Source: Ferrimonas kyonanensis DSM 18153 (GTDB lineage: Bacteria; Pseudomonadota; Gammaproteobacteria; Enterobacterales; Shewanellaceae). Taken from it: a stretch of DNA of 64,000 bases. Position numbers and translations under genes: made by a program. Of this stretch, positions 1 to 64,000 are shown one piece after another (positions within the stretch are counted from its first letter, which is position 1; each line of letters starts with the position of its first letter). The stretch lies in contig NZ_AUDJ01000014.1 of NCBI RefSeq assembly GCF_000425405.1, forward strand, positions 124,001-188,000, in the 5' to 3' direction. Under the pieces are notes generated by a model that was not told the DNA's origin, did no database searches, and saw only the letters and a list, made by a program, of their open reading frames with translations.

Positions 1-1
1 C

Positions 2-1162
2 CTGCTCTATTGGAGTAATCAGAAGTGGGGACTGTTGTTAACCGCCGCCTTGATGGTGACGGCGTTGGCGCTCACCTTGTACTGGCCGCTGTTGCTGGGG
101 GCGGCGGTTGCCATGCTGGCGCTGGTCGCATTGCACCATTGGCGACCGGAGATTGCCCGTGGCCAGGGACGGGAGAATGGCCTAAGGGATTGGGTGCATC
201 ACTCGATGTCCTTGGCGATGGTGTTGGTGGGCATCCAGTATGTGCTGTATTACAGTTTGCTGGGCCAGGGAGTGGAAACCGGATTGGGACGACCGGATGT
301 GGTGGATGCGTTTTTGCCGATTGCCGGTGGCATCGAATTGAAAGCCATCATCATGTTGAACCTGTGGGACCAAAACCACCCAGCTGCGGCTGTTATGCTG
401 ACCTCAGTATTATTAAGTGGATTGATTTGTAAGCGCGCATTCTGCGGTTGGATCTGTCCTTTAGGTCTGGCTGGTAAATATTTGTACGATTTGAGGGTGC
501 GTTTTATTAAGGGCGCTTATTTGGCTCCAAAATGGTTGGATTGGCCATTAAGAATGCTGAAATACCTTTTATTATTGGGGTTGTTTTACATCGTAATTGG
601 TATGCCAGCGGAATCTTTGCCCTATTATCTCGATGGCAACTATCAAAAGATAGCCGACCTTAAAATGGGACTGTTTTTTGCTAATCCCAGTGTGCTCGCT
701 CTGGTGGTCATTGCTGTGATTCTGGGGCTGGCGGCTTGGCAACAGCAGGCATTTTGTCGCTACCTGTGTCCCTACGGTGCACTGTTGGGGCTGCTGAGCT
801 TCCTCAGCCCGTTTAAGGTGCGACGGGACACCAACCACTGCCTGATTCAGTCCCGAGGGATGAAGTGCGATAAGTGCACTCGCGCTTGCCCTGCGCGAAT
901 CCAGGTGCATACCGAGAGCACCGTACGTTCCGATGAGTGTCAGGCTTGCATGCGCTGCGTGGCGGCCTGTCCTAAGAAAGAGGCGCTGCAGGTGTCGACT
1001 CGCTGGGGGCAGACCCTGTCGGCTCGAGGGGTGCTGATCATCCTGTTGTTGCTGATGTTTGCAGTGCCATTGGTGGCCTATGTCGGCGGCTTCTGGCATA
1101 GCCAGGTCAGTGATGCCACCCGCATTGAGTTAATGAAATACATCCATCAGATAGGCCACTGA
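2..1162 (+). CDS. 4Fe-4S polyferredoxin membrane protein, NapH/NosR-C-terminal type (5' end missing)
   Basis: The frame is open to the left edge, so the gene starts outside the window and the visible TTG at 35 is not a real start. The product is a multi-pass inner-membrane protein. It carries the two paired-Cys membrane motifs typical of NapH/NosR-like electron carriers, CGWICPLG and CRYLCPYG, followed by a soluble segment with two ferredoxin-type clusters (CDKCTRACP and CQACMRCVAACP) and a last membrane helix. Such proteins pass electrons between the quinone pool and a periplasmic or cytoplasmic partner. The partner here is unknown. It lies just upstream of the coo hydrogenase operon but is separated from it by a terminator. 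The stretch around 395-620 is visibly A/T-richer than the flanks. It could be an accessory electron conduit for CO oxidation or an unrelated NosR/NapH relative. Confidence 0.8.
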   Translation: MLYWSNQKWGLLLTAALMVTALALTLYWPLLLGAAVAMLALVALHHWRPEIARGQGRENGLRDWVHHSMSLAMVLVGIQYVLYYSLLGQGVETGLGRPDVVDAFLPIAGGIELKAIIMLNLWDQNHPAAAVMLTSVLLSGLICKRAFCGWICPLGLAGKYLYDLRVRFIKGAYLAPKWLDWPLRMLKYLLLLGLFYIVIGMPAESLPYYLDGNYQKIADLKMGLFFANPSVLALVVIAVILGLAAWQQQAFCRYLCPYGALLGLLSFLSPFKVRRDTNHCLIQSRGMKCDKCTRACPARIQVHTESTVRSDECQACMRCVAACPKKEALQVSTRWGQTLSARGVLIILLLLMFAVPLVAYVGGFWHSQVSDATRIELMKYIHQIGH

Positions 1163-1204
1163 GCCTGATCCTCTTCGTTCACTGAGTGTTTCAATGTGAG
1201 CCTT

Positions 1205-1238
1205 GCCTGAGTCCCTGTGAAGGGGCTCAGGCTTTTTT
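1205..1238 (+). terminator. Rho-independent terminator after the polyferredoxin gene
   Basis: An 11-bp stem (GCCTGAGTCCC / GGGGCTCAGGC, one G-T pair) is followed by six T. It separates the upstream gene from the coo operon, which therefore needs its own promoter. Confidence 0.85.
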
Positions 1239-1313
1239 GTGTTTGGCGGCCGAAACCCGCCTCCTCGGTAAAAGCGTGATGGGGGCAACGATTAGGCAAC
1301 ATACCGGCGCGGC

Positions 1314-1329
1314 TGTCGGCTCGCTGACA
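1314..1329 (+). promoter_or_regulatory. CooA operator upstream of cooM
   Basis: The sequence TGTCGGCTCGCTGACA reads TGTCA-N6-CGACA on the minus strand, which is the CooA operator described for R. rubrum coo promoters. Its centre (1321.5) is 70 bp before the chosen cooM start. An activator centred near -41.5 would place the transcript start around 1363, about 29 nt before cooM. The implied -10 (GACACT, 1351-1356) is poor, as expected for an activator-dependent promoter. A CooA-like protein is encoded at the end of the same gene cluster. The assignment is by motif only. Confidence 0.75.
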
Positions 1330-1391
1330 GAAATCCCCTTCACCATACCGGACACTGCCCCTATGGCACTGTTGCTTGGATGAGGATTGCT

Positions 1392-4300
1392 ATGGGTGAG
1401 TTATCGGTGTGGGCCTGGGGAGGGGCCGCGCTGTTATTAATCGGAGAGTTATGGGCCTGGTTGCATTATCGCAATCTGGGGAAGTTGCTGCTGTTTTCCA
1501 CCGTCGCCGAGATGGGGTATCTGGGATTGGGCTTGGGCCTGGACACCACCCTGGGGGAGACCGGTGCCTGGTTCCACCTGTCGCTGCAGGTGGTGATGCG
1601 ACTGCTGGTGATCGTGGCGGCCTGGCGGTTGATTCGTCGCGCCGGAAGTGCCGATCTGACCGAGGTGGCCAAGGTGGCGCCGCAGTTACCCCTGACCCGA
1701 TTGATGTTGGGCTTTGGGTTGTTTTCTGTCATGGGGCTGTCGCCATTTAAAGGGGCATTCAGCAAGTTCATTATTTTGTATTCGGCGGTGGATCTGGGGC
1801 ACTGGGCTCTGGCCCTGACGGCGACGCTGGCCAGCGTGGTGGCGGCGGTGTACACCATCACGGTGATTCAGGCTCTGTGCTTTGGACCCCAGGCGGACGG
1901 TCAGCGCTGGCGAGAGTGGGCGTTTGGCAGTCGCTCCTGGTTGCTGATGGTGTCACTGGCGGCGATGACGGTGCTGCTGAGCCTGGATCCCGAGCCTTTG
2001 CTGCACGGGATTGGCCAGTACCTGGGGCTGACGGCGGCCGATGGCCTGCCGACGTTTGAAACCCCCTGGCACCCCTTGGTGTTGCTGCCCTACCTAAGTG
2101 GTTTTGGTCTCTACGTGTTTGGCCATTTCAGTCACCGGTTGCGAAACTGGCTGGCCCAGGGGGTGGCGGCGATGACCCTGGTACTGGTGTGGAATCAAAC
2201 CGATCTTGATGGCTTATCCTGGTTGTTTGCGGTGCTGTTTGCCCTGGTGATGCTGATGGTGGTGGTGTACTCCGCCGCCTACATGAAGCAGCAGGCTCAC
2301 AGCAATCGCTACTACTTTTTCCTGATGCTGATGCTGGGATCATTGCTCGGGGTGGCCACCGCCGACAACCTGGGCAACTTTTACCTGTTCTGGGAGTTGA
2401 TGACCTGGACGTCGTATCTGTTGGTGATCCACCCACAGAGCGATTCTGCCTTGCGTGCCGGTAGAAAGTACTTCCTGATGTGCGCCAGCGGGGCCTATGT
2501 GATGCATTTTGGCATCCTGTTGCTGCACGCCCAGATCGGCAGCTTTGAGTTTGCGGCGATCTCGGCCGGAGTCGCGCAGCTGTCACCGATGGTGGCCTGG
2601 GTGGCCCTGGGCTGCTTTATGCTGGGACTGGGGGTGAAAGCCGGCCTGTGGCCGCTGCACAGTTGGCTGCCCGATGCCCACCCGGTGGCCCCGTCTTCGA
2701 TTTCGGCACCGATGTCGGCGATTCTCACCAAGGCGGGCCTGTTTGGCTTGCTGAAACTGGGCATGATGGTGTTTGGCACCGCGACCCTGATGGAGATGGG
2801 ACGAGTCGGTGACTGGAGTGTGTTCGGTCTGCTGCTGAGCCTGCTGGGGGTCATTACCCTGTTGTATGGCGAAATCATGGCGCTCAGGCAGGACAACCTG
2901 AAACGGATGCTGGCTTATTCAACCCTGGCTCAGGTGGGGGAGATTGCCGCCATCCTCGGCCTGGGAACGTATCTGAGCCTGGTGGGGGGATTGGCGCATC
3001 TGGCCAATCATGCCCTGTTTAAAAGCCTGCTGTTCTTGGCCGCCGGCGCCTTTATCTACCGTACCGGCAGTAAGCGGTTGTCGGATCTGGCGGGAGTGGC
3101 CCGGCAGATGCCGGTGACCGGCCTGTGCATGGCGGTGGGCTTGCTGGCGATCATGGGGCTGCCGCCGTTTAGTGGCTTCTTCAGTAAGTTCATGATGCTG
3201 TATGCCGCTGTCGCCGCCGGGCAACTGCTGTTGCCGGCGACGATCCTGCTGGGCAGCGTCATCGGTGCCATCTACTATCTGCGCCTGTTTCGCGTGCTGT
3301 ATTTCCAGCCGGGCAGGGTCCGAGTGAACGAGGCTCCGGCCTCGATGCTACTGGCCCTGGTGGGGCTGGCGAGTTTGGTGCTGCTGGGAGGCCTGTTTCC
3401 GGACGCGGTGGTGAACTGGGTTCGTCCGGCGGCGGCGCTGCTGGCGCCTGAACCAGGCACCATCAGTGTGCCGACGCTCACCATGGCCTGGCCGCTGAGT
3501 GCCCTGTTGGCCTGTGGTGGAGCCATCGTGGTGTATCTGATGGGCCGCTGGCAACTGCCCGGCAGCCGCTGGGCGGCCCTGGGAGTGATGGCCTTGGCGC
3601 TGGCCGGAGTGTTGCTGGAGTCTCAGCGCTACGATCTGCTGTCCTGGTGGTTTGCGATATTGATTGCCGCCATGGGGGTGGCAAACCTGTGTTACGCCAA
3701 GGGCTACATGGCCCACAGCCACAGCCCGCACCGATTCAGCTTCTTTTTCCTGATGATGATCGGCGGCCTGCTGGGGGTGACCGCCAGCGAGGATCTGTTT
3801 AACTTCTTTGCTTTCTGGGAGCTGATGAGCAGCTGGACGCTGTATTTCGTCATCATTCACGAGGAGAGCGAAGAGGCCCTGGGCGAAGGCTTCAAATATT
3901 TCCTGTTTAACCTGGTTGGGGCCAGTGCCCTGTTCCTGGGCGTGGTAATGCTGACCGCCTACAGCGGTTCATTCAGCTTCGCGGCGCTCCAGGCCGCCAC
4001 TGCCTTCATGCCGGTCTCCTGGCTGGCGCTGGCGTTGGTGTTGGTGATGGCCGGGCTGTTGATGAAAGCGGCCCAGTTGCCGCTGCGCATCGATGTACAG
4101 ATGCACCCGCCGACGGCGCCGACGCCGGTCAGTGGTTACATCTCGGCGGTATTGCTGAAAAGTGGCCCTTATGGGGTACTGAAGTTCATCGCAGCGTTGG
4201 GAGTGACCACGCTCACCGCCCGTTTGGGTGGCATTGCCGAATTGCCCTGGCTGACGTATGCCGTGGCGGTGATTGCGGCGGTAACCCTGCTCTATGCCGG

Positions 4301-5165
4301 GGCTATGGCCATGATTCAAACCGGGATAAAGCGGCTGCTGATCTACAGCACCGTCAGTCAACTGGCGTACGTTTTGCTGGGCATCGCCCTGATGTCGCCC
4401 CTGGGACTGGCGGGGGGCCTAATGCACTTCGTTAACCACATGCTATTAAAAAACATGTTGTTTATGGCTGCTGGAGTGATTTTGGCACAGGCCCACCTGG
4501 AGAGCTTGGACGAACTGGGTGGCCTGGGGCGACGAATGCCGGTGACTTTCGGCGTGTTCCTGTTCGCCGGCCTGTCCCTGTCTGGCGTACCGCCGCTGAA
4601 TGGATTCGCGTCGAAATGGCTGATCTATCAGGCCAGTTTCGAGTCCGGGCATTACCTGCTGGGTCTGGCGGCACTGATGTCGAGCCTGTTTACCCTGGCG
4701 GCGGTATTGAAGTTTGCCCATGTGGCCTTTATGGGCCAGCTCAACCCCAAGGTGGCCCACCTTAAGGAGGCGGACTGGTCCATGCGCCTGCCGATGCTGG
4801 TGCTGATGGTGGTGAGTCTGATCATCGGTGCGTTTCCCGGCATGGTGCTGGTGCCGGTGGCGGCGGTCATCGACTCCCTGGGGATGGCAAGCATCAGCGT
4901 CAGCTGGTTTGGCGGTCTGCCGGGCAATGGCGGCTGGCATCCAGCCACCCTGACGCTGGCAATGGCGCTGTTGGCCTGGGGCTGTTGGGGCTTCTATCGC
5001 CTCAGTAACCCTGTGCGGCAGCGGGTGCATTTGCACGCCTGCGGGGTTGAGGACATCGATGCCGCACAGGCTCACCTGCCGGCCTCCAGCCTGTATGAGT
5101 CCCCCAAGGCGCTGATCCGCGCCATCACACGAACCAAACCATCTCAAGGAGTGAACCATGAGTGA
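1392..5165 (+). CDS. cooM: CO-induced hydrogenase membrane subunit CooM (fused antiporter-like modules)
   Basis: About 1257 residues and almost entirely membrane helices. It is the proton-pumping arm of a group 4 energy-converting hydrogenase, related to NuoL/M/N, HycC and Mrp antiporter subunits. The start at 1392 is chosen because GAGGA lies 5 nt upstream; the ATG at 1380 has no ribosome site. Three segments are visible. Residues about 1-180 resemble only the C-terminal half of an antiporter module. Residues about 270-690 form a complete module with the FWEL glutamate (E335) and the K-x-WPLHSWLPDAHPVAPS motif. Residues about 750-1170 form a second complete module with E810 and a diverged HPPTAPTPVSGY motif. 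The size (~135 kDa) matches R. rubrum CooM. Its stop overlaps cooK. No separate NuoK/HyfE-like gene is present. Confidence 0.9.
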   Translation: MGELSVWAWGGAALLLIGELWAWLHYRNLGKLLLFSTVAEMGYLGLGLGLDTTLGETGAWFHLSLQVVMRLLVIVAAWRLIRRAGSADLTEVAKVAPQLPLTRLMLGFGLFSVMGLSPFKGAFSKFIILYSAVDLGHWALALTATLASVVAAVYTITVIQALCFGPQADGQRWREWAFGSRSWLLMVSLAAMTVLLSLDPEPLLHGIGQYLGLTAADGLPTFETPWHPLVLLPYLSGFGLYVFGHFSHRLRNWLAQGVAAMTLVLVWNQTDLDGLSWLFAVLFALVMLMVVVYSAAYMKQQAHSNRYYFFLMLMLGSLLGVATADNLGNFYLFWELMTWTSYLLVIHPQSDSALRAGRKYFLMCASGAYVMHFGILLLHAQIGSFEFAAISAGVAQLSPMVAWVALGCFMLGLGVKAGLWPLHSWLPDAHPVAPSSISAPMSAILTKAGLFGLLKLGMMVFGTATLMEMGRVGDWSVFGLLLSLLGVITLLYGEIMALRQDNLKRMLAYSTLAQVGEIAAILGLGTYLSLVGGLAHLANHALFKSLLFLAAGAFIYRTGSKRLSDLAGVARQMPVTGLCMAVGLLAIMGLPPFSGFFSKFMMLYAAVAAGQLLLPATILLGSVIGAIYYLRLFRVLYFQPGRVRVNEAPASMLLALVGLASLVLLGGLFPDAVVNWVRPAAALLAPEPGTISVPTLTMAWPLSALLACGGAIVVYLMGRWQLPGSRWAALGVMALALAGVLLESQRYDLLSWWFAILIAAMGVANLCYAKGYMAHSHSPHRFSFFFLMMIGGLLGVTASEDLFNFFAFWELMSSWTLYFVIIHEESEEALGEGFKYFLFNLVGASALFLGVVMLTAYSGSFSFAALQAATAFMPVSWLALALVLVMAGLLMKAAQLPLRIDVQMHPPTAPTPVSGYISAVLLKSGPYGVLKFIAALGVTTLTARLGGIAELPWLTYAVAVIAAVTLLYAGAMAMIQTGIKRLLIYSTVSQLAYVLLGIALMSPLGLAGGLMHFVNHMLLKNMLFMAAGVILAQAHLESLDELGGLGRRMPVTFGVFLFAGLSLSGVPPLNGFASKWLIYQASFESGHYLLGLAALMSSLFTLAAVLKFAHVAFMGQLNPKVAHLKEADWSMRLPMLVLMVVSLIIGAFPGMVLVPVAAVIDSLGMASISVSWFGGLPGNGGWHPATLTLAMALLAWGCWGFYRLSNPVRQRVHLHACGVEDIDAAQAHLPASSLYESPKALIRAITRTKPSQGVNHE

Positions 5166-6117
5166 GTTGTTGGCCTTGTTGTCACCCCTGTGGGTGCTGC
5201 CATTAGGGATGGGCGCCTTGTTCGTCGGGCTGCTGTTCAAGGGGGTAGACCGGATTGTGGTGGCGCGCCTGCAGCGCCGCATCGGTCCGCCGCTGCTGCA
5301 GCCTTTTTATGACATTGCCAAGTTGATGCAAAAGCGATCCATGGTACCGGAACCGGCGATGACCGGGTTGTTCCTGTACCTGCCGGCGGCCGGCGTCTGC
5401 GCCATGATGGTAGCCGTCGCCCTGGTGCCCATTCCCGGCATGTATCAGCCGCCGCAGGCGCTGGGGGATTTGCTGGTGTTGCTGTATCTGCTGGCGGTGC
5501 CAGCCATCGTCATCATGTTGGCCGGCTCCGCCTCCGGCTCGACCTTCGGTGCCATCGGCTTCTCCCGTGAGATGTCGTTGATGCTGGCGTACGAAGGTCC
5601 GTTGCTGTTGGTGCTGATCAGCGTGGCCATTCGTACCGGTGCGGGTCTGGGGGAGCCGATCAGCCTGTCGCTGAATGAGGTGGTGGCCTGGCAACAGGGC
5701 CACGGCGCCTTCATTACCGACCCATTGATGTGGCCAGCCCTGCTGGCGTTTCTGAGCGTGATACCGGCCAACCTGGGGGTGGCCCCGTTCGACATTCCTG
5801 AGGCGGAGTCGGAGATTCTCGAAGGGCCGCTGCTGGAGTATTCCGGCCCGGCGTTGGCAATGTTCAAGCTGATGTCGACCCTCAAGACCATGCTGGTGCT
5901 GAGCCTGGGGGTAGTGATGTTCTGGCCTTCCGTAGGGGAGGGGCTGTGGCCGCTGTTGACGCACCTGCTCAAATGCCTGGGCCTGTTTCTGCTGGCCAAG
6001 ACCGCGCTGCGGGCGTCGGTGGGAAGAATGCGGATGGATCAGGCGTTTATTTTCTATTTCAAATGGCCGGAGCTGCTTGGGGTGCTGAGTTTGATTCTGG
6101 TGGTGGCCACCGTATGA
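5158..6117 (+). CDS. cooK: CO-induced hydrogenase membrane subunit CooK (NuoH/HycD family)
   Basis: A 319-residue, multi-helix membrane protein of the complex I NuoH family that links the hydrogenase peripheral arm to the antiporter subunit. The typical first cytoplasmic loop (RRIGPPLLQPFYDIAKL) and the acidic APFDIPEAESEILEGP segment facing the module interface are present. The start overlaps the end of cooM by 8 nt and has an AGGAG ribosome site, so translation is probably coupled. It is shorter than NuoH and similar in size to HycD, HyfC and R. rubrum CooK. Confidence 0.9.
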   Translation: MSELLALLSPLWVLPLGMGALFVGLLFKGVDRIVVARLQRRIGPPLLQPFYDIAKLMQKRSMVPEPAMTGLFLYLPAAGVCAMMVAVALVPIPGMYQPPQALGDLLVLLYLLAVPAIVIMLAGSASGSTFGAIGFSREMSLMLAYEGPLLLVLISVAIRTGAGLGEPISLSLNEVVAWQQGHGAFITDPLMWPALLAFLSVIPANLGVAPFDIPEAESEILEGPLLEYSGPALAMFKLMSTLKTMLVLSLGVVMFWPSVGEGLWPLLTHLLKCLGLFLLAKTALRASVGRMRMDQAFIFYFKWPELLGVLSLILVVATV

Positions 6118-6130
6118 GTGAGAGGTATCT

Positions 6131-6559
6131 ATGAAACTGTTTTCCAACACGGCGGTGCGCTCACCCTGGTTGTACCGCATCAACGCCGGTTCCTGCAACG
6201 GCTGCGACGTGGAGCTGGCGACCACCGCCTGCATTCCCCGTTACGACGTGGAGCGTCTCGGGTGTCAGTATTGCGGCAGTCCCAAGCACGCCGACATTGT
6301 ACTGATCACCGGGCCGTTGACCGCCCGGGTTAAAGACAAGGTTTTGCGGGTGTACGCCGAAATTCCTGACCCCAAGGTCACGGTGGCGGTGGGGATCTGT
6401 CCCATCTCAGGAGGGGTGTTCCGGGACAGCTATGCCATTGAAGGGCCAATCGATCGCTATTTCGATGTCGACGTCAATGTGCCCGGCTGCCCGCCGCGAC
6501 CGCAGGCGATCATCGAAGGCATTGCCCAGGCGATTGAAATCTGGAAAACCCGGCTGTAG
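6131..6559 (+). CDS. cooL: CO-induced hydrogenase small subunit CooL (NuoB/HycG family)
   Basis: 142 residues. It is the small electron-transfer subunit that holds the [4Fe-4S] cluster next to the [NiFe] site, equivalent to NuoB. The cysteine ligands lie in GSCNGCDVEL, GICPISGGVF and PGCPPRP, as expected for the N2-like proximal cluster. There is no signal peptide, so the enzyme faces the cytoplasm. A GAGAGG ribosome site precedes the start, which is 13 nt after cooK. The length matches the short NuoB-like subunits of group 4 hydrogenases. Confidence 0.9.
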   Translation: MKLFSNTAVRSPWLYRINAGSCNGCDVELATTACIPRYDVERLGCQYCGSPKHADIVLITGPLTARVKDKVLRVYAEIPDPKVTVAVGICPISGGVFRDSYAIEGPIDRYFDVDVNVPGCPPRPQAIIEGIAQAIEIWKTRL

Positions 6560-6567
6560 GAGGTCCC

Positions 6568-7080
6568 ATGGGAATTGTAAAACTGCTGTTTCGAAATCTG
6601 CTCAAAGGGCCGTCTACGGATCCCTTTCCTTTCGGCGACACCTTTACGCCGAAGGCGCTGCGGGGCCGCATCGAGTTTGATGCCAGTCGCTGCACCGGCT
6701 GTCGCATGTGTGAGTACGTGTGTGCCGGTGGTGCCATCCGTTTTCAGGAAACCGATGCGGGCTTGAAGTTTCACCTGTGGCACAACAGCTGCGCCTTTTG
6801 TGGCCTGTGCGAGCACTACTGCGTACCCGGCGCCATTGAAATGACCCAGGACTGGCACCTGGCGCACCCGCAGCAGGAGAAGTACACCATGGTGGAGCAG
6901 GGGGTGGTGCGGCGCTTGCCTTGTGAGGGGTGCCAGACGGCGATGGTTCCTACCACCGAGCGCCTGATTGGCCGCGCGTATGCCGGTTCCAACGCCGCTA
7001 TTGAATCCCTGTCCCGCTTATGTCCGGACTGCCGCCGCCAACGCTCGGCTCGGCAGTTGACCAAAGGAGAATTGCTATGA
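6568..7080 (+). CDS. cooX: CO-induced hydrogenase ferredoxin subunit CooX (HycF/NuoI family)
   Basis: 170 residues with two [4Fe-4S] motifs: C42-x2-C45-x2-C48-x3-C52 and C75-x2-C78-x2-C81-x3-C85. It probably carries electrons from the CO dehydrogenase ferredoxin to CooL. Two further pairs, C119-x2-C122 and C152-x2-C155, sit in the C-terminal part. E. coli HycF has a comparable CxxC...CPEC tail, so they may bind a metal. The second cluster motif lacks the usual Pro after the last Cys and has Val-Pro instead. AGGAGG precedes the start, and the stop overlaps the cooU start as ATGA. Confidence 0.9.
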   Translation: MGIVKLLFRNLLKGPSTDPFPFGDTFTPKALRGRIEFDASRCTGCRMCEYVCAGGAIRFQETDAGLKFHLWHNSCAFCGLCEHYCVPGAIEMTQDWHLAHPQQEKYTMVEQGVVRRLPCEGCQTAMVPTTERLIGRAYAGSNAAIESLSRLCPDCRRQRSARQLTKGELL

Positions 7081-7601
7081 CCCCGATGTTTCAAAGTGTG
7101 GCTGCCAGCCTGGGCAACAGCCTGAGCCAACCGGCCGACTGGTCGCAGAGCACCAATGGCAAAGGCGTCACCGTGGCCTGGTGCCGACTGAGCGATGCGG
7201 CCCAGATCCTGCCGATGGCACGCCTGATCAAAGTACTGGATGGTCGCCTCAGTACCATTACCGCCTACCAGATTAAGCAGCAGCCTGACGGGCTGGAAAT
7301 TGCCTATCACTTCGATCTGGATGGCGACACGCTGACCGCCACCGTCACGGTGGACGCCGCGCCGCGCATCATTCCGTCGCTGACCGGCGTGTTTCGCAAT
7401 GCCGATTGGAATGAACGTGAGTTTATGGAGCTGTATCAAATCGAGGTGACCGGTCACCCGAACCCTCGGCGCCTGTTCATCGATGAAAACATCGACCCGG
7501 CGGTGCTGCAACGCTTCATTCCCTATTCCGATCTGGTTAATGCCGCCAGTACCAAGGCGTTGTGGGAAAAAATTATGATCACCAAGGGAGACACGCAATG
7601 A
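7077..7601 (+). CDS. cooU: CO-induced hydrogenase subunit CooU (NuoC, 30 kDa-subunit family)
   Basis: 174 residues, related to the complex I 30-kDa subunit. It includes the FRNADWNEREFMELYQI segment, which corresponds to the family signature W-x-ERE-x-x-(D/E)-x-(F/Y)-x-I. It is structural and packs against CooH in the peripheral arm. The start at 7077 overlaps the cooX stop (ATGA) and has AGGAGA 8-9 nt upstream; an in-frame codon at 7020 lacks such a site. In Hyc/Hyf systems this domain is fused to the large subunit, while here it is separate, as in R. rubrum. Confidence 0.88.
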   Translation: MTPMFQSVAASLGNSLSQPADWSQSTNGKGVTVAWCRLSDAAQILPMARLIKVLDGRLSTITAYQIKQQPDGLEIAYHFDLDGDTLTATVTVDAAPRIIPSLTGVFRNADWNEREFMELYQIEVTGHPNPRRLFIDENIDPAVLQRFIPYSDLVNAASTKALWEKIMITKGDTQ

Positions 7602-8680
7602 GCAGCTATAAGGTACCTGTGGGCCCTTTGCATGTGGCTCTGGAAGAGCCCATGTACTTCAAAGTCGAGGTGGAGGGGGAAACCATCAAGGGCATCGACA
7701 TCACCGCCGGCCATGTGCATCGAGGCCTGGAGTACCTGGCGGTAAAGCGAAACTTCTACCAGAACATTACCCTGACCGAACGCTTGTGTTCCCTGTGCTC
7801 CAACAGCCACCCGACCACTTATTGCATGGCCCTGGAAACCATCGGTGGCATTGAGGTGCCGCAGCGGGCCCAGTACCTGAGGGTGATCGCCGATGAGGTC
7901 AAGCGGGTGGCATCGAACCTGTTTAATGTGGGGATCATGGCCCACATCATCGGCTTTGATTCTCTGTTTATGCACGTGTTGGAAACCCGGGAGGTGATGC
8001 AGGACGTCAAAGAGACCGTGTACGGCAACCGCATGGATCTGGGCGCCAACTGCATCGGTGGGGTGAAATACAACCTGGATGCCGATAAGGTGGCATACCT
8101 GACCGAAAAGGTTCAGGGAATGATACCGGCGGTGGAGGAGATTAAGGCGCTGTACAACAGCGACCACTTCATCGTGTCGCGAACTCAGGGGGTTGGGGTG
8201 CTGACTCTGGAGGACGTCAAGGACTACGGCTTGGTGGGGCCGGTGGCGCGGGCGTCGGGTCTGGCGTACGACGTTCGGGTCCAGGCCAGTTACGCCATCT
8301 ACGATCAACTGGATATGGAGATTCAGACCCGCAGTGGCGGTGACGTATGGTCGCGGGCCATGGTGCGTATCGATGAGGTGCTGGTGGCGCTGGATCTGAT
8401 CTTGCAGTGCCTGGCCAAGCTGCCCCAGGGGCCCATTGCCATCACTACGTTGCCCAGCATTCCCGCCGGGGAAGCGATCGCAAAAAGTGAGGCACCCCGG
8501 GGAGAGTTAATTTATTATCTGCGCACCGATGGCAGTGACAAGCCGGAACGTCTCAAGTGGCGGGTACCCAGCTACCCCAACTGGGATGCATTGCAGACCA
8601 TGATGGCCGGGGAGAAGATCGCCGATGTGCCGTTGATGGTGAACAGCATCGATCCTTGCATTTCATGCACAGAGCGGTAG
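7598..8680 (+). CDS. cooH: CO-induced [NiFe] hydrogenase large subunit CooH
   Basis: 360 residues, catalytic subunit reducing protons to H2. Both Ni ligand motifs are intact: C64-x2-C67-x3-H71 near the N-terminus (RLCSLCSNSH) and DPC354-x2-C357-x2-R360 at the end, so this is a true hydrogenase and not a NuoD/Ehr relative lacking Ni. The protein stops exactly after the motif Arg. HycE-type large subunits continue past this Arg with a peptide removed by an endopeptidase; that peptide is absent here, as reported for R. rubrum CooH. The start overlaps the cooU stop (ATGA) with AGGGAG upstream. The maturation (hyp) genes are not in the window. Confidence 0.93.
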   Translation: MSSYKVPVGPLHVALEEPMYFKVEVEGETIKGIDITAGHVHRGLEYLAVKRNFYQNITLTERLCSLCSNSHPTTYCMALETIGGIEVPQRAQYLRVIADEVKRVASNLFNVGIMAHIIGFDSLFMHVLETREVMQDVKETVYGNRMDLGANCIGGVKYNLDADKVAYLTEKVQGMIPAVEEIKALYNSDHFIVSRTQGVGVLTLEDVKDYGLVGPVARASGLAYDVRVQASYAIYDQLDMEIQTRSGGDVWSRAMVRIDEVLVALDLILQCLAKLPQGPIAITTLPSIPAGEAIAKSEAPRGELIYYLRTDGSDKPERLKWRVPSYPNWDALQTMMAGEKIADVPLMVNSIDPCISCTER

Positions 8681-8765
8681 TGCCGGGGAGAGCGAAGCGG
8701 CTTGTCATCATCCAGCCATTCGGCTAGCGGCCAGGGCACATAGGGAAGAACACAGGAGCGCGGTG

Positions 8766-9437
8766 GTGCAATCAAAAATGAGACTGTCCAGGTTCAACAT
8801 GATTGAACTGTTAAAGGCGCCTCAATACAAAGGCTTTCTTTCCGGCTTTCAGGCGCGTCAGTTTGCCCGCGGCAACCTGGTGAGCTCGCCGGAGCAGCAA
8901 AGCAATGAGGTGTTTATCGTGGTGTCCGGGCGACTGCGGATCTTCCTTTCCTACGAGGGCAAGGAGTTTACTCTGTGCTTTCTGGAGCCGGGGGATCTGT
9001 TCAGTACCCATACCCGGGTGATGATTGAGGCCTGCAGAGAGGCGACCATCATGTCCATCAGCGTGGCGCGGTTTCGGGAGGAGGTGGTGCGCTTTCCTGA
9101 GGTGTCGCTGGTGATGACCGGCATTCTCGGTCAGGTGCTGGGCGGCACTCTGGATGTTATCGAGGGGATCATGTTCCACGATGTTCGTTACCGGTTAGTG
9201 GAGTTCTTGCTGTCGCTGGCGGACGAGCAGGGCAAGCACACGGAAACCGGCACCGAGTTTGGCTGCGACCTCAATATGGAGGAGATCTCCTTGTTGATCG
9301 GCACCACCAGACAAACCGCGTCGTCGCTGCTGAATACGCTGATCAAAGAGGGCCACCTGGTTCGGTTAGGCCGCGGCCGCTACCGAATGCCTGAGCCGCA
9401 AACGCTCAGGAGTCTGCTGGAAGGCGATGATATCTGA
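8766..9437 (+). CDS. cooA: CooA-like CO-sensing CRP/FNR family activator
   Basis: 223 residues: N-terminal cyclic-nucleotide-fold heme domain, long dimer helix (LGQVLGGTLDVIEGIMFHD) and a C-terminal helix-turn-helix with GTTRQTASSLLNTLIKEG, very close to R. rubrum CooA (SSRQTTSTALNSLIKEG). CooA binds heme, senses CO when reduced and then activates coo promoters. The ferrous heme ligand His is kept (GDLFSTHT, H82), but the neighbouring Cys that ligates ferric heme in R. rubrum (Cys75) is Ser80 here. GTG at 8766 is preferred (AGGAG 7 nt upstream); it gives an MQSKMRL N-terminus in the same register as the Carboxydothermus protein as I recall it. GTG 8763 and ATG 8778 are alternatives. It lies 85 nt after cooH on the same strand. 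Confidence 0.88.
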   Translation: MQSKMRLSRFNMIELLKAPQYKGFLSGFQARQFARGNLVSSPEQQSNEVFIVVSGRLRIFLSYEGKEFTLCFLEPGDLFSTHTRVMIEACREATIMSISVARFREEVVRFPEVSLVMTGILGQVLGGTLDVIEGIMFHDVRYRLVEFLLSLADEQGKHTETGTEFGCDLNMEEISLLIGTTRQTASSLLNTLIKEGHLVRLGRGRYRMPEPQTLRSLLEGDDI

Positions 9438-9442
9438 AGGTA

Positions 9443-9474
9443 AAAAAAACCGGCTCACTGAGCCGGTTTTTTTG
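9443..9474. terminator. Bidirectional terminator between cooA and satP
   Basis: ACCGGCTCACTGAGCCGGT hairpin flanked by an A-run on the left and a T-run on the right, so it can end both convergent transcripts. Confidence 0.9.
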
Positions 9475-9487
9475 TTTGCAAGCCAGT

Positions 9488-10096
9488 TTAGTGGGCCATG
9501 GCCACGTTGGCCTGGGCGGCGGCTGGACGCTTGAGTTCGCCGATGGGCATGATGGTGCGACCATACTCGCCGTTGATGATGGTGGCCATTGCCAGGTAGA
9601 CGGCACTGGCACCACAGACGATGCCTTCGAAACCGGCGATGGTGCCCAGCAGGGCGCTGCCGGTGAAGTCACGAGCCGCCAGCAGGAAGAACAGCACGGT
9701 CAGGCTGCCAAAGATAAACTGTTTGGCACGAGGGTAGTTTGCCAGGGTGGCAATAAACATAAAGCCGGTAAACAGGCCCCACAGGCTCAGGTACCAGCCC
9801 ATGAAGTGATGCGGGCTGCCGGCCACACCGATTTCCATGTTTGGCATCAGAATCAGCCCTACCAGAGTCAGCCAGAAAGAGCCATAGGAGGTAAAGGCCG
9901 TGGTGCCAAAAGTATTGCCATTGCGGTACTCCATAATGCCGGCAATGATCTGAGCGATGCCACCAAAGAAGATACCCATAGCAAGGATCATGCTATCGAT
10001 AGGGAAATATCCTGCGTTGTGGATGTTAAGCAGGATAGTGGTCATGCCGAACCCCATCAGCCCCAGTGGGGCCGGGTTTGCAATCTTTTGTGTCAT
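9488..10096 (-). CDS. satP: Acetate/succinate permease, GPR1/FUN34/YaaH family
   Basis: 202 residues, six predicted membrane helices. The family signature NPAPLGL appears near the N-terminus (residues 7-13). Members import acetate, and in E. coli also succinate, with protons. A strong CRP-dependent promoter arrangement lies just upstream, which fits scavenging of acetate when better carbon sources are gone. The gene is single and convergent with cooA. The start ATG gives the family's usual N-terminus. The substrate is inferred from the family only. Confidence 0.88.
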   Translation of the reverse strand: MTQKIANPAPLGLMGFGMTTILLNIHNAGYFPIDSMILAMGIFFGGIAQIIAGIMEYRNGNTFGTTAFTSYGSFWLTLVGLILMPNMEIGVAGSPHHFMGWYLSLWGLFTGFMFIATLANYPRAKQFIFGSLTVLFFLLAARDFTGSALLGTIAGFEGIVCGASAVYLAMATIINGEYGRTIMPIGELKRPAAAQANVAMAH

Positions 10097-10152
10097 GAGT
10101 TTACCTAAACTATGTTAATAAATTTTGGCGCAAACGCCTGAATTAGTGGCGG

Positions 10153-10196
10153 ATTATAAAATGGTCATTTGATTTTTCGATGTGACAGGGGTCACG
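10153..10196 (-). promoter_or_regulatory. satP promoter with class-II CRP site
   Basis: TGTGA-CAGGGG-TCACG (10181-10196) matches the CRP consensus TGTGA-N6-TCACA except for the last base. On the minus strand a perfect TATAAT lies at 10158-10153. With a start near 10147 the CRP site centres at -41.5, the classical class-II position. The spacing makes chance unlikely. Confidence 0.75.
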
Positions 10197-10410
10197 GCTG
10201 TACCAGCAAATTGAGGGGAGTCGCAAAACTTTGAATTCCATTCGCCATGCCTTTTTTTGCCTGTGACCCAGATCCCGGTTTATCCACTGGAATCGCATTG
10301 GCCAGAGCGGCAATAAAAAAAACAGGCCGAACAACTTAATAAAATAGGAATTATTATTATTTGAGGTGCAAAACGGCGAGCTAGGTCAAGGATTTTTGTA
10401 TTTCCTTGTG

Positions 10411-10441
10411 TATACTTGACTGTAAATGAAATCAATTCCCA
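10411..10441 (+). promoter_or_regulatory. Candidate feoA promoter with Fur-box-like repeat
   Basis: TATACT (10411-10416) could be the -10. TGAAATCAATTCCCA (10427-10441) matches 9 of 14 defined positions of the 7-1-7 Fur motif TGATAAT-N-ATTATCA. Repression by Fur is usual for feo operons. No good -35 is visible. The match is modest. Confidence 0.35.
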
Positions 10442-10460
10442 TTTAGATACAGGTAGCACA

Positions 10461-10691
10461 ATGGTTTTATCGGAGTTGGGGTTAGGACAACGTGCAAGTG
10501 TGAAGCGTTTGGGTGATCAGAGCATGCCTCTGACCCTGAAGCGCCGCTTGATGGCACTGGGCTTCACAACAGGCAGTGAAGTGCAGATGGTACGTTCGGC
10601 ACCTTTGGGTGGCGCAGTACAACTTAAAGTTCGGGGTGCAAGCTTGTGCCTGAACAATCGTCTGGCTGCGCAGATTCACGTAGAGGGATAA
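10461..10691 (+). CDS. feoA: Ferrous iron transport accessory protein FeoA
   Basis: 76 residues, one SH3-like FeoA domain with the typical RLMALGFTTGSEVQMVRSAPLGGAVQ layout (given here as two overlapping stretches: RLMALGFTTGSEVQ and VRSAPLGG). It is a cytoplasmic partner of FeoB in Fe(II) uptake. The start at 10461 gives the normal family length; an in-frame TTG at 10416 would add 15 unrelated residues and overlaps promoter sequence. feoB begins 3 nt after the stop. Confidence 0.9.
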   Translation: MVLSELGLGQRASVKRLGDQSMPLTLKRRLMALGFTTGSEVQMVRSAPLGGAVQLKVRGASLCLNNRLAAQIHVEG

Positions 10692-10694
10692 CGA

Positions 10695-12938
10695 ATGACT
10701 ACTATGCGTTGTGTTGCTGTCGGTAATCCGAACTCCGGCAAATCAACCCTGTTTAACGCACTGACGGGCAACAATGTGTCCGTGGGCAACTGGGCCGGTG
10801 TGACCGTCGATAAAAAGGTCGGCAAACTGGATCTGGACGGCGTTCAGGTGGAAATCACCGATCTGCCCGGATTGTACGATCTGGAAGCGGCGGATGGCGA
10901 AGGCTTTATTGATGAAAAGATCAGCCGCGATTACCTGTTGGGTAGCGACGTTGATCTGTTGATCAATGTGGTGGATGTGTCTCAGCTGGAGCGCAACCTG
11001 TACCTGACCACCCAGTTGCGCGAGCTCGATGTGCCGATGCTGTTGGTGCTGAACAAGGGCGACGTGACCGAGCGTCGTGGTGTCGAGGTCGACACCCAGG
11101 CTTTGTCTGCCAAGCTGGGTTGCAAAGTGGTTCAGATCAGTGCCAAAAGCGAGCAGGGACCGAAGCTGGTCAAACAGGCGCTGGCCGAGATGGCCGCCAA
11201 GCCTGCCGGCGAGGTGCTGTCCATTGGCATTGATGCCAGCATTGAGCAGGAACTGACTCGTCTCGACGGCATCCGTGCCCGTGCCATCAGTAAGTTGCTG
11301 TCACAGAGTGATGCCGATGCTCAACAGGCTTACAACAAGCTGGTTGCTGCGGATCTCAGCCCGGCGGAGCACATTGCCGATCGACGCTATCAATTTATCG
11401 GTGACCTGGTTGGTGAGACCGTGTCTCAGCCCAGCATCTATCACTCGGTCACCGAGAAGCTGGATAAGTACGCCCTTAGCCCCATGACCGGGGTGCCCAT
11501 CTTCCTGGGCATGATGTATCTGACCTTTATGTTCGCCATTAATGTCGGGGCGGCGTTCATCGATTTCTTCGACATCGTCGCCGGTGCCATTTTTGTCGAT
11601 GGCACCGCGCTGCTGATTGGCAATGCCGGCCTGCCAGATTGGATGTCGGCCATTCTGTCCGACGGTGTGGGTGCCGGTATTCAGACCGTCGCAACCTTCA
11701 TTCCCGTGGTGGCATTCCTGTACATCGCTTTGAGCATTCTGGAAGTGTCCGGTTACCTGGCCCGCGCCGGTTTTGTAATCGAAGGCGTGATGCAGAAGAT
11801 TGGCCTTCCCGGAAAGGCGTTTGTGCCGCTGATTGTCGGTTTCGGCTGTAACGTTCCTGCGGTGACCGCCACCCGTTCTCTGGATACCAAGCGTGAGCGT
11901 ATCGTCACCGCCATGATGGCGCCGTTCATGTCCTGTGGTGCCCGTCTGCCGGTGTACGCCCTGTTTGTGGCGGCGTTCTTCCCGGATAACGGTCAGAACC
12001 TGGTGTTTGTGCTGTACCTGGTGGGCATTGTTGCCGCAATCCTGACCGGCCTGTTGCTGCGTCATACCCTGCTGCCGGGCCAGGCTAGCCAGGGCTTTAT
12101 GGAGTTGCCGGATTATGAGATGCCAACCCTGGGCGCCATTGGCCGCCGCACCTGGCAGCGCACCAAGCAGTTCGTTCTGGGCGCCGGTAAAACCATCGTG
12201 ATCGTGGTGACCATCCTCAGCTTCTTCAACTCCATGGGCACCGACGGCAGCTTCGGTAACCAGGATTCGGATAAGTCAGTATTGTCTGCCGCCTCCCAGG
12301 TGGTAACGCCGCTGTTTGACCCCATGGGCATTAAGGAAGACAACTGGCCAGCGACCGTTGGTGTCATCACCGGTATCTTCGCCAAGGAAGCCGTTGTCGG
12401 CACCTTGAACAGCCTGTACAGCCAGGGCGGTGAGGAAGAGGGCGGTGAATACAGCCTGCTGGGCGCCGTGAACGAAGGTCTGGCGACCATTCCGGAAAAT
12501 ATGTTTGGTATTGCCTGGGACGATCCTCTGGGCCTGAACATCGGTGATGCCCACGATACCGACGCCATGGCAGAAGAGTTTGGCTTTGAAGCCGCGACCC
12601 TGAGCAACCTGGAAGCCGGCTTCGAAACCCGCGCCGCCGCCTTTGCTTACCTGCTGTTCATCCTGCTGTACACTCCGTGTGCTGCGGTCTTGGGTGCCAT
12701 GGCCGGTGAATTTGGCAGCCGCTGGACTGCGTTCAGTGCGGTATACACCTTCGCCCTGGCCTATGCCACTGCGACCCTGTTCTATCAGGCGTCCCGACTG
12801 GCGATAGAGCCGGCTCATGCCCTGTTCCACATCGGTACCATCGTGGTGTTGGTGGTGGCTGGTATCGCTTACCTGCGCCGTGTGGGCAAGAAGAGCCAGA
12901 TGGGTGTCGGTGACATTCCGGTGGCCATTAAAGAGTAA
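10695..12938 (+). CDS. feoB: Ferrous iron transporter FeoB
   Basis: 747 residues. The N-terminal G domain has G1 GNPNSGKS (residues 10-17), the DLPGLYDL switch region and the NKGD base-recognition motif. A helical GDI-like region follows, and then a C-terminal membrane domain with two Gate regions, the first around GCNVPAVTATR. The protein imports Fe(II) through the inner membrane. It is somewhat shorter than E. coli FeoB (773). It forms an operon with feoA. No feoC-like gene follows; a terminator comes about 45 nt later. Anaerobic iron reducers need this uptake route. Confidence 0.95.
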   Translation: MTTMRCVAVGNPNSGKSTLFNALTGNNVSVGNWAGVTVDKKVGKLDLDGVQVEITDLPGLYDLEAADGEGFIDEKISRDYLLGSDVDLLINVVDVSQLERNLYLTTQLRELDVPMLLVLNKGDVTERRGVEVDTQALSAKLGCKVVQISAKSEQGPKLVKQALAEMAAKPAGEVLSIGIDASIEQELTRLDGIRARAISKLLSQSDADAQQAYNKLVAADLSPAEHIADRRYQFIGDLVGETVSQPSIYHSVTEKLDKYALSPMTGVPIFLGMMYLTFMFAINVGAAFIDFFDIVAGAIFVDGTALLIGNAGLPDWMSAILSDGVGAGIQTVATFIPVVAFLYIALSILEVSGYLARAGFVIEGVMQKIGLPGKAFVPLIVGFGCNVPAVTATRSLDTKRERIVTAMMAPFMSCGARLPVYALFVAAFFPDNGQNLVFVLYLVGIVAAILTGLLLRHTLLPGQASQGFMELPDYEMPTLGAIGRRTWQRTKQFVLGAGKTIVIVVTILSFFNSMGTDGSFGNQDSDKSVLSAASQVVTPLFDPMGIKEDNWPATVGVITGIFAKEAVVGTLNSLYSQGGEEEGGEYSLLGAVNEGLATIPENMFGIAWDDPLGLNIGDAHDTDAMAEEFGFEAATLSNLEAGFETRAAAFAYLLFILLYTPCAAVLGAMAGEFGSRWTAFSAVYTFALAYATATLFYQASRLAIEPAHALFHIGTIVVLVVAGIAYLRRVGKKSQMGVGDIPVAIKE

Positions 12939-12982
12939 TGTCATGAGCGGCGCGCCCGGCGCCGAGCTACGATGACAGATGC

Positions 12983-13012
12983 AAAAGGCAGCCCTTCCGG
13001 GTTGCCTTTTTG
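12983..13012 (+). terminator. Terminator after feoB
   Basis: AAAAGGCAGCCC-TTCC-GGGTTGCCTTTT hairpin ending in a T-run, about 45 nt after the feoB stop. Confidence 0.85.
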
Positions 13013-13222
13013 GTTTCTGCGGTGTCGTGGAACCCGGGGATTTTTAGCCGGTTAAACCCTGCCAGCTCTGGCTTTGGGCGATCAGTTTGGCCGTTGGGCG
13101 CAAATGTTGGCCAAAAAGCCAAAAAAGTCACCGTGGGAGCGAGTTTTGGGTCTTGCTCCGATCCCCCTGATAGTGGATCATAGTCCCCTTATACGTTTTT
13201 TTGCAGTTAGTCGAGGGCAACC

Positions 13223-14896
13223 ATGACCCAGCCGGACAACGACGTTCGTCCAAGCAACTTTATTCGCAATATCATTGATGCCGATCTGGCCTCGGGCAAA
13301 CACTCTGCTGTTCAGACCCGGTTTCCGCCAGAGCCCAACGGCTATCTTCATATTGGTCATGCCAAGTCCATCTGCCTGAACTTTGGCATTGCCAAGGATT
13401 ATCATGGTCTGTGTAATCTGCGTTTCGATGACACCAACCCGGAAAAGGAAGACGTCGAATACGTCGAGTCCATCAAGCAGGACGTGCAGTGGCTGGGGTT
13501 CCAGTGGCACGGAGACATCCACTACTCTTCAGACTATTTTGAGCTGCTGTATGGGTACGCCGTTGAGCTGATCAATAAAGGTCTGGCTTACGTGGATGAA
13601 CTGACTCCGGAGCAGATTCGTGAATACCGCGGTACCCTGACTCAGGCCGGTAAGCCAAGCCCGTACCGGGATCGCAGCCCGCAAGAGAACCTGGCACTGT
13701 TTGAAAAGATGCGTGCCGGTGAGTTCAAAGAGGGCACGGTCTGCCTGCGGGCCAAAATCGACATGGCGTCCTCCTTTATGGTGATGCGGGATCCGGTACT
13801 GTATCGGGTTAAGTTTGCCCACCACCACCAGACCGGTGATAAGTGGTGCATCTACCCGATGTACGACTTTACCCACTGCATCTCCGATGCCCTCGAGGGG
13901 ATTACCCACTCTCTGTGTACTCTGGAATTCCAGGACAACCGCCGCTTGTATGACTGGGTGCTGGAAAACATCAGCATTGAATGTCAGCCTCGCCAGTATG
14001 AGTTCAGCCGTTTGAACCTGGAATACACCGTTATGTCCAAGCGCAAGCTGAATCAGCTGGTGACCGACAAGTTGGTGGATGGCTGGAACGACCCGCGTAT
14101 GCCGACCATCTCTGGCCTGCGTCGCCGAGGCTATACCCCAGCGTCGATTCGGGAGTTTTGTCAGCGCATTGGTGTTACCAAGCAGGAAAACACCATTGAG
14201 ATGGGCTCGCTGGAGTCGTGCGTGCGCGATGACCTGAACGTCAATGCGCCCCGGGCCATGGCGGTGCTGGATCCGGTTAAGGTGGTACTGGAAAACTACC
14301 CTGCCGACAAGGTGGAGGTGCTGAACGTGGCAAACCACCCTTCAGATGAGTCCATGGGAAGCCGTGAAGTGCCGTTCAGTCGGGAAGTCTGGATTGAGCG
14401 TGATGACTTCCGGGAAGAAGCCAATAAGAAATTCAAGCGTTTGGTTCTCGGGAAGAAAGTGCGTCTTCGCGGTGCCTACGTGTTGACCGCAGAGCGCGTC
14501 GACAAGGACGAGAATGGTGAGGTAACCACCATCTACTGTTCCGTGGATCTGGACAGCCTGGGTGTGGATCCTGCCGATGGTGTGAAACCAAAAGGGGTGA
14601 TTCACTGGGTGTCTGCCAGTGCCGGCCTGGAAGCCGAGTTCCGCCTGTACGATCGTCTGTTCACCGTGGAAAATCCCGGTGCAGCGGAGGAGTTCGAAGC
14701 GGTGCTGAACCCGGACTCTCTGGTGGTGAAGCGTGGTTTTGTCGAGACCAGCCTGAAACAGGCGCAAGCCGAGCAAGCGTTCCAGTTTGAGCGGGTCGGC
14801 TACTTCTGCGCCGACAGCGTCGACAGCCGCGCCGACGCGCTGGTGTTTAACCGCACCGTTGGTCTGCGTGATACTTGGGCCAAAATCAGCGGTTAA
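13223..14896 (+). CDS. glnS: Glutaminyl-tRNA synthetase
   Basis: 557 residues, class I aminoacyl-tRNA synthetase charging tRNA-Gln. The HIGH motif is at residues 43-46 ([15 protein letters not shown]). The KMSKS equivalent is VMSKRKL near residue 270, the same variant as in E. coli GlnRS. The C-terminal two beta-barrel anticodon-binding domain is complete, and the length matches E. coli (554). The 200-nt gap upstream holds no clear consensus promoter. The start ATG follows a GAGGG ribosome site. Confidence 0.96.
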
Positions 14897-14930
14897 TCTG
14901 GATGGGCCCGTTGTCAGGGCCCTTTCAGGC

Positions 14931-14965
14931 ACAAAAAAGCGGAGCCACAGGCTCCGCTTTTTTGT
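14931..14965. terminator. Bidirectional terminator glnS / fur
   Basis: AAAAAAGCGGAGCC-ACA-GGCTCCGCTTTTTT, a perfect palindromic hairpin with A and T tracts between convergent genes. Confidence 0.9.
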
Positions 14966-14997
14966 GCTTGTCCGTTATTACAAGACTGCCGGTCTAT

Positions 14998-15420
14998 TTA
15001 ATGGTCGCACTTGCCATCGGTGCTGACGCCGTACAGGTATAAGCTGTGGTTGGTCAGTTTAATGTTGTGCTTCATGGCAATCTCGTTTTGACGCTGCTCA
15101 ATGGTCTCGTCGCTGAACTCAATCACCTTGCCACAATCGAGGCAGACCAGATGGTCGTGGTGATGCTGGCTGGCCAGCTCAAATACCGCCTTACCGCTTT
15201 CGAAGTGGTGGCGAGTGACGATGCCGGCGTCATCGAACTGGTTCAGTACGCGGTATACCGTGGCCAGTCCAATCTCCTCTCCTTGGTCCAGCAATAATTT
15301 ATACAGGTCTTCGGCACTGATGTGCTGATTGCCCGGGTGCTGCAACAGCTCGAGAATCTTAACCCGTGGCAGGGTGACTTTCAGGCCTGCTTTTTTTAGT
15401 GCTTGGTTTTCGTCCGTCAT
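14998..15420 (-). CDS. fur: Ferric uptake regulator Fur
   Basis: 140 residues from the MTDENQALKKAGLKVT start, which matches other Fur proteins; an upstream GTG would add 12 residues and is not favoured. The N-terminal winged helix includes LPRVKILELL and the recognition helix region GLATVYRVLNQF. The metal-site signature HHHDHLVCLDCGKVIEF is intact. The C-terminus ends GVSTDGKCDH: the first Cys of the second pair of E. coli Fur (C132) is Ser here and only one Cys remains. With Fe(II) it represses iron uptake genes such as feoAB nearby. Confidence 0.94.
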   Translation of the reverse strand: MTDENQALKKAGLKVTLPRVKILELLQHPGNQHISAEDLYKLLLDQGEEIGLATVYRVLNQFDDAGIVTRHHFESGKAVFELASQHHHDHLVCLDCGKVIEFSDETIEQRQNEIAMKHNIKLTNHSLYLYGVSTDGKCDH

Positions 15421-15471
15421 GGCAGTCTCTTGCATAAAGTCAGAGGGTTCTGACACTTTGTAATTAGACCC

Positions 15472-15500
15472 ATTATAGGTAGCTTGTCCGCAACATTAAA
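15472..15500 (-). promoter_or_regulatory. Candidate fur promoter
   Basis: On the minus strand a perfect TATAAT (15477-15472) sits 17 nt from a weak -35, TTTAAT (15500-15495), about 55 nt before the fur start. Confidence 0.5.
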
Positions 15501-15676
15501 CCTTCGATATTGCAAGGATTTGCGATTCGATGCTCATTGTGGCAAAAAATGAGCCCGATGCGTTTGAAAATACGGCAAACTGAAAGTGAAGGCAAACGTC
15601 AAAAATCGATCGCCCTTGTCGGGAGCGACGGTTAAGATGACAAAGGCGTGCAAAAATCAGGGATGGAAGGATGGCA

Positions 15677-16396
15677 ATGAAGATAGTGGTGCTCACCGGG
15701 GCCGGGATCTCGGCGGAGTCGGGTCTGAAGACGTTTCGTGCCGAAGATGGCCTGTGGGAGCAGCACAGCATCGAAGAGGTGGCCACGCCGGAGGGGTATG
15801 AGCGCAACCCAGAACTGGTACGGGAGTTCTATAATGCCCGTTGGCAGCAGCTAGGCGATGCTCAGGTTCAACCCAACGCGGCCCACAGTGCCCTGGCTGA
15901 GCTGGAGGCCAGAGATGGGATTGAGCTGACTCTGATTACCCAGAACATCGACAACCTTCATGAGCGGGCCGGCAGTCGCCGGGTCATTCATATGCACGGT
16001 GAATTGGCCAAGGCCCGCTGTCCCCGCAGTCAACAGGTGTTTCCCATGGTGATGCCGTTTGCCGCCGACAATTGCTGCACCTGCTGTATCCCTGCGGAGA
16101 TACTGCGCCCCCATGTGGTGTGGTTCGGAGAGATGCCGCTGCAGTTGAACCAGATCTATCAGTCCCTGTCCGGGTGCGACCTGTTTGTGGCCATCGGCAC
16201 CTCGGGCACCGTCTATCCTGCTGCAGGCTTCGTCGACATGGCCAGCCAGGGGCATGCTCAGACCCTGGAGATCAACCTCGAGCCGTCCGAGGTTCAAAGT
16301 CAGTTTCAGCATCATCTGCGGGGTAAGGCCAGCGAAATGGTGCCGCGATTGGCGGACTGTCTGGCCCGCGGAGTGCCATTGACGGAGATCGTGTAG
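15677..16396 (+). CDS. cobB: NAD-dependent protein deacylase (sirtuin, CobB)
   Basis: 239 residues, class III sirtuin removing acyl groups from lysines with NAD. Visible motifs are the Rossmann GAGISAESGLKTFR, TQNIDNLHERAG, the catalytic HMHGE, and a Zn ribbon with RC...CCTCC as in E. coli CobB. RPHVVWFGE and GTSGTVYPAAGF are near-identical to CobB. ATG 15677 is preferred to ATG 15671 because GGAAGG lies 6 nt before it but directly abuts the earlier codon. CobB controls acetyl-CoA synthetase, which may connect to acetate uptake by satP, though the two genes are not co-transcribed. Confidence 0.93.
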   Translation: MKIVVLTGAGISAESGLKTFRAEDGLWEQHSIEEVATPEGYERNPELVREFYNARWQQLGDAQVQPNAAHSALAELEARDGIELTLITQNIDNLHERAGSRRVIHMHGELAKARCPRSQQVFPMVMPFAADNCCTCCIPAEILRPHVVWFGEMPLQLNQIYQSLSGCDLFVAIGTSGTVYPAAGFVDMASQGHAQTLEINLEPSEVQSQFQHHLRGKASEMVPRLADCLARGVPLTEIV

Positions 16397-16400
16397 AAAC

Positions 16401-16426
16401 AAAAAAGGGCCACGAGGCCCTTTTTT
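16401..16426. terminator. Bidirectional terminator cobB / pepE
   Basis: AAAAAAGGGCC-ACGA-GGCCCTTTTTT hairpin between convergent genes. Confidence 0.9.
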
Positions 16427-16441
16427 ATTAGCGGCAGGCAA

Positions 16442-17149
16442 TTACAGTAGGAAACTGATGTCGCTGCCTGGTTGAATCTCTTCCTTCTGGGTGGTGCCTT
16501 CAAACAGGTAACCACTCTTGTCCCCTTTGAGGACCAGCGCATCGCCCTGACGGAAAATGGCTGAGCCTTCGCAGATGCCCACGACCGGAGACAGCGGGTC
16601 AATGCAGGTGAATTCCTGCAGACGCTGGGCTCGAGTTTCACCGTTATGGCCTGGGGCTTGATAGTCACTGTAGTGTGGGTTGATCTGGAACGGAACCAGA
16701 GCCAGGGCATCAAAGCTGGGCGGCTCAATGATTGGCATGTCGTTGGTGGTGCGAATCGACTTGCCGGCCACGTTGGAACCGGCACTCCAGCCAACATAAG
16801 GCATGCCGTTTTTGACCTTGTCGCGAATCGCCTCAACCAGGTTGTGACGGTACAGTTCGTGCAAGAGGTGGAAGGTGTTGCCCCCACCGACCATGATGCC
16901 GTCGACCTCTTCCAGTGCTGCCACCGGATCCGGGCATTCGTGAGCACTGCATACCTGGCATCCCAGGGAACCTAAGGCTTCCGCAACCCGTTGCTGGTAG
17001 TCGTCGTAACTGATGCTGACTCCGGCATAGGGAATGAACAACCACCGGCTGCCTGGTTTTACCAGCTTTTCCAGCATGGGAAGGGCATGGCTCAGGTAGG
17101 GGGTGTCATCGACGCGGGAGCTGCTTAGCAATAACATTGATTGACTCAT
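16442..17149 (-). CDS. pepE: Dipeptidase E (peptidase S51)
   Basis: 235 residues, cytoplasmic alpha-aspartyl dipeptidase. The nucleophile Ser lies in [10 protein letters not shown], preceded by the oxyanion segment [10 protein letters not shown], and the His of the triad lies in QINPHYSDY. The length agrees with E. coli PepE (229). Single gene, convergent with cobB. Confidence 0.92.
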
Positions 17150-17341
17150 GGAGCGAATTCCTTATTTCACGCTATCCGCCTGATAATAAGACGAAAATCG
17201 ACGGATGTCCCGAAGAAAAACGACCAGTGGAAAACTCTTTAGGGATCAAAAAGATAGGGCCAGGTGCCAACTCGCCGGAGTTCGAATAGTATTTGGTTAT
17301 ATCATTATAGCCCAACTGTCGGATAATGCCGCATCTTGTGG
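17150..17341. other. Upstream region of pepE
   Basis: Non-coding, A/T-rich DNA before pepE (minus strand). No clear operator or consensus promoter could be fixed. It is bounded on the right by the candidate small RNA promoter. Confidence 0.4.
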
Positions 17342-17369
17342 TTGAAGAGTGCTGAAAGTGGCATATACT
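17342..17369 (+). promoter_or_regulatory. Promoter of candidate small RNA
   Basis: TTGAAG (17342-17347), 16-nt spacer, TATACT (17364-17369): a good sigma-70 promoter pointing at a terminator only about 60 nt further on. Confidence 0.6.
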
Positions 17370-17375
17370 GTATTT

Positions 17376-17437
17376 CGAAGTGTGAATTGGTTTCCCAAAC
17401 CACCAGAAAGCCACCGCCCCAAACGGTGGCTTTTTTT
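17376..17437 (+). ncRNA. Candidate ~62-nt small RNA or leader transcript
   Basis: A sigma-70-like promoter is followed by a hairpin TGGTTT-CCC-AAACCA (17388-17402). Next comes a strong Rho-independent terminator, GCCACCG-CCCCAAA-CGGTGGC plus seven T (17410-17437). There is no plausible reading frame between promoter and terminator. Hence a short structured transcript is expected. It lies 205 nt before htpX on the same strand, so it could instead be an attenuated htpX leader. I do not recognise it as a known RNA family. Confidence 0.5.
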
Positions 17438-17642
17438 CCTCTGAATTTTGATCGCCCTCCCATCGCGGTTATTGCTGAGAGCATGGCCCTGTTTTCGGTC
17501 CAGATCGGGAATTTCGAGGTGTGCGTCAGTTTTTTACTTGGAAAAATGTGACTTGAATCAGAGATATTTCGCCCCCATCTGTTGTCTATAGGATGACTCA
17601 CCCTGTGTGAGCCATTGATGACGTGTCTTTTTAGGAGAATAG

Positions 17643-18524
17643 ATGAAACGCGTACTCTTGTTCCTGGCGACCAACCTGGCGGTAGTGCTGGTGTTGGGTA
17701 TTGTACTGACCCTGCTGACCTCGGCGTTGGGCATTCAGCACAACAGCATTCCTTACATACTGGTGCTGGCGGCGGTGTTTGGCTTCGGTGGTTCAATTCT
17801 GTCACTGCAGATGTCCAAGTGGGTGGCCAAGCGCTCCATGGGCCTGCAGGTGATTGACCAGCCCCGGGATGAAACTGAGACCTGGCTGATGGAGACTGTG
17901 GCTCGTCAGGCCCAGCAGGCTGGAATCAAGATGCCGGAAGTGGCGGTGTACTCCGCGCCAGAGATGAATGCGTTTGCTACCGGTCCCAGCCGCAATAACT
18001 CGCTGGTGGCGGTCTCTACCGGGTTGATGTACGGCATGAACCGGGATGAGGTCGAGGCGGTGTTGGCCCATGAAGTCAGCCACGTCGCTAACGGCGATAT
18101 GGTGACCATGGCCTTGATTCAGGGGGTGGTGAACACCTTCGTGATTTTTGCCGCCCGCCTGATTGCCGGTACCGTCAGCAATGTGCTGTCGTCCGGAGAT
18201 GAAGAGGGCAGCGGTGAGGAAGCCAGTTACATGACCTATTTTCTGGTGTCCATGGTACTGGAGATCGTCTTCGGTATCCTGGCGTCCTTTATCGTGATGT
18301 ACTTCTCCCGTCAGCGTGAGTTTCGGGCTGACGCCGGCGGTGCCGCGCTGGCGGGACGCCATAAGATGATTGCGGCGCTGGAGCGTCTGCGTGGTGGTCA
18401 GGAGAGCCAGATGCCGGCGACCATGGCGGCCTTTGGCATCAGTGGCAAGCGCAGCATGAGCGAGTTGATGATGAGTCACCCGCCTCTGGAAAAGCGGATT
18501 GCCCAACTTCAGGCCAACGGCTAA
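17643..18524 (+). CDS. htpX: Membrane zinc metalloprotease HtpX
   Basis: 293 residues, exactly the E. coli length. Peptidase M48 of the inner membrane that degrades misfolded membrane proteins together with FtsH. Two N-terminal helices are followed by the zinc motif [10 protein letters not shown] (HExxH) and the distal glutamate region in [10 protein letters not shown]. The TTAGGAGAATAG ribosome site fixes the start. It is monocistronic, with a terminator close behind. In E. coli it is under Cpx control; I could not verify a CpxR site here. Confidence 0.95.
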
Positions 18525-18540
18525 TACCGGCTTAGCTCAG

Positions 18541-18568
18541 AAAACAGGCAGCATTCGCTGCCTGTTTT
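18541..18568 (+). terminator. Terminator after htpX
   Basis: AAAACAGGCAGC-ATTC-GCTGCCTGTTTT hairpin. Confidence 0.88.
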
Positions 18569-18700
18569 CGTTTTCTGAACTGAAACCGAATCCTTTGTAA
18601 AATTAGATGTCTAAGGCCAAGAATTACGTTCTTTTTTGATCTGACCACCGTTTTTCCACCCTCTCAACTGATAAAGTTAGCCCGCCTTTCAATTGCGTGG

Positions 18701-18714
18701 TTGATGGCGATCAA
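18701..18714 (+). promoter_or_regulatory. FNR box upstream of the tetraheme cytochrome gene
   Basis: TTGAT-GGCG-ATCAA is a perfect FNR consensus palindrome. It lies 72 nt (box end) before the start codon. A class-II position (-41.5) would put transcription start near 18749, just after the A/T-rich TAAAAAAAAT, which could supply the -10. This predicts anaerobic induction. Confidence 0.75.
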
Positions 18715-18785
18715 CTAGGTTAATTGGGGATAAAAAAAATGGGGCGGGTTTTTCACTGCCCTGACAGCGTGTGAGGATGAGATAA

Positions 18786-19103
18786 ATGTTTAAGAAATTA
18801 TTGTGCGTGTTCTTTGGTATGGGTCTGGCATTCAGTGTATCTGCTGCCGATGTCATTGCCGATATGCATGCCGAGATGTCCGGTTGTGAAACCTGTCATG
18901 CCGATGGTGCTCCGTCTGAAGACGGCGCCTATGAAGCGGCTCAGTGTGCGGATTGTCATGGCGGCCTGGCCGACATGGAAGCGCCACACCCGGCCCACGA
19001 CGGTATGCTGGAGTGCACCGACTGTCACATGGTGCATGAGCAGGAAGTGGGTCAACACCCAACCTGTGATGCCTGTCATGATGACGGCCGCACCGCTAAC
19101 TAA
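18786..19103 (+). CDS. cctA: Periplasmic small tetraheme cytochrome c
   Basis: 105 residues. A signal peptide (cleavage after VSA, near residue 20) is followed by about 85 residues with four CxxCH heme sites: CETCH, CADCH, CTDCH and CDACH. Additional His residues can supply bis-His ligation. Size, spacing and acidic character match the small tetraheme cytochrome (STC/CctA) of Shewanella, an abundant periplasmic electron shuttle between the CymA-type quinol oxidase and terminal or outer-membrane reductases. The gene is alone, with an FNR box in front and a terminator behind. Confidence 0.88.
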   Translation: MFKKLLCVFFGMGLAFSVSAADVIADMHAEMSGCETCHADGAPSEDGAYEAAQCADCHGGLADMEAPHPAHDGMLECTDCHMVHEQEVGQHPTCDACHDDGRTAN

Positions 19104-19117
19104 GTTGGTGTGACAGT

Positions 19118-19145
19118 AAAAACCCGCCGATTGGCGGGTTTTTTT
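19118..19145. terminator. Terminator cctA / bcp
   Basis: AACCCGCC-GATT-GGCGGGTT with a flanking A-run and T-run, between convergent genes. Confidence 0.88.
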
Positions 19146-19167
19146 GTGCGTGTCTGAGTGTTGAGAC

Positions 19168-19635
19168 TCAGTGAGCCGCCAGATAATCCAGCACCACCTG
19201 ATGGTGATCCTTGGTTTTAAACTTATTGAACAGGTGCTCGACTTTGCCCTCTGGGCTGATCAGGAAGCTGAGACGGTGAATGCCGTCGTATTCCCGTCCC
19301 ATGAATTTCTTCAGTCCCCAGACACCAAAGGCATCGGCGATGGCATGATCTTCGTCGGAGAGCAGATCAAAGTTGAGATTGTCCCGCTCGATGAACTTAG
19401 CCAGCCGTTTAACCGGATCTGGACTGATGCCCAGCACGACGGTGTTCAGGGCTGCCAGTTCGGCCTTGGAATCACGCAAACTGCAGGCTTGAGTGGTGCA
19501 CCCTGGAGTCATCGCTTTCGGGTAGAAGTACACCAGCACCCGTTTGCCGGGGAAATTGGCCAGGGAAACGACGTCGCCGTGTTGGTTCTTGAGTTCGAAT
19601 TGTGGGGCATCCGCGCCCGCCTGTAATGGATTCAT
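19168..19635 (-). CDS. bcp: Thiol peroxidase Bcp (atypical peroxiredoxin)
   Basis: 155 residues, thioredoxin-dependent hydroperoxide reductase. The peroxidatic Cys is in TPGCTTQAC, and the second Cys five residues later is the usual resolving Cys of the E. coli-type BCP. Length and fold segments (VLVYFYPKAMTPGC, GVWGLKKFMGREYDGI) are typical. It lies 7 nt after gcvR, the same pair as in E. coli, and is probably co-transcribed. Confidence 0.94.
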   Translation of the reverse strand: MNPLQAGADAPQFELKNQHGDVVSLANFPGKRVLVYFYPKAMTPGCTTQACSLRDSKAELAALNTVVLGISPDPVKRLAKFIERDNLNFDLLSDEDHAIADAFGVWGLKKFMGREYDGIHRLSFLISPEGKVEHLFNKFKTKDHHQVVLDYLAAH

Positions 19636-19642
19636 TATGTCC

Positions 19643-20185
19643 CTAATTGGTAGTTTCGTTGGTATCCATCCGTCTGATACGGCAATCCAGTGTCATCTGT
19701 TCACCCAGAGTGGTCAGTTGCTGCTCCAGATGATCGATGTCGGTGTTCTCCGGAATATTAATGAACAGTTCCAGTTGCTGCAACGCTTTGCCATCTTCTG
19801 CGGTGCCTGCATGAGTTCGCATGCCGGCAAGATCCTGCCCCAGGTCGGCCAGACACTGGGTGACCTGGCGCATGGTGCCGCGGCGGTCTTCGCCGGAGTA
19901 TTCCACTGCCAGGCGGGCGATGTGCTGCTGCGGTACGTGTTCACTGGTGCGTTTGCTGATGGTCAGCAGATCCAGCTGTGCCGCCTTTGCGGGCAGCTCA
20001 TTTTCCATCAGGGCGATGGCGGCATAACTGCCGGCAACCAGCATGATGAGATTAAATTCGTTGCCATAGGTAGCCATGCGGCTGTCAATGATGTCGCAGT
20101 CGCAGCTGGCGGTCAGTTTAGCCAGTTGGTTGACGATCCCTGGGCGGTCGGTGCCCATTGCCGTAACCGCAAGATATTGGGTCAT
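19643..20185 (-). CDS. gcvR: Glycine cleavage system regulator GcvR
   Basis: 180 residues with two ACT domains (MTQYLAVTAMGTDRPGIVNQ at the start; a second at about residue 90, ARLAVEYSGEDRRGTMRQV). GcvR has no DNA-binding domain and acts by binding GcvA to repress gcvTHP when glycine is low. Divergent from dapA and followed by bcp, the same order as in E. coli. Confidence 0.88.
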   Translation of the reverse strand: MTQYLAVTAMGTDRPGIVNQLAKLTASCDCDIIDSRMATYGNEFNLIMLVAGSYAAIALMENELPAKAAQLDLLTISKRTSEHVPQQHIARLAVEYSGEDRRGTMRQVTQCLADLGQDLAGMRTHAGTAEDGKALQQLELFINIPENTDIDHLEQQLTTLGEQMTLDCRIRRMDTNETTN

Positions 20186-20392
20186 GGTGGTCCTTTCTTG
20201 GCAGGTGATTGAAGGCCATCGAATCGATGCAAGTCGATCATGCTAGCACAATAAATTTACTCTATGGATGAGAATAACTTATGAGTCCAGGTTATCCGAA
20301 ACCGGAAGGGGACGGCGGCAGCCCTGTCAGGGGTCGAAATCAGGATGAGGAAAATCCATCGGATTAAGCTCCGTCTAACCGGCCTCCATCCC

Positions 20393-20421
20393 TTGTCAAT
20401 GCTGGTTGGCACAAGTACCAT
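20393..20421 (+). promoter_or_regulatory. Candidate dapA promoter
   Basis: TTGTCA (20393-20398), 17-nt spacer, TACCAT (20416-20421), about 30 nt before the dapA start. Confidence 0.55.
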
Positions 20422-20452
20422 AGCTTGTTCAAAGGTCTAGGGATTTCAGAAG

Positions 20453-21331
20453 ATGTTTAGCGGAAGTATAGTAGCGCTGGTGACTCCACTACTGGCGGAT
20501 GGCGCCGTAGATTATGTCGCTCTTAATGAGTTGGTTGAGTTTCATATTGAGCAGGGTACCGATGCCATTGTCGCGGTGGGCACCACCGGAGAATCCGCGA
20601 CCCTGAATCCCGACGAACATATCCAGGTGGTGGCGGCCGTGGTCAAGGCGGTGGCCGGGCGCATTCCTGTGATCGGCGGTGCCGGTGCCAATGCGACCGC
20701 CGAAGCCATTGAGTTGACTCGTCGTTGTGAGGCCGTGGGCGTGGATGCCACCCTATCGGTAACCCCCTATTACAACAAGCCAACCCAGGCTGGGCTGATC
20801 GCTCATTACAGTGCCATCGAGGCGATCGCGACCAAACCGGTCATCCTTTATAACGTACCGGGCCGCACGTGTTGCGACCTGTTGCCGGAAACAACCGCCG
20901 TGCTGGCGAAACTTCCCGGGATTATTGCAATCAAAGACGCTACGGGTGACTTGAGCCGGGTGCCAGTGTTGCAGCAGCTGTGTCCGGATGACTTTTTGCT
21001 GTTCAGTGGGGATGACCCGACCAGCATGGAGTTCATCGGCCTCGGTGGCCACGGCGTCATCTCTGTCACCAATAATGTGGCACCAGCCTGTTTTAAGGCG
21101 ATGTGCGACGCCGCTGCCCGCGGCGATATGGCGGCGGCTAAAGCCAGCAATGACAAGCTGATTGGGCTGTATTCGGCGCTGTTTGCCGAAGCCAATCCTA
21201 TTCCGGTGAAGTGGGCATTGGCGGAGATGGGCAAAATGCCACTGGCAACCTTGCGTTTGCCGTTAACTGAATTATCTGAAGCGCACCATGACACGGTGCG
21301 TCACGCGTTGGTGCAGGCCGGCGTGCTATAA
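20453..21331 (+). CDS. dapA: 4-hydroxy-tetrahydrodipicolinate synthase
   Basis: 292 residues, TIM-barrel enzyme condensing pyruvate with aspartate semialdehyde, the first committed step of lysine/diaminopimelate synthesis. The Schiff-base Lys lies in [13 protein letters not shown], with the pyruvate loop [10 protein letters not shown] and active-site YNVPGRT. Same length as E. coli DapA. bamC begins 13 nt downstream, as in E. coli. I see no lysine riboswitch in the upstream gap. Confidence 0.96.
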
Positions 21332-21344
21332 AAAGGAAAAAAGA

Positions 21345-22430
21345 ATGAAGCGAGTTTTACTAGGAGTGTTGGTAGTATCTGCACTTGCAGGATGCAGCAC
21401 TCCGCTGGAGCGGCGTCAGGCCAGTGGCAGCTACGATTACACCACTCAGCCTGAACCGGTTCCGATGAAGGTGCCTAAGCAGTTGAAAGAGCCTGCCATC
21501 AGTTCTGAGTATCAGCTGCCTGGGCCAACCACAGGCAGCCAGGCCATGGGCGCCCGCGTCGACGTTCGTCCGCCGCTGCAGGTATTGCCTTTGGCACCGG
21601 GCACTCGGCTGCAAGAGGGCGCAGACAGCGTTACCGTTCTGATTGAAAACCAGTTTGAAGACATCAACCTGAAACAGGAGATGCTGGAGAACCTGACGAA
21701 ATTCCTGGCTCACAAGTCAATTCCGGTCACCGACACCGACAACAGCGCCGGTGTTCTGAAGACCGACTGGATCGAGACGGTGGAGGAGTTCGGTGGTTCT
21801 ATCTGGGGTAAAGACGAGTACCGCCTGCGTCAGCGTTATCAATTTAATATCGAAGTGAAGGACAACGGTCGTACCGGGGCCCTGACCATCGAGCTGACGG
21901 ACCACGAAGAGTTGATCGATGAACAGGACCAGGACGTGGTTCTGACCGACTCGGATAAGCGTCGTTATTCCATTGATATGCTGAATAATGCCATCTCTTA
22001 CATGAACTTCCAGCGAAAGCAGGAGCGTAAGATACGTCAGATTCAGGATTCTGAAGGCATGGAATTGTCGTTGGGTAAAGACGCCGACGGCAACGCGGCA
22101 TTTACCGCGAACGCCGAGTTTGAGCGAGTCTGGAGCCGCTTGGACAAGGTGCTGCCTGTACTTGGCTTTACCGTAAAGGATCTGGATAAGAGCCAGGGCA
22201 CCTACTACGTCGACTACGATCCCAACCAGGGGTTCTGGGCCAGCCTGTGGGGGGATAACGACCTGCTGGCGCTGAAATCCGGGGCTTACCGAATTAAGCT
22301 TAGCGAAGAGGGTGGGGTCTCCGCCCTGAGCTTCCAGGATGCCGACGGTCAACCGCTGGATGATGAGCTAGTGACTTCCTTGTATGAGCAGTTTGCTGAG
22401 TACATGAAGAAGAACGCCCGCTCGTTGTAA
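21345..22430 (+). CDS. bamC: Outer membrane assembly lipoprotein BamC
   Basis: 361 residues from MKRVLLGVLVVSALAGCSTP, a lipoprotein signal with lipobox LAGC and Cys at residue 17. Two helix-grip domains follow (about residues 100-220 and 240-360). BamC is a lipoprotein of the BAM complex that inserts outer-membrane proteins. AAAGGAAAA precedes the chosen ATG; the frame is open further upstream into dapA but without a signal-like start. Operon with dapA. Confidence 0.92.
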   Translation: MKRVLLGVLVVSALAGCSTPLERRQASGSYDYTTQPEPVPMKVPKQLKEPAISSEYQLPGPTTGSQAMGARVDVRPPLQVLPLAPGTRLQEGADSVTVLIENQFEDINLKQEMLENLTKFLAHKSIPVTDTDNSAGVLKTDWIETVEEFGGSIWGKDEYRLRQRYQFNIEVKDNGRTGALTIELTDHEELIDEQDQDVVLTDSDKRRYSIDMLNNAISYMNFQRKQERKIRQIQDSEGMELSLGKDADGNAAFTANAEFERVWSRLDKVLPVLGFTVKDLDKSQGTYYVDYDPNQGFWASLWGDNDLLALKSGAYRIKLSEEGGVSALSFQDADGQPLDDELVTSLYEQFAEYMKKNARSL

Positions 22431-22450
22431 CTCGGTGGCATAGTCATCCC

Positions 22451-22477
22451 AACGCCCGGCAATCGCCGGGCGTTTTT
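22451..22477 (+). terminator. Terminator after bamC
   Basis: AACGCCCGGC-AATC-GCCGGGCGTT followed by T residues. Confidence 0.9.
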
Positions 22478-23054
22478 GTTGCTGGCGATCATCGCGGTTT
22501 GTTGATGGTGCAGGAGTTGAGCACGCCGCCGAGCAAATGTTAATCAATGTTCCTTTTTGTGATCGCGCTCGGGAAAAATCCCTCTAACTGAGCTGGGTCA
22601 CAATAGCGTGGTTTATTGATGGAGTTAGCGTCCATTAAATCCCTCCTATAATTGTCTTGGTGTGCAGCCGATCACGTTTTGCCGGAACCCGTGACGCCTT
22701 CGGCAGTTGAAACTTTTTCACGCAACAATCCGGTTACATCGGCGCGGCGTAATGCACTGATATACCTTCCATTATTGATGTTTTGTATGGGTTGCAAACA
22801 TTTCTTTATGCATAATTTAAGCTGGTTGTAATATTCTGATTTTAAAACAGTATTTTTTGTTTGTTGTTGTTTTTTCTGCTTTCGAAGCGTGACAGGGATG
22901 GAGATTTTCCGGCATTTTGGTGGGTTTTGCAGGGTTTGATTTGCAAAATTTGCCTACATAGAATTCGCCGATAACGAAAACGAAATGCAGGCGCCTTGTT
23001 GAATTTGCGTGAGCGTCTGTTTCGACAATGTTGGATTAACCGCAGGGGTTATCG
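22478..23054 (+). other. Long intergenic region / possible leader before the DUF3360 permease
   Basis: 577 nt without a gene. A TATAAT at 22647-22652 with a weak upstream -35 (TTAGCG, 16-nt spacer) would give a leader of nearly 400 nt. The section about 22760-22880 is strongly A/T-rich with runs of T and TTG. I recognise no riboswitch class. CAGGGG just before 23055 is the ribosome site. Confidence 0.45.
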
Positions 23055-24503
23055 ATGTCAACGCAATCCTCCTATCAACAGCGGCGAAAGCCCGCCAGTG
23101 AGTTTGAGTCCAGAGACAGCTATCTGGAAAACGAGCTGAGTATCATGAACTTCAGGCGCTGGCGCCTGCACCTTCCTTTCCGGGATTTCGGCATTGAGCT
23201 GGAAGATCTGGTGCCGGCCCTGGCCGCTACCATCGGCAAGGTGGTGATGGTGACTGCCATGGCGGCGGCGTTTGCCACCCAGTTTGGCCTGTCGGCAGAG
23301 TTTGTCGCTGAAAACGTGCGCTACGAGTTGCTGATCGCCGGGGTGCTGTTTGCCGTAGTGTTCTCGGCGCTGCTCAATCCCAACACCAACCTTGCCGGAA
23401 CTCACGGGCCGATGATTCCGCTGATTCCGTTGATTGCGGCAGCCGGGGGCCATCCACTGGCGCTGGGGATCATGGTGGGCGTGTTTGGCTTACTGCTCAG
23501 TTTCAGTAAAGGGGGCTCCAAGTTGGTGACTCTCAGTGGAGAAGGGGTCCGGGGCGGACTGCTGATCTACTTGGGCGCCATGGGACTGGTGGGCCAGATT
23601 GGCAAACTGGAGCTGTGGTCCGAAGGGATCGGCATGGGCTTTGTCTCCTTTGGGGTGATTTTCGCGACCGTGGTGATTTACGCCTATCTGGCCCGGGTGC
23701 AGAAGCGCTGGTTGGCGATTCCCTTGTGCTCGTTCCTGGCTGGCGTCGTGGCCTATGCCATGGGCACGCCGTTTGAGTTTGTCACCGAGCCCGGGTTGCC
23801 ACCGATGAGTCCGACCTTCTGGTGGGGAGAGACCACCGGTTGGAAGCTGGGTTGGCCGGATCTGAACCACTTTATCGCGGTGATCCCATTTGCCATTCTG
23901 GCGGTGGCCATGTGGTCTCCGGATTTCCTCGGTCATCGAGTGTTCCAGGAACTGAACTACCCCAAGAAAGCCAAAGGGGTACTGATGAACGTCGACGACA
24001 CCATGACCGTTTGCTCCATTCGTCAGATTGTCGGCTCTGTTCTTGGTGGCGGTAACCTGGCGTCTTCCTGGGGCACCTACATGATTCCCGCGGCCATCGC
24101 CAAGCGCCCGATCCCTGGCGGCGCCCTACTCACCGGTGTGATGTGCGTGCTGGCGGCGGTGCTGGGCTATCCGATGGATCTGGCCATGTGGGAACCGGTA
24201 TTGCGGGTGGCGCTGCTGGTGGGGGTGTTCCTGCCGTTGTTGGAAGCGGGCATGCAGATGGTTCGTGACAACCAGAGTGCTCAGAGTGCCGGCGTGTGCA
24301 TGTTCTCCTGTGCCTTTGTGAACCCGGTCTTCGGGTGGGCATTGACCATGCTGCTGGACAACATGGGCCTGATTGGCGACAAGAAGCGCAGCGCATCGCT
24401 GTCCTTTGCCGACCGCGTGGTGATTCCGCTGATCGCCTTTATCGTCTGTGTGGGCTCCCTGGCGCTGGTAGGACAGTTGCCTGGCATTCCTGCCATTCTG
24501 TAA
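23055..24503 (+). CDS. Multi-pass permease-like membrane protein (DUF3360 type)
   Basis: 482 residues. A charged N-terminal tail of about 45 residues (including SIMNFRRWRLHLPFRDFGIE) precedes about 11-12 hydrophobic helices. Gly-rich elements such as NPNTNLAGTHGPMIPLIPLI and LGGGNLASSWGTYMIP recall the unwound helices of the SLC26/NCS2 fold. I match it to DUF3360, a gammaproteobacterial family of putative permeases; the transported substrate is unknown. The gene stands alone with a long upstream region and a terminator behind, which suggests its own regulation. The family call is from memory. Confidence 0.65.
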   Translation: MSTQSSYQQRRKPASEFESRDSYLENELSIMNFRRWRLHLPFRDFGIELEDLVPALAATIGKVVMVTAMAAAFATQFGLSAEFVAENVRYELLIAGVLFAVVFSALLNPNTNLAGTHGPMIPLIPLIAAAGGHPLALGIMVGVFGLLLSFSKGGSKLVTLSGEGVRGGLLIYLGAMGLVGQIGKLELWSEGIGMGFVSFGVIFATVVIYAYLARVQKRWLAIPLCSFLAGVVAYAMGTPFEFVTEPGLPPMSPTFWWGETTGWKLGWPDLNHFIAVIPFAILAVAMWSPDFLGHRVFQELNYPKKAKGVLMNVDDTMTVCSIRQIVGSVLGGGNLASSWGTYMIPAAIAKRPIPGGALLTGVMCVLAAVLGYPMDLAMWEPVLRVALLVGVFLPLLEAGMQMVRDNQSAQSAGVCMFSCAFVNPVFGWALTMLLDNMGLIGDKKRSASLSFADRVVIPLIAFIVCVGSLALVGQLPGIPAIL

Positions 24504-24514
24504 ATTGGTGACAT

Positions 24515-24551
24515 AAAAAAGCGGCTGTGGGGTCTCCACAGCCGCTTTTTT
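24515..24551. terminator. Bidirectional terminator before astB
   Basis: GCGGCTGTGG-GGTCT-CCACAGCCGC with flanking A6 and T6 tracts between convergent genes. Confidence 0.9.
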
Positions 24552-24562
24552 GTGCCTGCTAT

Positions 24563-25903
24563 TCAGTCGCGCTGGAAGGGGTAGACACTACCCAGATTGA
24601 GAATCTGGGTCAGCCGATCCAAGGCGGTCAGTGACTCCTCCAGCAGGCTTGGGTCGCGAAGGTCGTTCAGTGTCAACTGATCGCGGTAGTGGCCGTTGAC
24701 CCAGTCTCGCAGGGCTTGGTGCTGCCCCGCATCCAGCAAAGTCGCCTGGTTTACCGCCGCCAACTCGGTGTCGGTCAGTGCCACCCGTAGGCGCAGGCAG
24801 GCGGGACCGCCGCCGTTTTGCATACTTTGCTTAACGTTATAAAACAATACGTTACTTATGGGGTTGGCGGCGGCGACCAGGGATTGCAGGTACTGATTAA
24901 CCTGAGCGTTGTCCTGACACTCTGTGGGGGCAACAATCACCATCTCGCCGCTGGGCAGAGTCAGAATCTGAGTGTTGAACAGGTAGCTGCGAACCGCATT
25001 GTCGATGCTGACCTGGTCGGTACCGACGCGAATGAAATGCAACTCGCTGTCACCGAATTTGCGTTGAATCTCCGCCAGCTTTGCCTCGGTGTCGAGGAAA
25101 GCCTGTTCATGATAGAACAGCACGTTCTGATTGCCGACGGCGATGACGTCGTTGTGAAAGACCCCCTGATCGATGACGTCGGGGTTTTGTTGCAGGTAAA
25201 CGGTGCGGGCATCGTCCAGTTGGTGCAGGCGGGCCACGGCCTGACTGGCTTCCAGCGTTTGCCGGGCCGGGTAGCGCTGTGGTTTAGGTTGACTGGGATC
25301 CGAGCCGTGTTGACCGAAGACAAACAACTGCACCCCCGCTTGGCCGTAATCCCGGCACAGGCGGGTGTGGTTGGCCGCGCCTTCATCGCCGAACATGTCG
25401 TGGGCCGGCAGGGCGGCGTGATGGTGGAAATGATCCGGATGATTAAAGGTCGCGCCCAGAATGCGTCCGGTGACGTCATGCTCGATGGCGCGGTGGAACT
25501 TGTTGACCAGGTTGGCGGGGGTGAAATGCACCTTGTTGTCGCGGCTGTCGGCACTGGGGGAGACGGTGGCGGCATTGGCGGTCCACATGCTGGAAGCGGA
25601 GTAGCAGGCCATCAGCAGATGCGGTGCGGTGTCGTAGGCTTGCTGCAGTATCTGGCCGTTACTGCCGGAAAATCCCAGGGTTTTCAAGGTATGGATGTCC
25701 GGACGCTGCTGGGGAGCCAGTACGCCTTGGTGCAGGCCCAGTTGCTTCACTGACCACATTTTTTCTAACCCTTGCAGGGCTGCCGCTTTCGGATTTGAAA
25801 CCGCCTGAGCGTTGGATTGGGAGGCCACATTGCCAAAAGAGAGACCGGCGTAATTATGGGTCGGGCCTACCAGGCCATCGAAGTTGGCTTCAAATGCACG
25901 CAT
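24563..25903 (-). CDS. astB: N-succinylarginine dihydrolase
   Basis: 446 residues, second enzyme of the arginine succinyltransferase (AST) pathway: N2-succinylarginine to N2-succinylornithine, CO2 and two NH3. The start [20 protein letters not shown] is the family hallmark, and [20 protein letters not shown] plus [13 protein letters not shown] contain conserved catalytic and binding residues. In E. coli astB sits inside astCADBE; here it is alone between unrelated genes, so the other AST genes must be elsewhere. Confidence 0.94.
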
Positions 25904-25984
25904 GAAAATTCCTTATTTTATTTATAGTTGAGGTCCTGAATCCGATGGGGAAACCGGCAAGCGGTCCGGGTTCGGGAAGTCAAC

Positions 25985-26012
25985 AGTATAAAGAGGAAAC
26001 TGTGATGGACAA
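25985..26012 (-). promoter_or_regulatory. Candidate astB promoter
   Basis: Minus strand: TTGTCC (26012-26007), 16-nt spacer, TATACT (25990-25985), about 80 nt before astB. Confidence 0.5.
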
Positions 26013-26165
26013 GGGGAAAAATTGCCATCGGCGTTTACAATTGCATAACTATTACTTGCGTTGAGCGCGGCATTGCATTAGTAATTTTTTTAGGTGCGTT
26101 TTTAGTCCAAAAAAAATTTGTTGGACAAAAATCGACTAACTAGTGGCTTGAAAGCGGGGCAAAGC

Positions 26166-26194
26166 TTGAAACTGGCGGATGTTCCCTCTATATA
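26166..26194 (+). promoter_or_regulatory. Candidate topA promoter
   Basis: TTGAAA (26166-26171), 17-nt spacer, TATATA (26189-26194), about 50 nt before the topA start. A near-consensus sigma-70 promoter. Confidence 0.65.
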
Positions 26195-26245
26195 TGGAGC
26201 CACTTTATTTGAATCAGCTTGTTAACAGGTGCCTATTCCTCCGTC

Positions 26246-28909
26246 ATGGCTAAATCACTGGTAATTGTGGAGTCGCCCGCCAAGGCGAAAACCATTAACA
26301 AATATCTCGGCAACGACTTCATCGTAAAGTCGTCGGTGGGCCACATTCGTGATCTTCCGACTTCCGCCAGTCAATCGACCTCGTCAGTGCCGGCCAAGCC
26401 CGCTGCCGAAGTGCGAAAGATGTCGCCCGAAGAGAAGGCAGAATACAAGCGCAATCGTGAATACCAGGGCTTGATCGCCCGCATGGGCATCGACCCCGAG
26501 CACGACTGGAAAGCCAACTACCAGGTGCTGCCTGGCAAAGAAAAGGTGGTCAAGGAGTTGCAAACTCTGGCTGCCAAGGCGGATCACGTCTATCTCGCAA
26601 CGGATTTGGACCGCGAAGGGGAAGCCATTGCCTGGCACCTGCAACAGGTGATTGGCGGTGATGACGAACGTTATCGCCGGGTGGTGTTTAACGAGATCAC
26701 CAAAAGTGCCATTAAAGATGCCTTCTCCAACCCTCTGGAGCTGAACCAGGCCCGGGTTAATGCTCAGCAGGCCCGTCGATTCCTCGATCGGGTGGTGGGC
26801 TTTATGGTATCGCCGCTGCTGTGGAAGAAGATTGGCCGCGGCCTTTCCGCCGGCCGGGTACAGTCGGTGGCGGTTCGCTTGCTGGTGGAGCGTGAGCGTG
26901 AGATTCGCGCCTTTGTGCCGGAAGAGTTCTGGGATCTGCATGCCGACCTGAGCTGCGCCTCCAGCGACGCCTTGCGGATGCAGGTAAGCCGCTATCAGGG
27001 CGATAAGTTGGCCCTGACCAACGAAACCCAGGCCAAGGCGGCGGTGGCGGCACTGACAGCCGCCTCTTACACTGTCAGTGGCCGGGAGGATAAGCCCAGC
27101 AAGAGCAAGCCCCAGGCGCCGTTCATCACCTCGACCCTGCAACAGGCGGCGAGCACCCGTCTGGGTTTTGGGGTGAAAAAGACCATGACCCTGGCCCAGC
27201 GCCTGTATGAAGCCGGTTACATCACCTACATGCGTACCGACTCCACCAACCTCAGCAAAGAAGCGGTGGCCAACTGCCGCGACTATGTGACCGAGTGGTA
27301 CGGCAGCGAGTACCTGCCTGACTCCCCTAAGGTGTATGGCAGCAAAGAGGGCGCTCAGGAAGCGCACGAAGCGATTCGTCCTTCCGATGTGACCGTTAAG
27401 GCCGACAGCCTCAAGGGAATGGAGCGAGATGCCGAGCGACTGTACGACCTGATTTGGCGCCAGTTTGTTGCCTGCCAGATGACCGAGGCCAAGTACGATT
27501 CGACCACCTTGACCGTGGTGGCCGATGACTATGAACTCAAGGCCAAGGGCCGCATCATGCGTTTCGATGGCTGGACCCGGGTACAGCCGCCACTGCGCCG
27601 CAAAGGGGAAGAGGATCTGATCCTGCCGCCGGTCAAAGTTGGCGACAGCCTGAGTCTGAAGCAGTTGGATCCCAAGCAGCACTTCACCAAGCCACCGGCC
27701 CGCTTCAATGAAGCGTCACTGGTGAAAGAGCTGGAGAAGCGAGGCATTGGCCGTCCGTCTACCTACGCGTCCATCATCTCGACCATTGTCGATCGGGGCT
27801 ACGTAAAGGTGGAAAATCGCCGTTTCTTTGCCGAGAAGATGGGCGAGATCGTAACCGACCGACTGGTGGGGAACTTTGAAAATCTGCTCAACTACGACTT
27901 TACCGCCGGCATGGAGCAGACCCTGGATAAAATTGCCGACGATCAGCGCGACTGGAAACAGGTGCTGAACGAGTTCTATGGCGAGTTTACCGAGCGTCTG
28001 GATCATGCCGGGTTGCCCGCGGAAGAGGGCGGTATGGTCGGCAATGAGATGGTGCTGACCGACATTCCGTGCCCAACCTGTGAGCGCCCCATGGGGATTC
28101 GTACTGCCACCACCGGGGTGTTCCTGGGGTGCAGTGGCTATAATCTGCCGCCGAAGGAGCGCTGCAAGACCACCATTAACCTGACCCCGGGAGACGAAGC
28201 GGAAGCGGTGTTGTCCGGTGAAGATATGGAAACGGAAGCGCTGCGTAGCAAGCGTCGTTGTGGTGTTTGTGGTACCGCCATGGACAGCTACCTTATCGAT
28301 GAAACCCGTAAGCTGCATGTGTGTGGTAACAACCCCAACTGCGATGGTTATGAAGTCGAGCAGGGTACCTTTAAAATTAAGGGCTATGACGGTCCGATCA
28401 TCGAGTGTGATCGTTGCGGTGCCGACATGGAACTGAAAAACGGCCGTTTTGGTAAGTACTTTGCCTGCACCAATACCGAAGCCTGCAAAAACACCCGCAA
28501 GCTGCTGAAAAGCGGTGAAGTGGCGCCACCGAAAGAGGACCCGGTCCAGTTGCCGGAGTTGGCTTGTGAGAAATCCGATGCGCACTTCGTGTTGCGAGAC
28601 GGCGCTGCCGGGTTGTTCCTGGCGGCCAGTACCTTCCCGAAGAGTCGTGAGACCCGGGCTCCTAAGGTGGAGGAGTTGGTGCGTTTCAAGGACCGCATCT
28701 CGCCGAAGTTCACCTACCTGACCGAAGCGCCGGCCAAGGACCCTGACGGCAACCTGGCGGTGCTGAAGTTCAGCCGTAAGACTAAAGAGCAGTACGTTGC
28801 TACCGAAGTCGATGGCAAGGCCACCGGCTGGACCGCCAAATACGTGGATGGTAAGTGGGTGGAAGAGCTGGCGAAAAAGCGCAAGCCGGCGGCAAAGAAG
28901 AAAGCCTGA
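26246..28909 (+). CDS. topA: DNA topoisomerase I
   Basis: 887 residues, type IA topoisomerase relaxing negative supercoils. The TOPRIM domain starts at [17 protein letters not shown] and has [13 protein letters not shown]; the active-site Tyr is in [13 protein letters not shown]. The C-terminus carries Cys4 zinc ribbons (CPTC...C, CGVC...C, CDRC...C) and a basic KPAAKKKA tail. The start at 26246 matches E. coli TopA; the frame runs 9 codons further to a TTG. It is slightly longer than E. coli (865). cysB lies about 2 kb downstream, partly conserving the E. coli neighbourhood. Confidence 0.96.
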
Positions 28910-28930
28910 TTTTGCTGATCCTAAGCCAAT

Positions 28931-28964
28931 AAAAAAGCCCGCTGCCATGCAGCGGGCTTTTTTT
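28931..28964. terminator. Bidirectional terminator topA / ribB
   Basis: GCCCGCTGC-CAT-GCAGCGGGC with A6 before and T7 after. Confidence 0.9.
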
Positions 28965-28993
28965 AGGTCTTGAGAACGCCCTAAAGAGCGAAT

Positions 28994-29641
28994 TTACGCA
29001 CTTTGGCGCTGTTGCAGGACCAGGTGCTGCACAATGTCTTCGATGCTTAGCAGCGGCATTTGATGAGCTTTGGCGAATTTCACCAGTTCCGGCAGGCGCA
29101 TCATGTCGCCGTCGTCATGGGCGACTTCACAGATGACGCCGGCCGGCTTGAGTCCGGCCAGTTGCATCAGTTCCACCGAGCCTTCGGTGTGGCCGCGACG
29201 GCTCAGCACGCCACCGGGGTTGGCTCGCAGCGGGAACACATGGCCGGGGCGAGCCAGATCACCGGGTTGGCAGTGATCGGCGACGGCGGTGCGAATGGTG
29301 GTGACCCGATCCGCTGCCGATACGCCGGTGGTGACGCCCACCTTGGCTTCAATGGAGACGGTGAACGCGGTGCCGTTCTGGCTGGAGTTGTGGTCGACCA
29401 TCGGCGGCAGCGCCAGGGCGTCGGCCCGTTCATGGGTCAGGCACAGACAGACAATGCCGCTGCCGTGGCGAATGAGCAATGCCATCTGCTCTTTAGTGAT
29501 GGATTGAGCGGCATAGACGATGTCGCCTTCGTTCTCCCGATCTTCGTCGTCGACCAGAAGCACCCCCTGGCCCAGTTTAAGGGCGTCAATGGCGGCGAGT
29601 ACGCGTTGCTCGGCTGTGCCGGCAAGTAATGGCTGATTCAT
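28994..29641 (-). CDS. ribB: 3,4-dihydroxy-2-butanone 4-phosphate synthase
   Basis: 215 residues. It converts ribulose 5-phosphate to the four-carbon precursor of riboflavin. The signature [10 protein letters not shown] (acidic metal/substrate loop) is near residue 30, with [11 protein letters not shown] and [11 protein letters not shown] further on. There is no fused GTP cyclohydrolase II domain. The start at MNQPLLAG has AGGAA upstream; the frame extends to 29791 but that part is the FMN riboswitch, not protein. Expression should fall when FMN is high. Confidence 0.95.
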
Positions 29642-29784
29642 GGCAGTTCCTTTAATAATACAATGAGATACCAGAATCAGGGCATAGGAGATTACCCGGG
29701 CAAGGTGCACAGGTAAACGGGCCCGCTGCGAGTGCAGCGTTGGCCTTGCAGAGACACCAGCATCAGAGATGGCGCCCTTATCCT

Positions 29785-29920
29785 CTTTCATCCGGACTGT
29801 AACCGTCGGCTCTGGTTTCGCACCAGATCTGCTGACCCCACCACCAGGTGGGCGCTCGCGGGCTCACTCCCGATAAGGAAGTTTACCGCCGGTGGGGAGT
29901 TTCACCCCGCCCTGAGAATA
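29785..29920 (-). promoter_or_regulatory. FMN riboswitch (RFN element) upstream of ribB
   Basis: Read on the minus strand, the element begins CTCAGGGCGGGGTGAAACTC and continues with CCCACCGGCGGTAA, AGCCCGCGAGCG, GGTCAGCAGATCTGGT and CCGACGGTTACAGTCCGGAT, which are the conserved blocks of the RFN aptamer in the right order. About 140 nt of expression platform separate it from ribB, including a CGCTGC...GCAGCG hairpin; no T-run follows it, so control may be at translation initiation. Confidence 0.95.
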
Positions 29921-30103
29921 GTTGCCCGAAGGCACCGCCATGCTACTCCCGCTGAGGCAGCGGCACAATGGACAAACCGGCAAACGACTTGATCAGAAAA
30001 CAAATTCGCGGCAAAGATCTCAGATTGGAACCTAAGCCGACGGGTTAACGCCAGGGGGAACACAGGAAAGCAGGCCGGAGGGTTCCGGCCCGAGTGCGGG
30101 GAG

Positions 30104-30862
30104 TTACCACTTCTTCTTTGGTTGGAACAGTTCGTCCAGATCGTCGGTGCGCTTCGGTTTGCTGGTTTCCACCGGCTGCTTGCTGCCTTCGATGGTGTCG
30201 AGCAGTTCGTTGGTTTTGGCCAGCATTCGAGCGCGGTAATCCGGAGAGGCCAGCACCTGGTTATTGAGGGCCAGGGTGATTTTCGACAGCAGCATCTTGG
30301 CCGAACCGTGCTGGCGAGCGTTGACCAGGTTACGGGCCCGGTTGAGCAGCACCTCGATGTGGATGCGCAGCTGCAGTTTGTCGATCTTCAGCTCTTCGTC
30401 GGTAAACACATCGGCATTGATGCGGCCTTTATTGTGTTCATTGCGCAGCACCGGCTTGAGTTTTTTTAGAGTCTGGATCAGTACCAGAGTCTGTTTCTCG
30501 TTGCTGGGCAACTGAAACAGGTCGATGCTTTCCTGTCCGGCGTTGGAATCCTGAAGCCCCTTTAGCTGGGCCATGGTCTGGGCGATGCGAGAGTCCATGT
30601 CAGTGTTGGCCGGACTCATCTGCTTGGCGGTCTTAAGGGCATCGAGAATGCGCTGATTCAGTGTTTGCAGCAGGGCATTGCTCATGGGCAACAGAGCGGC
30701 CTGGGAAAGGATCTCTTCGGACTCTTCGATTATGGCCCGCTGGCGAGCCAGCTCTTTCCGCCGATTGGCTTCTTTAGCTTCGTGGTGCTGATAGACCAGA
30801 TTGATGGCGATGATAACCAGCAGGGCAATCAACACCATAACGACAACGGCAAAAAATGACAT
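30104..30862 (-). CDS. Membrane-anchored coiled-coil protein of unknown function
   Basis: 252 residues from MSFFAVVVMVLIALLVIIAI: one N-terminal membrane helix, then a long charged, mainly helical cytoplasmic region (likely coiled coil around residues 25-60), and a distinctive acidic-basic end DDLDELFQPKKKW. The frame is open 35 codons further upstream, but those residues do not look like protein and overlap the cysB promoter region. Similar proteins are conserved next to cysB in related marine gammaproteobacteria as far as I recall. No catalytic motif is visible. Confidence 0.7.
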   Translation of the reverse strand: MSFFAVVVMVLIALLVIIAINLVYQHHEAKEANRRKELARQRAIIEESEEILSQAALLPMSNALLQTLNQRILDALKTAKQMSPANTDMDSRIAQTMAQLKGLQDSNAGQESIDLFQLPSNEKQTLVLIQTLKKLKPVLRNEHNKGRINADVFTDEELKIDKLQLRIHIEVLLNRARNLVNARQHGSAKMLLSKITLALNNQVLASPDYRARMLAKTNELLDTIEGSKQPVETSKPKRTDDLDELFQPKKKW

Positions 30863-30950
30863 GCAATAGCAAAGAGTTAGAATTTTTATCAATGTTACAC
30901 TATTGTCCAGTGAGTTGCATCTTAACGGATACGGCTTTGCTATATTCCAT

Positions 30951-30979
30951 TTGCGTTTTAGAACCATCGGGTTTATAAC
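30951..30979 (+). promoter_or_regulatory. Candidate cysB promoter
   Basis: TTGCGT (30951-30956), 17-nt spacer, TATAAC (30974-30979), 35 nt before cysB. Confidence 0.5.
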
Positions 30980-30992
30980 TTTATGGTATTAG

Positions 30993-31988
<996 letters not shown>

Positions 31989-32049
31989 AACCGAATAAAA
32001 CTAAAGAACCATTCGAAATTTATCTGGTCTTAATCATCGGCTGGAACCT

Positions 32050-32078
32050 AAAAAAAGCAGCCATTGGCTGCTTTTTTT
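32050..32078. terminator. Bidirectional terminator cysB / queD
   Basis: AAAAAAGCAGCC-ATT-GGCTGCTTTTTTT hairpin between convergent genes. Confidence 0.88.
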
Positions 32079-32092
32079 GATTCAAGGGGAGG

Positions 32093-32452
32093 TTAGCCGC
32101 GGTAGCGACATCCGGAAGTGCAGGTTTCCTTGATCTCCACCATCGACAGCTGTGGCAGTGTCGGTTTGAGTTCATTCCAGATCCACCGGGCCAGCACTTC
32201 GCTGGTGGGGTTCTCCAGGCCGGGGATCTCATTCAGGTAGTAGTGATCCAGGCGATCGTAGATGGGCTTAAAGGCCGCTTTGAGATCGCCGAAGTCCATT
32301 ATCCAGCCGGTGTGCGCGTCGACCTCTCCACTGATGTAGATGCGCACCAGGAACGAATGACCATGCAGCCGGCCGCACTTGTGTCCTTCAGGAACATTCG
32401 GAAGGTGGTGTGCGGCTTCAAAATGAAACTCTTTGTAGATTTCAGTAGACAT
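32093..32452 (-). CDS. queD: 6-carboxy-5,6,7,8-tetrahydropterin synthase
   Basis: 119 residues, PTPS fold. It makes 6-carboxytetrahydropterin from dihydroneopterin triphosphate in the queuosine/preQ0 pathway. Zinc-binding His lie in [10 protein letters not shown] and [10 protein letters not shown]; the Cys of CGRLHGH is the catalytic Cys type; the C-terminal [11 protein letters not shown] is typical of E. coli-like QueD. The start MSTEIYKEF has a CGGAG ribosome site; the 12-codon upstream extension is unlikely. Confidence 0.92.
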
Positions 32453-32565
32453 AATGGACTCCGTAAAAATGCGCCGGAAGTTTGGCACGGCGACGAGAGT
32501 GATGCAACAGCGAATTGTTTGCTATCGTAGGCACTCAGGGAGTGACATCTAATAAAGGAAAGATC

Positions 32566-32778
32566 ATGAAAAAATTGCTTTTGGGCACACTGACGATTGT
32601 GGTGTTGGCGGGATGTGGACAGCCTGAAGCCAGCTGGGTACATGATACTAAGGACAATCAGGGCTTTATGACAGATCGAGACCGTTGTAACGGTGCTATC
32701 GATGACAGTCAGGCCGATTTCAAAGGGCGCTTTGCCGCCTGCATGGAGCGCGCAGGTTGGCGGCTCGAGGCGCATTAA
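32566..32778 (+). CDS. Small lipoprotein of unknown function
   Basis: 70 residues from MKKLLLGTLTIVVLAGCGQP, with lipobox LAGC and Cys at residue 17. The short mature part has two further Cys (RDRCNGAIDD and FAACMERAGW), which could form a disulfide. AAAGGAAAG precedes the start. It ends 24 nt before msrBA and may be co-transcribed with it. No family function is known to me. Confidence 0.75.
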   Translation: MKKLLLGTLTIVVLAGCGQPEASWVHDTKDNQGFMTDRDRCNGAIDDSQADFKGRFAACMERAGWRLEAH

Positions 32779-32802
32779 CGCCCCCAGGGTGAGGAGCGCA
32801 GC

Positions 32803-33708
32803 ATGCCACGACGACCATTGACCGATGAGGAGAAGCGGGTACTGGAGCATAAAGCCACCGAACCCCCATTTTCCGGTCGATTTTTGAACCACGACAGCGG
32901 CGGGTGCTACCGCTGTCGTAAGTGCGATGCGCCACTGTATCGCAGTGAATCCAAGTTTGACGCCGGTTGTGGCTGGCCCTCGTTCGAGGTGCCAGTGGAG
33001 CAGGCCGTGACCGAGGTGGTGGATGCCGACGGTCGACGAACCGAGATTCTGTGCAGTCAATGCGGTGGGCATTTGGGGCACGTATTCCGGGGAGAGCGTT
33101 TGACCCCGGCCAATGAGCGCCATTGTGTCAATTCACTGAGCCTGGCATTCCGGCCGGAGTCGGATTCCACGGTCGCCACCCTGATGCTGGGGGGGGGCTG
33201 TTTTTGGTGTATTGAAGCGGTGTTCGAGCGGGTCAGGGGGGTGAGCCGTGTCGTCAGTGGTTACGCCGGTGGCAGCATTGACAGCCCCAGTTATCAGCAG
33301 GTGTGCCGAGGTGATACCGGTCATGCCGAGGTGGTTAAGATCAGCTATGACCCGGCTGTGGTGGATCTGGACTCGTTGCTGGAGCTGTTTTTTGCCAGCC
33401 ACGACCCGACTACGCTGAATCGACAGGGGGCCGACCGAGGCACTCAGTACCGATCCATTGTGATTTGTGAGCAAGAGGAGCAAGCCGAGCGGGTTCGTCG
33501 CTATGTGCAGCGACTGGAGGCCAGTGGCGCCTTTGCCCAACCGATCGTCACCGCGGTGGAGTCGGGACACGATTTCTATCCGGCGGAATTGAGCCACCAG
33601 CAGTATTATCAGCAGCACCAGAGTCAGCCCTATTGTCAGATGGTGATTAATCCCAAGGTTGCATCGGTATATCAGCGGTTTGCCGACAGGATGAAAGGCG
33701 ATGAATAG
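32803..33708 (+). CDS. Bifunctional methionine sulfoxide reductase, MsrB-MsrA fusion
   Basis: 301 residues. The N-terminal MsrB domain (about 1-118) has zinc Cys C38/C41 and C84/C87 and the catalytic Cys108 in RHCVNS; it reduces Met-R-sulfoxide. The C-terminal MsrA domain (about 125-290) has the catalytic GGCFWC (C133) and reduces Met-S-sulfoxide. There is no signal peptide or thioredoxin domain, so it is cytoplasmic and thioredoxin-driven. The order B-then-A is the reverse of the A-B order in PilB-type fusions. The ATG follows GAGGAG. Confidence 0.92.
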   Translation: MPRRPLTDEEKRVLEHKATEPPFSGRFLNHDSGGCYRCRKCDAPLYRSESKFDAGCGWPSFEVPVEQAVTEVVDADGRRTEILCSQCGGHLGHVFRGERLTPANERHCVNSLSLAFRPESDSTVATLMLGGGCFWCIEAVFERVRGVSRVVSGYAGGSIDSPSYQQVCRGDTGHAEVVKISYDPAVVDLDSLLELFFASHDPTTLNRQGADRGTQYRSIVICEQEEQAERVRRYVQRLEASGAFAQPIVTAVESGHDFYPAELSHQQYYQQHQSQPYCQMVINPKVASVYQRFADRMKGDE

Positions 33709-33761
33709 ACTAAACTGGTGACAGGCACTGGCCACAGCAACAGAATTGCCAGGGAGGCGAT

Positions 33762-34313
33762 ATGCAGGGAATCATCTTTACCGAGTTTCTGGACTTGGTC
33801 GATGAGGCGTTTGGTCCCGAGGTGACCGAAGCGCTGTTTGAGCAGGTGGAGTTGCCCAGTGGCGGCGCCTACACCCGGGTAGGCAACTACGATCATGAGG
33901 AGATTGTGGCTCTGGTGGTGGCGCTGAGCGACCGGGTCAATAAACCGGTGGCCGAGCTGCTTTATACCTACGGTTATTATTTGTTTCCCCGGCTAATGGA
34001 GCTGTACCCGCAGCGGTTGAGTCACTGTGACAACAGTTTCGATTTTCTCTATGCCGTGGAAAATGAGATCCACACCCACGTAAAAAAAATCCACGTCAGT
34101 GCAGAGGTGCCCACGTTCGAGTTTCCGAAGCGAGATGAGAACCATATGGAGGTGATCTACAACTCTAAGCGCGGACTGGCGGATGTCGCCCATGGCCTGA
34201 TTGCCCGCTGCTGCGACCACTTCGAAGAAACCATCGACATTGACCTGACCGATCTGAGCGGCCAGGACAAAACTCGAGTGTGCTTCCGGTTGACCAGGCA
34301 GGCCAGTGAATGA
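33762..34313 (+). CDS. hnoX: H-NOX heme nitric-oxide sensor
   Basis: 183 residues, a single heme-NO/O2-binding domain. The proximal heme ligand is His104 (NEIHTHVKKIH) and the heme-propionate motif YxSxR is Y133-N-S-K-R137. In related bacteria stand-alone H-NOX proteins bind NO and silence a partner histidine kinase or a diguanylate cyclase. Here the downstream hybrid kinase overlaps it by 4 nt (ATGA), which strongly supports partnership. AGGGAGG lies just before the start. NO rather than O2 is the likely ligand for a facultative anaerobe, but this is inference. Confidence 0.93.
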   Translation: MQGIIFTEFLDLVDEAFGPEVTEALFEQVELPSGGAYTRVGNYDHEEIVALVVALSDRVNKPVAELLYTYGYYLFPRLMELYPQRLSHCDNSFDFLYAVENEIHTHVKKIHVSAEVPTFEFPKRDENHMEVIYNSKRGLADVAHGLIARCCDHFEETIDIDLTDLSGQDKTRVCFRLTRQASE

Positions 34314-35971
34314 GCGACCTTTGGCAAAAACGCTATCAGCGGGAGCGGCGTGCTCGTGAGCAGGCCGAAGCACTGCTGGAAAGCAAAAGCCTCGAGTTGT
34401 ATGAACTGAATCGGCAACTGGAGGCCACCAACCTGCTGCAAGCCGGAGAGATCAAATGGCGTCAGCGGGCCGACGCCTGTTTGCTTGGGGTTTGCCGGGA
34501 CCTGCTGTCCTGCAATGTGTCCGCCCCTTTCGATACCATTCGTGACACTCAGGCGCGCCTTGGCGCCCTGCTGTCGGCAGCCTGGATCGGGTTGGAGTGG
34601 GGGCGCGGAAGGTCGCTTTGTTGGCCGCTGGTTTATAACGGCCCTTGGCCTAAGCGCCAGAGCGGGCGGCTGGCCAAGGAGGAGCCGCTGCTCAGTGAGC
34701 GTGACCACTCTGTTGGTTATCAGGCGGTGGCCACCGGCGTGTCATTGGTGGTGGTGTTCAATGAGGAGGTGGAGTGGCGCGCCCCCCATCAGGACATGCT
34801 CAGGGATTTGGCACTGCTGTTCGATGCCTTCTATAACAACTGGTTGGCGTTCACCCAGTTGAAGCTGGCCGAGCAGGAAACCCACCGAATGTCGAATCTG
34901 AGGTCGCGGTTTCTGGCAATGGTGACTCACGAGTTGCGAACGCCCATGAATGGGGTACTGGGCTGTGCCGATCTGCTGGCCTCCTCCTCCCTGGATGCAG
35001 AGCAGCGGCAGTTATTGAAGGTCCTGACTCAGTCCGGTCACAGCTTGCTGGCCTTGATCAACGATGTGCTGGATTACAACAAGATCGATTCCGACCAATT
35101 CTGCCTGAACGACAAACCCACCGATTTGCATCAACTCTGCCGGGACACCCTCGAGGTGGTCCGCCCCATGGCCAGTGACAAGGGGCTGAGTCTATCCTGT
35201 GACGTTAGCGGCGACCTTCCCGAGGCGGTGCGCGTCGATCCCAGCCGTTACAAACAGGTGCTGTTAAACCTGCTGGGCAATGCGGTCAACCATACCGAGC
35301 AAGGGGGAGTGACCTTGACCCTGGCGAGTCGCCGGATTGGAGAGATGGTTGAGGTGGTCACCGGTGTCGAGGACAGCGGTCCGGGCATCGGCAAGGCGTT
35401 TCAGCAGCGGCTGTTTGAGCCTTTTACTCAGGAGAGTGACGCCAGCGGCAAGGGGACCGGACTGGGGTTGTCCATCAGCCAGAAGCTGGTGCGGCGACTT
35501 GGCGGTGAACTGCAGGTTGCCAGTGAGTTGGGACAGGGTACTCGCTTTTATTTTGCCTTGGAGTTGACGCCCTGTGTGCGGCCGGAGGTGAGTCAGATCC
35601 GGTTAAAGGCCAGCAAAAACGGTCATATCCTGGTGGCGGAAGACACCAAGGCCAATCAGTTGGTGGTGAGGCTGATGCTGGAGAAAGAGGGGTGCCAGGT
35701 CACCATCGTCGAGAACGGTCGTCAAGCGCTGGAGCAGGCCAGTGATCACCCCTATGATCTTATCCTGATGGACTGCAGCATGCCGGTGATGGATGGCTAC
35801 TCGGCCACCGAGGCACTGCGTTCCAAAGGCTGTACCACCCCCATACTGGCGCTGACGGCCACCACCACCGCCGAAGCGCACAAGATGTGCATGGAGGCCG
35901 GCATGAATGCGGTGCTGCATAAACCCATACACCGGGCCTCGCTGATGCAGGCCATCGACCAGTGGCTGTGA
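34310..35971 (+). CDS. hnoK: Hybrid histidine kinase partner of H-NOX
   Basis: 553 residues, soluble. Order: N-terminal coiled coil (about 8-60), a GAF-like sensor region (about 60-180), a dimerization domain with phospho-acceptor His207 (FLAMVTHELRTPMNG), an ATPase domain (N box LLNLLGNAVNH, G1 EDSGPGIG, G2 GKGTGLGLS), and a C-terminal receiver with Asp488 (LILMDCSMPVMDGY) and Lys538. No membrane helix is present, as expected if the ligand sensor is the cytoplasmic H-NOX. The final output regulator (phosphotransfer protein or HnoB/HnoC/HnoD types) is not in the window. Confidence 0.9.
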   Translation: MSDLWQKRYQRERRAREQAEALLESKSLELYELNRQLEATNLLQAGEIKWRQRADACLLGVCRDLLSCNVSAPFDTIRDTQARLGALLSAAWIGLEWGRGRSLCWPLVYNGPWPKRQSGRLAKEEPLLSERDHSVGYQAVATGVSLVVVFNEEVEWRAPHQDMLRDLALLFDAFYNNWLAFTQLKLAEQETHRMSNLRSRFLAMVTHELRTPMNGVLGCADLLASSSLDAEQRQLLKVLTQSGHSLLALINDVLDYNKIDSDQFCLNDKPTDLHQLCRDTLEVVRPMASDKGLSLSCDVSGDLPEAVRVDPSRYKQVLLNLLGNAVNHTEQGGVTLTLASRRIGEMVEVVTGVEDSGPGIGKAFQQRLFEPFTQESDASGKGTGLGLSISQKLVRRLGGELQVASELGQGTRFYFALELTPCVRPEVSQIRLKASKNGHILVAEDTKANQLVVRLMLEKEGCQVTIVENGRQALEQASDHPYDLILMDCSMPVMDGYSATEALRSKGCTTPILALTATTTAEAHKMCMEAGMNAVLHKPIHRASLMQAIDQWL

Positions 35972-35978
35972 ATCACTT

Positions 35979-36068
35979 CTCCAGTAAAATCGAAAGTAAC
36001 CTGCCATTTTATGCGCTTTTTATTCTATTTATTGAGGGCTATTCTCAGGCTTTCCCCTTTTACTGGAG
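35979..36068 (+). repeat. 11-bp perfect inverted repeat covering the yqjG ribosome site
   Basis: CTCCAGTAAAA (35979-35989) is perfectly complementary to TTTTACTGGAG (36058-36068), and the second arm contains the GGAG ribosome site of yqjG. About 68 nt separate the arms. Confidence 0.6.
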
Positions 36069-36074
36069 CAGGCG

Positions 36075-37052
36075 ATGGGACGTTTAGTGGATGGAAAGTG
36101 GCACGACGTGTGGTACGACACCGAGGCCAATCAGGGCAAATTTGTTCGCAGTGAGTCTCAGCACCGGGACTGGGTTACTGCCGACGGTGCAGCCGGTCCC
36201 AGTGGCGAAGGTGGTTTTGTAGCCGAGCCGGGCCGCTACCACCTCTATGTTTCTATGGCGTGTCCCTGGGCCCACCGGACTCTGATTTTTCGAAAACTCA
36301 AAGGACTGGAAGCCATCATCAGCGTGTCGGTGGTGCACCCGTTGATGGCCGAAAAGGGCTGGTCGTTCGCCCCTGCCGATGGCGTGGTCGCCGATGACAT
36401 CAATGGTGCCGAGTTTCTGCACCAGGTTTATACCGCCGATGACCCGCTTTACAGCGGTCGAGTGACGGTTCCAGTGCTGTGGGATAAACGGCTTAAGCGC
36501 ATCGTCAGCAATGAATCGTCCGAAATCATTCGAATGTTCAACAGCGCCTTCGACGGGGTTGGTGCCCTGCAGGGGGATTACTACCCAGAGCCGCTAAGGG
36601 CAGAGATCGACGCGGTTAATGAACTGGTTTACCCCAGTATCAATAATGGCGTCTATCGGGCTGGATTTGCCACCAGCCAGGCAGCCTATGACGAGGCGGT
36701 GGAGCAGCTATTTCAGGGATTGGATCTGCTCGAGGTACGACTGGGATCACAACGATATCTGGTTGGTGACCAGCCGACCGAAGCGGATTGGCGCTTGTTC
36801 ACCACCCTGGTGCGTTTCGATTCTGTCTATGTCGGTCATTTCAAGTGCAACCTTCGTGACCTGCGCGAATACCCAAATCTGTGGGCCTACACCCGTGAAT
36901 TGTACCAGTGGCCGGGGATTGCAGAGACCGTCAATATGACGCACATTAAGGAGCACTACTACCGTTCTCACGTCATGATTAATCCCACCGGGGTAGTGCC
37001 AGCCGGTCCGTGGTTGGATTGGATGCAGCCGCACGGGCGCCAGGATTTGTAA
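36075..37052 (+). CDS. yqjG: Glutathionyl-hydroquinone reductase
   Basis: 325 residues, xi-class glutathione transferase. The catalytic Cys is in the SMACPWAHRTLIFRKLKGLE motif, and the sequence follows E. coli YqjG almost throughout (GRVTVPVLWDK, IVSNESSEIIRMFN, GVYRAGFATSQ, SHVMINPTG). It reduces glutathionyl-hydroquinones to hydroquinones with GSH. GGAG is 6 nt before the ATG; its ribosome site is part of an inverted repeat. Confidence 0.93.
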   Translation: MGRLVDGKWHDVWYDTEANQGKFVRSESQHRDWVTADGAAGPSGEGGFVAEPGRYHLYVSMACPWAHRTLIFRKLKGLEAIISVSVVHPLMAEKGWSFAPADGVVADDINGAEFLHQVYTADDPLYSGRVTVPVLWDKRLKRIVSNESSEIIRMFNSAFDGVGALQGDYYPEPLRAEIDAVNELVYPSINNGVYRAGFATSQAAYDEAVEQLFQGLDLLEVRLGSQRYLVGDQPTEADWRLFTTLVRFDSVYVGHFKCNLRDLREYPNLWAYTRELYQWPGIAETVNMTHIKEHYYRSHVMINPTGVVPAGPWLDWMQPHGRQDL

Positions 37053-37108
37053 GTCGGAGGGCGCTGAGTCATCTATGCTATGAGGACAACAACGTCAGGG
37101 AGAGAATG

Positions 37109-37564
37109 ATGAAAGCGATGGTATCCAGAGGGTTGTTTTTGATGATGGTGCTGCTGTCGGCACCGGTGAGTGCCGGCGAGGATCTGATTGGTATGCTGAC
37201 CTCTCAGCTCGGGGTCAGTGAGCAGCAGGCCAGTGGTGGCCTGGGAGCATTGCTGGCGACGGCTGAGCCGAACATGAGCGCAGAGGGGATGAACTCCCTG
37301 TCGGGGATCATTCCCAATATGGACGGACTGCTGGCCAGCGGTGCTCAGTTGCTGGGCGGAGACGGGGCGTCATCGGGGACCTCCAGCCTGCTGGGTGGTC
37401 TGATGGGCGGCAACGCCACCTCGTTGCTGGGGCTCAATGACGCTTTCTCCTCTCTGGGGCTGGACTCGGCCATGGTGGCGCAGTTCAGCCAGGTGCTGCT
37501 GGACTATGTGAATAGTGAAGGCGGTCAGGCATTGATGCAGCAGCTTAAAACGGCGCTGTTATAG
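37109..37564 (+). CDS. Exported DUF2780-like protein
   Basis: 151 residues. Signal peptide (MKAMVSRGLFLMMVLLSAPVSA), then a Gly/Ser/Leu-rich, Ala-rich mature protein with a repeated SLLGGLMGG-type stretch and a helical C-terminus. It fits the DUF2780 (VcgC/VcgE) family of unknown function. Of two adjacent ATG codons, 37109 has the better spacing to AGGGAG. Confidence 0.7.
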   Translation: MKAMVSRGLFLMMVLLSAPVSAGEDLIGMLTSQLGVSEQQASGGLGALLATAEPNMSAEGMNSLSGIIPNMDGLLASGAQLLGGDGASSGTSSLLGGLMGGNATSLLGLNDAFSSLGLDSAMVAQFSQVLLDYVNSEGGQALMQQLKTALL

Positions 37565-37584
37565 CCTGAATTGCATCATTTCAG

Positions 37585-37608
37585 GGCACCGATGACGGTG
37601 CCTTTTTT
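37585..37608 (+). terminator. Terminator after the DUF2780-like gene
   Basis: GGCACCG-ATGA-CGGTGCC plus six T. Confidence 0.87.
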
Positions 37609-37720
37609 GTGGGGGTTGTGGCCAGCAGAGAGCGCGGCACGGTGTCGACGATGTGGCTAAAGCTATCGGCAATACGGTCGTTAACAGGGAAGGTTGATGT
37701 CAAAGTGAGGAAAAGAGGTT

Positions 37721-38185
37721 ATGGCTAAGCAGCCCGAACTCAAACACACCCGATCAATGCTGTTCGTCTGCATGGGCAACATCTGTCGTTCGCCGACGGC
37801 CGAGGCGGTGTTTCGCCATCGCTTCGAGGCCGCCGGGCTTAGGATCGAGCTGGACTCGGCGGGTACGCTGGCGTATCACGCCGGCGAGACGCCGGACGCG
37901 CGCTCCGCGGCGGCGGGGCGACAACGTGGTTACGATTTTTCTGGTATTCGCGCCCGCCAGGTTCGGGATGAGGACTTTGAACACTATGACCTGATTCTGG
38001 CGGCAGATCGCTCCAATATGAGCGATCTGCGCCAGAGGTGTCCGTCCCACTTGACCCACAAGCTGGCGATGATCATCGACGGGGCTGAGGTGCCTGATCC
38101 CTACTATGGCGGCAGCGATGGGTTTGAACGGGTGCTGGACTTGCTGGAGGGGGCTGCCGATAACTGGTTGCTACGGCTGCGCTGA
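37721..38185 (+). CDS. Low-molecular-weight protein tyrosine phosphatase
   Basis: 154 residues. The P-loop VCMGNICRSP (C-x5-R-S) is near residue 17-25, and the general acid Asp is in VPDPYYGG. The family dephosphorylates phosphotyrosine or phosphoarginine. There is no exopolysaccharide locus beside it, unlike wzb, so it is probably the stand-alone housekeeping type. AGAGG lies before the ATG. Confidence 0.92.
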   Translation: MAKQPELKHTRSMLFVCMGNICRSPTAEAVFRHRFEAAGLRIELDSAGTLAYHAGETPDARSAAAGRQRGYDFSGIRARQVRDEDFEHYDLILAADRSNMSDLRQRCPSHLTHKLAMIIDGAEVPDPYYGGSDGFERVLDLLEGAADNWLLRLR

Positions 38186-38203
38186 ATCGTCGTCGATGAC
38201 CAC

Positions 38204-38233
38204 AAAAAAACCGGCCGTAGGGCCGGTTTTTTT
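38204..38233. terminator. Bidirectional terminator
   Basis: AAAAAAACCGGCC-GTAG-GGCCGGTTTTTTT between convergent genes. Confidence 0.9.
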
Positions 38234-38244
38234 ATGGGTTAGAC

Positions 38245-39633
38245 TCAGGCCTGACGTCGTTCCCAGCGGCGCTTGATGGGCACAATGATCATAGTGGCCA
38301 CGATGGCCCCCAGAATCATACCGATGGCGACGATGGGGCTTTGAAGGGCATTGGGGTTGACTGCCAGAGTGCCACCTAGGCCCAGCATCATCACCCCGGA
38401 CATCAGCTTCAGGGTTTGCCCCTCTTTCTCCGTCAGCTTGCGTTTGCCCATGGTCATGGCAAACACGGTCACGATGGCTGCCAGGGGGATCACGTACACC
38501 ACGTTATACAGCACCAAATACAGGTAGCGAGTGCTTTCACTAAGGTCGTGCATGGACAACACACTGGTGTAGATCATCGGGAAGCCGGCGGTGCACAGCA
38601 GCTCATAGGCGTTGGCTAATACCGCCAATACCGTGGTGCCGGCAATCATGGCCGCCATACTGGAGGCGCTGGACAGCTTGCCCATGCGTTTAATCAGGCC
38701 AGTTCGGTTTTCTGCCGACATCGACAGTGACACCTCACCGCGATTGAGGAAAAACTCCTTCACATTAATGCCGCCGGCGATGATCGCCAGTATTCCGGCG
38801 GCGAGAATGATCCAGCCACCGTCAGAGCCGTTGCCCAGCAGCTGGAACAGATTCAGCCAGGCGGTCATAAACAGGAAGTAAATCAGCCCGGAGAAAAATA
38901 CGAAGATGCCGCCGACGATCAACATTCTGCCTCGGCTCTTGGCGTTCACCATGACGCTGAGCAGGAACAGCAGCACAAAGAAGGCACAGGGATTAAATGC
39001 ATCTACGCCGGCTAACACCACGGTCAGCATGGGTAGGGACAGCTTTTCCGGATTCACGACACCAACGAAGGGCAGCTCTACCGGTTGCACGGCCGGTACC
39101 GCCAGTTCGCTGACCCCGCAGGTGCCCTCGTCGCCTTCGCCGCATTGAGCAGACAGATCCAGGCTGGTGTTCAGGCTGAGGTCGGCATCGGCGCTGGTGC
39201 CAGCGATGGCGGGGCTGTCGCTGAGATCCCCCCCCAGGCGTTGATAGCAGCTGCGCAGCTGCGCTTCAAGGAATTGACCGGTTGTCTGCTCACTGGTGTA
39301 GCCGACGATGGGGGTGCCACAGACCGCCATAAAGGGCACGGAGTTGGTCTGGCTGCCGGTCAGTTGGGCGATGTGTTGCCAGTGTTGGCGGGTCTCAGGA
39401 TCCGATACCTTGTGATCTTTCAGCTGTATCCAGGGGTAGTGGGCAAGCAGTTTTTCGGTGATGAAGGGGTGAGCCTCGGCGCAGTGCGGGCAGGTTTCAG
39501 ACCAAAAGAAATACAGGTTGACCACAGGCTGATCGTCGGCGCCTTTAGAAAACCAATCGGCATCGGCCGCGGTGGCCAGCGGAGAAAGAACGCACAGTAA
39601 CAGGCCCCAGAGCAGGCCCCTAATCGGATTCAT
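38245..39633 (-). CDS. Thioredoxin-fold / CcdA-DsbD-type membrane fusion protein
   Basis: 462 residues. A signal peptide (cleavage after TATA, about residue 22) precedes a periplasmic thioredoxin-fold domain with a DsbA-like C48-P-H-C51 motif. A linker with extra Cys (CGEGDEGTCG) follows, then a membrane domain of about six to eight helices with C216 (DAFNPCAFF) and C347 (LLCTAGFP), the pair used by DsbD/CcdA to pass electrons across the membrane. It probably moves reducing power from the cytoplasm to a periplasmic thiol substrate, possibly in cytochrome c or metal handling. DsbD itself has the opposite domain order. AGGAG lies before the start. Confidence 0.85.
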   Translation of the reverse strand: MNPIRGLLWGLLLCVLSPLATAADADWFSKGADDQPVVNLYFFWSETCPHCAEAHPFITEKLLAHYPWIQLKDHKVSDPETRQHWQHIAQLTGSQTNSVPFMAVCGTPIVGYTSEQTTGQFLEAQLRSCYQRLGGDLSDSPAIAGTSADADLSLNTSLDLSAQCGEGDEGTCGVSELAVPAVQPVELPFVGVVNPEKLSLPMLTVVLAGVDAFNPCAFFVLLFLLSVMVNAKSRGRMLIVGGIFVFFSGLIYFLFMTAWLNLFQLLGNGSDGGWIILAAGILAIIAGGINVKEFFLNRGEVSLSMSAENRTGLIKRMGKLSSASSMAAMIAGTTVLAVLANAYELLCTAGFPMIYTSVLSMHDLSESTRYLYLVLYNVVYVIPLAAIVTVFAMTMGKRKLTEKEGQTLKLMSGVMMLGLGGTLAVNPNALQSPIVAIGMILGAIVATMIIVPIKRRWERRQA

Positions 39634-39791
39634 TGAGAATCACTCCTAAGACACAGAAAGTACTGGTTAAGAGTTCAATTTAAGCGGGTTGGTTCAGCGC
39701 CGGTAACGGTATTTAACCGAGATGTTATCTAATGCACATTTTTTTCACCTGCTGGCGAACCACTGGTCAGAGTTGTGTAAGAGATGGGCAG

Positions 39792-39826
39792 AAAAAAACC
39801 GGTAACGTTGCCGTTACCGGTTTTTT
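39792..39826. terminator. Terminator at the end of rne
   Basis: CCGGTAACG-TTGC-CGTTACCGG with an A-run and a T-run on either side; it ends rne if read on the minus strand. Confidence 0.85.
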
Positions 39827-39846
39827 AATCGACGCGAGCCAGTGAC

Positions 39847-42800
39847 TTATTCTGAGTCTTCAGGTTTGGTCATGGTGGCGTTGGAAGAGAAGCGGTAGCG
39901 ACTCTTGGCAAAGTCGTTGGGCTTGGCTTCTGCTTCCGCTGGTGCGTCGCTCTGAGGCACTTTCACGGCTTCGAACTCTGGCACTTCCACGGCAGGCGCG
40001 GCCGCCTGAGCAAAGGCGGCTTTGGCAAAGCGGCTGGCCCCGGCGGTGGCTTTCGGTGCTGCAGCTTTGGCTTCCAAGACCGGCTTAGGCTCGGCGGCTT
40101 TGGCTTCCACAGCTGGCTTAGGCTCGGCGGCTTTGGCTTCCACGGCCGGCTTAGGTGCGGCCGGCTTAGGCTCGGCAGCTTTGGCTTCCACGACCGGCTT
40201 AGGTGCGGCCGGCTTAGGCTCGGCAGCTTTGGCTTCCACAGCTGGCTTAGGTGCGGCTGGCTTAGGCTCGGCGGCCTTGGCTTCCACGACCGGCTTAGGT
40301 GCGGCCGGCTTAGGCTCGGCAGCCTTGGCTTCCACAGCTGGCTTAGGTGCGGCCGGCTTAGGCTCGGCGGCCTCGGCTTCCACAACCGGCTTAGGTGCGG
40401 CCGGCTTAGGCTCGGCGGCCTTGGCTTCCTCGGCTGGCTTAGGTGCGGCCGGCTTAGGCTCGGCGGCCTTGGCTTCCACGACCGGCTTAGGTGCAGCCGG
40501 CTTAGGCTCGGCGGCTTTGGCTTCCACGGCTGGCTTAGGTGCAGCCGGCTTAGGCTTGGCCGCTTTGGCTTCTACCGCGGGCTTAGGTTCGGCCGAAACA
40601 GGCTCTGAGGCTGGTTTCGGCTCGACAGCCTTGGCAGTCTCTTTGGTGTCGGTGGCCTCAAACATCTCCAGCTGAGTCTCAGCGGCGGCGTCTTCCGGAT
40701 AGCGGGCGGTCACCGGGTCCTTTTGGGCCTTGGCTTCCAGGTCTGCTGAGTCTTCCAGCTCCTTCGGCTCGTCGTCCCGTTGGCGACGGCGACGTTGGCC
40801 AGCGGCGCGCAGATGGCGAGGGCTGCGACGACTGCGGCGGCTGTTATCACGCTCGCCGTTGTCTTCACCGTTGTTGTCCTGGCTTTCCGCCTCGGCGACC
40901 TTGGTGTCTTCGACTTTGGCTTTTGCGGCCACGGCCGGGGCTTCGGCTGCTGCTGGTGCCTGAGTTTCCTGAACTACAGGTGCCTCGACAGCGGCGACCT
41001 CGGTGTCGACCTCGGTGGTTGCCTTTGGCGCGTCAGGCTTTTTAGCTTCCTTGACGGCGGTCGGCTTACCTTCGCTGTTCAGGCGCACGGAACGGTCCAG
41101 TTTGCGACGTTGACGACGCTCCTTGACTACTTCACGTTCACGCTTCTCTTTCTGCGGTGCAGCCTCAGTCTGAGTGTCGGCGATGGCGTCAACCGGGGCG
41201 TCGACAGTGTCGCGTTCGCGCAGAGCGGGATCCTGCTCTTTGCGACGCATGCGGCGCTGGCGAACTGGCTTGTCTTCGCGTTGCTCACTGCGCTGTTCAG
41301 CGCGCGGCTCATTGCGTTTGTCTTCGTTGCCCTGAGTTTGCTCAGGTTTATTACGACGACGCTCCTGACCCTTATCGGTCTTCAGTTCGTCGTCCCGCTG
41401 ACGACCGCGCTCATTGCGGTTGCCTCGTTCGCTGCGGTTGCCTCGTTCGTTGCGATCTTTACGTTCGCCCCGTTCTTTACGGTCAGCACGTTCTTTGCGC
41501 TCACCGCGCTCACCGCGATCTTTACGGTCACCGCGTTCACCACGCTCGTTGCGGTTACCGCGACGGCGATCATTACGGCGACGGTTGTCGCCGCGCTTAC
41601 CGTCTTTTTCCTCTTTGGCGTCTTTCGCGCCTTTGCCTTTCGCCTTGGCGGGCTTCGCCTCTTCTTCGGTCGCGAACAGCGACTTCAGGCCGGCGGCAAT
41701 CTTGGCAAACAGAGATGGCTCGGGTTCGGCCTTCTTCGCCGGTTTGGCTTTCGCCTCAGGCTTGGCTTTTGCCACTTTGGCAGGCTCTGGCTTAGGGGCT
41801 GCCATGGTGCGGATAGCCGGACGATCGGCGACCTGCTTCTCCAGCTTGCGCGGCTCGTACAAGACGGCTTCCGGCGCTTCGGCAATTTGGTAGCTGGCTT
41901 CGGTGATGGTGTCATCCTTACGGTGACGAACCACTTTGTAGTGTGGGGTCTCCATATGAGGATGAGGAATCACATACACCTCAACCTTGTGGCGCTCCTC
42001 GATGATGCGAATCGCTTTACGCTTTTCGTTCAGCAGGAAGGCGGCCACGTCGGTAGGCACCTGAGCTTCAATCTGAGCGGTGTTGTCCTTAATCGCTTCC
42101 TCTTCCATCAGGCGCAGAATCGACAACGCCAGGGATTCGGTGCCACGTACCACGCCCTGACCACTGCATCGTGGGCAGATGTTGGCGGAGGACTCACCCA
42201 GAGAAGGACGCAGACGCTGACGGGACATCTCCATCAGGCCGAAGCGGGAGATGCGACCGATCTGTACGCGGGCACGGTCCTGACGAACGGCGTCACGCAG
42301 ACGGGTTTCCACTTCGCGCTGGTGGCGGACTGGACCCATGTCGATGAAATCGATCACCACCAGGCCACCCAGGTCGCGTAAGCGCAACTGGCGAGCAATC
42401 TCGTCTGCCGCTTCCAGGTTGGTTTGCAGTGCGGTCTCTTCGATGTCGCCACCCTTGGTTGCCCGGGCGGAGTTGATGTCGATGGCCGTCAGGGCTTCGG
42501 TGGGGTCGATAACGATGGAGCCGCCAGAAGGCAGTCGCACTTCACGCTGGAAGGCAGACTCAATCTGGGTCTCGATCTGGTAGTGGGTAAACAGCGGTAC
42601 TTCGGCTTTGTACAGTTTTACCCGGCTGACGTAGTCGGGACGAACCAGGCCGATGTGTTCAATGGCTTCGTCATAGATGCGCTGATGATCCACCAGAATT
42701 TCGCCGATGTCGCGACGCAGGTAGTCACGGATGGCGCGAACGATGACGTTGCTTTCCTGATGAATCAGGAACGGAGACGGACGAGAGCCGGAAACCTCTT

Positions 42801-43383
42801 TGATCTTGTCCCAGTGGTTCAACAGTACCTTAAGGTCCCATTCCAGCTCTTCGGCAGCTTTGCCGACGCCGGCGGTACGCACAATCAGGCCCATGCCCTG
42901 GGGCACGGTCAGTTTGCTCAGCGCTTCTTTCAGGTCGGTACGCTCATCGCCTTCGATGCGACGGGAGATACCGCCGGCACGAGGGTTGTTGGGCATCAGC
43001 ACCAGGTAGCTGCCGGCCAGACTGATGAAGGTGGTCAGGGCTGCGCCCTTGCTGCCACGCTCCTCTTTATCAATCTGAACGATCACTTCCTGGCCTTCCT
43101 TGATCACCTCCTTGATATTGGGGCGACCCTGGAAGGAGTACCCTTCGGGGAAGTACTCACGGGCGATCTCTTTCAGGGGCAGGAAGCCATGGCGCTCGGC
43201 ACCATAATCGACAAAAGCGGCTTCGAGAGAAGGCTCTACTCGAGTGATTTTGCCTTTGTAAATGTTGGCTTTTTTCTGCTCATGACCTGGGCTTTCGATG
43301 TCCAGATCGTAAAGGCGCTGCCCATCTACCAGGGCAACGCGCAACTCTTCGGATTGAGTTGCGTTAATTAGCATTCTTTTCAT
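39847..43383 (-). CDS. rne: Ribonuclease E
   Basis: 1178 residues. The catalytic half (1-~520) has an S1 RNA-binding domain, the DNase I-like site ([12 protein letters not shown] and VVIDFIDM) and the Zn-link CPRC. The C-terminal half is a disordered scaffold with a long Arg/Asp/Glu-rich RNA-binding stretch ([18 protein letters not shown] region, about 590-760). Another acidic region follows, then a tract of nine 16-residue repeats of the type [15 protein letters not shown] plus two short ones. RNase E initiates mRNA decay and rRNA/tRNA processing and scaffolds the degradosome. Divergent from rluC with a long leader, as in E. coli, where rne autoregulates through its 5' UTR. Confidence 0.95.
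40060..40590 (-). repeat. 48-bp coding tandem repeat in rne
   Basis: Nine in-frame 16-codon units alternate between PAV- and PVV-ended versions, so the DNA has a 96-bp super-period. Two 11-codon units and a decayed unit lie at the 3' end of the tract. One unit has EE and one has EAEAA in place of the usual VEAKAA. Such repeats can change copy number by slippage or recombination. Confidence 0.85.
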
Positions 43384-43846
43384 TTTGGGTGACTCTTAGT
43401 CCAATTAAGTTGGTCACCGCTTCAGGTCGAGCGTCGGCTGCACCGGCACCCCAGTATCAATTTTTTGCAGTCTCACGACTGGTTGACTGGGGCCATGCCA
43501 ATCAACACATTAAGGTTTATAAGGGTTGGCTGCGGGCGCGCCGCAGATGCTCTCTTCAACCCTTGTTCCACTTTTTGTGCAGCTTACAACTGCTACCCAA
43601 GCGCAGTGCGCTCAGGCTGAAAATTCTTTCCGGCTACAGTTCCGGACGAATGACCTGAATCGGTTTCCGATTATGCATTCCTATTAATGGGTCGACTGCT
43701 AGGGAAGGTAAGTGCCGCTCCGGTGGCAAGAAGTGTTTCATCGCTTTCCGGGGCCTGGCACCGACAAATTTTGTCTGTAAATCACCGATAGCAGGACCAA
43801 ATCATTGCCGACGGTTTAAAATTCACAGTTCAAACCCGTCCACAAC
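43384..43846 (-). promoter_or_regulatory. Long rne leader (5' UTR)
   Basis: About 463 nt separate the predicted rne transcription start from the start codon. E. coli rne has a 361-nt structured leader through which RNase E controls its own mRNA. Position, gene order (divergent rluC) and length agree. I did not fold the leader, so the conserved hairpin itself is not shown. Confidence 0.55.
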
Positions 43847-43852
43847 GAAAAG

Positions 43853-43881
43853 AATATAGCAATTTCACCACAATGCGGCAA
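43853..43881 (-). promoter_or_regulatory. Candidate rne promoter
   Basis: Minus strand: TTGCCG (43881-43876), 17-nt spacer, TATATT (43858-43853). Confidence 0.6.
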
Positions 43882-43925
43882 TCGTCAATCGCGATATTAT
43901 CGATAGAAAGTGGAATCGTAGTACA

Positions 43926-44906
43926 ATGGCGCCCATGACTGATTCAAAGACTCCAAAAACACCCAAAGTGCAGTGGGTGACCGTCGAGCCGGACTATGAA
44001 GGCCAGCGGATTGATAATTTTTTGCGCACTTTCCTTAAAGGCGTTCCTAAAAGCCTTATTTATCGACTACTTCGAAAAGGCGAGATTCGAGTCAACAAAA
44101 AGCGAATTAAGCCGGAATACAAACTTATTGGCGGCGATGAGATTCGCATTGCGCCGATTCGAGTGTCCGAAAAGAGCAATGAGGACACGGCCCCGTCGGC
44201 GAAACTGCGTAAAGTGGCCGAGTTGGAGCAGCACATTGTCTATGAAGATAAGTTGATCCTGGTGATCAACAAGCCTTCCGGCATCGCCGTTCATGGCGGC
44301 AGTGGGGTGAATTTCGGGGTCATCGAAGCGCTGCGAGCACTGCGGCCGGAAGAGAAAAACCTGGAGTTGGTGCACCGACTGGATCGGGCCACCTCAGGGC
44401 TGCTGATGCTGGCCAAGCGGCGCTCGGCCCTCAAGCACATGCAGAACCAGCTGCGCAGCAAGACCATGAAGAAGCAGTACCTGGCGCTGGTGAAAGGCAA
44501 GTGGCAGGACCGCGATAAGGTGGTCAACGAGCCATTGTTGAAAAATACCCTCAAATCCGGAGAACGGCTGGTGCGGGTCGACGGTGAGGGCAAACCCTCT
44601 GAAACCCGTTTCCGGGTCGTAGAGCGTTTTGGCAGTGAGGCCACCCTGGTGGAAGCCAGTCCCATTACCGGTCGTACCCATCAGATTCGGGTCCATGCCC
44701 AGTGCAAGGGCCATCCCATTGCCTGTGACGACCGTTACGGCGATGACGGGTTTGATCGCAACATGAAAGAGCGAGGGCTGGATCGGCTGTTCCTGCACGC
44801 TCATAAGCTGCGCTTTATTCATCCGGGCGAGGAAACGACCATCGAGCTGGAAGCGCCGATGGAGCCGCGACTCAAGCGGGCGCTGAAAGCACTGAACAGT
44901 AAATAG
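43926..44906 (+). CDS. rluC: 23S rRNA pseudouridine(955/2504/2580) synthase RluC
   Basis: 326 residues. An N-terminal S4 RNA-binding domain (RIDNFLRTFLKGVPKSLIYR) precedes the RluA-family catalytic domain with the essential Asp in VHRLDRATSGLL and the ITGRTHQIRVHA motif. Two ATG codons (43926 and 43935) are possible and neither has a clear ribosome site; the first is given. Divergent from rne, as in E. coli, and followed 14 nt later by a HAD phosphatase gene. Confidence 0.94.
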   Translation: MAPMTDSKTPKTPKVQWVTVEPDYEGQRIDNFLRTFLKGVPKSLIYRLLRKGEIRVNKKRIKPEYKLIGGDEIRIAPIRVSEKSNEDTAPSAKLRKVAELEQHIVYEDKLILVINKPSGIAVHGGSGVNFGVIEALRALRPEEKNLELVHRLDRATSGLLMLAKRRSALKHMQNQLRSKTMKKQYLALVKGKWQDRDKVVNEPLLKNTLKSGERLVRVDGEGKPSETRFRVVERFGSEATLVEASPITGRTHQIRVHAQCKGHPIACDDRYGDDGFDRNMKERGLDRLFLHAHKLRFIHPGEETTIELEAPMEPRLKRALKALNSK

Positions 44907-44920
44907 AGGAAGAGACCGCT

Positions 44921-45568
44921 TTGACCCCTTGCCAGATGGTGATTTTTGATTGGGACGGCACCCTGATGGACTCGGTGGACCGTATCGTCGACAGTTGGCA
45001 ACGTGCCGCCACCGAGCTGGCGTTGCGGGTGCCCGATGGCGAAGAGATTCGTTCCATTATCGGTTTGTCCATTGATGCCGCCATTGAGGCACTGACACCG
45101 GAGCTTGATTCGCAGCAGAATCAGGCATTTCAACATCAGTATCGCCAGTGGTATCTGCAACGTAGCCAGGTGGAGACACCGCTGTTTGATGGGGCAGAGG
45201 AGCTGTTGCATACCCTCAAGCGGCGAGGGTATCAGTTGGCGGTAGCCACCGGCAAAGGCCGGCCGGGATTGGAGCGGGTGCTGGCCCAGTCCGGTCTCGG
45301 GGCGTTGTTTGATGCCAGTCGCACCCCCACCGAAGCGGCGTCTAAACCGAATCCGGAGATGATTCTGCAGCTGTGCCAGCAACTGCGCTGCGATCCTGCG
45401 GCGGCGGTGATGGTGGGAGATGCGTTGTTTGATCTGGAGATGGCCAATCGAGCCGGGGCGGTTGGGGTTGGCGTTTCTTACGGGGCGTCGTCGGTGGCCA
45501 AGTTGCAGCAGGCGGCTCCCAGGGCCATCATTCATCACCCCATGGAATTGATGGATGTGCTGCCCTGA
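44921..45568 (+). CDS. HAD-superfamily phosphatase (Gph-like)
   Basis: 215 residues. Motif I FDWDGTLMDS (nucleophile Asp), motif II VATGKG, motif III Lys in SKPNPEM, and motif IV VGDALFDLEMA are all present, with a helical cap of the phosphoglycolate phosphatase type. The start is TTG at 44921, because GAGGAAG lies about 8 nt upstream; ATG 44936 would cut into the first strand. The gene follows rluC closely, a common pairing. Substrate unknown. Confidence 0.88.
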   Translation: MTPCQMVIFDWDGTLMDSVDRIVDSWQRAATELALRVPDGEEIRSIIGLSIDAAIEALTPELDSQQNQAFQHQYRQWYLQRSQVETPLFDGAEELLHTLKRRGYQLAVATGKGRPGLERVLAQSGLGALFDASRTPTEAASKPNPEMILQLCQQLRCDPAAAVMVGDALFDLEMANRAGAVGVGVSYGASSVAKLQQAAPRAIIHHPMELMDVLP

Positions 45569-45654
45569 ACAGCAGAAATGGCACCAAACGCTGGAGAAAA
45601 ACCGATAGAGGCAATCGATTTTTCTAGAGTAAATGCCCCAGAGTCACGGCCAAT

Positions 45655-45688
45655 AAAAAACCCGGAATCGAGATTCCGGGTTTTTTTT
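45655..45688. terminator. Bidirectional terminator HAD gene / gltA
   Basis: CCCGGAATC-GA-GATTCCGGG with A6 before and T8 after. Confidence 0.9.
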
Positions 45689-45703
45689 GCTGCCAAGGAC
45701 GGG

Positions 45704-46990
45704 TTAGCGGTCGCTGACTTCGCGGTAATCGCGCATCGGCGCACCGGTATAAAGCTGGCGAGGCCGGCCGATTTTGTGGCCGGGCTGACTCAGCATCTCC
45801 TGCCAATGGGCAATCCAGCCCACGGTGCGGGACAAGGCGAAAATCACCGTAAACATGGAGGTCGGAATGCCGATGGCCTTCATGATGATGCCGGAGTAGA
45901 AGTCGACATTGGGGTACAGCTTCTTCTCGACAAAGTACGGGTCTTCCAGAGCGATGCGCTCCAGCTCCATGGCCACGTCCAGCAATGGATCCTGAATGTT
46001 CAGCTCTTTCAGAACTTCGTGGCAGGTTTCCCGCATCACGGTGGCCCGAGGGTCGAAGTTCTTGTACACCCGATGACCAAAGCCCATCAGGCGGAACGGG
46101 TCGTTCTTATCTTTGGCCTTGTCGATGAATTCGGGAATGCGATCGACGCTGCCGATTTCGGCCAGCATCTCCAGACAGGCTTCGTTGGCGCCGCCGTGAG
46201 CCGGGCCCCACAGCGAGGCAACCCCGGCTGAGATGCAGGCGAACGGGTTAGCGCCGGAGGAGCCTGCCAGACGTACGGTGGAGGTGGAGGCGTTCTGCTC
46301 GTGATCCGCATGCAGAATAAAGATGCGGTCCATGGCACGTTCGATGACCGGGTTAACGTGGTACTCCTCGCAAGGCACAGAGAACATCATGTGCAGGAAG
46401 TTACCGGCGAAGGACAGATCATTGCGCGGGTAAACGAATGGCTGACCCAGGTTGTATTTGTAGGCCATCGCCGCCAGAGTTGGCATTTTGGAGATCAGGC
46501 GGTAGGCACAGATCTCGCGATGGGTGGGGTTATTCACGTCCAGTGAATCATGATAGAACGCGGACAGGGCACCCACTACGCCACACAGAATCGCCATTGG
46601 GTGGGCGTCGCGACGGAACCCCTTAAAGAAGGTAGAGATCTGTTCGTGAACCATGGTGTGGTTACGCACAGTGCTGGAAAACTTTTTCAGTTGCGCGGCA
46701 TTTGGCAGTTCGCCGTACAGCAACAGATAGCATACTTCGACATAACTGGAGCGGGTTGCCAATTGATCGATGGGGTAGCCGCGGTGCAGCAGTACGCCTT
46801 TCGCGCCGTCGATAAACGTGATCTCAGACTCGCAAGAGGCGGTCGCCATAAAGCCAGGGTCAAAGGTAAAGAATCCTTGCTTTCCCAAGCTGCTAATGTC
46901 GATCACATCGTGGCCAGCTGTGCCCGATTTAATCGGCAAATCGAAGGCTTCCTGACCCGGAACCTGCAGTGTGGCTTTAGATTCAGCCAT
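45704..46990 (-). CDS. gltA: Citrate synthase (type I, NADH-sensitive class)
   Basis: 428 residues, condenses acetyl-CoA and oxaloacetate. Catalytic residues lie in [32 protein letters not shown] and [15 protein letters not shown]. Length and N-terminal domain match the hexameric E. coli enzyme inhibited by NADH. AAGGAG precedes the ATG. Divergent from sdhC, the classical gltA-sdh arrangement. Confidence 0.96.
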
Positions 46991-47040
46991 ACTTTGTTCT
47001 CCTTACTACATTATTGTTATCTATCCATAACGTTGCCCCC

Positions 47041-47070
47041 ATTTTACGAGACACGAATCACAAAAAGCAA
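47041..47070 (-). promoter_or_regulatory. Candidate gltA promoter
   Basis: Minus strand: TTGCTT (47070-47065), 18-nt spacer, TAAAAT (47046-47041). An inverted repeat GTTAT-N6-ATAAC (47016-47031) lies just downstream and could bind a regulator. Confidence 0.45.
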
Positions 47071-47183
47071 TTGTCTGGTCGGAGCTTTAGTCGAAAAAGC
47101 ACGACTTTTATTCATTTCGGGCTAACACCCACAATACAAATACTTGTGTGTGTAAAATCCCATAAATCGGCAAAATGTGATGT

Positions 47184-47212
47184 TTGTAATCAAAATCAGC
47201 GATATGTATACT
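47184..47212 (+). promoter_or_regulatory. Candidate sdhC promoter
   Basis: TTGTAA (47184-47189), 17-nt spacer, TATACT (47207-47212). It implies a leader of about 170 nt before sdhC, long enough for small-RNA control as in E. coli sdh. The rest of the 398-nt gap (46991-47388) shows no element I can assign. Confidence 0.6.
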
Positions 47213-47388
47213 GGGCCCGGGCCGCTGAAAAGAGGCAGTAGAGCGGTGAGGTCATGCGGGTTTTTCCGGCAAACACTCGGCTAAAATATTGCCTATTTTC
47301 TGTTCCAAAAGCCTACCTTGGAGTTGGGAATGAATCCCATACTCGGTGGATATAACAAAAAATGCTCAATGGAGCTGAGTGAGCAGCT

Positions 47389-47763
47389 GTGAATAAGCAA
47401 AGACCTGTGTATTTGGATTTGAGTCAAATCCAGTTTCCGGCCACGGCGATAGCATCAATCCTGCATCGCGTCAGTGGTGTAATTACCTTCGTTGCCCTTG
47501 CCATTCTGTTGTGGCTTCTGTCGACCTCATTGAGCGGCGCTCAGGGGTTCGCCGAAGTCCAGTCCTACTTCCAGATGTTGCCCGTTAAAGTGATCCTGTG
47601 GGGCATTTTGACGGCGTTGGCATACCACGTCATTGGTGGCATTCGTCATCTGTTCCAGGACCTGGGACATTTTGAAGAGATGGGATCAGGCAATGCCTCG
47701 GCGAAAGCCAGCTTTGCTCTTACCCTGGTCGTCGCTGTTTTGGCAGGAGCCTGGTTATGGTAA
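47389..47763 (+). CDS. sdhC: Succinate dehydrogenase cytochrome b556 subunit SdhC
   Basis: 124 residues, three membrane helices, heme b and ubiquinone site with SdhD. RPVYLDLSQIQFPATAIASI and ILHRVSGV are the family start, and the heme ligand His is in AYHVIGGIRHLFQD. The start is GTG; no other start gives the conserved N-terminus. Overlaps sdhD by 7 nt. Confidence 0.94.
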   Translation: MNKQRPVYLDLSQIQFPATAIASILHRVSGVITFVALAILLWLLSTSLSGAQGFAEVQSYFQMLPVKVILWGILTALAYHVIGGIRHLFQDLGHFEEMGSGNASAKASFALTLVVAVLAGAWLW

Positions 47764-48104
47764 AGAACGCCGCAACGTTCGGACGCAGTGGCGTTCAGGA
47801 CTTCGTATTGATCCGCGCCAGCGCCCTGGTAATGCTGGCCTACCTCCTTTTTCTCGTGGGATATCTGGTGACCACCCCGGAACTGACTTTTGCCGCCTGG
47901 CAGGGGCTGTTCGCTTCGGTGGCGATGAAAGTGTTCACCCTTTTGGCGTTATTCAGCGTACTAATCCATGGCTGGATTGGCATGTGGCAGGTAGTCACTG
48001 ACTACATCAAGCCCGCCAAATTGAGAGCCTTTCTGCTGTTCGTTATCAACGTAGTGCTGTTGGCGTATCTGGCTACCGGCGTTGTTGTACTGTGGGGTGT
48101 GTAA
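47757..48104 (+). CDS. sdhD: Succinate dehydrogenase membrane anchor SdhD
   Basis: 115 residues, three membrane helices. GRSGVQDFVLIRASALVMLA at the N-terminus and the heme-side LIHGWIGMWQVVTDYIKP (quinone-site Tyr/Asp) match SdhD. Overlaps sdhC and abuts sdhA with no gap. Confidence 0.94.
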   Translation: MVKNAATFGRSGVQDFVLIRASALVMLAYLLFLVGYLVTTPELTFAAWQGLFASVAMKVFTLLALFSVLIHGWIGMWQVVTDYIKPAKLRAFLLFVINVVLLAYLATGVVVLWGV

Positions 48105-49859
48105 GTGAGTATTCCAGTTCGCGAGTTTGATGCAATTGTCATTGGTGCCGGCGGCGCAGGTATGCGTGCCGCACTGCAGATTTCCCAGGAAGGCAAGTCT
48201 TGTGCCTTGCTGTCTAAAGTCTTTCCAACCCGGTCGCACACGGTATCGGCACAGGGTGGCATTACGGTTGCCCTGGGCAACGCCCATGAAGACAACTGGG
48301 AATGGCACATGTACGACACCGTTAAAGGTTCCGATTACATCGGCGACCAGGACGCCATCGAATACATGTGCAAAACCGGCCCGGAAGCCATCACCGAGAT
48401 GGAAAACATGGGCCTGCCGTTCAGCCGCTTCGACAACGGTCGCGTCTATCAGCGCCCGTTCGGCGGCCAGTCTAAGAACTTCGGTGGTGAGCAGGCAGCC
48501 AGAACCGCCGCCGCCGCAGACCGTACCGGCCATGCCCTGCTGCACTGTTTGTATCAGCAGAACGTTAAGAACAAAACCGAGGTGTACTCAGAGTGGTATG
48601 CCCTGGATCTGGTCAAGAACGAAGACGGTGCCGTCGTAGGCTGCACCGCCATCGAGATCGAAACCGGCGACATTGTCTATTTCAAAGCCAAGGCCACGGT
48701 GCTGGCCACCGGCGGCGCCGGCCGCATCTATGCGTCCACCACCAATGCCCACATCAACACCGGTGACGGCGTTGGCATGGCCCTGCGTGCCGGTGTGCCG
48801 GTGCAGGACATGGAGATGTGGCAGTTCCACCCTACCGGCATCGCCGGTGCCGGGGTGCTGGTGACCGAAGGGTGTCGGGGCGAAGGCGGCTACCTGCTGA
48901 ACAAAGACGGTGAGCGCTTCATGGAGCGTTATGCGCCCAACGCCAAAGACCTGGCGGGTCGCGACGTGGTGGCTCGTTCCATCATGACCGAAATTCGAGA
49001 AGGTCGTGGCTGCGATGGCCCGTGGGGACCACACGCCAAGCTGAAGCTGGATCACCTCGGCGAGGAGGTACTGGAGTCTCGCCTGCCAGGCATTTGTGAA
49101 CTGTCCCGTACCTTTGCCCACGTCGATCCGGTCAAGGAACCGATTCCGGTAATTCCAACCTGCCATTACATGATGGGTGGTGTGCCGACCAATGTGAACG
49201 GCCAGGTGATCGGCATCAACGAAGAGCCGGTGCAAGGGTTGCTGGCGGTGGGTGAAATCGCCTGTGTATCGGTGCATGGCGCCAACCGTCTTGGCGGCAA
49301 CTCGCTGTTGGACTTGGTGGTGTTTGGCCGGGCAGCCGGTAAGCACCTGGGGGAGACCCTGTCTGCCCAGCAGGTTCATAAAGAAGCCACCGAAGCGGAC
49401 ATCGAGGCCTCTCTGGCTCGCTTGAATCGCTGGGAAGGCAACGAGCATGGCGAAGACCCGACTCAGATTCGCAAAGATCTGCAGCAGTGCATGCAGCTGA
49501 ACTTCTCGGTGTTCCGCCAGGGTGACTCCATGGCCGAAGGCCTCAAGGAGCTGAAAGCCATCAAGGCCCGCCTGGACAACGCCAAGCTCGATGATCGCTC
49601 CAAGGCGTTCAACACCAACCGCATCGAGTGCCTGGAGCTGGACAACCTGATGGAGACGGCGCTGGCAACCGCCGAGGCGGCCAATTTCCGTACCGAGAGC
49701 CGCGGTGCTCATTCCCGTGAAGACTATCTGGAGCGGGACGATGCCAACTGGCTGTGCCACAGCATCTACAACCCGGTCAACGGCGAGATGTCCAAGCGTG
49801 ATGTCAACATGACTCCCAAACTGCGGGACGCCTTCCCGCCGAAAAAGCGTACCTATTAA
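48105..49859 (+). CDS. sdhA: Succinate dehydrogenase flavoprotein SdhA
   Basis: 584 residues (E. coli 588). It oxidises succinate to fumarate with covalently bound FAD. The FAD Rossmann segment is [16 protein letters not shown]; the FAD-linking His is in [13 protein letters not shown]; active-site HPTGI, REGRG and the C-terminal [10 protein letters not shown] segment are present. GTG start directly after the sdhD stop. Confidence 0.96.
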
Positions 49860-49872
49860 GGAGGGGCAGAGA

Positions 49873-50580
49873 ATGAACTTTGAAGTTTCTGTCTACCGTT
49901 ACAACCCGGAGACCGACGCCAAGCCGCGGATGCAGGACTACACCATGAACCTGCCCGAAGGCTCGGATGTGATGGTGCTGGATATTCTGCTGATGCTCAA
50001 AGAGCAGGATCCGGCGCTGGCATTCCGGCGCTCCTGCCGAGAAGGCGTCTGTGGCTCGGACGGTCTCAACATGAACGGCAAGAACGGCCTGGCCTGCATC
50101 ACGCCAATTTCTGCCTTTAAAGGCAAGAAATTGACCATTCGTCCGCTGCCCGGCATGCCGGTGGTGCGGGATCTGGTGGTGGACCTGAGTCAGTTCTACA
50201 AGCAGTACGAGAAAGTGAAGCCGTATCTCATCAACGAGCAGGGTGCGGCAGGCAGTGAAAACCTGCAGTCGCCGGAGGAGCGGGCCAAGCTTGATGGCCT
50301 GTACGAGTGCATTCTGTGCGCCTGTTGCTCCACCTCCTGTCCGTCGTTCTGGTGGAACCCGGATAAGTTTGTCGGTCCGGCCGGTCTGCTGCATGCCTAC
50401 CGCTTCCTGGTAGACAGTCGCGATACTGCTACCGAAGAGCGGCTGGGTGATCTGGATGATGCGTTCAGTGTGTTCCGTTGTCATGGCATTATGAACTGCG
50501 TGAACGTGTGCCCTAAGGGATTGAATCCCACCAAGGCCATCGGTCACATCAAGTCCATGCTGCTGCAACGGGCCGTGTAG
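49873..50580 (+). CDS. sdhB: Succinate dehydrogenase iron-sulfur subunit SdhB
   Basis: 235 residues. [2Fe-2S] ligands lie in SCREGVCGSDGLNMNG...C; [4Fe-4S] in CILCACCSTSCPSFWW; [3Fe-4S] in CHGIMNCVNVCPKGLNP. It carries electrons from SdhA to quinone. GGAGGGG ribosome site before the ATG, 13 nt after sdhA. Confidence 0.96.
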   Translation: MNFEVSVYRYNPETDAKPRMQDYTMNLPEGSDVMVLDILLMLKEQDPALAFRRSCREGVCGSDGLNMNGKNGLACITPISAFKGKKLTIRPLPGMPVVRDLVVDLSQFYKQYEKVKPYLINEQGAAGSENLQSPEERAKLDGLYECILCACCSTSCPSFWWNPDKFVGPAGLLHAYRFLVDSRDTATEERLGDLDDAFSVFRCHGIMNCVNVCPKGLNPTKAIGHIKSMLLQRAV

Positions 50581-50618
50581 CGATATGCAACGAGTTGGTT
50601 ATCGTTGTATTTGAATTT

Positions 50619-50656
50619 AAGGTCACCTCTTCGGCTGCGAAGAGTGTGACCTTTTT
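50619..50656 (+). terminator. Terminator-like hairpin between sdhB and sucA
   Basis: AAGGTCACCTCTTCG-GCTG-CGAAGAGTGTGACCTT with one bulged T, followed by T residues. It can reduce read-through from sdhCDAB into sucABCD. Confidence 0.75.
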
Positions 50657-50774
50657 GTATAGTGCCCCTGACACCGCCCGCCATAATTACGACTAAAGGG
50701 CAGTGGAAAACACAACAATAATGCCGTAGAAAGGCAACAGGTATAGCCAGGCTTGGTTTTATAAAGGAATACAG

Positions 50775-53585
50775 ATGCAACAAGGCTCACTGCAGGATTG
50801 GCTGGATAGCTCCCATCTAGCCGGTGCCAACGCAAGTTATATCGAAGAGCTGTATGAAGCCTATCTGGATGATCCGGATGGCATCAGCGTACAGTGGCGA
50901 GACATCTTCGACCACCTGCCTAAAAATGGAACGGCCCAGGAAGCGAATCATCGTCGCATTCAGGACTACTTCCGTCAGGTGGCCATGGAGCAAACCAGTT
51001 CAGTGAAAACCGCGGTCGATCCTGAGATCACCGCCAAGCAGGTAAAAGTCCTGCAGCTGATCAACGCCTACCGGTTCCGGGGCCACCAGGCCGCCAACCT
51101 TGACCCGCTTGGGTTGTGGAAACGGGAACCGGTCGTGGAATTGACCCCAGAGTTTCACGGCCTCACCGACAATGACATGGAGCGGGAATTCAACATCGGC
51201 TCGTTCGTGTCCAGCAGCGATACCCTAAAGCTGGCTGACCTGTTGTCGACACTGAAATCCACCTACTGCGGCTCCATTGGTGCCGAGTACATGCACATTA
51301 CCGACACCGACGAGAAGCGCTGGATTCAGCAGCGCCTGGAACCGGTGGCGGGCAAAGCCAGCTTTGACGCTGAGCATAAGAAGCGGATTCTGTCCGGTCT
51401 GAATGCCGCCGAAGGGATGGAAAAATACCTGGGTGCCAAGTTCCCCGGTGCCAAGCGTTTCTCGTTGGAAGGCGGCGATGCCCTGATTCCGATGATGCGC
51501 GAACTGATCTATCGCGCCGGCGACCACGGCACCAAAGAGGTGGTGGTGGGCATGGCGCACCGGGGCCGCCTCAACGTGCTGGTCAATGTGCTGGGCAAAA
51601 AGCCCGCCGATCTGTTTGACGAGTTTGCCGGTAAGCACGATGAAACCCTGGGCAGTGGTGACGTTAAATACCACCAGGGCTTCTCTTCCGACTTTGCGAC
51701 TCCGTCGGGCAACGTCCACCTGGCGCTGGCGTTTAACCCGTCGCACCTGGAGATCGTGAATCCGGTGGTGATGGGGTCGGTGCGGGCCCGCATGGATCGC
51801 CTCGGTTGTGAAAACGGCCAGAAGGTGATGCCGGTAACCATCCACGGCGACTCTGCCATTGCCGGTCAGGGGGTGGTGCAGGAAACCTTCAACATGTCCA
51901 AGACCCGTGGCTTTAGTGTTGGCGGCAGCGTGCGGGTGGTGGTCAACAACCAGGTCGGGTTTACCACTTCCAACCAGGAAGATACCCGCTCCACCGAATA
52001 CTGCACCGACATCGCCAAGATGGTCCAGGCACCGATTTTCCACGTCAATGCCGACGATCCGGAAGCGGTGGCTTTTGTGGCGCAACTGGCGGTGGATTAC
52101 CGTTATGAATTTGGCCGCGATGTGGTGATTGATTTGATCTGTTACCGCCGCCATGGTCACAACGAAGCGGACGAGCCCAACGCCACTCAACCGCTGATGT
52201 ACCAAAAGATTAAGAAGCACCCGACACCACGTAAGATCTACGCCGATCGTCTGGTGGAGCAAAGCGTGATGGTTGATTCCGAGGTCACCGAGATGGTGAA
52301 CGGTTACCGGGATCTGCTGGACCAGGGCGAGTGTGTGGTGCCGGAATGGCGCACCATGACCCAGCACTCTGTGGATTGGACCCCGTACCTGGGCCATGAC
52401 TGGGATTGTGACTATCAGTCCAAAGTTCCTACGGCCAAGCTGCAGCAGTTGGGCGAAGCGATCTGCGACATTCCCGCCAGCCACAAACTGCAGTCCCGGG
52501 TTGCCAAGATCTACAAAGATCGGGAACTGATGGCTGCCGGCGAGAAACCGCTGGACTGGGGCATGGCCGAAACCTTGGCTTACGCCACGCTGCTGGATAA
52601 CGGCACCCGCATCCGCATTACCGGTCAGGACTCCGGCCGGGGCACCTTCTTCCATCGCCACGCCGTGCTGCACAACCAGAACGACGCGACGGCCTATATG
52701 CCACTGCGCCACCTGAGTGACACGCAGGCACCGATCGAGATCTACGACTCGGTGTTGTCGGAAGAAGCGGTGTTGGCGTTTGAATACGGTTACACCACCG
52801 CCGAGCCCGCGACCCTGACGCTGTGGGAAGCCCAGTTTGGTGACTTTGCCAACGGTGCCCAGGTGGTGATTGACCAGTTCCTCAGCTCAGGTGAGCAGAA
52901 GTGGGGCCGTTTGTGTGGCCTGACCATGCTGTTGCCCCATGGCTACGAAGGCCAGGGACCGGAGCACTCTTCAGCACGCCTGGAGCGCTTCCTGCAACTG
53001 TGCGCCGACCACAACATGCAGGTGTGTGTACCGTCCACGCCGGCTCAGGTGTATCACATGATTCGCCGTCAGGAGGTGCGCCCGATGCGGCGGCCGTTGG
53101 TGGTGATGTCGCCGAAATCCCTGCTTCGTCACCCGCTGGCGGTAAGCAGCCTGGAGGAGTTGGCCAATGGCACCTTCCAGAACGTGATTGGTGAGATGGA
53201 TGAGCTGGAACCGAGTCAGGTGAACCGGGTGGTGTTCTGCTCCGGTAAGGTCTACTACGACCTGCTGGACAAGCGTCGCCGTAACGAAATCACCGACGTT
53301 GCCCTGATTCGGGTCGAGCAGTTGTACCCCTTCCCCCATGACGAGATGGCTAAGATTCTCGACCAGTACCAGCACGTGACCGACTTTGTCTGGTGTCAGG
53401 AAGAGCCGCAAAACCAAGGGGCCTGGTACTCCAGTCAGCACCATTTCTGGCAGGCGATCCCTTCCGGGGCCAACCTGACCTACGCCGGCCGCGAGGCCTC
53501 GGCAGCTCCGGCGGTGGGGTATCCTTCCGTTCATAACAAACAACAACAGGCGCTGGTGAATGCCGCCCTGAATATTAAAGAATAA
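50775..53585 (+). CDS. sucA: 2-oxoglutarate dehydrogenase E1 component
   Basis: 936 residues (E. coli 933), thiamine diphosphate enzyme decarboxylating 2-oxoglutarate. Conserved segments include [31 protein letters not shown], the ThDP site around VNNQVGFTT and [11 protein letters not shown], and [10 protein letters not shown]. The N-terminal E2/E3-binding tail [20 protein letters not shown] is present. AAAGGAAT precedes the ATG. Confidence 0.96.
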
Positions 53586-53605
53586 TTGCACAAGGAAAGG
53601 TTCAG

Positions 53606-54811
53606 ATGAGCATCGAAATTAAGGTTCCCGTACTGCCAGAGTCAGTCGCCGATGCCTCCATCGCCACATGGCACGTTCAGCCAGGCGACAGCGTTAGCCG
53701 CGATCAGGTACTGGTCGACATTGAAACCGACAAAGTGGTGTTGGAAGTTCCGGCACCGGAAGACGGCGTCATCAGCGAAATTAAGCATGAAGAGGGCGAT
53801 ACCGTGCTCGGCGAGCAAGTCATTGCCCTGTTCAAGGCCGGTGCCGCTCCGGGTGCCGAGGTCAGCAAGCAGGAAGCCGAGGCCAAGGCCGATGCCCCTG
53901 CCGACGTGGCTGCAGAAGCCGGCGAGGGCAACGACGCCCTGAGTCCTTCGGTTCGTCGATTGATTGCCGAGCACAACCTGGACGCGGCGGCCATCACCGG
54001 CACCGGTGTCGGTGGCCGCATCAGCAAGGAAGACGTGGAAGCCTTCCTGAAGAGCAAGCCCGCGGCGGCGCCAGTGGTCCAGGCCGAAGCACCGGCGGTC
54101 GAGCTGTCGGGTCGCACCGACAAGCGGGTGCCGATGACCCGTCTGCGAAAGCGCATCGCCGAGCGACTGCTGGAGGCGAAGAACTCCACCGCCATGCTGA
54201 CCACCTTCAATGAGGTCAACATGCAGCCGATCATGGTGCTGCGCAAGCAGTATCAGGACATCTTTGAAAAACGCCACGGCATTCGTCTGGGCTTTATGTC
54301 TTTCTACGTCAAAGCCGTGGTCGAGGCGCTGAAGCGTTATCCTCAGGTCAACGCGTCGCTGGATGGCGATGACATGGTGTATCACAACTACTTCGACATC
54401 AGCATCGCCGTGTCCACCCCCCGAGGCTTGGTGACGCCGGTACTGCGCGATGCCGACAAGCTGTCGGTGGCGGAGATCGAGAAGGGGATTAAAGAGCTGG
54501 CGATCAAAGGTCGAGACGGCAAGCTGACCGTGGAAGAGCTGACCGGCGGTAATTTCACCATTACCAACGGCGGCGTGTTCGGCAGCCTGATGTCCACCCC
54601 AATCATCAACCCACCTCAAAGTGCGATCCTGGGCATGCATGCCATCAAGGATCGGCCGATGGCGGTGGACGGTAAGGTCGAAATTCTGCCGATGATGTAC
54701 CTGGCCCTGTCCTATGATCACCGGGTGATCGACGGCAAGGAGTCGGTCGGCTTCCTGGTTACCATTAAAGAGTTGTTGGAAGATCCTACGCGTCTGCTGT
54801 TGGACATCTAA
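53606..54811 (+). CDS. sucB: Dihydrolipoamide succinyltransferase (E2)
   Basis: 401 residues. Lipoyl domain with lipoyl Lys in [13 protein letters not shown], an Ala/Glu-rich linker, E1/E3-binding domain ([20 protein letters not shown]), and a catalytic acyltransferase domain with the active-site His in [12 protein letters not shown]. One lipoyl domain only, as in E. coli SucB. AAGGAAAGG ribosome site. Confidence 0.96.
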
Positions 54812-54822
54812 CCAAAAAAAGC

Positions 54823-54847
54823 GGTCGCCCTCGACACAGGGGCGACC
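54823..54847 (+). other. Intercistronic hairpin sucB / sucC
   Basis: GGTCGCCC-TCGACACA-GGGGCGACC hairpin in the 94-nt gap, with no T-run after it. Probably an mRNA stability or processing structure rather than a terminator. Confidence 0.5.
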
Positions 54848-54905
54848 ACCCCATGCCCGGTCGGAGTTTAGGCCGGAATAACAAGACGTTATATGGATAG
54901 AACAT

Positions 54906-56072
54906 ATGAATCTGCATGAGTATCAAGCTAAGCAGCTGTTCGCTGAATACGGGCTGCCAGTTTCAGAGGGTTACGCCTGCTCCACCGCTCAGGAAGCGGC
55001 CGAAGCGGCGGATAAGATCGGCGGCGACAAGTGGGTCGTCAAGTGTCAGGTGCACGCCGGTGGCCGGGGCAAGGCCGGTGGCGTAAAGCTGGCCTCCAGC
55101 AAAGATGAGATCCGCGAGTTTGCACAGAACTGGCTGGGTAAGAACCTGGTGACCTACCAGACTGACGCCAATGGTCAGCCGGTCACCAAAATTCTGGTGG
55201 AGTCCTGCACCGACATCGATCAGGAGCTGTACCTGGGTGCCGTGGTGGATCGTGGCAGTCAACGCATCGTATTTATGGCCTCCACCGAGGGTGGCGTCGA
55301 GATTGAAAAGGTCGCGGAAGAGACGCCGGAGCTGATTCATAAAGCCGCCATCGATCCTCTGGTAGGGCCGCAAGCCTACCAGGGCCGTGAACTGGCGTTC
55401 AAGCTGGGCCTCAAGGGTGACCAGATCAAGCAGTTCACTAAAATCTTTATGGGTCTGGGTCAGATGTTCATCGATCTGGATTTTGCCCTGCTGGAGATCA
55501 ACCCGCTGGTGATCACCGATCAAGGCAACCTGCACTGCCTGGATGGCAAGATCAACATCGACTCCAATGCGCTGTACCGTCAGTCCTCCATCCGCGAACT
55601 GCACGACCCGTCTCAGGAAGACGCTCGTGAAGCCCATGCGGCGCAGTGGGAGCTGAACTACGTGGCACTGGATGGCAACATCGGTTGCATGGTCAACGGT
55701 GCCGGCCTGGCCATGGGCACCATGGACATCGTCAACCTGCATGGCGGTCAGCCTGCCAACTTCCTGGATGTGGGCGGTGGTGCCACCAAGGAGCGGGTGA
55801 CCGAAGCCTTTAAGATCATCCTGTCCGACGACAACGTCAAAGCGGTATTGGTCAACATCTTTGGCGGCATCGTTCGCTGCGACCTGATTGCCGACGGCGT
55901 GATTGGTGCCGTGGAAGAGGTTGGCGTCGCCGTCCCCGTGGTGGTGCGTCTGGAAGGAAATAATGCCGAGCTGGGCCAGAAGCGTCTGGCTGAGTCGGGT
56001 CTGAACATCATCGCTGCCACCAGTCTGACCGACGCCGCGCAGCAAGTAGTAAAAGCCGCGGAGGGTCAGTAA
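54906..56072 (+). CDS. sucC: Succinyl-CoA synthetase beta subunit
   Basis: 388 residues, same as E. coli. ATP-grasp nucleotide domain from [20 protein letters not shown], with the Mg/phosphate segment [13 protein letters not shown] and a C-terminal CoA-ligase-type domain with the power-helix [11 protein letters not shown]. The stop shares a base with the sucD start region (TAATG). Confidence 0.96.
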
Positions 56073-56944
56073 TGAGCGTTCTAATCAATAAAGACACCAA
56101 GGTCATCTGTCAGGGCTTCACTGGCGGTCAGGGCACCTTCCACTCCGAGCAGGCCATTGCCTATGGCACTCAGATGGTGGGTGGCGTGTCCCCCGGTAAG
56201 GGCGGCACCGAGCACCTGGGCTTGCCGGTATTCAATACCGTTCGTGAAGCGGTGGCGGCCACCGGCGCAACCGCAACCGTCATCTACGTACCGGCGCCGT
56301 TCTGTAAAGACGCCATCCTGGAAGCCATCGATGCCGGCATTGAGCTGATCGTGACCATCACCGAAGGGATCCCGACCCTGGACATGCTGGACGTGAAGGT
56401 GAAGCTGGATCAAGCCGGTGTGCGGATGATTGGCCCCAACTGCCCCGGTGTGATCACTCCGGGGGAGTGCAAAATCGGCATCATGCCTGGCCACATTCAC
56501 CAGCCTGGCAAGGTGGGCATCGTGTCCCGCTCCGGTACCCTGACCTACGAAGCGGTCAAGCAGACCACCGACGAAGGCTTCGGCCAGTCCACCTGTGTCG
56601 GCATTGGCGGTGACCCGATTCCGGGTTCCAACTTCATCGATGTACTGAAGATGTTCCAGGACGACCCGGCGACCGAGGCCATCGTGATGATCGGTGAAAT
56701 CGGTGGTACCGCCGAAGAGGAAGCGGCGGCGTTCATCAAGGCCAACGTTACCAAGCCTGTGGTCTCTTACATCGCCGGTGTTACTGCCCCAGCGGGTAAG
56801 CGCATGGGCCACGCCGGTGCCATCATCGCCGGTGGTAAAGGGACCGCCGATGAGAAGTTCGCCGCCCTGGAAGACGCCGGCGTCAAGACGGTACGCTCCC
56901 TGGCGGAGATCGGCAGCGCGCTGCGCGAGATCACCGGTTGGTAA
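56072..56944 (+). CDS. sucD: Succinyl-CoA synthetase alpha subunit
   Basis: 290 residues. CoA-binding Rossmann domain ([19 protein letters not shown]), [11 protein letters not shown], and the phosphorylated His in [11 protein letters not shown]. It completes substrate-level phosphorylation of the TCA cycle. Last gene of the suc operon; about 190 nt of structured 3' UTR precede the terminator. Confidence 0.96.
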
Positions 56945-57159
56945 GGCCAGTTTCACTAGCCAGACGTTCAAGCTACTGCGAAGGAGAAACTGTTCCAATT
57001 AAGGTGTAAGACGCCGCTGCTGGTGGCGCTTACCGTCAGTTGGGACAATTTCATCCGGCAGTCGTGAACCGAGAGTGAGTGACATTGGTTTCCGCTGTCC
57101 CGAGTCAGTGCTCACTCACTGGCTGACAGCAAAACGGGCCCCTCGGGGCCCGTTTTTTT
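56945..57159 (+). ncRNA. Structured 3' UTR of the sdh-suc operon, possible SdhX-like RNA
   Basis: After sucD there is no gene for 215 nt. A stem GTAAGACGCC...GGCGCTTAC (about 57006-57043), a second stem AGTGAGTGA...TCACTCACT (57074-57120) and a strong terminator follow one another. In enterobacteria the 3' end of the sucD transcript is the small RNA SdhX/RybD. Sequence homology to SdhX was not established. Confidence 0.35.
57131..57159. terminator. Terminator after sucD
   Basis: AAAACGGGCCCC-TC-GGGGCCCGTTTTTTT; it can serve the convergent gene too. Confidence 0.92.
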
Positions 57160-57193
57160 ATGGGTAAAGATCTGGGCTTTGCCGGCAGGGCAG

Positions 57194-58237
57194 TTACTGG
57201 GTTTTGAAATCGACTCGGACCATGGTGACCGCTTCTACCGCCTGGCCGTGTTCAAATTTGGGGGCATAGCGCCACTGGCTGACCGCCTTCTCGGTCGCTT
57301 TGACAAACAGGCGGCTACCGCGGTTTTCCACCAGTTCAGTGCCAGAGACAAAGCCGTTATCGTCAATGGTCAATTTCAGTACCACGGTGCCCTCCTGATG
57401 GCGTTTAAGGGTACTTCTTGGCCAGTGGGGCTCGACGCGATACAGAGGGCTGGCCTCGATATCGTCTTGCCAGGGCACCATCTGGCCGATGGCCAAGCAG
57501 TGGGTGGTGGCCGCCTCGCTCTGGCCCTGTTTCTCCAGCAAGGGAACCAGTCGAGAGTGGGCCGCCAGGGCATAGGGGTGAGAGTAGTCCAGAGTTTGAA
57601 ACAGCCCCACCACCTTCTCATAGTGGTCGATGGCCTGCTCGGAATCGTTAAACCCCTGAGCATAGACGCCATTGAGGAATTCGGCCTCGGCCCGCTCAAT
57701 GGTGTTGCCTTGCGCCTGCTGGGCAATCAGTGGCAATGCCTGTTGGGCATAGGTACGCCCCTGACGAGCGTTATTGCCTGTCATGGCGTTGGCCAGGTCC
57801 ATCAGCATTAGGCCGTGACTGAAGCTGTCCTTGCCATAATGACGCTCGCTGATGCGAACGTAATTGCGGTAGTAACTGCTGTGTTGGCCGTCGCTGTGTT
57901 GCTGCAGCGCCAGATAGAGATCCAGCAGTTCGACGGCGTCGTCACCATAGGTGCGTATAAATACCGGCAGTGCGGGTTTTAGCAGCCGGGTGGCGGCTTG
58001 GTGGTCCCGAGTCTGGTTGGCCAGATTCAGTGCCAGGGTGGCGGTGTTAATGGAGTCGTCGCCATACTCTTTACTGCCGAGCTCGTAGGCCAGCTTGGCG
58101 GTTTCGGCGATCTGTTTCGAGTTGCCGGTTTCAACGGCAGACAGATAGGCTTGATAGGCCTCGGAAGCATCGTTCCCGGCAAAGGCTCCGAGAGACAAAC
58201 ACAGCAGTAAAGGCGAGGCCCATAGTCGCTTTTTCAT
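57194..58237 (-). CDS. Exported protein with C-terminal TonB domain and TPR-like helices
   Basis: 347 residues from MKKRLWASPLLLCLSLGAFA (signal peptide, cleavage after AFA). The middle part (about 25-240) is helical and repeat-like (tetratricopeptide type). The last 85 residues form a TonB C-terminal fold: VEPHWPRSTLKRHQEGTVVL, DDNGFVSGTELVENRG and the VSQWRYAPKF motif. There is no membrane anchor apart from the signal, so it is not a classical energy-transducing TonB; the TonB-like domain may bind a periplasmic partner. The second ATG is used because AAGG lies at a normal distance. Confidence 0.75.
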   Translation of the reverse strand: MKKRLWASPLLLCLSLGAFAGNDASEAYQAYLSAVETGNSKQIAETAKLAYELGSKEYGDDSINTATLALNLANQTRDHQAATRLLKPALPVFIRTYGDDAVELLDLYLALQQHSDGQHSSYYRNYVRISERHYGKDSFSHGLMLMDLANAMTGNNARQGRTYAQQALPLIAQQAQGNTIERAEAEFLNGVYAQGFNDSEQAIDHYEKVVGLFQTLDYSHPYALAAHSRLVPLLEKQGQSEAATTHCLAIGQMVPWQDDIEASPLYRVEPHWPRSTLKRHQEGTVVLKLTIDDNGFVSGTELVENRGSRLFVKATEKAVSQWRYAPKFEHGQAVEAVTMVRVDFKTQ

Positions 58238-58475
58238 CTTAAACATCCTTGATTTTACAACAAAAGCGTCACAAGTCTAAAAGCCGTAGTTGATAGACAC
58301 AAGCAGTTTTAATCCTTGGGTGATTGTATCTGTCCAACCTCGACGAGTTCCCGTAGCGGCGAAAATATTTCAGTTCTGGGGCGCAGATAACGTTTGATGG
58401 AGGAAGAGTGGTTTTGTGGCATCTCAACTGCTTTAATTGCACCATCACATATCTGAATCCAAATAAGGGATGAAC

Positions 58476-58778
58476 ATGTTTAAGACACTGGTTAAGGTAG
58501 CGGGTTCCGCCATTCTGGCTCTGGGCCTGGCTGCGGGCGTTCAGGCGGCGGAACTGCATAAAGGTGAAGTGGTTGAGACCATGAACGCCGGTGGCTACAC
58601 CTATGTCCAGATCAAGGAAGAGGGCAAGCTGGTTTGGGCGGCTGCGCCTCAGACTCAGGTTAAAAAGGGCGACACCGTCGAGTTTGATGAGCAGATGAAC
58701 CTGCCTAGCTTTGAGAGCAAGAGCCTGAAGCGAACTTTCTCACCGATCATCTTTGCCGGGAAAATCGCCGTTAAATAA
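58476..58778 (+). CDS. NrfJ-like exported protein
   Basis: 100 residues. Signal peptide MFKTLVKVAGSAILALGLAA (cleavage after VQA), then a small beta-rich domain with LHKGEVVETMNAGGYTYVQI and VWAAAPQTQVKKGD. The pattern G-x-V-x-E-T-M-x-A-G-G-Y-T-Y matches proteins annotated as NrfJ or NrfJ-related in Haemophilus and Shewanella, suggested to help formate-dependent nitrite reduction or heme/metal handling. No nrf gene is in the window. AAGGG lies 7 nt before the chosen ATG. Confidence 0.65.
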   Translation: MFKTLVKVAGSAILALGLAAGVQAAELHKGEVVETMNAGGYTYVQIKEEGKLVWAAAPQTQVKKGDTVEFDEQMNLPSFESKSLKRTFSPIIFAGKIAVK

Positions 58779-58795
58779 GGCGCTTTCAAGTTTAC

Positions 58796-58822
58796 AAAAA
58801 GGACCCTGAGGGTCCTTTTTTT
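58796..58822. terminator. Terminator after the nrfJ-like gene
   Basis: AAAAAGGACCC-TGA-GGGTCCTTTTTTT. Confidence 0.88.
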
Positions 58823-58833
58823 GTGCCTGATGA

Positions 58834-59157
58834 TTACTGCGGAGCTTGCTGGCGTTCATCGTGGGTGTAATCCCGGACAATCTGGCCGACTCGAATTCGG
58901 TAGGAGTGAAACAGAGAGTCACGTCCCTGTTTCTGAGCCAACTGATGATCCATCTGCTGGCGCCAACTGGCGATGGCAGCCTCGCTCTCCCAGAACGACA
59001 GGCTCAGCAGTTTGCCTTCCTCGACCAGACTTTGAAATCGCTCGATGGAGAGGAGTCCGGGTTGGTGCTGCAACAAGGGGCGCAGGGAGGCCGCGAGGTC
59101 CAGATACGCCTGTTTACCTTGCGCTTTGGGAGTAACTTCAAAGATGACGGCCAGCAT
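58834..59157 (-). CDS. Antibiotic biosynthesis monooxygenase (ABM)-fold protein
   Basis: 107 residues from MLAVIFEVTPKAQGKQAYLD, a ferredoxin-like dimeric alpha/beta-barrel protein with the typical FWESEAAIASWRQQMDHQLA segment. The family includes quinol monooxygenases and heme-degrading enzymes, but many members have no known role. AGGAG is before this ATG; a longer start at 59178 lacks one. Confidence 0.8.
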   Translation of the reverse strand: MLAVIFEVTPKAQGKQAYLDLAASLRPLLQHQPGLLSIERFQSLVEEGKLLSLSFWESEAAIASWRQQMDHQLAQKQGRDSLFHSYRIRVGQIVRDYTHDERQQAPQ

Positions 59158-59257
59158 GGGGTCTCCTGAGTGGGTCAAAATAGCAATGACACTGGCGAAG
59201 TTGTGGACAACGCCGGTATCGATGAGGCGCTCAGGCTATCTTACCCCCGGTGAGAGG

Positions 59258-59596
59258 TCAAAAGTGGCGACCATTTTCGTAATAATTACGTTGGCTTAGC
59301 GGCGTAAAACGCACTCCGATGTCGATGTCGTCGTCGGCCAGTTGGGCGCGTATGGCATCGGTGATTTGAGCGGCCACTTCGTCTTGAATGAGCGTGTCTC
59401 TGGCAAACCACAGCACCTCGACCATGGGGTAGCCGTTGGCATCCATCTGGTCATCGAAGATAAACTGCGTCGGCACTAACTCGATGGTGAAATGATCTCG
59501 TGGACACTCGACCAATTTTGCCAAGGCGTCGATGAGCGCGGTGCTCATATGCATGATGTGTTGGCGTTCCATACCGCTGATTCGAAGATGAGGCAT
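59258..59596 (-). CDS. DUF1904 / tautomerase-fold protein
   Basis: 112 residues from MPHLRISGME. The N-terminal Pro after Met and the fold pattern (LIDALAKLVECPRDHFTIEL, PMVEVLWFARDTLIQ) place it in the tautomerase/MIF superfamily, DUF1904 branch. Pro1 is the catalytic base in active tautomerases. GGGAGAG precedes this start; the 47-codon upstream extension is unlikely. Confidence 0.75.
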   Translation of the reverse strand: MPHLRISGMERQHIMHMSTALIDALAKLVECPRDHFTIELVPTQFIFDDQMDANGYPMVEVLWFARDTLIQDEVAAQITDAIRAQLADDDIDIGVRFTPLSQRNYYENGRHF

Positions 59597-59685
59597 CTGG
59601 ACTCTCCCGTTGAGTAAACACATTTTAGTGTCAATCGGCAGGCTTTTCCTTGATGATCTAGACTGAGGCCAAGGGAGGAAGAGTG

Positions 59686-60051
59686 ATGCCTTTACGTTAT
59701 TTGTTGATAGTAGGATTTTTTTTATCGCCTTTGGCATTGGCTAATGGGCCTAAAAGTGAGCACAAGTCGGTGGAGCAGAAGGGGAAGTCTGCCCTGCACC
59801 GGCAGCAGCATATTCCAGGGGAAACCACGCCGTTGCCCTATGGCCTGGAAAAAAAACTGGCGCGTGGTGAGCCGTTGCCACCGGGGTGGCAGCGCAAGCT
59901 TAAGGTCGGCGACACTCTGGATGCCCGTATTATCCAGCGCAGTACCGTTGTTGAGCGCAACAAGGCCGCCAATTCAGTGACCATCGAGGCCGATGGTGGC
60001 CGGTTGCGGATCAATAAGCTCAGCGGCGAAGTGCTGGCAATCCTCAACTGA
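59686..60051 (+). CDS. Exported RcnB/CigR-like small protein
   Basis: 121 residues. Signal peptide (cleavage after ALA, about residue 20), a basic linker, then PLPYGLEKKLARGEPLPPGW, the repeated Leu-Pro-Pro-Gly / Lys-Lys-Leu pattern of RcnB/CigR-type periplasmic proteins, and a small beta C-terminus. Function unknown; RcnB affects metal homeostasis and CigR is a membrane virulence regulator in Salmonella. GGAGGAA ribosome site before the ATG. Confidence 0.65.
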   Translation: MPLRYLLIVGFFLSPLALANGPKSEHKSVEQKGKSALHRQQHIPGETTPLPYGLEKKLARGEPLPPGWQRKLKVGDTLDARIIQRSTVVERNKAANSVTIEADGGRLRINKLSGEVLAILN

Positions 60052-60482
60052 GTCAGCCTTAAGCGTCCGATTGCGCCAGTTTCTGGCTGGAACTGGTGCG
60101 GTCGTTGAATCAATTCAACCCCACCTTCTAAGCGCGTCGTCATTGTTCAACGTCCCCTATGCACATGACGCACCGCCCTGTTTACGTATCGATTTGGCCG
60201 TTGGCTGCAGTCGACCGCGAGTGTTTTTCTGTTTGATCCTTTTCTTTCACCTTTTTTATCAGTGCTTTAAAAAAGATGAGGTGGGTGTGCGTTAGCTCAA
60301 ATTCTGAAGTAAAAACGTGAGGATAAAAAGCAACCAAAACGGTGCATTTTATTGATAAGGATCAATCGAACTTCCATCTATTTCCTATTGGGTATATCAC
60401 CCCGTTAACCCTGAAGTTACATTCTCACAAACAATGAAGATTTATCAGATTATTGTCTGTTTTTTTTGACTGGGACAACAAG
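60052..60482 (+). other. Intergenic region upstream of napF
   Basis: 431 nt. The left two thirds hold no gene or clear terminator that I can support. The right part contains the FNR box (60352-60365) and the nap promoter area with TATATC at 60393-60398. Confidence 0.5.
60352..60365 (+). promoter_or_regulatory. FNR box of the nap operon
   Basis: TTGAT-AAGG-ATCAA, a perfect FNR palindrome, 117 nt before napF. A -10-like TATATC (60393-60398) would put the box at about -46. It predicts anaerobic induction; a NarP/NarQ-type site could not be confirmed. Confidence 0.75.
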
Positions 60483-60971
60483 ATGGGACGAGCTCCTTTG
60501 TGGCGACGAATGACCGGCAAGCCTGCCGAGGTGATTCGAATGCCGCATTTGGTTTCTGAAACGCGCTTCACCGATGGCTGCAGTCGCTGCCAGAAGTGTG
60601 TTGAGCGTTGCGAAACCGGGGTCATCGTCATTGGTACCGGGGGCTTTCCTGAACTCGATTTTGATAAGGCGGAGTGCAGTTTTTGTGGCCAATGTGCCGC
60701 GGCCTGTCCCGAGCCCCTGTTTCTGCCAGCGGAAGACGCACCCTGGCCTTACGCGGTCGCACTGTCGGATTCTTGCCTGACCTTCAAGGGCATTGAGTGT
60801 CGCAGTTGTGCCGACGCATGCGAAGAAGCCGCCATCGTGTTCAAGCCTGCCATTGGCATCTCTCATCCTATTCTCTCAACGGCTTGTACAGGCTGTGGTG
60901 CCTGCCTATCTCGTTGTCCCAGTCAATCCCTCTCACTAAAACAAGAGCTTAAGGAGCCAAGCCATGACTGA
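60483..60971 (+). CDS. napF: Nap ferredoxin-type protein NapF
   Basis: 162 residues, cytoplasmic. Cys clusters CSRCQKCVERC, CSFCGQCAAAC, CRSCADAC and CTGCGACLSRC provide up to three or four [4Fe-4S] centres. NapF interacts with NapA in the cytoplasm and is thought to help its maturation. ATG 60483 gives the normal start MGRAPLWRRMTG. Overlaps napD by 8 nt. Confidence 0.92.
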   Translation: MGRAPLWRRMTGKPAEVIRMPHLVSETRFTDGCSRCQKCVERCETGVIVIGTGGFPELDFDKAECSFCGQCAAACPEPLFLPAEDAPWPYAVALSDSCLTFKGIECRSCADACEEAAIVFKPAIGISHPILSTACTGCGACLSRCPSQSLSLKQELKEPSHD

Positions 60972-61206
60972 ACACATCTGTTCACTGGTGGTGAACGCGG
61001 TCCCCGAGGCGCGCTTTCAGGTGGAAGCCGCACTGAATCAGCTTGATGGGGTCAGTGTCGAGATTAACGACCCCAGCGGCAAGTTGGTGGTGCTGCTGCA
61101 GCACCGGCAACAGCAGCCTCAGGTGGAGTGTATTGACCACATTAAAGGCTTGGACGGGGTGGGCGCCACCTCATTGATCTATCACCAACGGCTTTCTAAC
61201 GACTGA
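60964..61206 (+). CDS. napD: Nap chaperone NapD
   Basis: 80 residues, ferredoxin-like fold binding the Tat signal of NapA and preventing premature export. [20 protein letters not shown] matches the family start. Overlaps napF; napA begins 26 nt later. Confidence 0.9.
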
Positions 61207-61232
61207 CCATTACTCGCTTCAAGGAATGGATG

Positions 61233-63725
61233 ATGAAATTAACTCGTCGAGAATTTGTAAAGGCACAGGCCATTGCCGCCGGTGCGGTGGCCGCGGAGCT
61301 TTCCGTCCCCGCTTCTGCCAAGGGCATTATTGCGACCCGCAGTGACGATAAGATTCAGTGGGACAAGGCACCATGTCGCTTCTGCGGTACCGGCTGTTCG
61401 GTACTGGTGGGCATCAACCAGGGTAAGGTGGTGGCGGTGCAGGGTGACCCCCAAGCCCCGGTGAATCGAGGCCTGACCTGCATCAAGGGTTACTTCCTGC
61501 CTAAAATCATGTACGGCAAAGACCGCCTGACTCAGCCGATGCTCCGCAAGAGTAACGGCAAGTACGATAAAAATGGTGAGTTTACCCCGGTCTCCTGGGA
61601 CGAAGCCTTCGACGTGATGGCCGACAAGTTCAAGCAGGCATTGAAGAACAAGGGGCCGACTTCGGTGGGCATGTTCGGCTCCGGCCAGTGGACCGTGTGG
61701 GAAGGCTACGCTGCCGCCAAGTTGTTTAAGGCCGGCTTCCGTTCCAATAACATCGACCCCAATGCCCGCCACTGTATGGCGTCGGCGGTGGGCGGCTTCA
61801 TGCGCACCTTTGGTATCGATGAGCCCATGGGCTGCTATGACGACCTCGAGCAGGCGGATGCCTTTGTGCTGTGGGGTTCCAACATGGCCGAGATGCACCC
61901 GATTCTGTGGTCGCGACTCAGTGCCCGTAAGTTGTCAGCCGAGCATGTGAAGGTGGCGGTGTTGTCCACCTATCAACATCGCAGCTTCGAGTTGGCAGAC
62001 AACCCGATCGTGTTCACGCCGCAAACCGACCTGGCGATTCTTAACTTCATCGCCAACTACATCATTCAAAACGACAAAGTAAATCACGACTTTGTCAGCA
62101 AGCACACCAACTTCCGCAAAGGTACCACCGACATCGGTTACGGCCTGCGCCCCGAACATCCACTGGAGCAGGCGGCCAAGAACCCGGGTAAGGGCAGCTC
62201 TGAGGCTATCGATTTTGAAGCCTTTAAAGCCTACGTGGCCGATTACGATGTCGACAGTGTCGCCAAACTGTCCGGAGTCGAGGCTGACAAGCTGATCGCC
62301 CTGGCCGAGCTGTACGCCGATCCCAATCGCAAGGTGGTGTCCTACTGGACCATGGGCTTTAACCAGCACACCCGTGGGGTGTGGGCCAACAACCTGGTGT
62401 ACAACATCCACCTGTTGACCGGCAAAATCTCCGAGCCCGGCAACGGTCCATTTTCCCTGACCGGTCAGCCTTCCGCCTGTGGTACCGCCCGTGAAGTGGG
62501 CACCTTCGCTCACCGTTTGCCTGCGGACATGGTGGTAAAAAATCCCAAGCACCGCGCCTACGCCGAGAAGATCTGGAAACTGCCTGAGGGCACCATCCCG
62601 CCGAAGCCCGGTTACCACGCCGTGTTGCAAGACCGGATGCTGAAAGATCGTAAGCTCAACGCCTACTGGGTGATGTGCAACAACAACATGCAGGCTGGCC
62701 CCAACATCAATGAAGAACGCCTGCCCGGCTACCGGGACCCGGCCAACTTCGTGGTGACCTCTGACCCCTATCCGACCGTGACCGCCATGGCTTCGGACCT
62801 GATTCTGCCTACCGCCATGTGGGTGGAGAAAGAGGGCGCCTACGGCAATGCCGAACGCCGGACCCAGTTCTGGTATCAGCAGGTTCAGGCTCCCGGTGAG
62901 GCCAAGTCAGACTTGTGGCAACTGGTGGAGTTCTCCAAGCGCTTCAAGATGGAGGAGGTGTGGCCCGCCGATTTGCTGGCGAAGGCGCCAGAATACAAAG
63001 GCAAAACCTTATTCGACGTGCTGTTTGCCAACGGTCAGGTCGATCAGTATGGCTTGGATCAGGTGCCGGAGCAGCGCCTGAATGACGATGCCCGGGCGGC
63101 CGGCTTCTATGTGCAGAAGGGCTTGTTCGAGGAGTACGCCATCTTTGGTCGCGATCATGGCCACGACCTGGCGCCGTTTGAACGCTATCACCAGGAGCGC
63201 GGCTTGCGCTGGCCTGTGGTCAATGGTCAGGAAACCAAGTGGCGCTTTAAAGAGGGCAGCGATCCTTACGTTAAAGCCGGCAGCGACTTCCAGTTCTACG
63301 GCAAGCCGGATGGCCGGGCGGTGATCTTTGCCCTGCCGTACGAGCCTGCGGCCGAGTCACCGGACCAGGAGTTTAACCTGTGGCTGTCCACCGGCCGGGT
63401 GTTGGAACACTGGCACACCGGCACCATGACCCAGCGCGTTCCCGAACTGTACCGGGCCTTCCCAGACGCCGTGGTGTTTATGCATCCGCTGGATGCCAAG
63501 GAGCGGGGCCTGCGACGGGGCGATAAGGTGATTGTCAGCTCTCGTCGCGGGGAAGTGGAGACCGTGGTGGAAACCCGAGGCCGCAATAAGCCGCCACAGG
63601 GCCTGGTGTTCATGCCGTTCTTCGACGCCAGCACCCTGGTCAATAAGCTGACCCTGGACGCCACCGACCCGCTGTCCAAAGAGACCGATTACAAAAAGTG
63701 CGCCGTCAAAGTGCGTAAAGCCTGA
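61233..63725 (+). CDS. napA: Periplasmic nitrate reductase catalytic subunit
   Basis: 830 residues (E. coli 828). Tat signal [17 protein letters not shown] with the twin Arg. The [4Fe-4S] cluster is bound by [13 protein letters not shown] and CIKGYF; Mo-bisMGD is ligated by the Cys in [11 protein letters not shown]. The C-terminal molydopterin-binding domain is complete. It reduces nitrate to nitrite in the periplasm. The second of two adjacent ATG codons is chosen because AAGGA lies 7 nt before it and it matches E. coli. Confidence 0.96.
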
Positions 63726-63772
63726 TTGTGATGGGCCCGGTTGGGCCCGTATCTGAAGAGTTGGAGAACACC

Positions 63773-64000
63773 ATGAAACTGCGATTTGCCGTACTGGGCG
63801 CACTGGTGCTGCCGCTGCTGGCCACCGCTGTCGAAGAAACACAATTTGGAATGCGCGCCGATGTGCCGCTGGAGCAAACCAATAAGGCGCCTGATCTGAA
63901 GAAAATCCGTAAGGAGATGGATCGGCAGCCGCTGAACTACGTGAATCAGCCGCCGCTGATTCCTCATAAGGTTCAGGGTTACCAGATCTCTCAATCCACC
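63773..64000 (+). CDS. napB: Nap diheme cytochrome NapB (cut by window end)
   Basis: Only the first 76 codons are visible. Signal peptide MKLRFAVLGALVLPLLATAV, then the NapB hallmark QPLNYVNQPPLIPHKVQGYQ. The two CxxCH heme sites lie beyond the window. GGAG precedes the ATG, 47 nt after napA. It transfers electrons to NapA. napC or napGH may follow outside the window. Confidence 0.88.
   Translation, partial: MKLRFAVLGALVLPLLATAVEETQFGMRADVPLEQTNKAPDLKKIRKEMDRQPLNYVNQPPLIPHKVQGYQISQST

Follow-up and report, generated by a model that had tools for sequence, protein, structure and literature searches.

We identified a complete, standard CODH-ECH (water-gas-shift) module in Ferrimonas kyonanensis DSM 18153, a reading to which we assign a probability of about 0.9. 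The window, as we call the 64,000-nucleotide stretch of DNA analyzed here (contig C8:124001-188000 of a genome of 4.93 Mb in 40 contigs), contains the hydrogenase genes cooMKLXUH followed by the regulator gene cooA, and the CO dehydrogenase operon lies just to its left (Table 1). The genes, their order, the catalytic residues, the CooA boxes, and the phylogenetic placement all support this identification. By analogy with known systems, CO would induce the module, and its products would carry electrons from CO to protons, release H2, pump ions, and aid nickel loading.

Table 1. Features of the coo locus. Plain numbers are window positions; C8 numbers are contig positions.
Feature	Position	Strand	Description
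CooA box upstream of hypA	C8:118759-118774		Begins 83 nt before hypA start
hypA	C8:118842-119180		Left of window
cooF	C8:119192-119770		Left of window
cooS	C8:119770-121680		Left of window
cooC	C8:121728-122525		Left of window
cooT-like gene	C8:122518-122730		Left of window; score below CooT family cutoff
cooJ-position gene	C8:122723-122959		Left of window; 78 aa, no family match
hypB	C8:122989-123729		Left of window
NapH-like membrane polyferredoxin	1..1162	+	404 aa; start 53 nt left of window, L001:19948
Terminator-like hairpin	1205..1232	+	12 pairs, T-run; between NapH-like gene and cooM
CooA box TGTCGGCTCGCTGACA	1314..1329	.	Upstream of cooM, begins 66 nt before its start
cooM	1380..5165	+	Antiporter-like membrane subunit, 1261 aa, three Proton_antipo_M stretches
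cooK	5158..6117	+	NuoH-like membrane subunit; Pfam NADHdh
cooL	6131..6559	+	NuoB-like Fe-S small subunit; Pfam Oxidored_q6
cooX	6568..7080	+	Ferredoxin-like subunit; Pfam Fer4 types
cooU	7077..7601	+	NuoC-like subunit; Pfam Complex1_30kDa
cooH	7598..8680	+	[NiFe] catalytic subunit, 360 aa; Pfam Complex1_49kDa and NiFeSe_Hases
cooA	8766..9437	+	Crp-type heme CO sensor by homology; Pfam cNMP_binding and HTH_Crp_2

The hydrogenase operon

The original prediction of cooMKLXUH followed by a CooA-like regulator was borne out by the open reading frames, the gene order, and the Pfam families. All seven genes are open frames, each with the expected Pfam family, and the hydrogenase genes stand in the order M-K-L-X-U-H. 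NCBIfam matches of the seven genes were of the same kind as the Pfam matches, mostly below the curated cutoffs. The six hydrogenase genes had been described as overlapping, which is true of three of the five junctions, with an 8-nt overlap at M/K and ATGA overlaps at X/U and U/H, but K/L and L/X are separated by gaps of 13 nt and 8 nt. The module had also been said to begin at position 1392; cooM does lie there, but its start can be 1380.

CooH carries the motifs RLCSLCSNSH and, at the C terminus, DPCISCTER, so that both CxxC pairs are present and no tail follows. Among 83 full-length CooH rows, three of which are second copies of clusters already counted, the C terminus ended at CT[ED]R in every one, and the first CxxC motif was present in 82.

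The CO dehydrogenase operon

A profile search of the genome located cooS 2.3 kb left of the window, where a nearby CO dehydrogenase had been expected from the hydrogenase genes. CooS scored 756 bits against a family cutoff of 478 and was the sole CODH above the cutoff in the genome, the second match reaching 23.6 bits. The Ni-CODH, CooF, and CooC genes are all linked to the hydrogenase genes. The best PDB match of CooS was the R. rubrum CODH 1jqk (925.6 bits, over a nearly full-length alignment). Using the offset from this alignment and presumed residue numbers, we found that all 14 checked cluster and catalytic positions were kept, among them the C-cluster ligands (one His and five Cys) and the Cys of the B and D clusters.

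The CooA regulator

The most likely cooA start is the GTG at 8766, because the relatives begin with MQSKM. The four best PDB matches of the predicted protein were all CooA chains, three from C. hydrogenoformans (171.5, 168.9, and 113.5 bits) and one from R. rubrum (154.7 bits), followed by 4k8f, named only as Crp/Fnr family (77.3 bits), and by other Crp proteins from 48.4 bits down. CooA proteins are thus the nearest solved Crp/Fnr relatives, and the axial His (R. rubrum His77) is kept. R. rubrum CooA is reported to switch its ligand from Cys75 to His77 with redox state (PMC2652392). The R. rubrum-type ligands Cys75 and Pro2 are both absent here, the redox-switch Cys being replaced by Ser (GDLFSTHT) and the N terminus reading MQSKMRL. 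The C. hydrogenoformans CooA chain 2fmy keeps the Cys but shows no N-terminal Pro, and ligation by Cys75 and Pro2 therefore appears to be a species trait rather than one that defines the family.

The position of the redox-switch Cys held Ser or Thr in all 11 gammaproteobacterial coo clusters examined (10 Ser, 1 Thr). Eight of the 11 alphaproteobacterial loci with CooS had a CooA match, and the Cys was kept in seven of these. Of 42 Crp-type matches in total, 19 fell outside the motif and were left uncounted, including two Desulfovibrio proteins that adjoin CooS clusters. The Ser/Thr form thus appears uniform in the gammaproteobacterial clusters examined but not unique to them, since Ser is also found in L059, a Geobacteraceae cluster, and in L034, a Desulfovibrionaceae locus. 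From the substitution, we infer that CO sensing in this organism may be less tied to low redox potential.

CooA boxes

We searched for the CooA box with the consensus TGTCRN6YGACR, as quoted in PMC6085454, and found a box before each of the two target operons, upstream of cooM and of hypA. All five coo-bearing Ferrimonas genomes have the hypA box, and four of them also have the cooM box. The number of boxes in the window was not above chance, with two matches (one palindrome, read on both strands) against 1.10 expected, and 31 of 100 window shuffles reached two. The locus sequence L001 had four matches, a number reached in 2 of 200 shuffles; two of the four lie inside cytochrome genes and look like chance occurrences.

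The signal is clear by position. An exact box occurred near cooM (from 450 nt before to 60 nt after the first CooM match) in 32 of 69 clusters, and all loci together had approximately 0.02 boxes per such stretch. The 69 are the clusters with a cooM start inside the locus that remained once three duplicate loci, and any loci lacking a usable cooM start, had been set aside. The box was present in 13 of the 22 clusters with CooS in the locus and in 19 of the 47 without it. Because so many clusters without CooS also carry one, the box marks CooH clusters in general and is no proof of a link to CODH.

Phylogeny of CooH

In a tree of 85 rows, the window CooH fell inside the CooH clade (80 rows, support of 100/98), and HycE, HyfG, and a plasmid Hyf-type protein were set apart from it (100/100). 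Gammaproteobacterial CooH rows formed one clade within the CooH group (100/98). Two plasmid rows and some others sat on long branches, and the tree was sampled without R. rubrum CooH, Ech, Mbh, and Ehr sequences. The expectation that the protein would group with CooH rather than with Hyf/Hyc or Ehr relatives therefore held against HycE and HyfG, in a tree that contained no Ehr. The protein also has no tail after the last CxxC and in neither respect resembles a Hyc/Hyf formate hydrogenlyase.

No plasmid copy of this type of CooH was found at an E-value limit of 1e-40, the relatives on 190 plasmid records all being below 60% identity, with 37 to 45% among the 20 matches listed. One of these relatives, on an Azospirillum oryzae plasmid (L107, 44.6% identity), belongs to a hydrogenase-like cluster of seven genes that lies downstream of a gene for an aldehyde ferredoxin oxidoreductase and is perhaps part of an aldehyde-driven hydrogenase.

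Clusters of CooMKLXUH without CooS in the fetched locus, which extends at most 10 kb beyond cooH, made up 47 of the 69 counted and came from other proteobacteria (L033, L039, and L075 among them). Near the L033 cluster are an XdhC protein and a pyridine-nucleotide oxidoreductase that includes a 2Fe-2S domain. Two genomes have two CooH clusters each, Consotaella salsifontis (L060 and L065) and Pleomorphomonas carboxyditropha (L020 and L075); the two of P. carboxyditropha belong to different clades, and CooS is in the fetched locus of only one.

Distribution and transfer of the module

CooS is present in 5 of 14 Ferrimonas genomes and scored above the cutoff in 6 of 152 genomes of the same taxonomic family. 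Four of the five coo-bearing Ferrimonas genomes carry the module with a napC-mtr locus on one side and satP-feoAB on the other. In a sister species (G008), which lacks CooS, these flanks adjoin, approximately 0.3 kb separating napC from satP; we compared the junction of this empty site by blastn. Loss of the module from this genome is as possible as its original absence. The fifth genome, F. aestuarii, carries its module at another site, close to an ABC transporter and a type I restriction gene.

We built a concatenated tree from six proteins and 18 rows, taking the best single BLAST piece per protein, so that some rows are incomplete. In this tree, the module of the sole further coo-bearing genome of the family, from another genus (G092), grouped with Photobacterium (100/100) and not with Ferrimonas. 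The simplest reading of these sequences is that the module moved between gammaproteobacteria, probably as a unit of about 13 to 15 kb. Base composition was rejected as evidence of transfer: the G+C content gave no such signal, the module (58.6%) being close to both its left (57.7%) and right (56.4%) flanks.

Proposed function and the fate of H2

In the mechanism that we propose, CO-bound CooA would activate the two operons through the box before each. CooS would oxidize CO to CO2 and pass the electrons through CooF and CooX/CooL to the [NiFe] site of CooH, where protons would be reduced to H2, and CooM and CooK would harness the redox energy to export ions. HypA, HypB, CooC, and CooT would aid nickel loading, and hypFCDE and a second hypB (on contig C7), found elsewhere in the genome, can complete maturation. 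The likely role of the module is proton respiration driven by CO under conditions where better electron acceptors run short.

The H2 may not leave the cell for good. The genome encodes an uptake-type [NiFe] hydrogenase with a small subunit, a b-type cytochrome, and a maturation protease (C6:223261-227253), and the hypFCDE genes lie beside it (to position 233808). This membrane-bound enzyme could recapture the H2 and feed its electrons into quinone, from which they would go to metal or other anaerobic acceptors, making CO a respiratory donor in effect. Such recapture would extend the main reading, not contradict it, and we consider it possible at somewhat less than an even chance. A full-length uptake hydrogenase large subunit and an MtrB/PioB homologue are each present in all 14 Ferrimonas genomes. 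However, because the uptake hydrogenase is equally present in the nine genomes without CooS, there is no co-occurrence signal for H2 recycling, and CO inhibits most hydrogenases, with the inhibition constants given in PMC4257681 ranging from 5.8 to 40 μM.

Genes flanking the module

Left of the window, at L001:6071-14635, genes for an MtrB/PioB porin, a decaheme MtrA-like protein, two MtrC/OmcA-type decaheme cytochromes, and a NapC-type tetraheme cytochrome adjoin the coo module, the napC-type and mtr-type genes standing directly left of hypA. The NapH-like gene lies between hypB and cooM; the family matches of its product came from a 375-aa form. These neighbors suggest a route in which the electrons of CO would bypass the hydrogenase and pass from CooF to the NapH-like ferredoxin, the quinone pool, the NapC-type cytochrome, and the adjacent MtrCAB-like system. 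We regard this route as very unlikely. The NapH-like gene occupies that place only in this genome and in F. sediminum, two of the five coo-bearing Ferrimonas genomes. A terminator-like hairpin, which has the longest stem among 15 sites found (9.5 expected), stands between it and cooM, and a box scan of L001 found no exact CooA box before it. We therefore rejected the NapH-like protein as part of the module, and the gene is probably a bystander. The mtr neighborhood was likewise rejected as a functional partner, since mtr and coo occur independently: the sister species with the empty site has mtr-napC without coo, and in F. aestuarii (G001) mtr lies approximately 280 kb from coo on the same contig, with satP on another contig.

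It is highly improbable that the hydrogenase makes H2 from reduced ferredoxin of other origin while the CODH serves CO detoxification only, for although many CooMKLXUH clusters have no CooS in the fetched locus, the CODH, CooF, and hydrogenase genes adjoin here and both operons have a CooA box.

Comparison with known systems

The Ferrimonas group had been thought not usually to be associated with hydrogenogenic CO oxidation, a view that is out of date. Table 2 of Omae et al. 2019 (PMC6687684) lists CODH-ECH genomes of Ferrimonas futtsuensis, F. kyonanensis, and F. sediminum, together with Shewanella sp. M2 and R106, Photobacterium marinum, Citrobacter amalonaticus Y19, and eight Salmonella strains. 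The presence of the module in Ferrimonas is therefore already published in that genome survey. For F. futtsuensis, PMC8159138 presents this potential as based on genomic analysis only, and among the matches listed for the open-licence PMC literature, we found no experiments on Ferrimonas CODH/CooS, hydrogenase/CooH, or carbon monoxide/carboxydotrophy.

Among named relatives, F. sediminum DSM 23317 is the nearest, with CooH 99%, CooS 97%, and CooM 95% identical. Gene order and neighbors are shared, including mtr-napC to the left of the module and satP-feoAB to its right, and sequence divergence is the only difference from the window genome. The two are presumably nearby but different strains or species.

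The locus shares its gene set with the R. rubrum cooFSCTJ, cooMKLXUH, and CooA system as given in PMC4257681, and the CooA box consensus quoted in PMC6085454 is common to both. However, cooA follows cooH here, whereas it follows the CODH genes in R. rubrum (PMC4257681), and hypA and hypB frame the CODH genes, unlike in R. rubrum. The two CooA proteins differ in the Ser in place of Cys75 and in the missing Pro2. A Rubrivivax cooH mutant is reported to have lost CO-linked H2 production (PMC4257681).

Citrobacter amalonaticus Y19 is likewise a gammaproteobacterium with reported control by CooA, and its CO-dependent formation of H2 has been established by experiment (PMC5371261). The CODH and CO-hyd operons of Y19 diverge from one intergenic region with hypC first (PMC5371261), and a divergent layout is also found in Photobacterium, Enterobacterales loci, and G092. 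In contrast, both operons run in the same direction in the five coo-bearing Ferrimonas genomes. In a study of Anoxybacillaceae cultures (ISME J 2026, PMC13077300), CODH-ECH modules are argued to serve survival under acceptor limitation. A similar role for the Ferrimonas module would be a guess by analogy; regulation there is by predicted Rex (PMC13077300), as opposed to the CooA boxes here.

Significance

The module may be a CO-fed front end of anaerobic respiration in metal-respiring Ferrimonas, in which CO would yield H2, the uptake hydrogenase would oxidize it again, and the electrons would leave through MtrCAB-type complexes, with a Cys-less CooA that would respond to CO at a higher redox potential than that of R. 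rubrum. We consider this extended proposal doubtful. If it is true, CO would sustain the reduction of Fe(III) or Mn(IV) in coastal sediment. The gain is modest, since the module is already published for the genus. As a natural variant, the Ferrimonas CooA could be used to examine the purpose of the cysteine in the R. rubrum protein. The five Ferrimonas genomes with CooS and the nine without it, one of which has the matching empty site, form a clean comparative set in which to examine the value of CO oxidation to a marine bacterium that is facultative and probably metal reducing.
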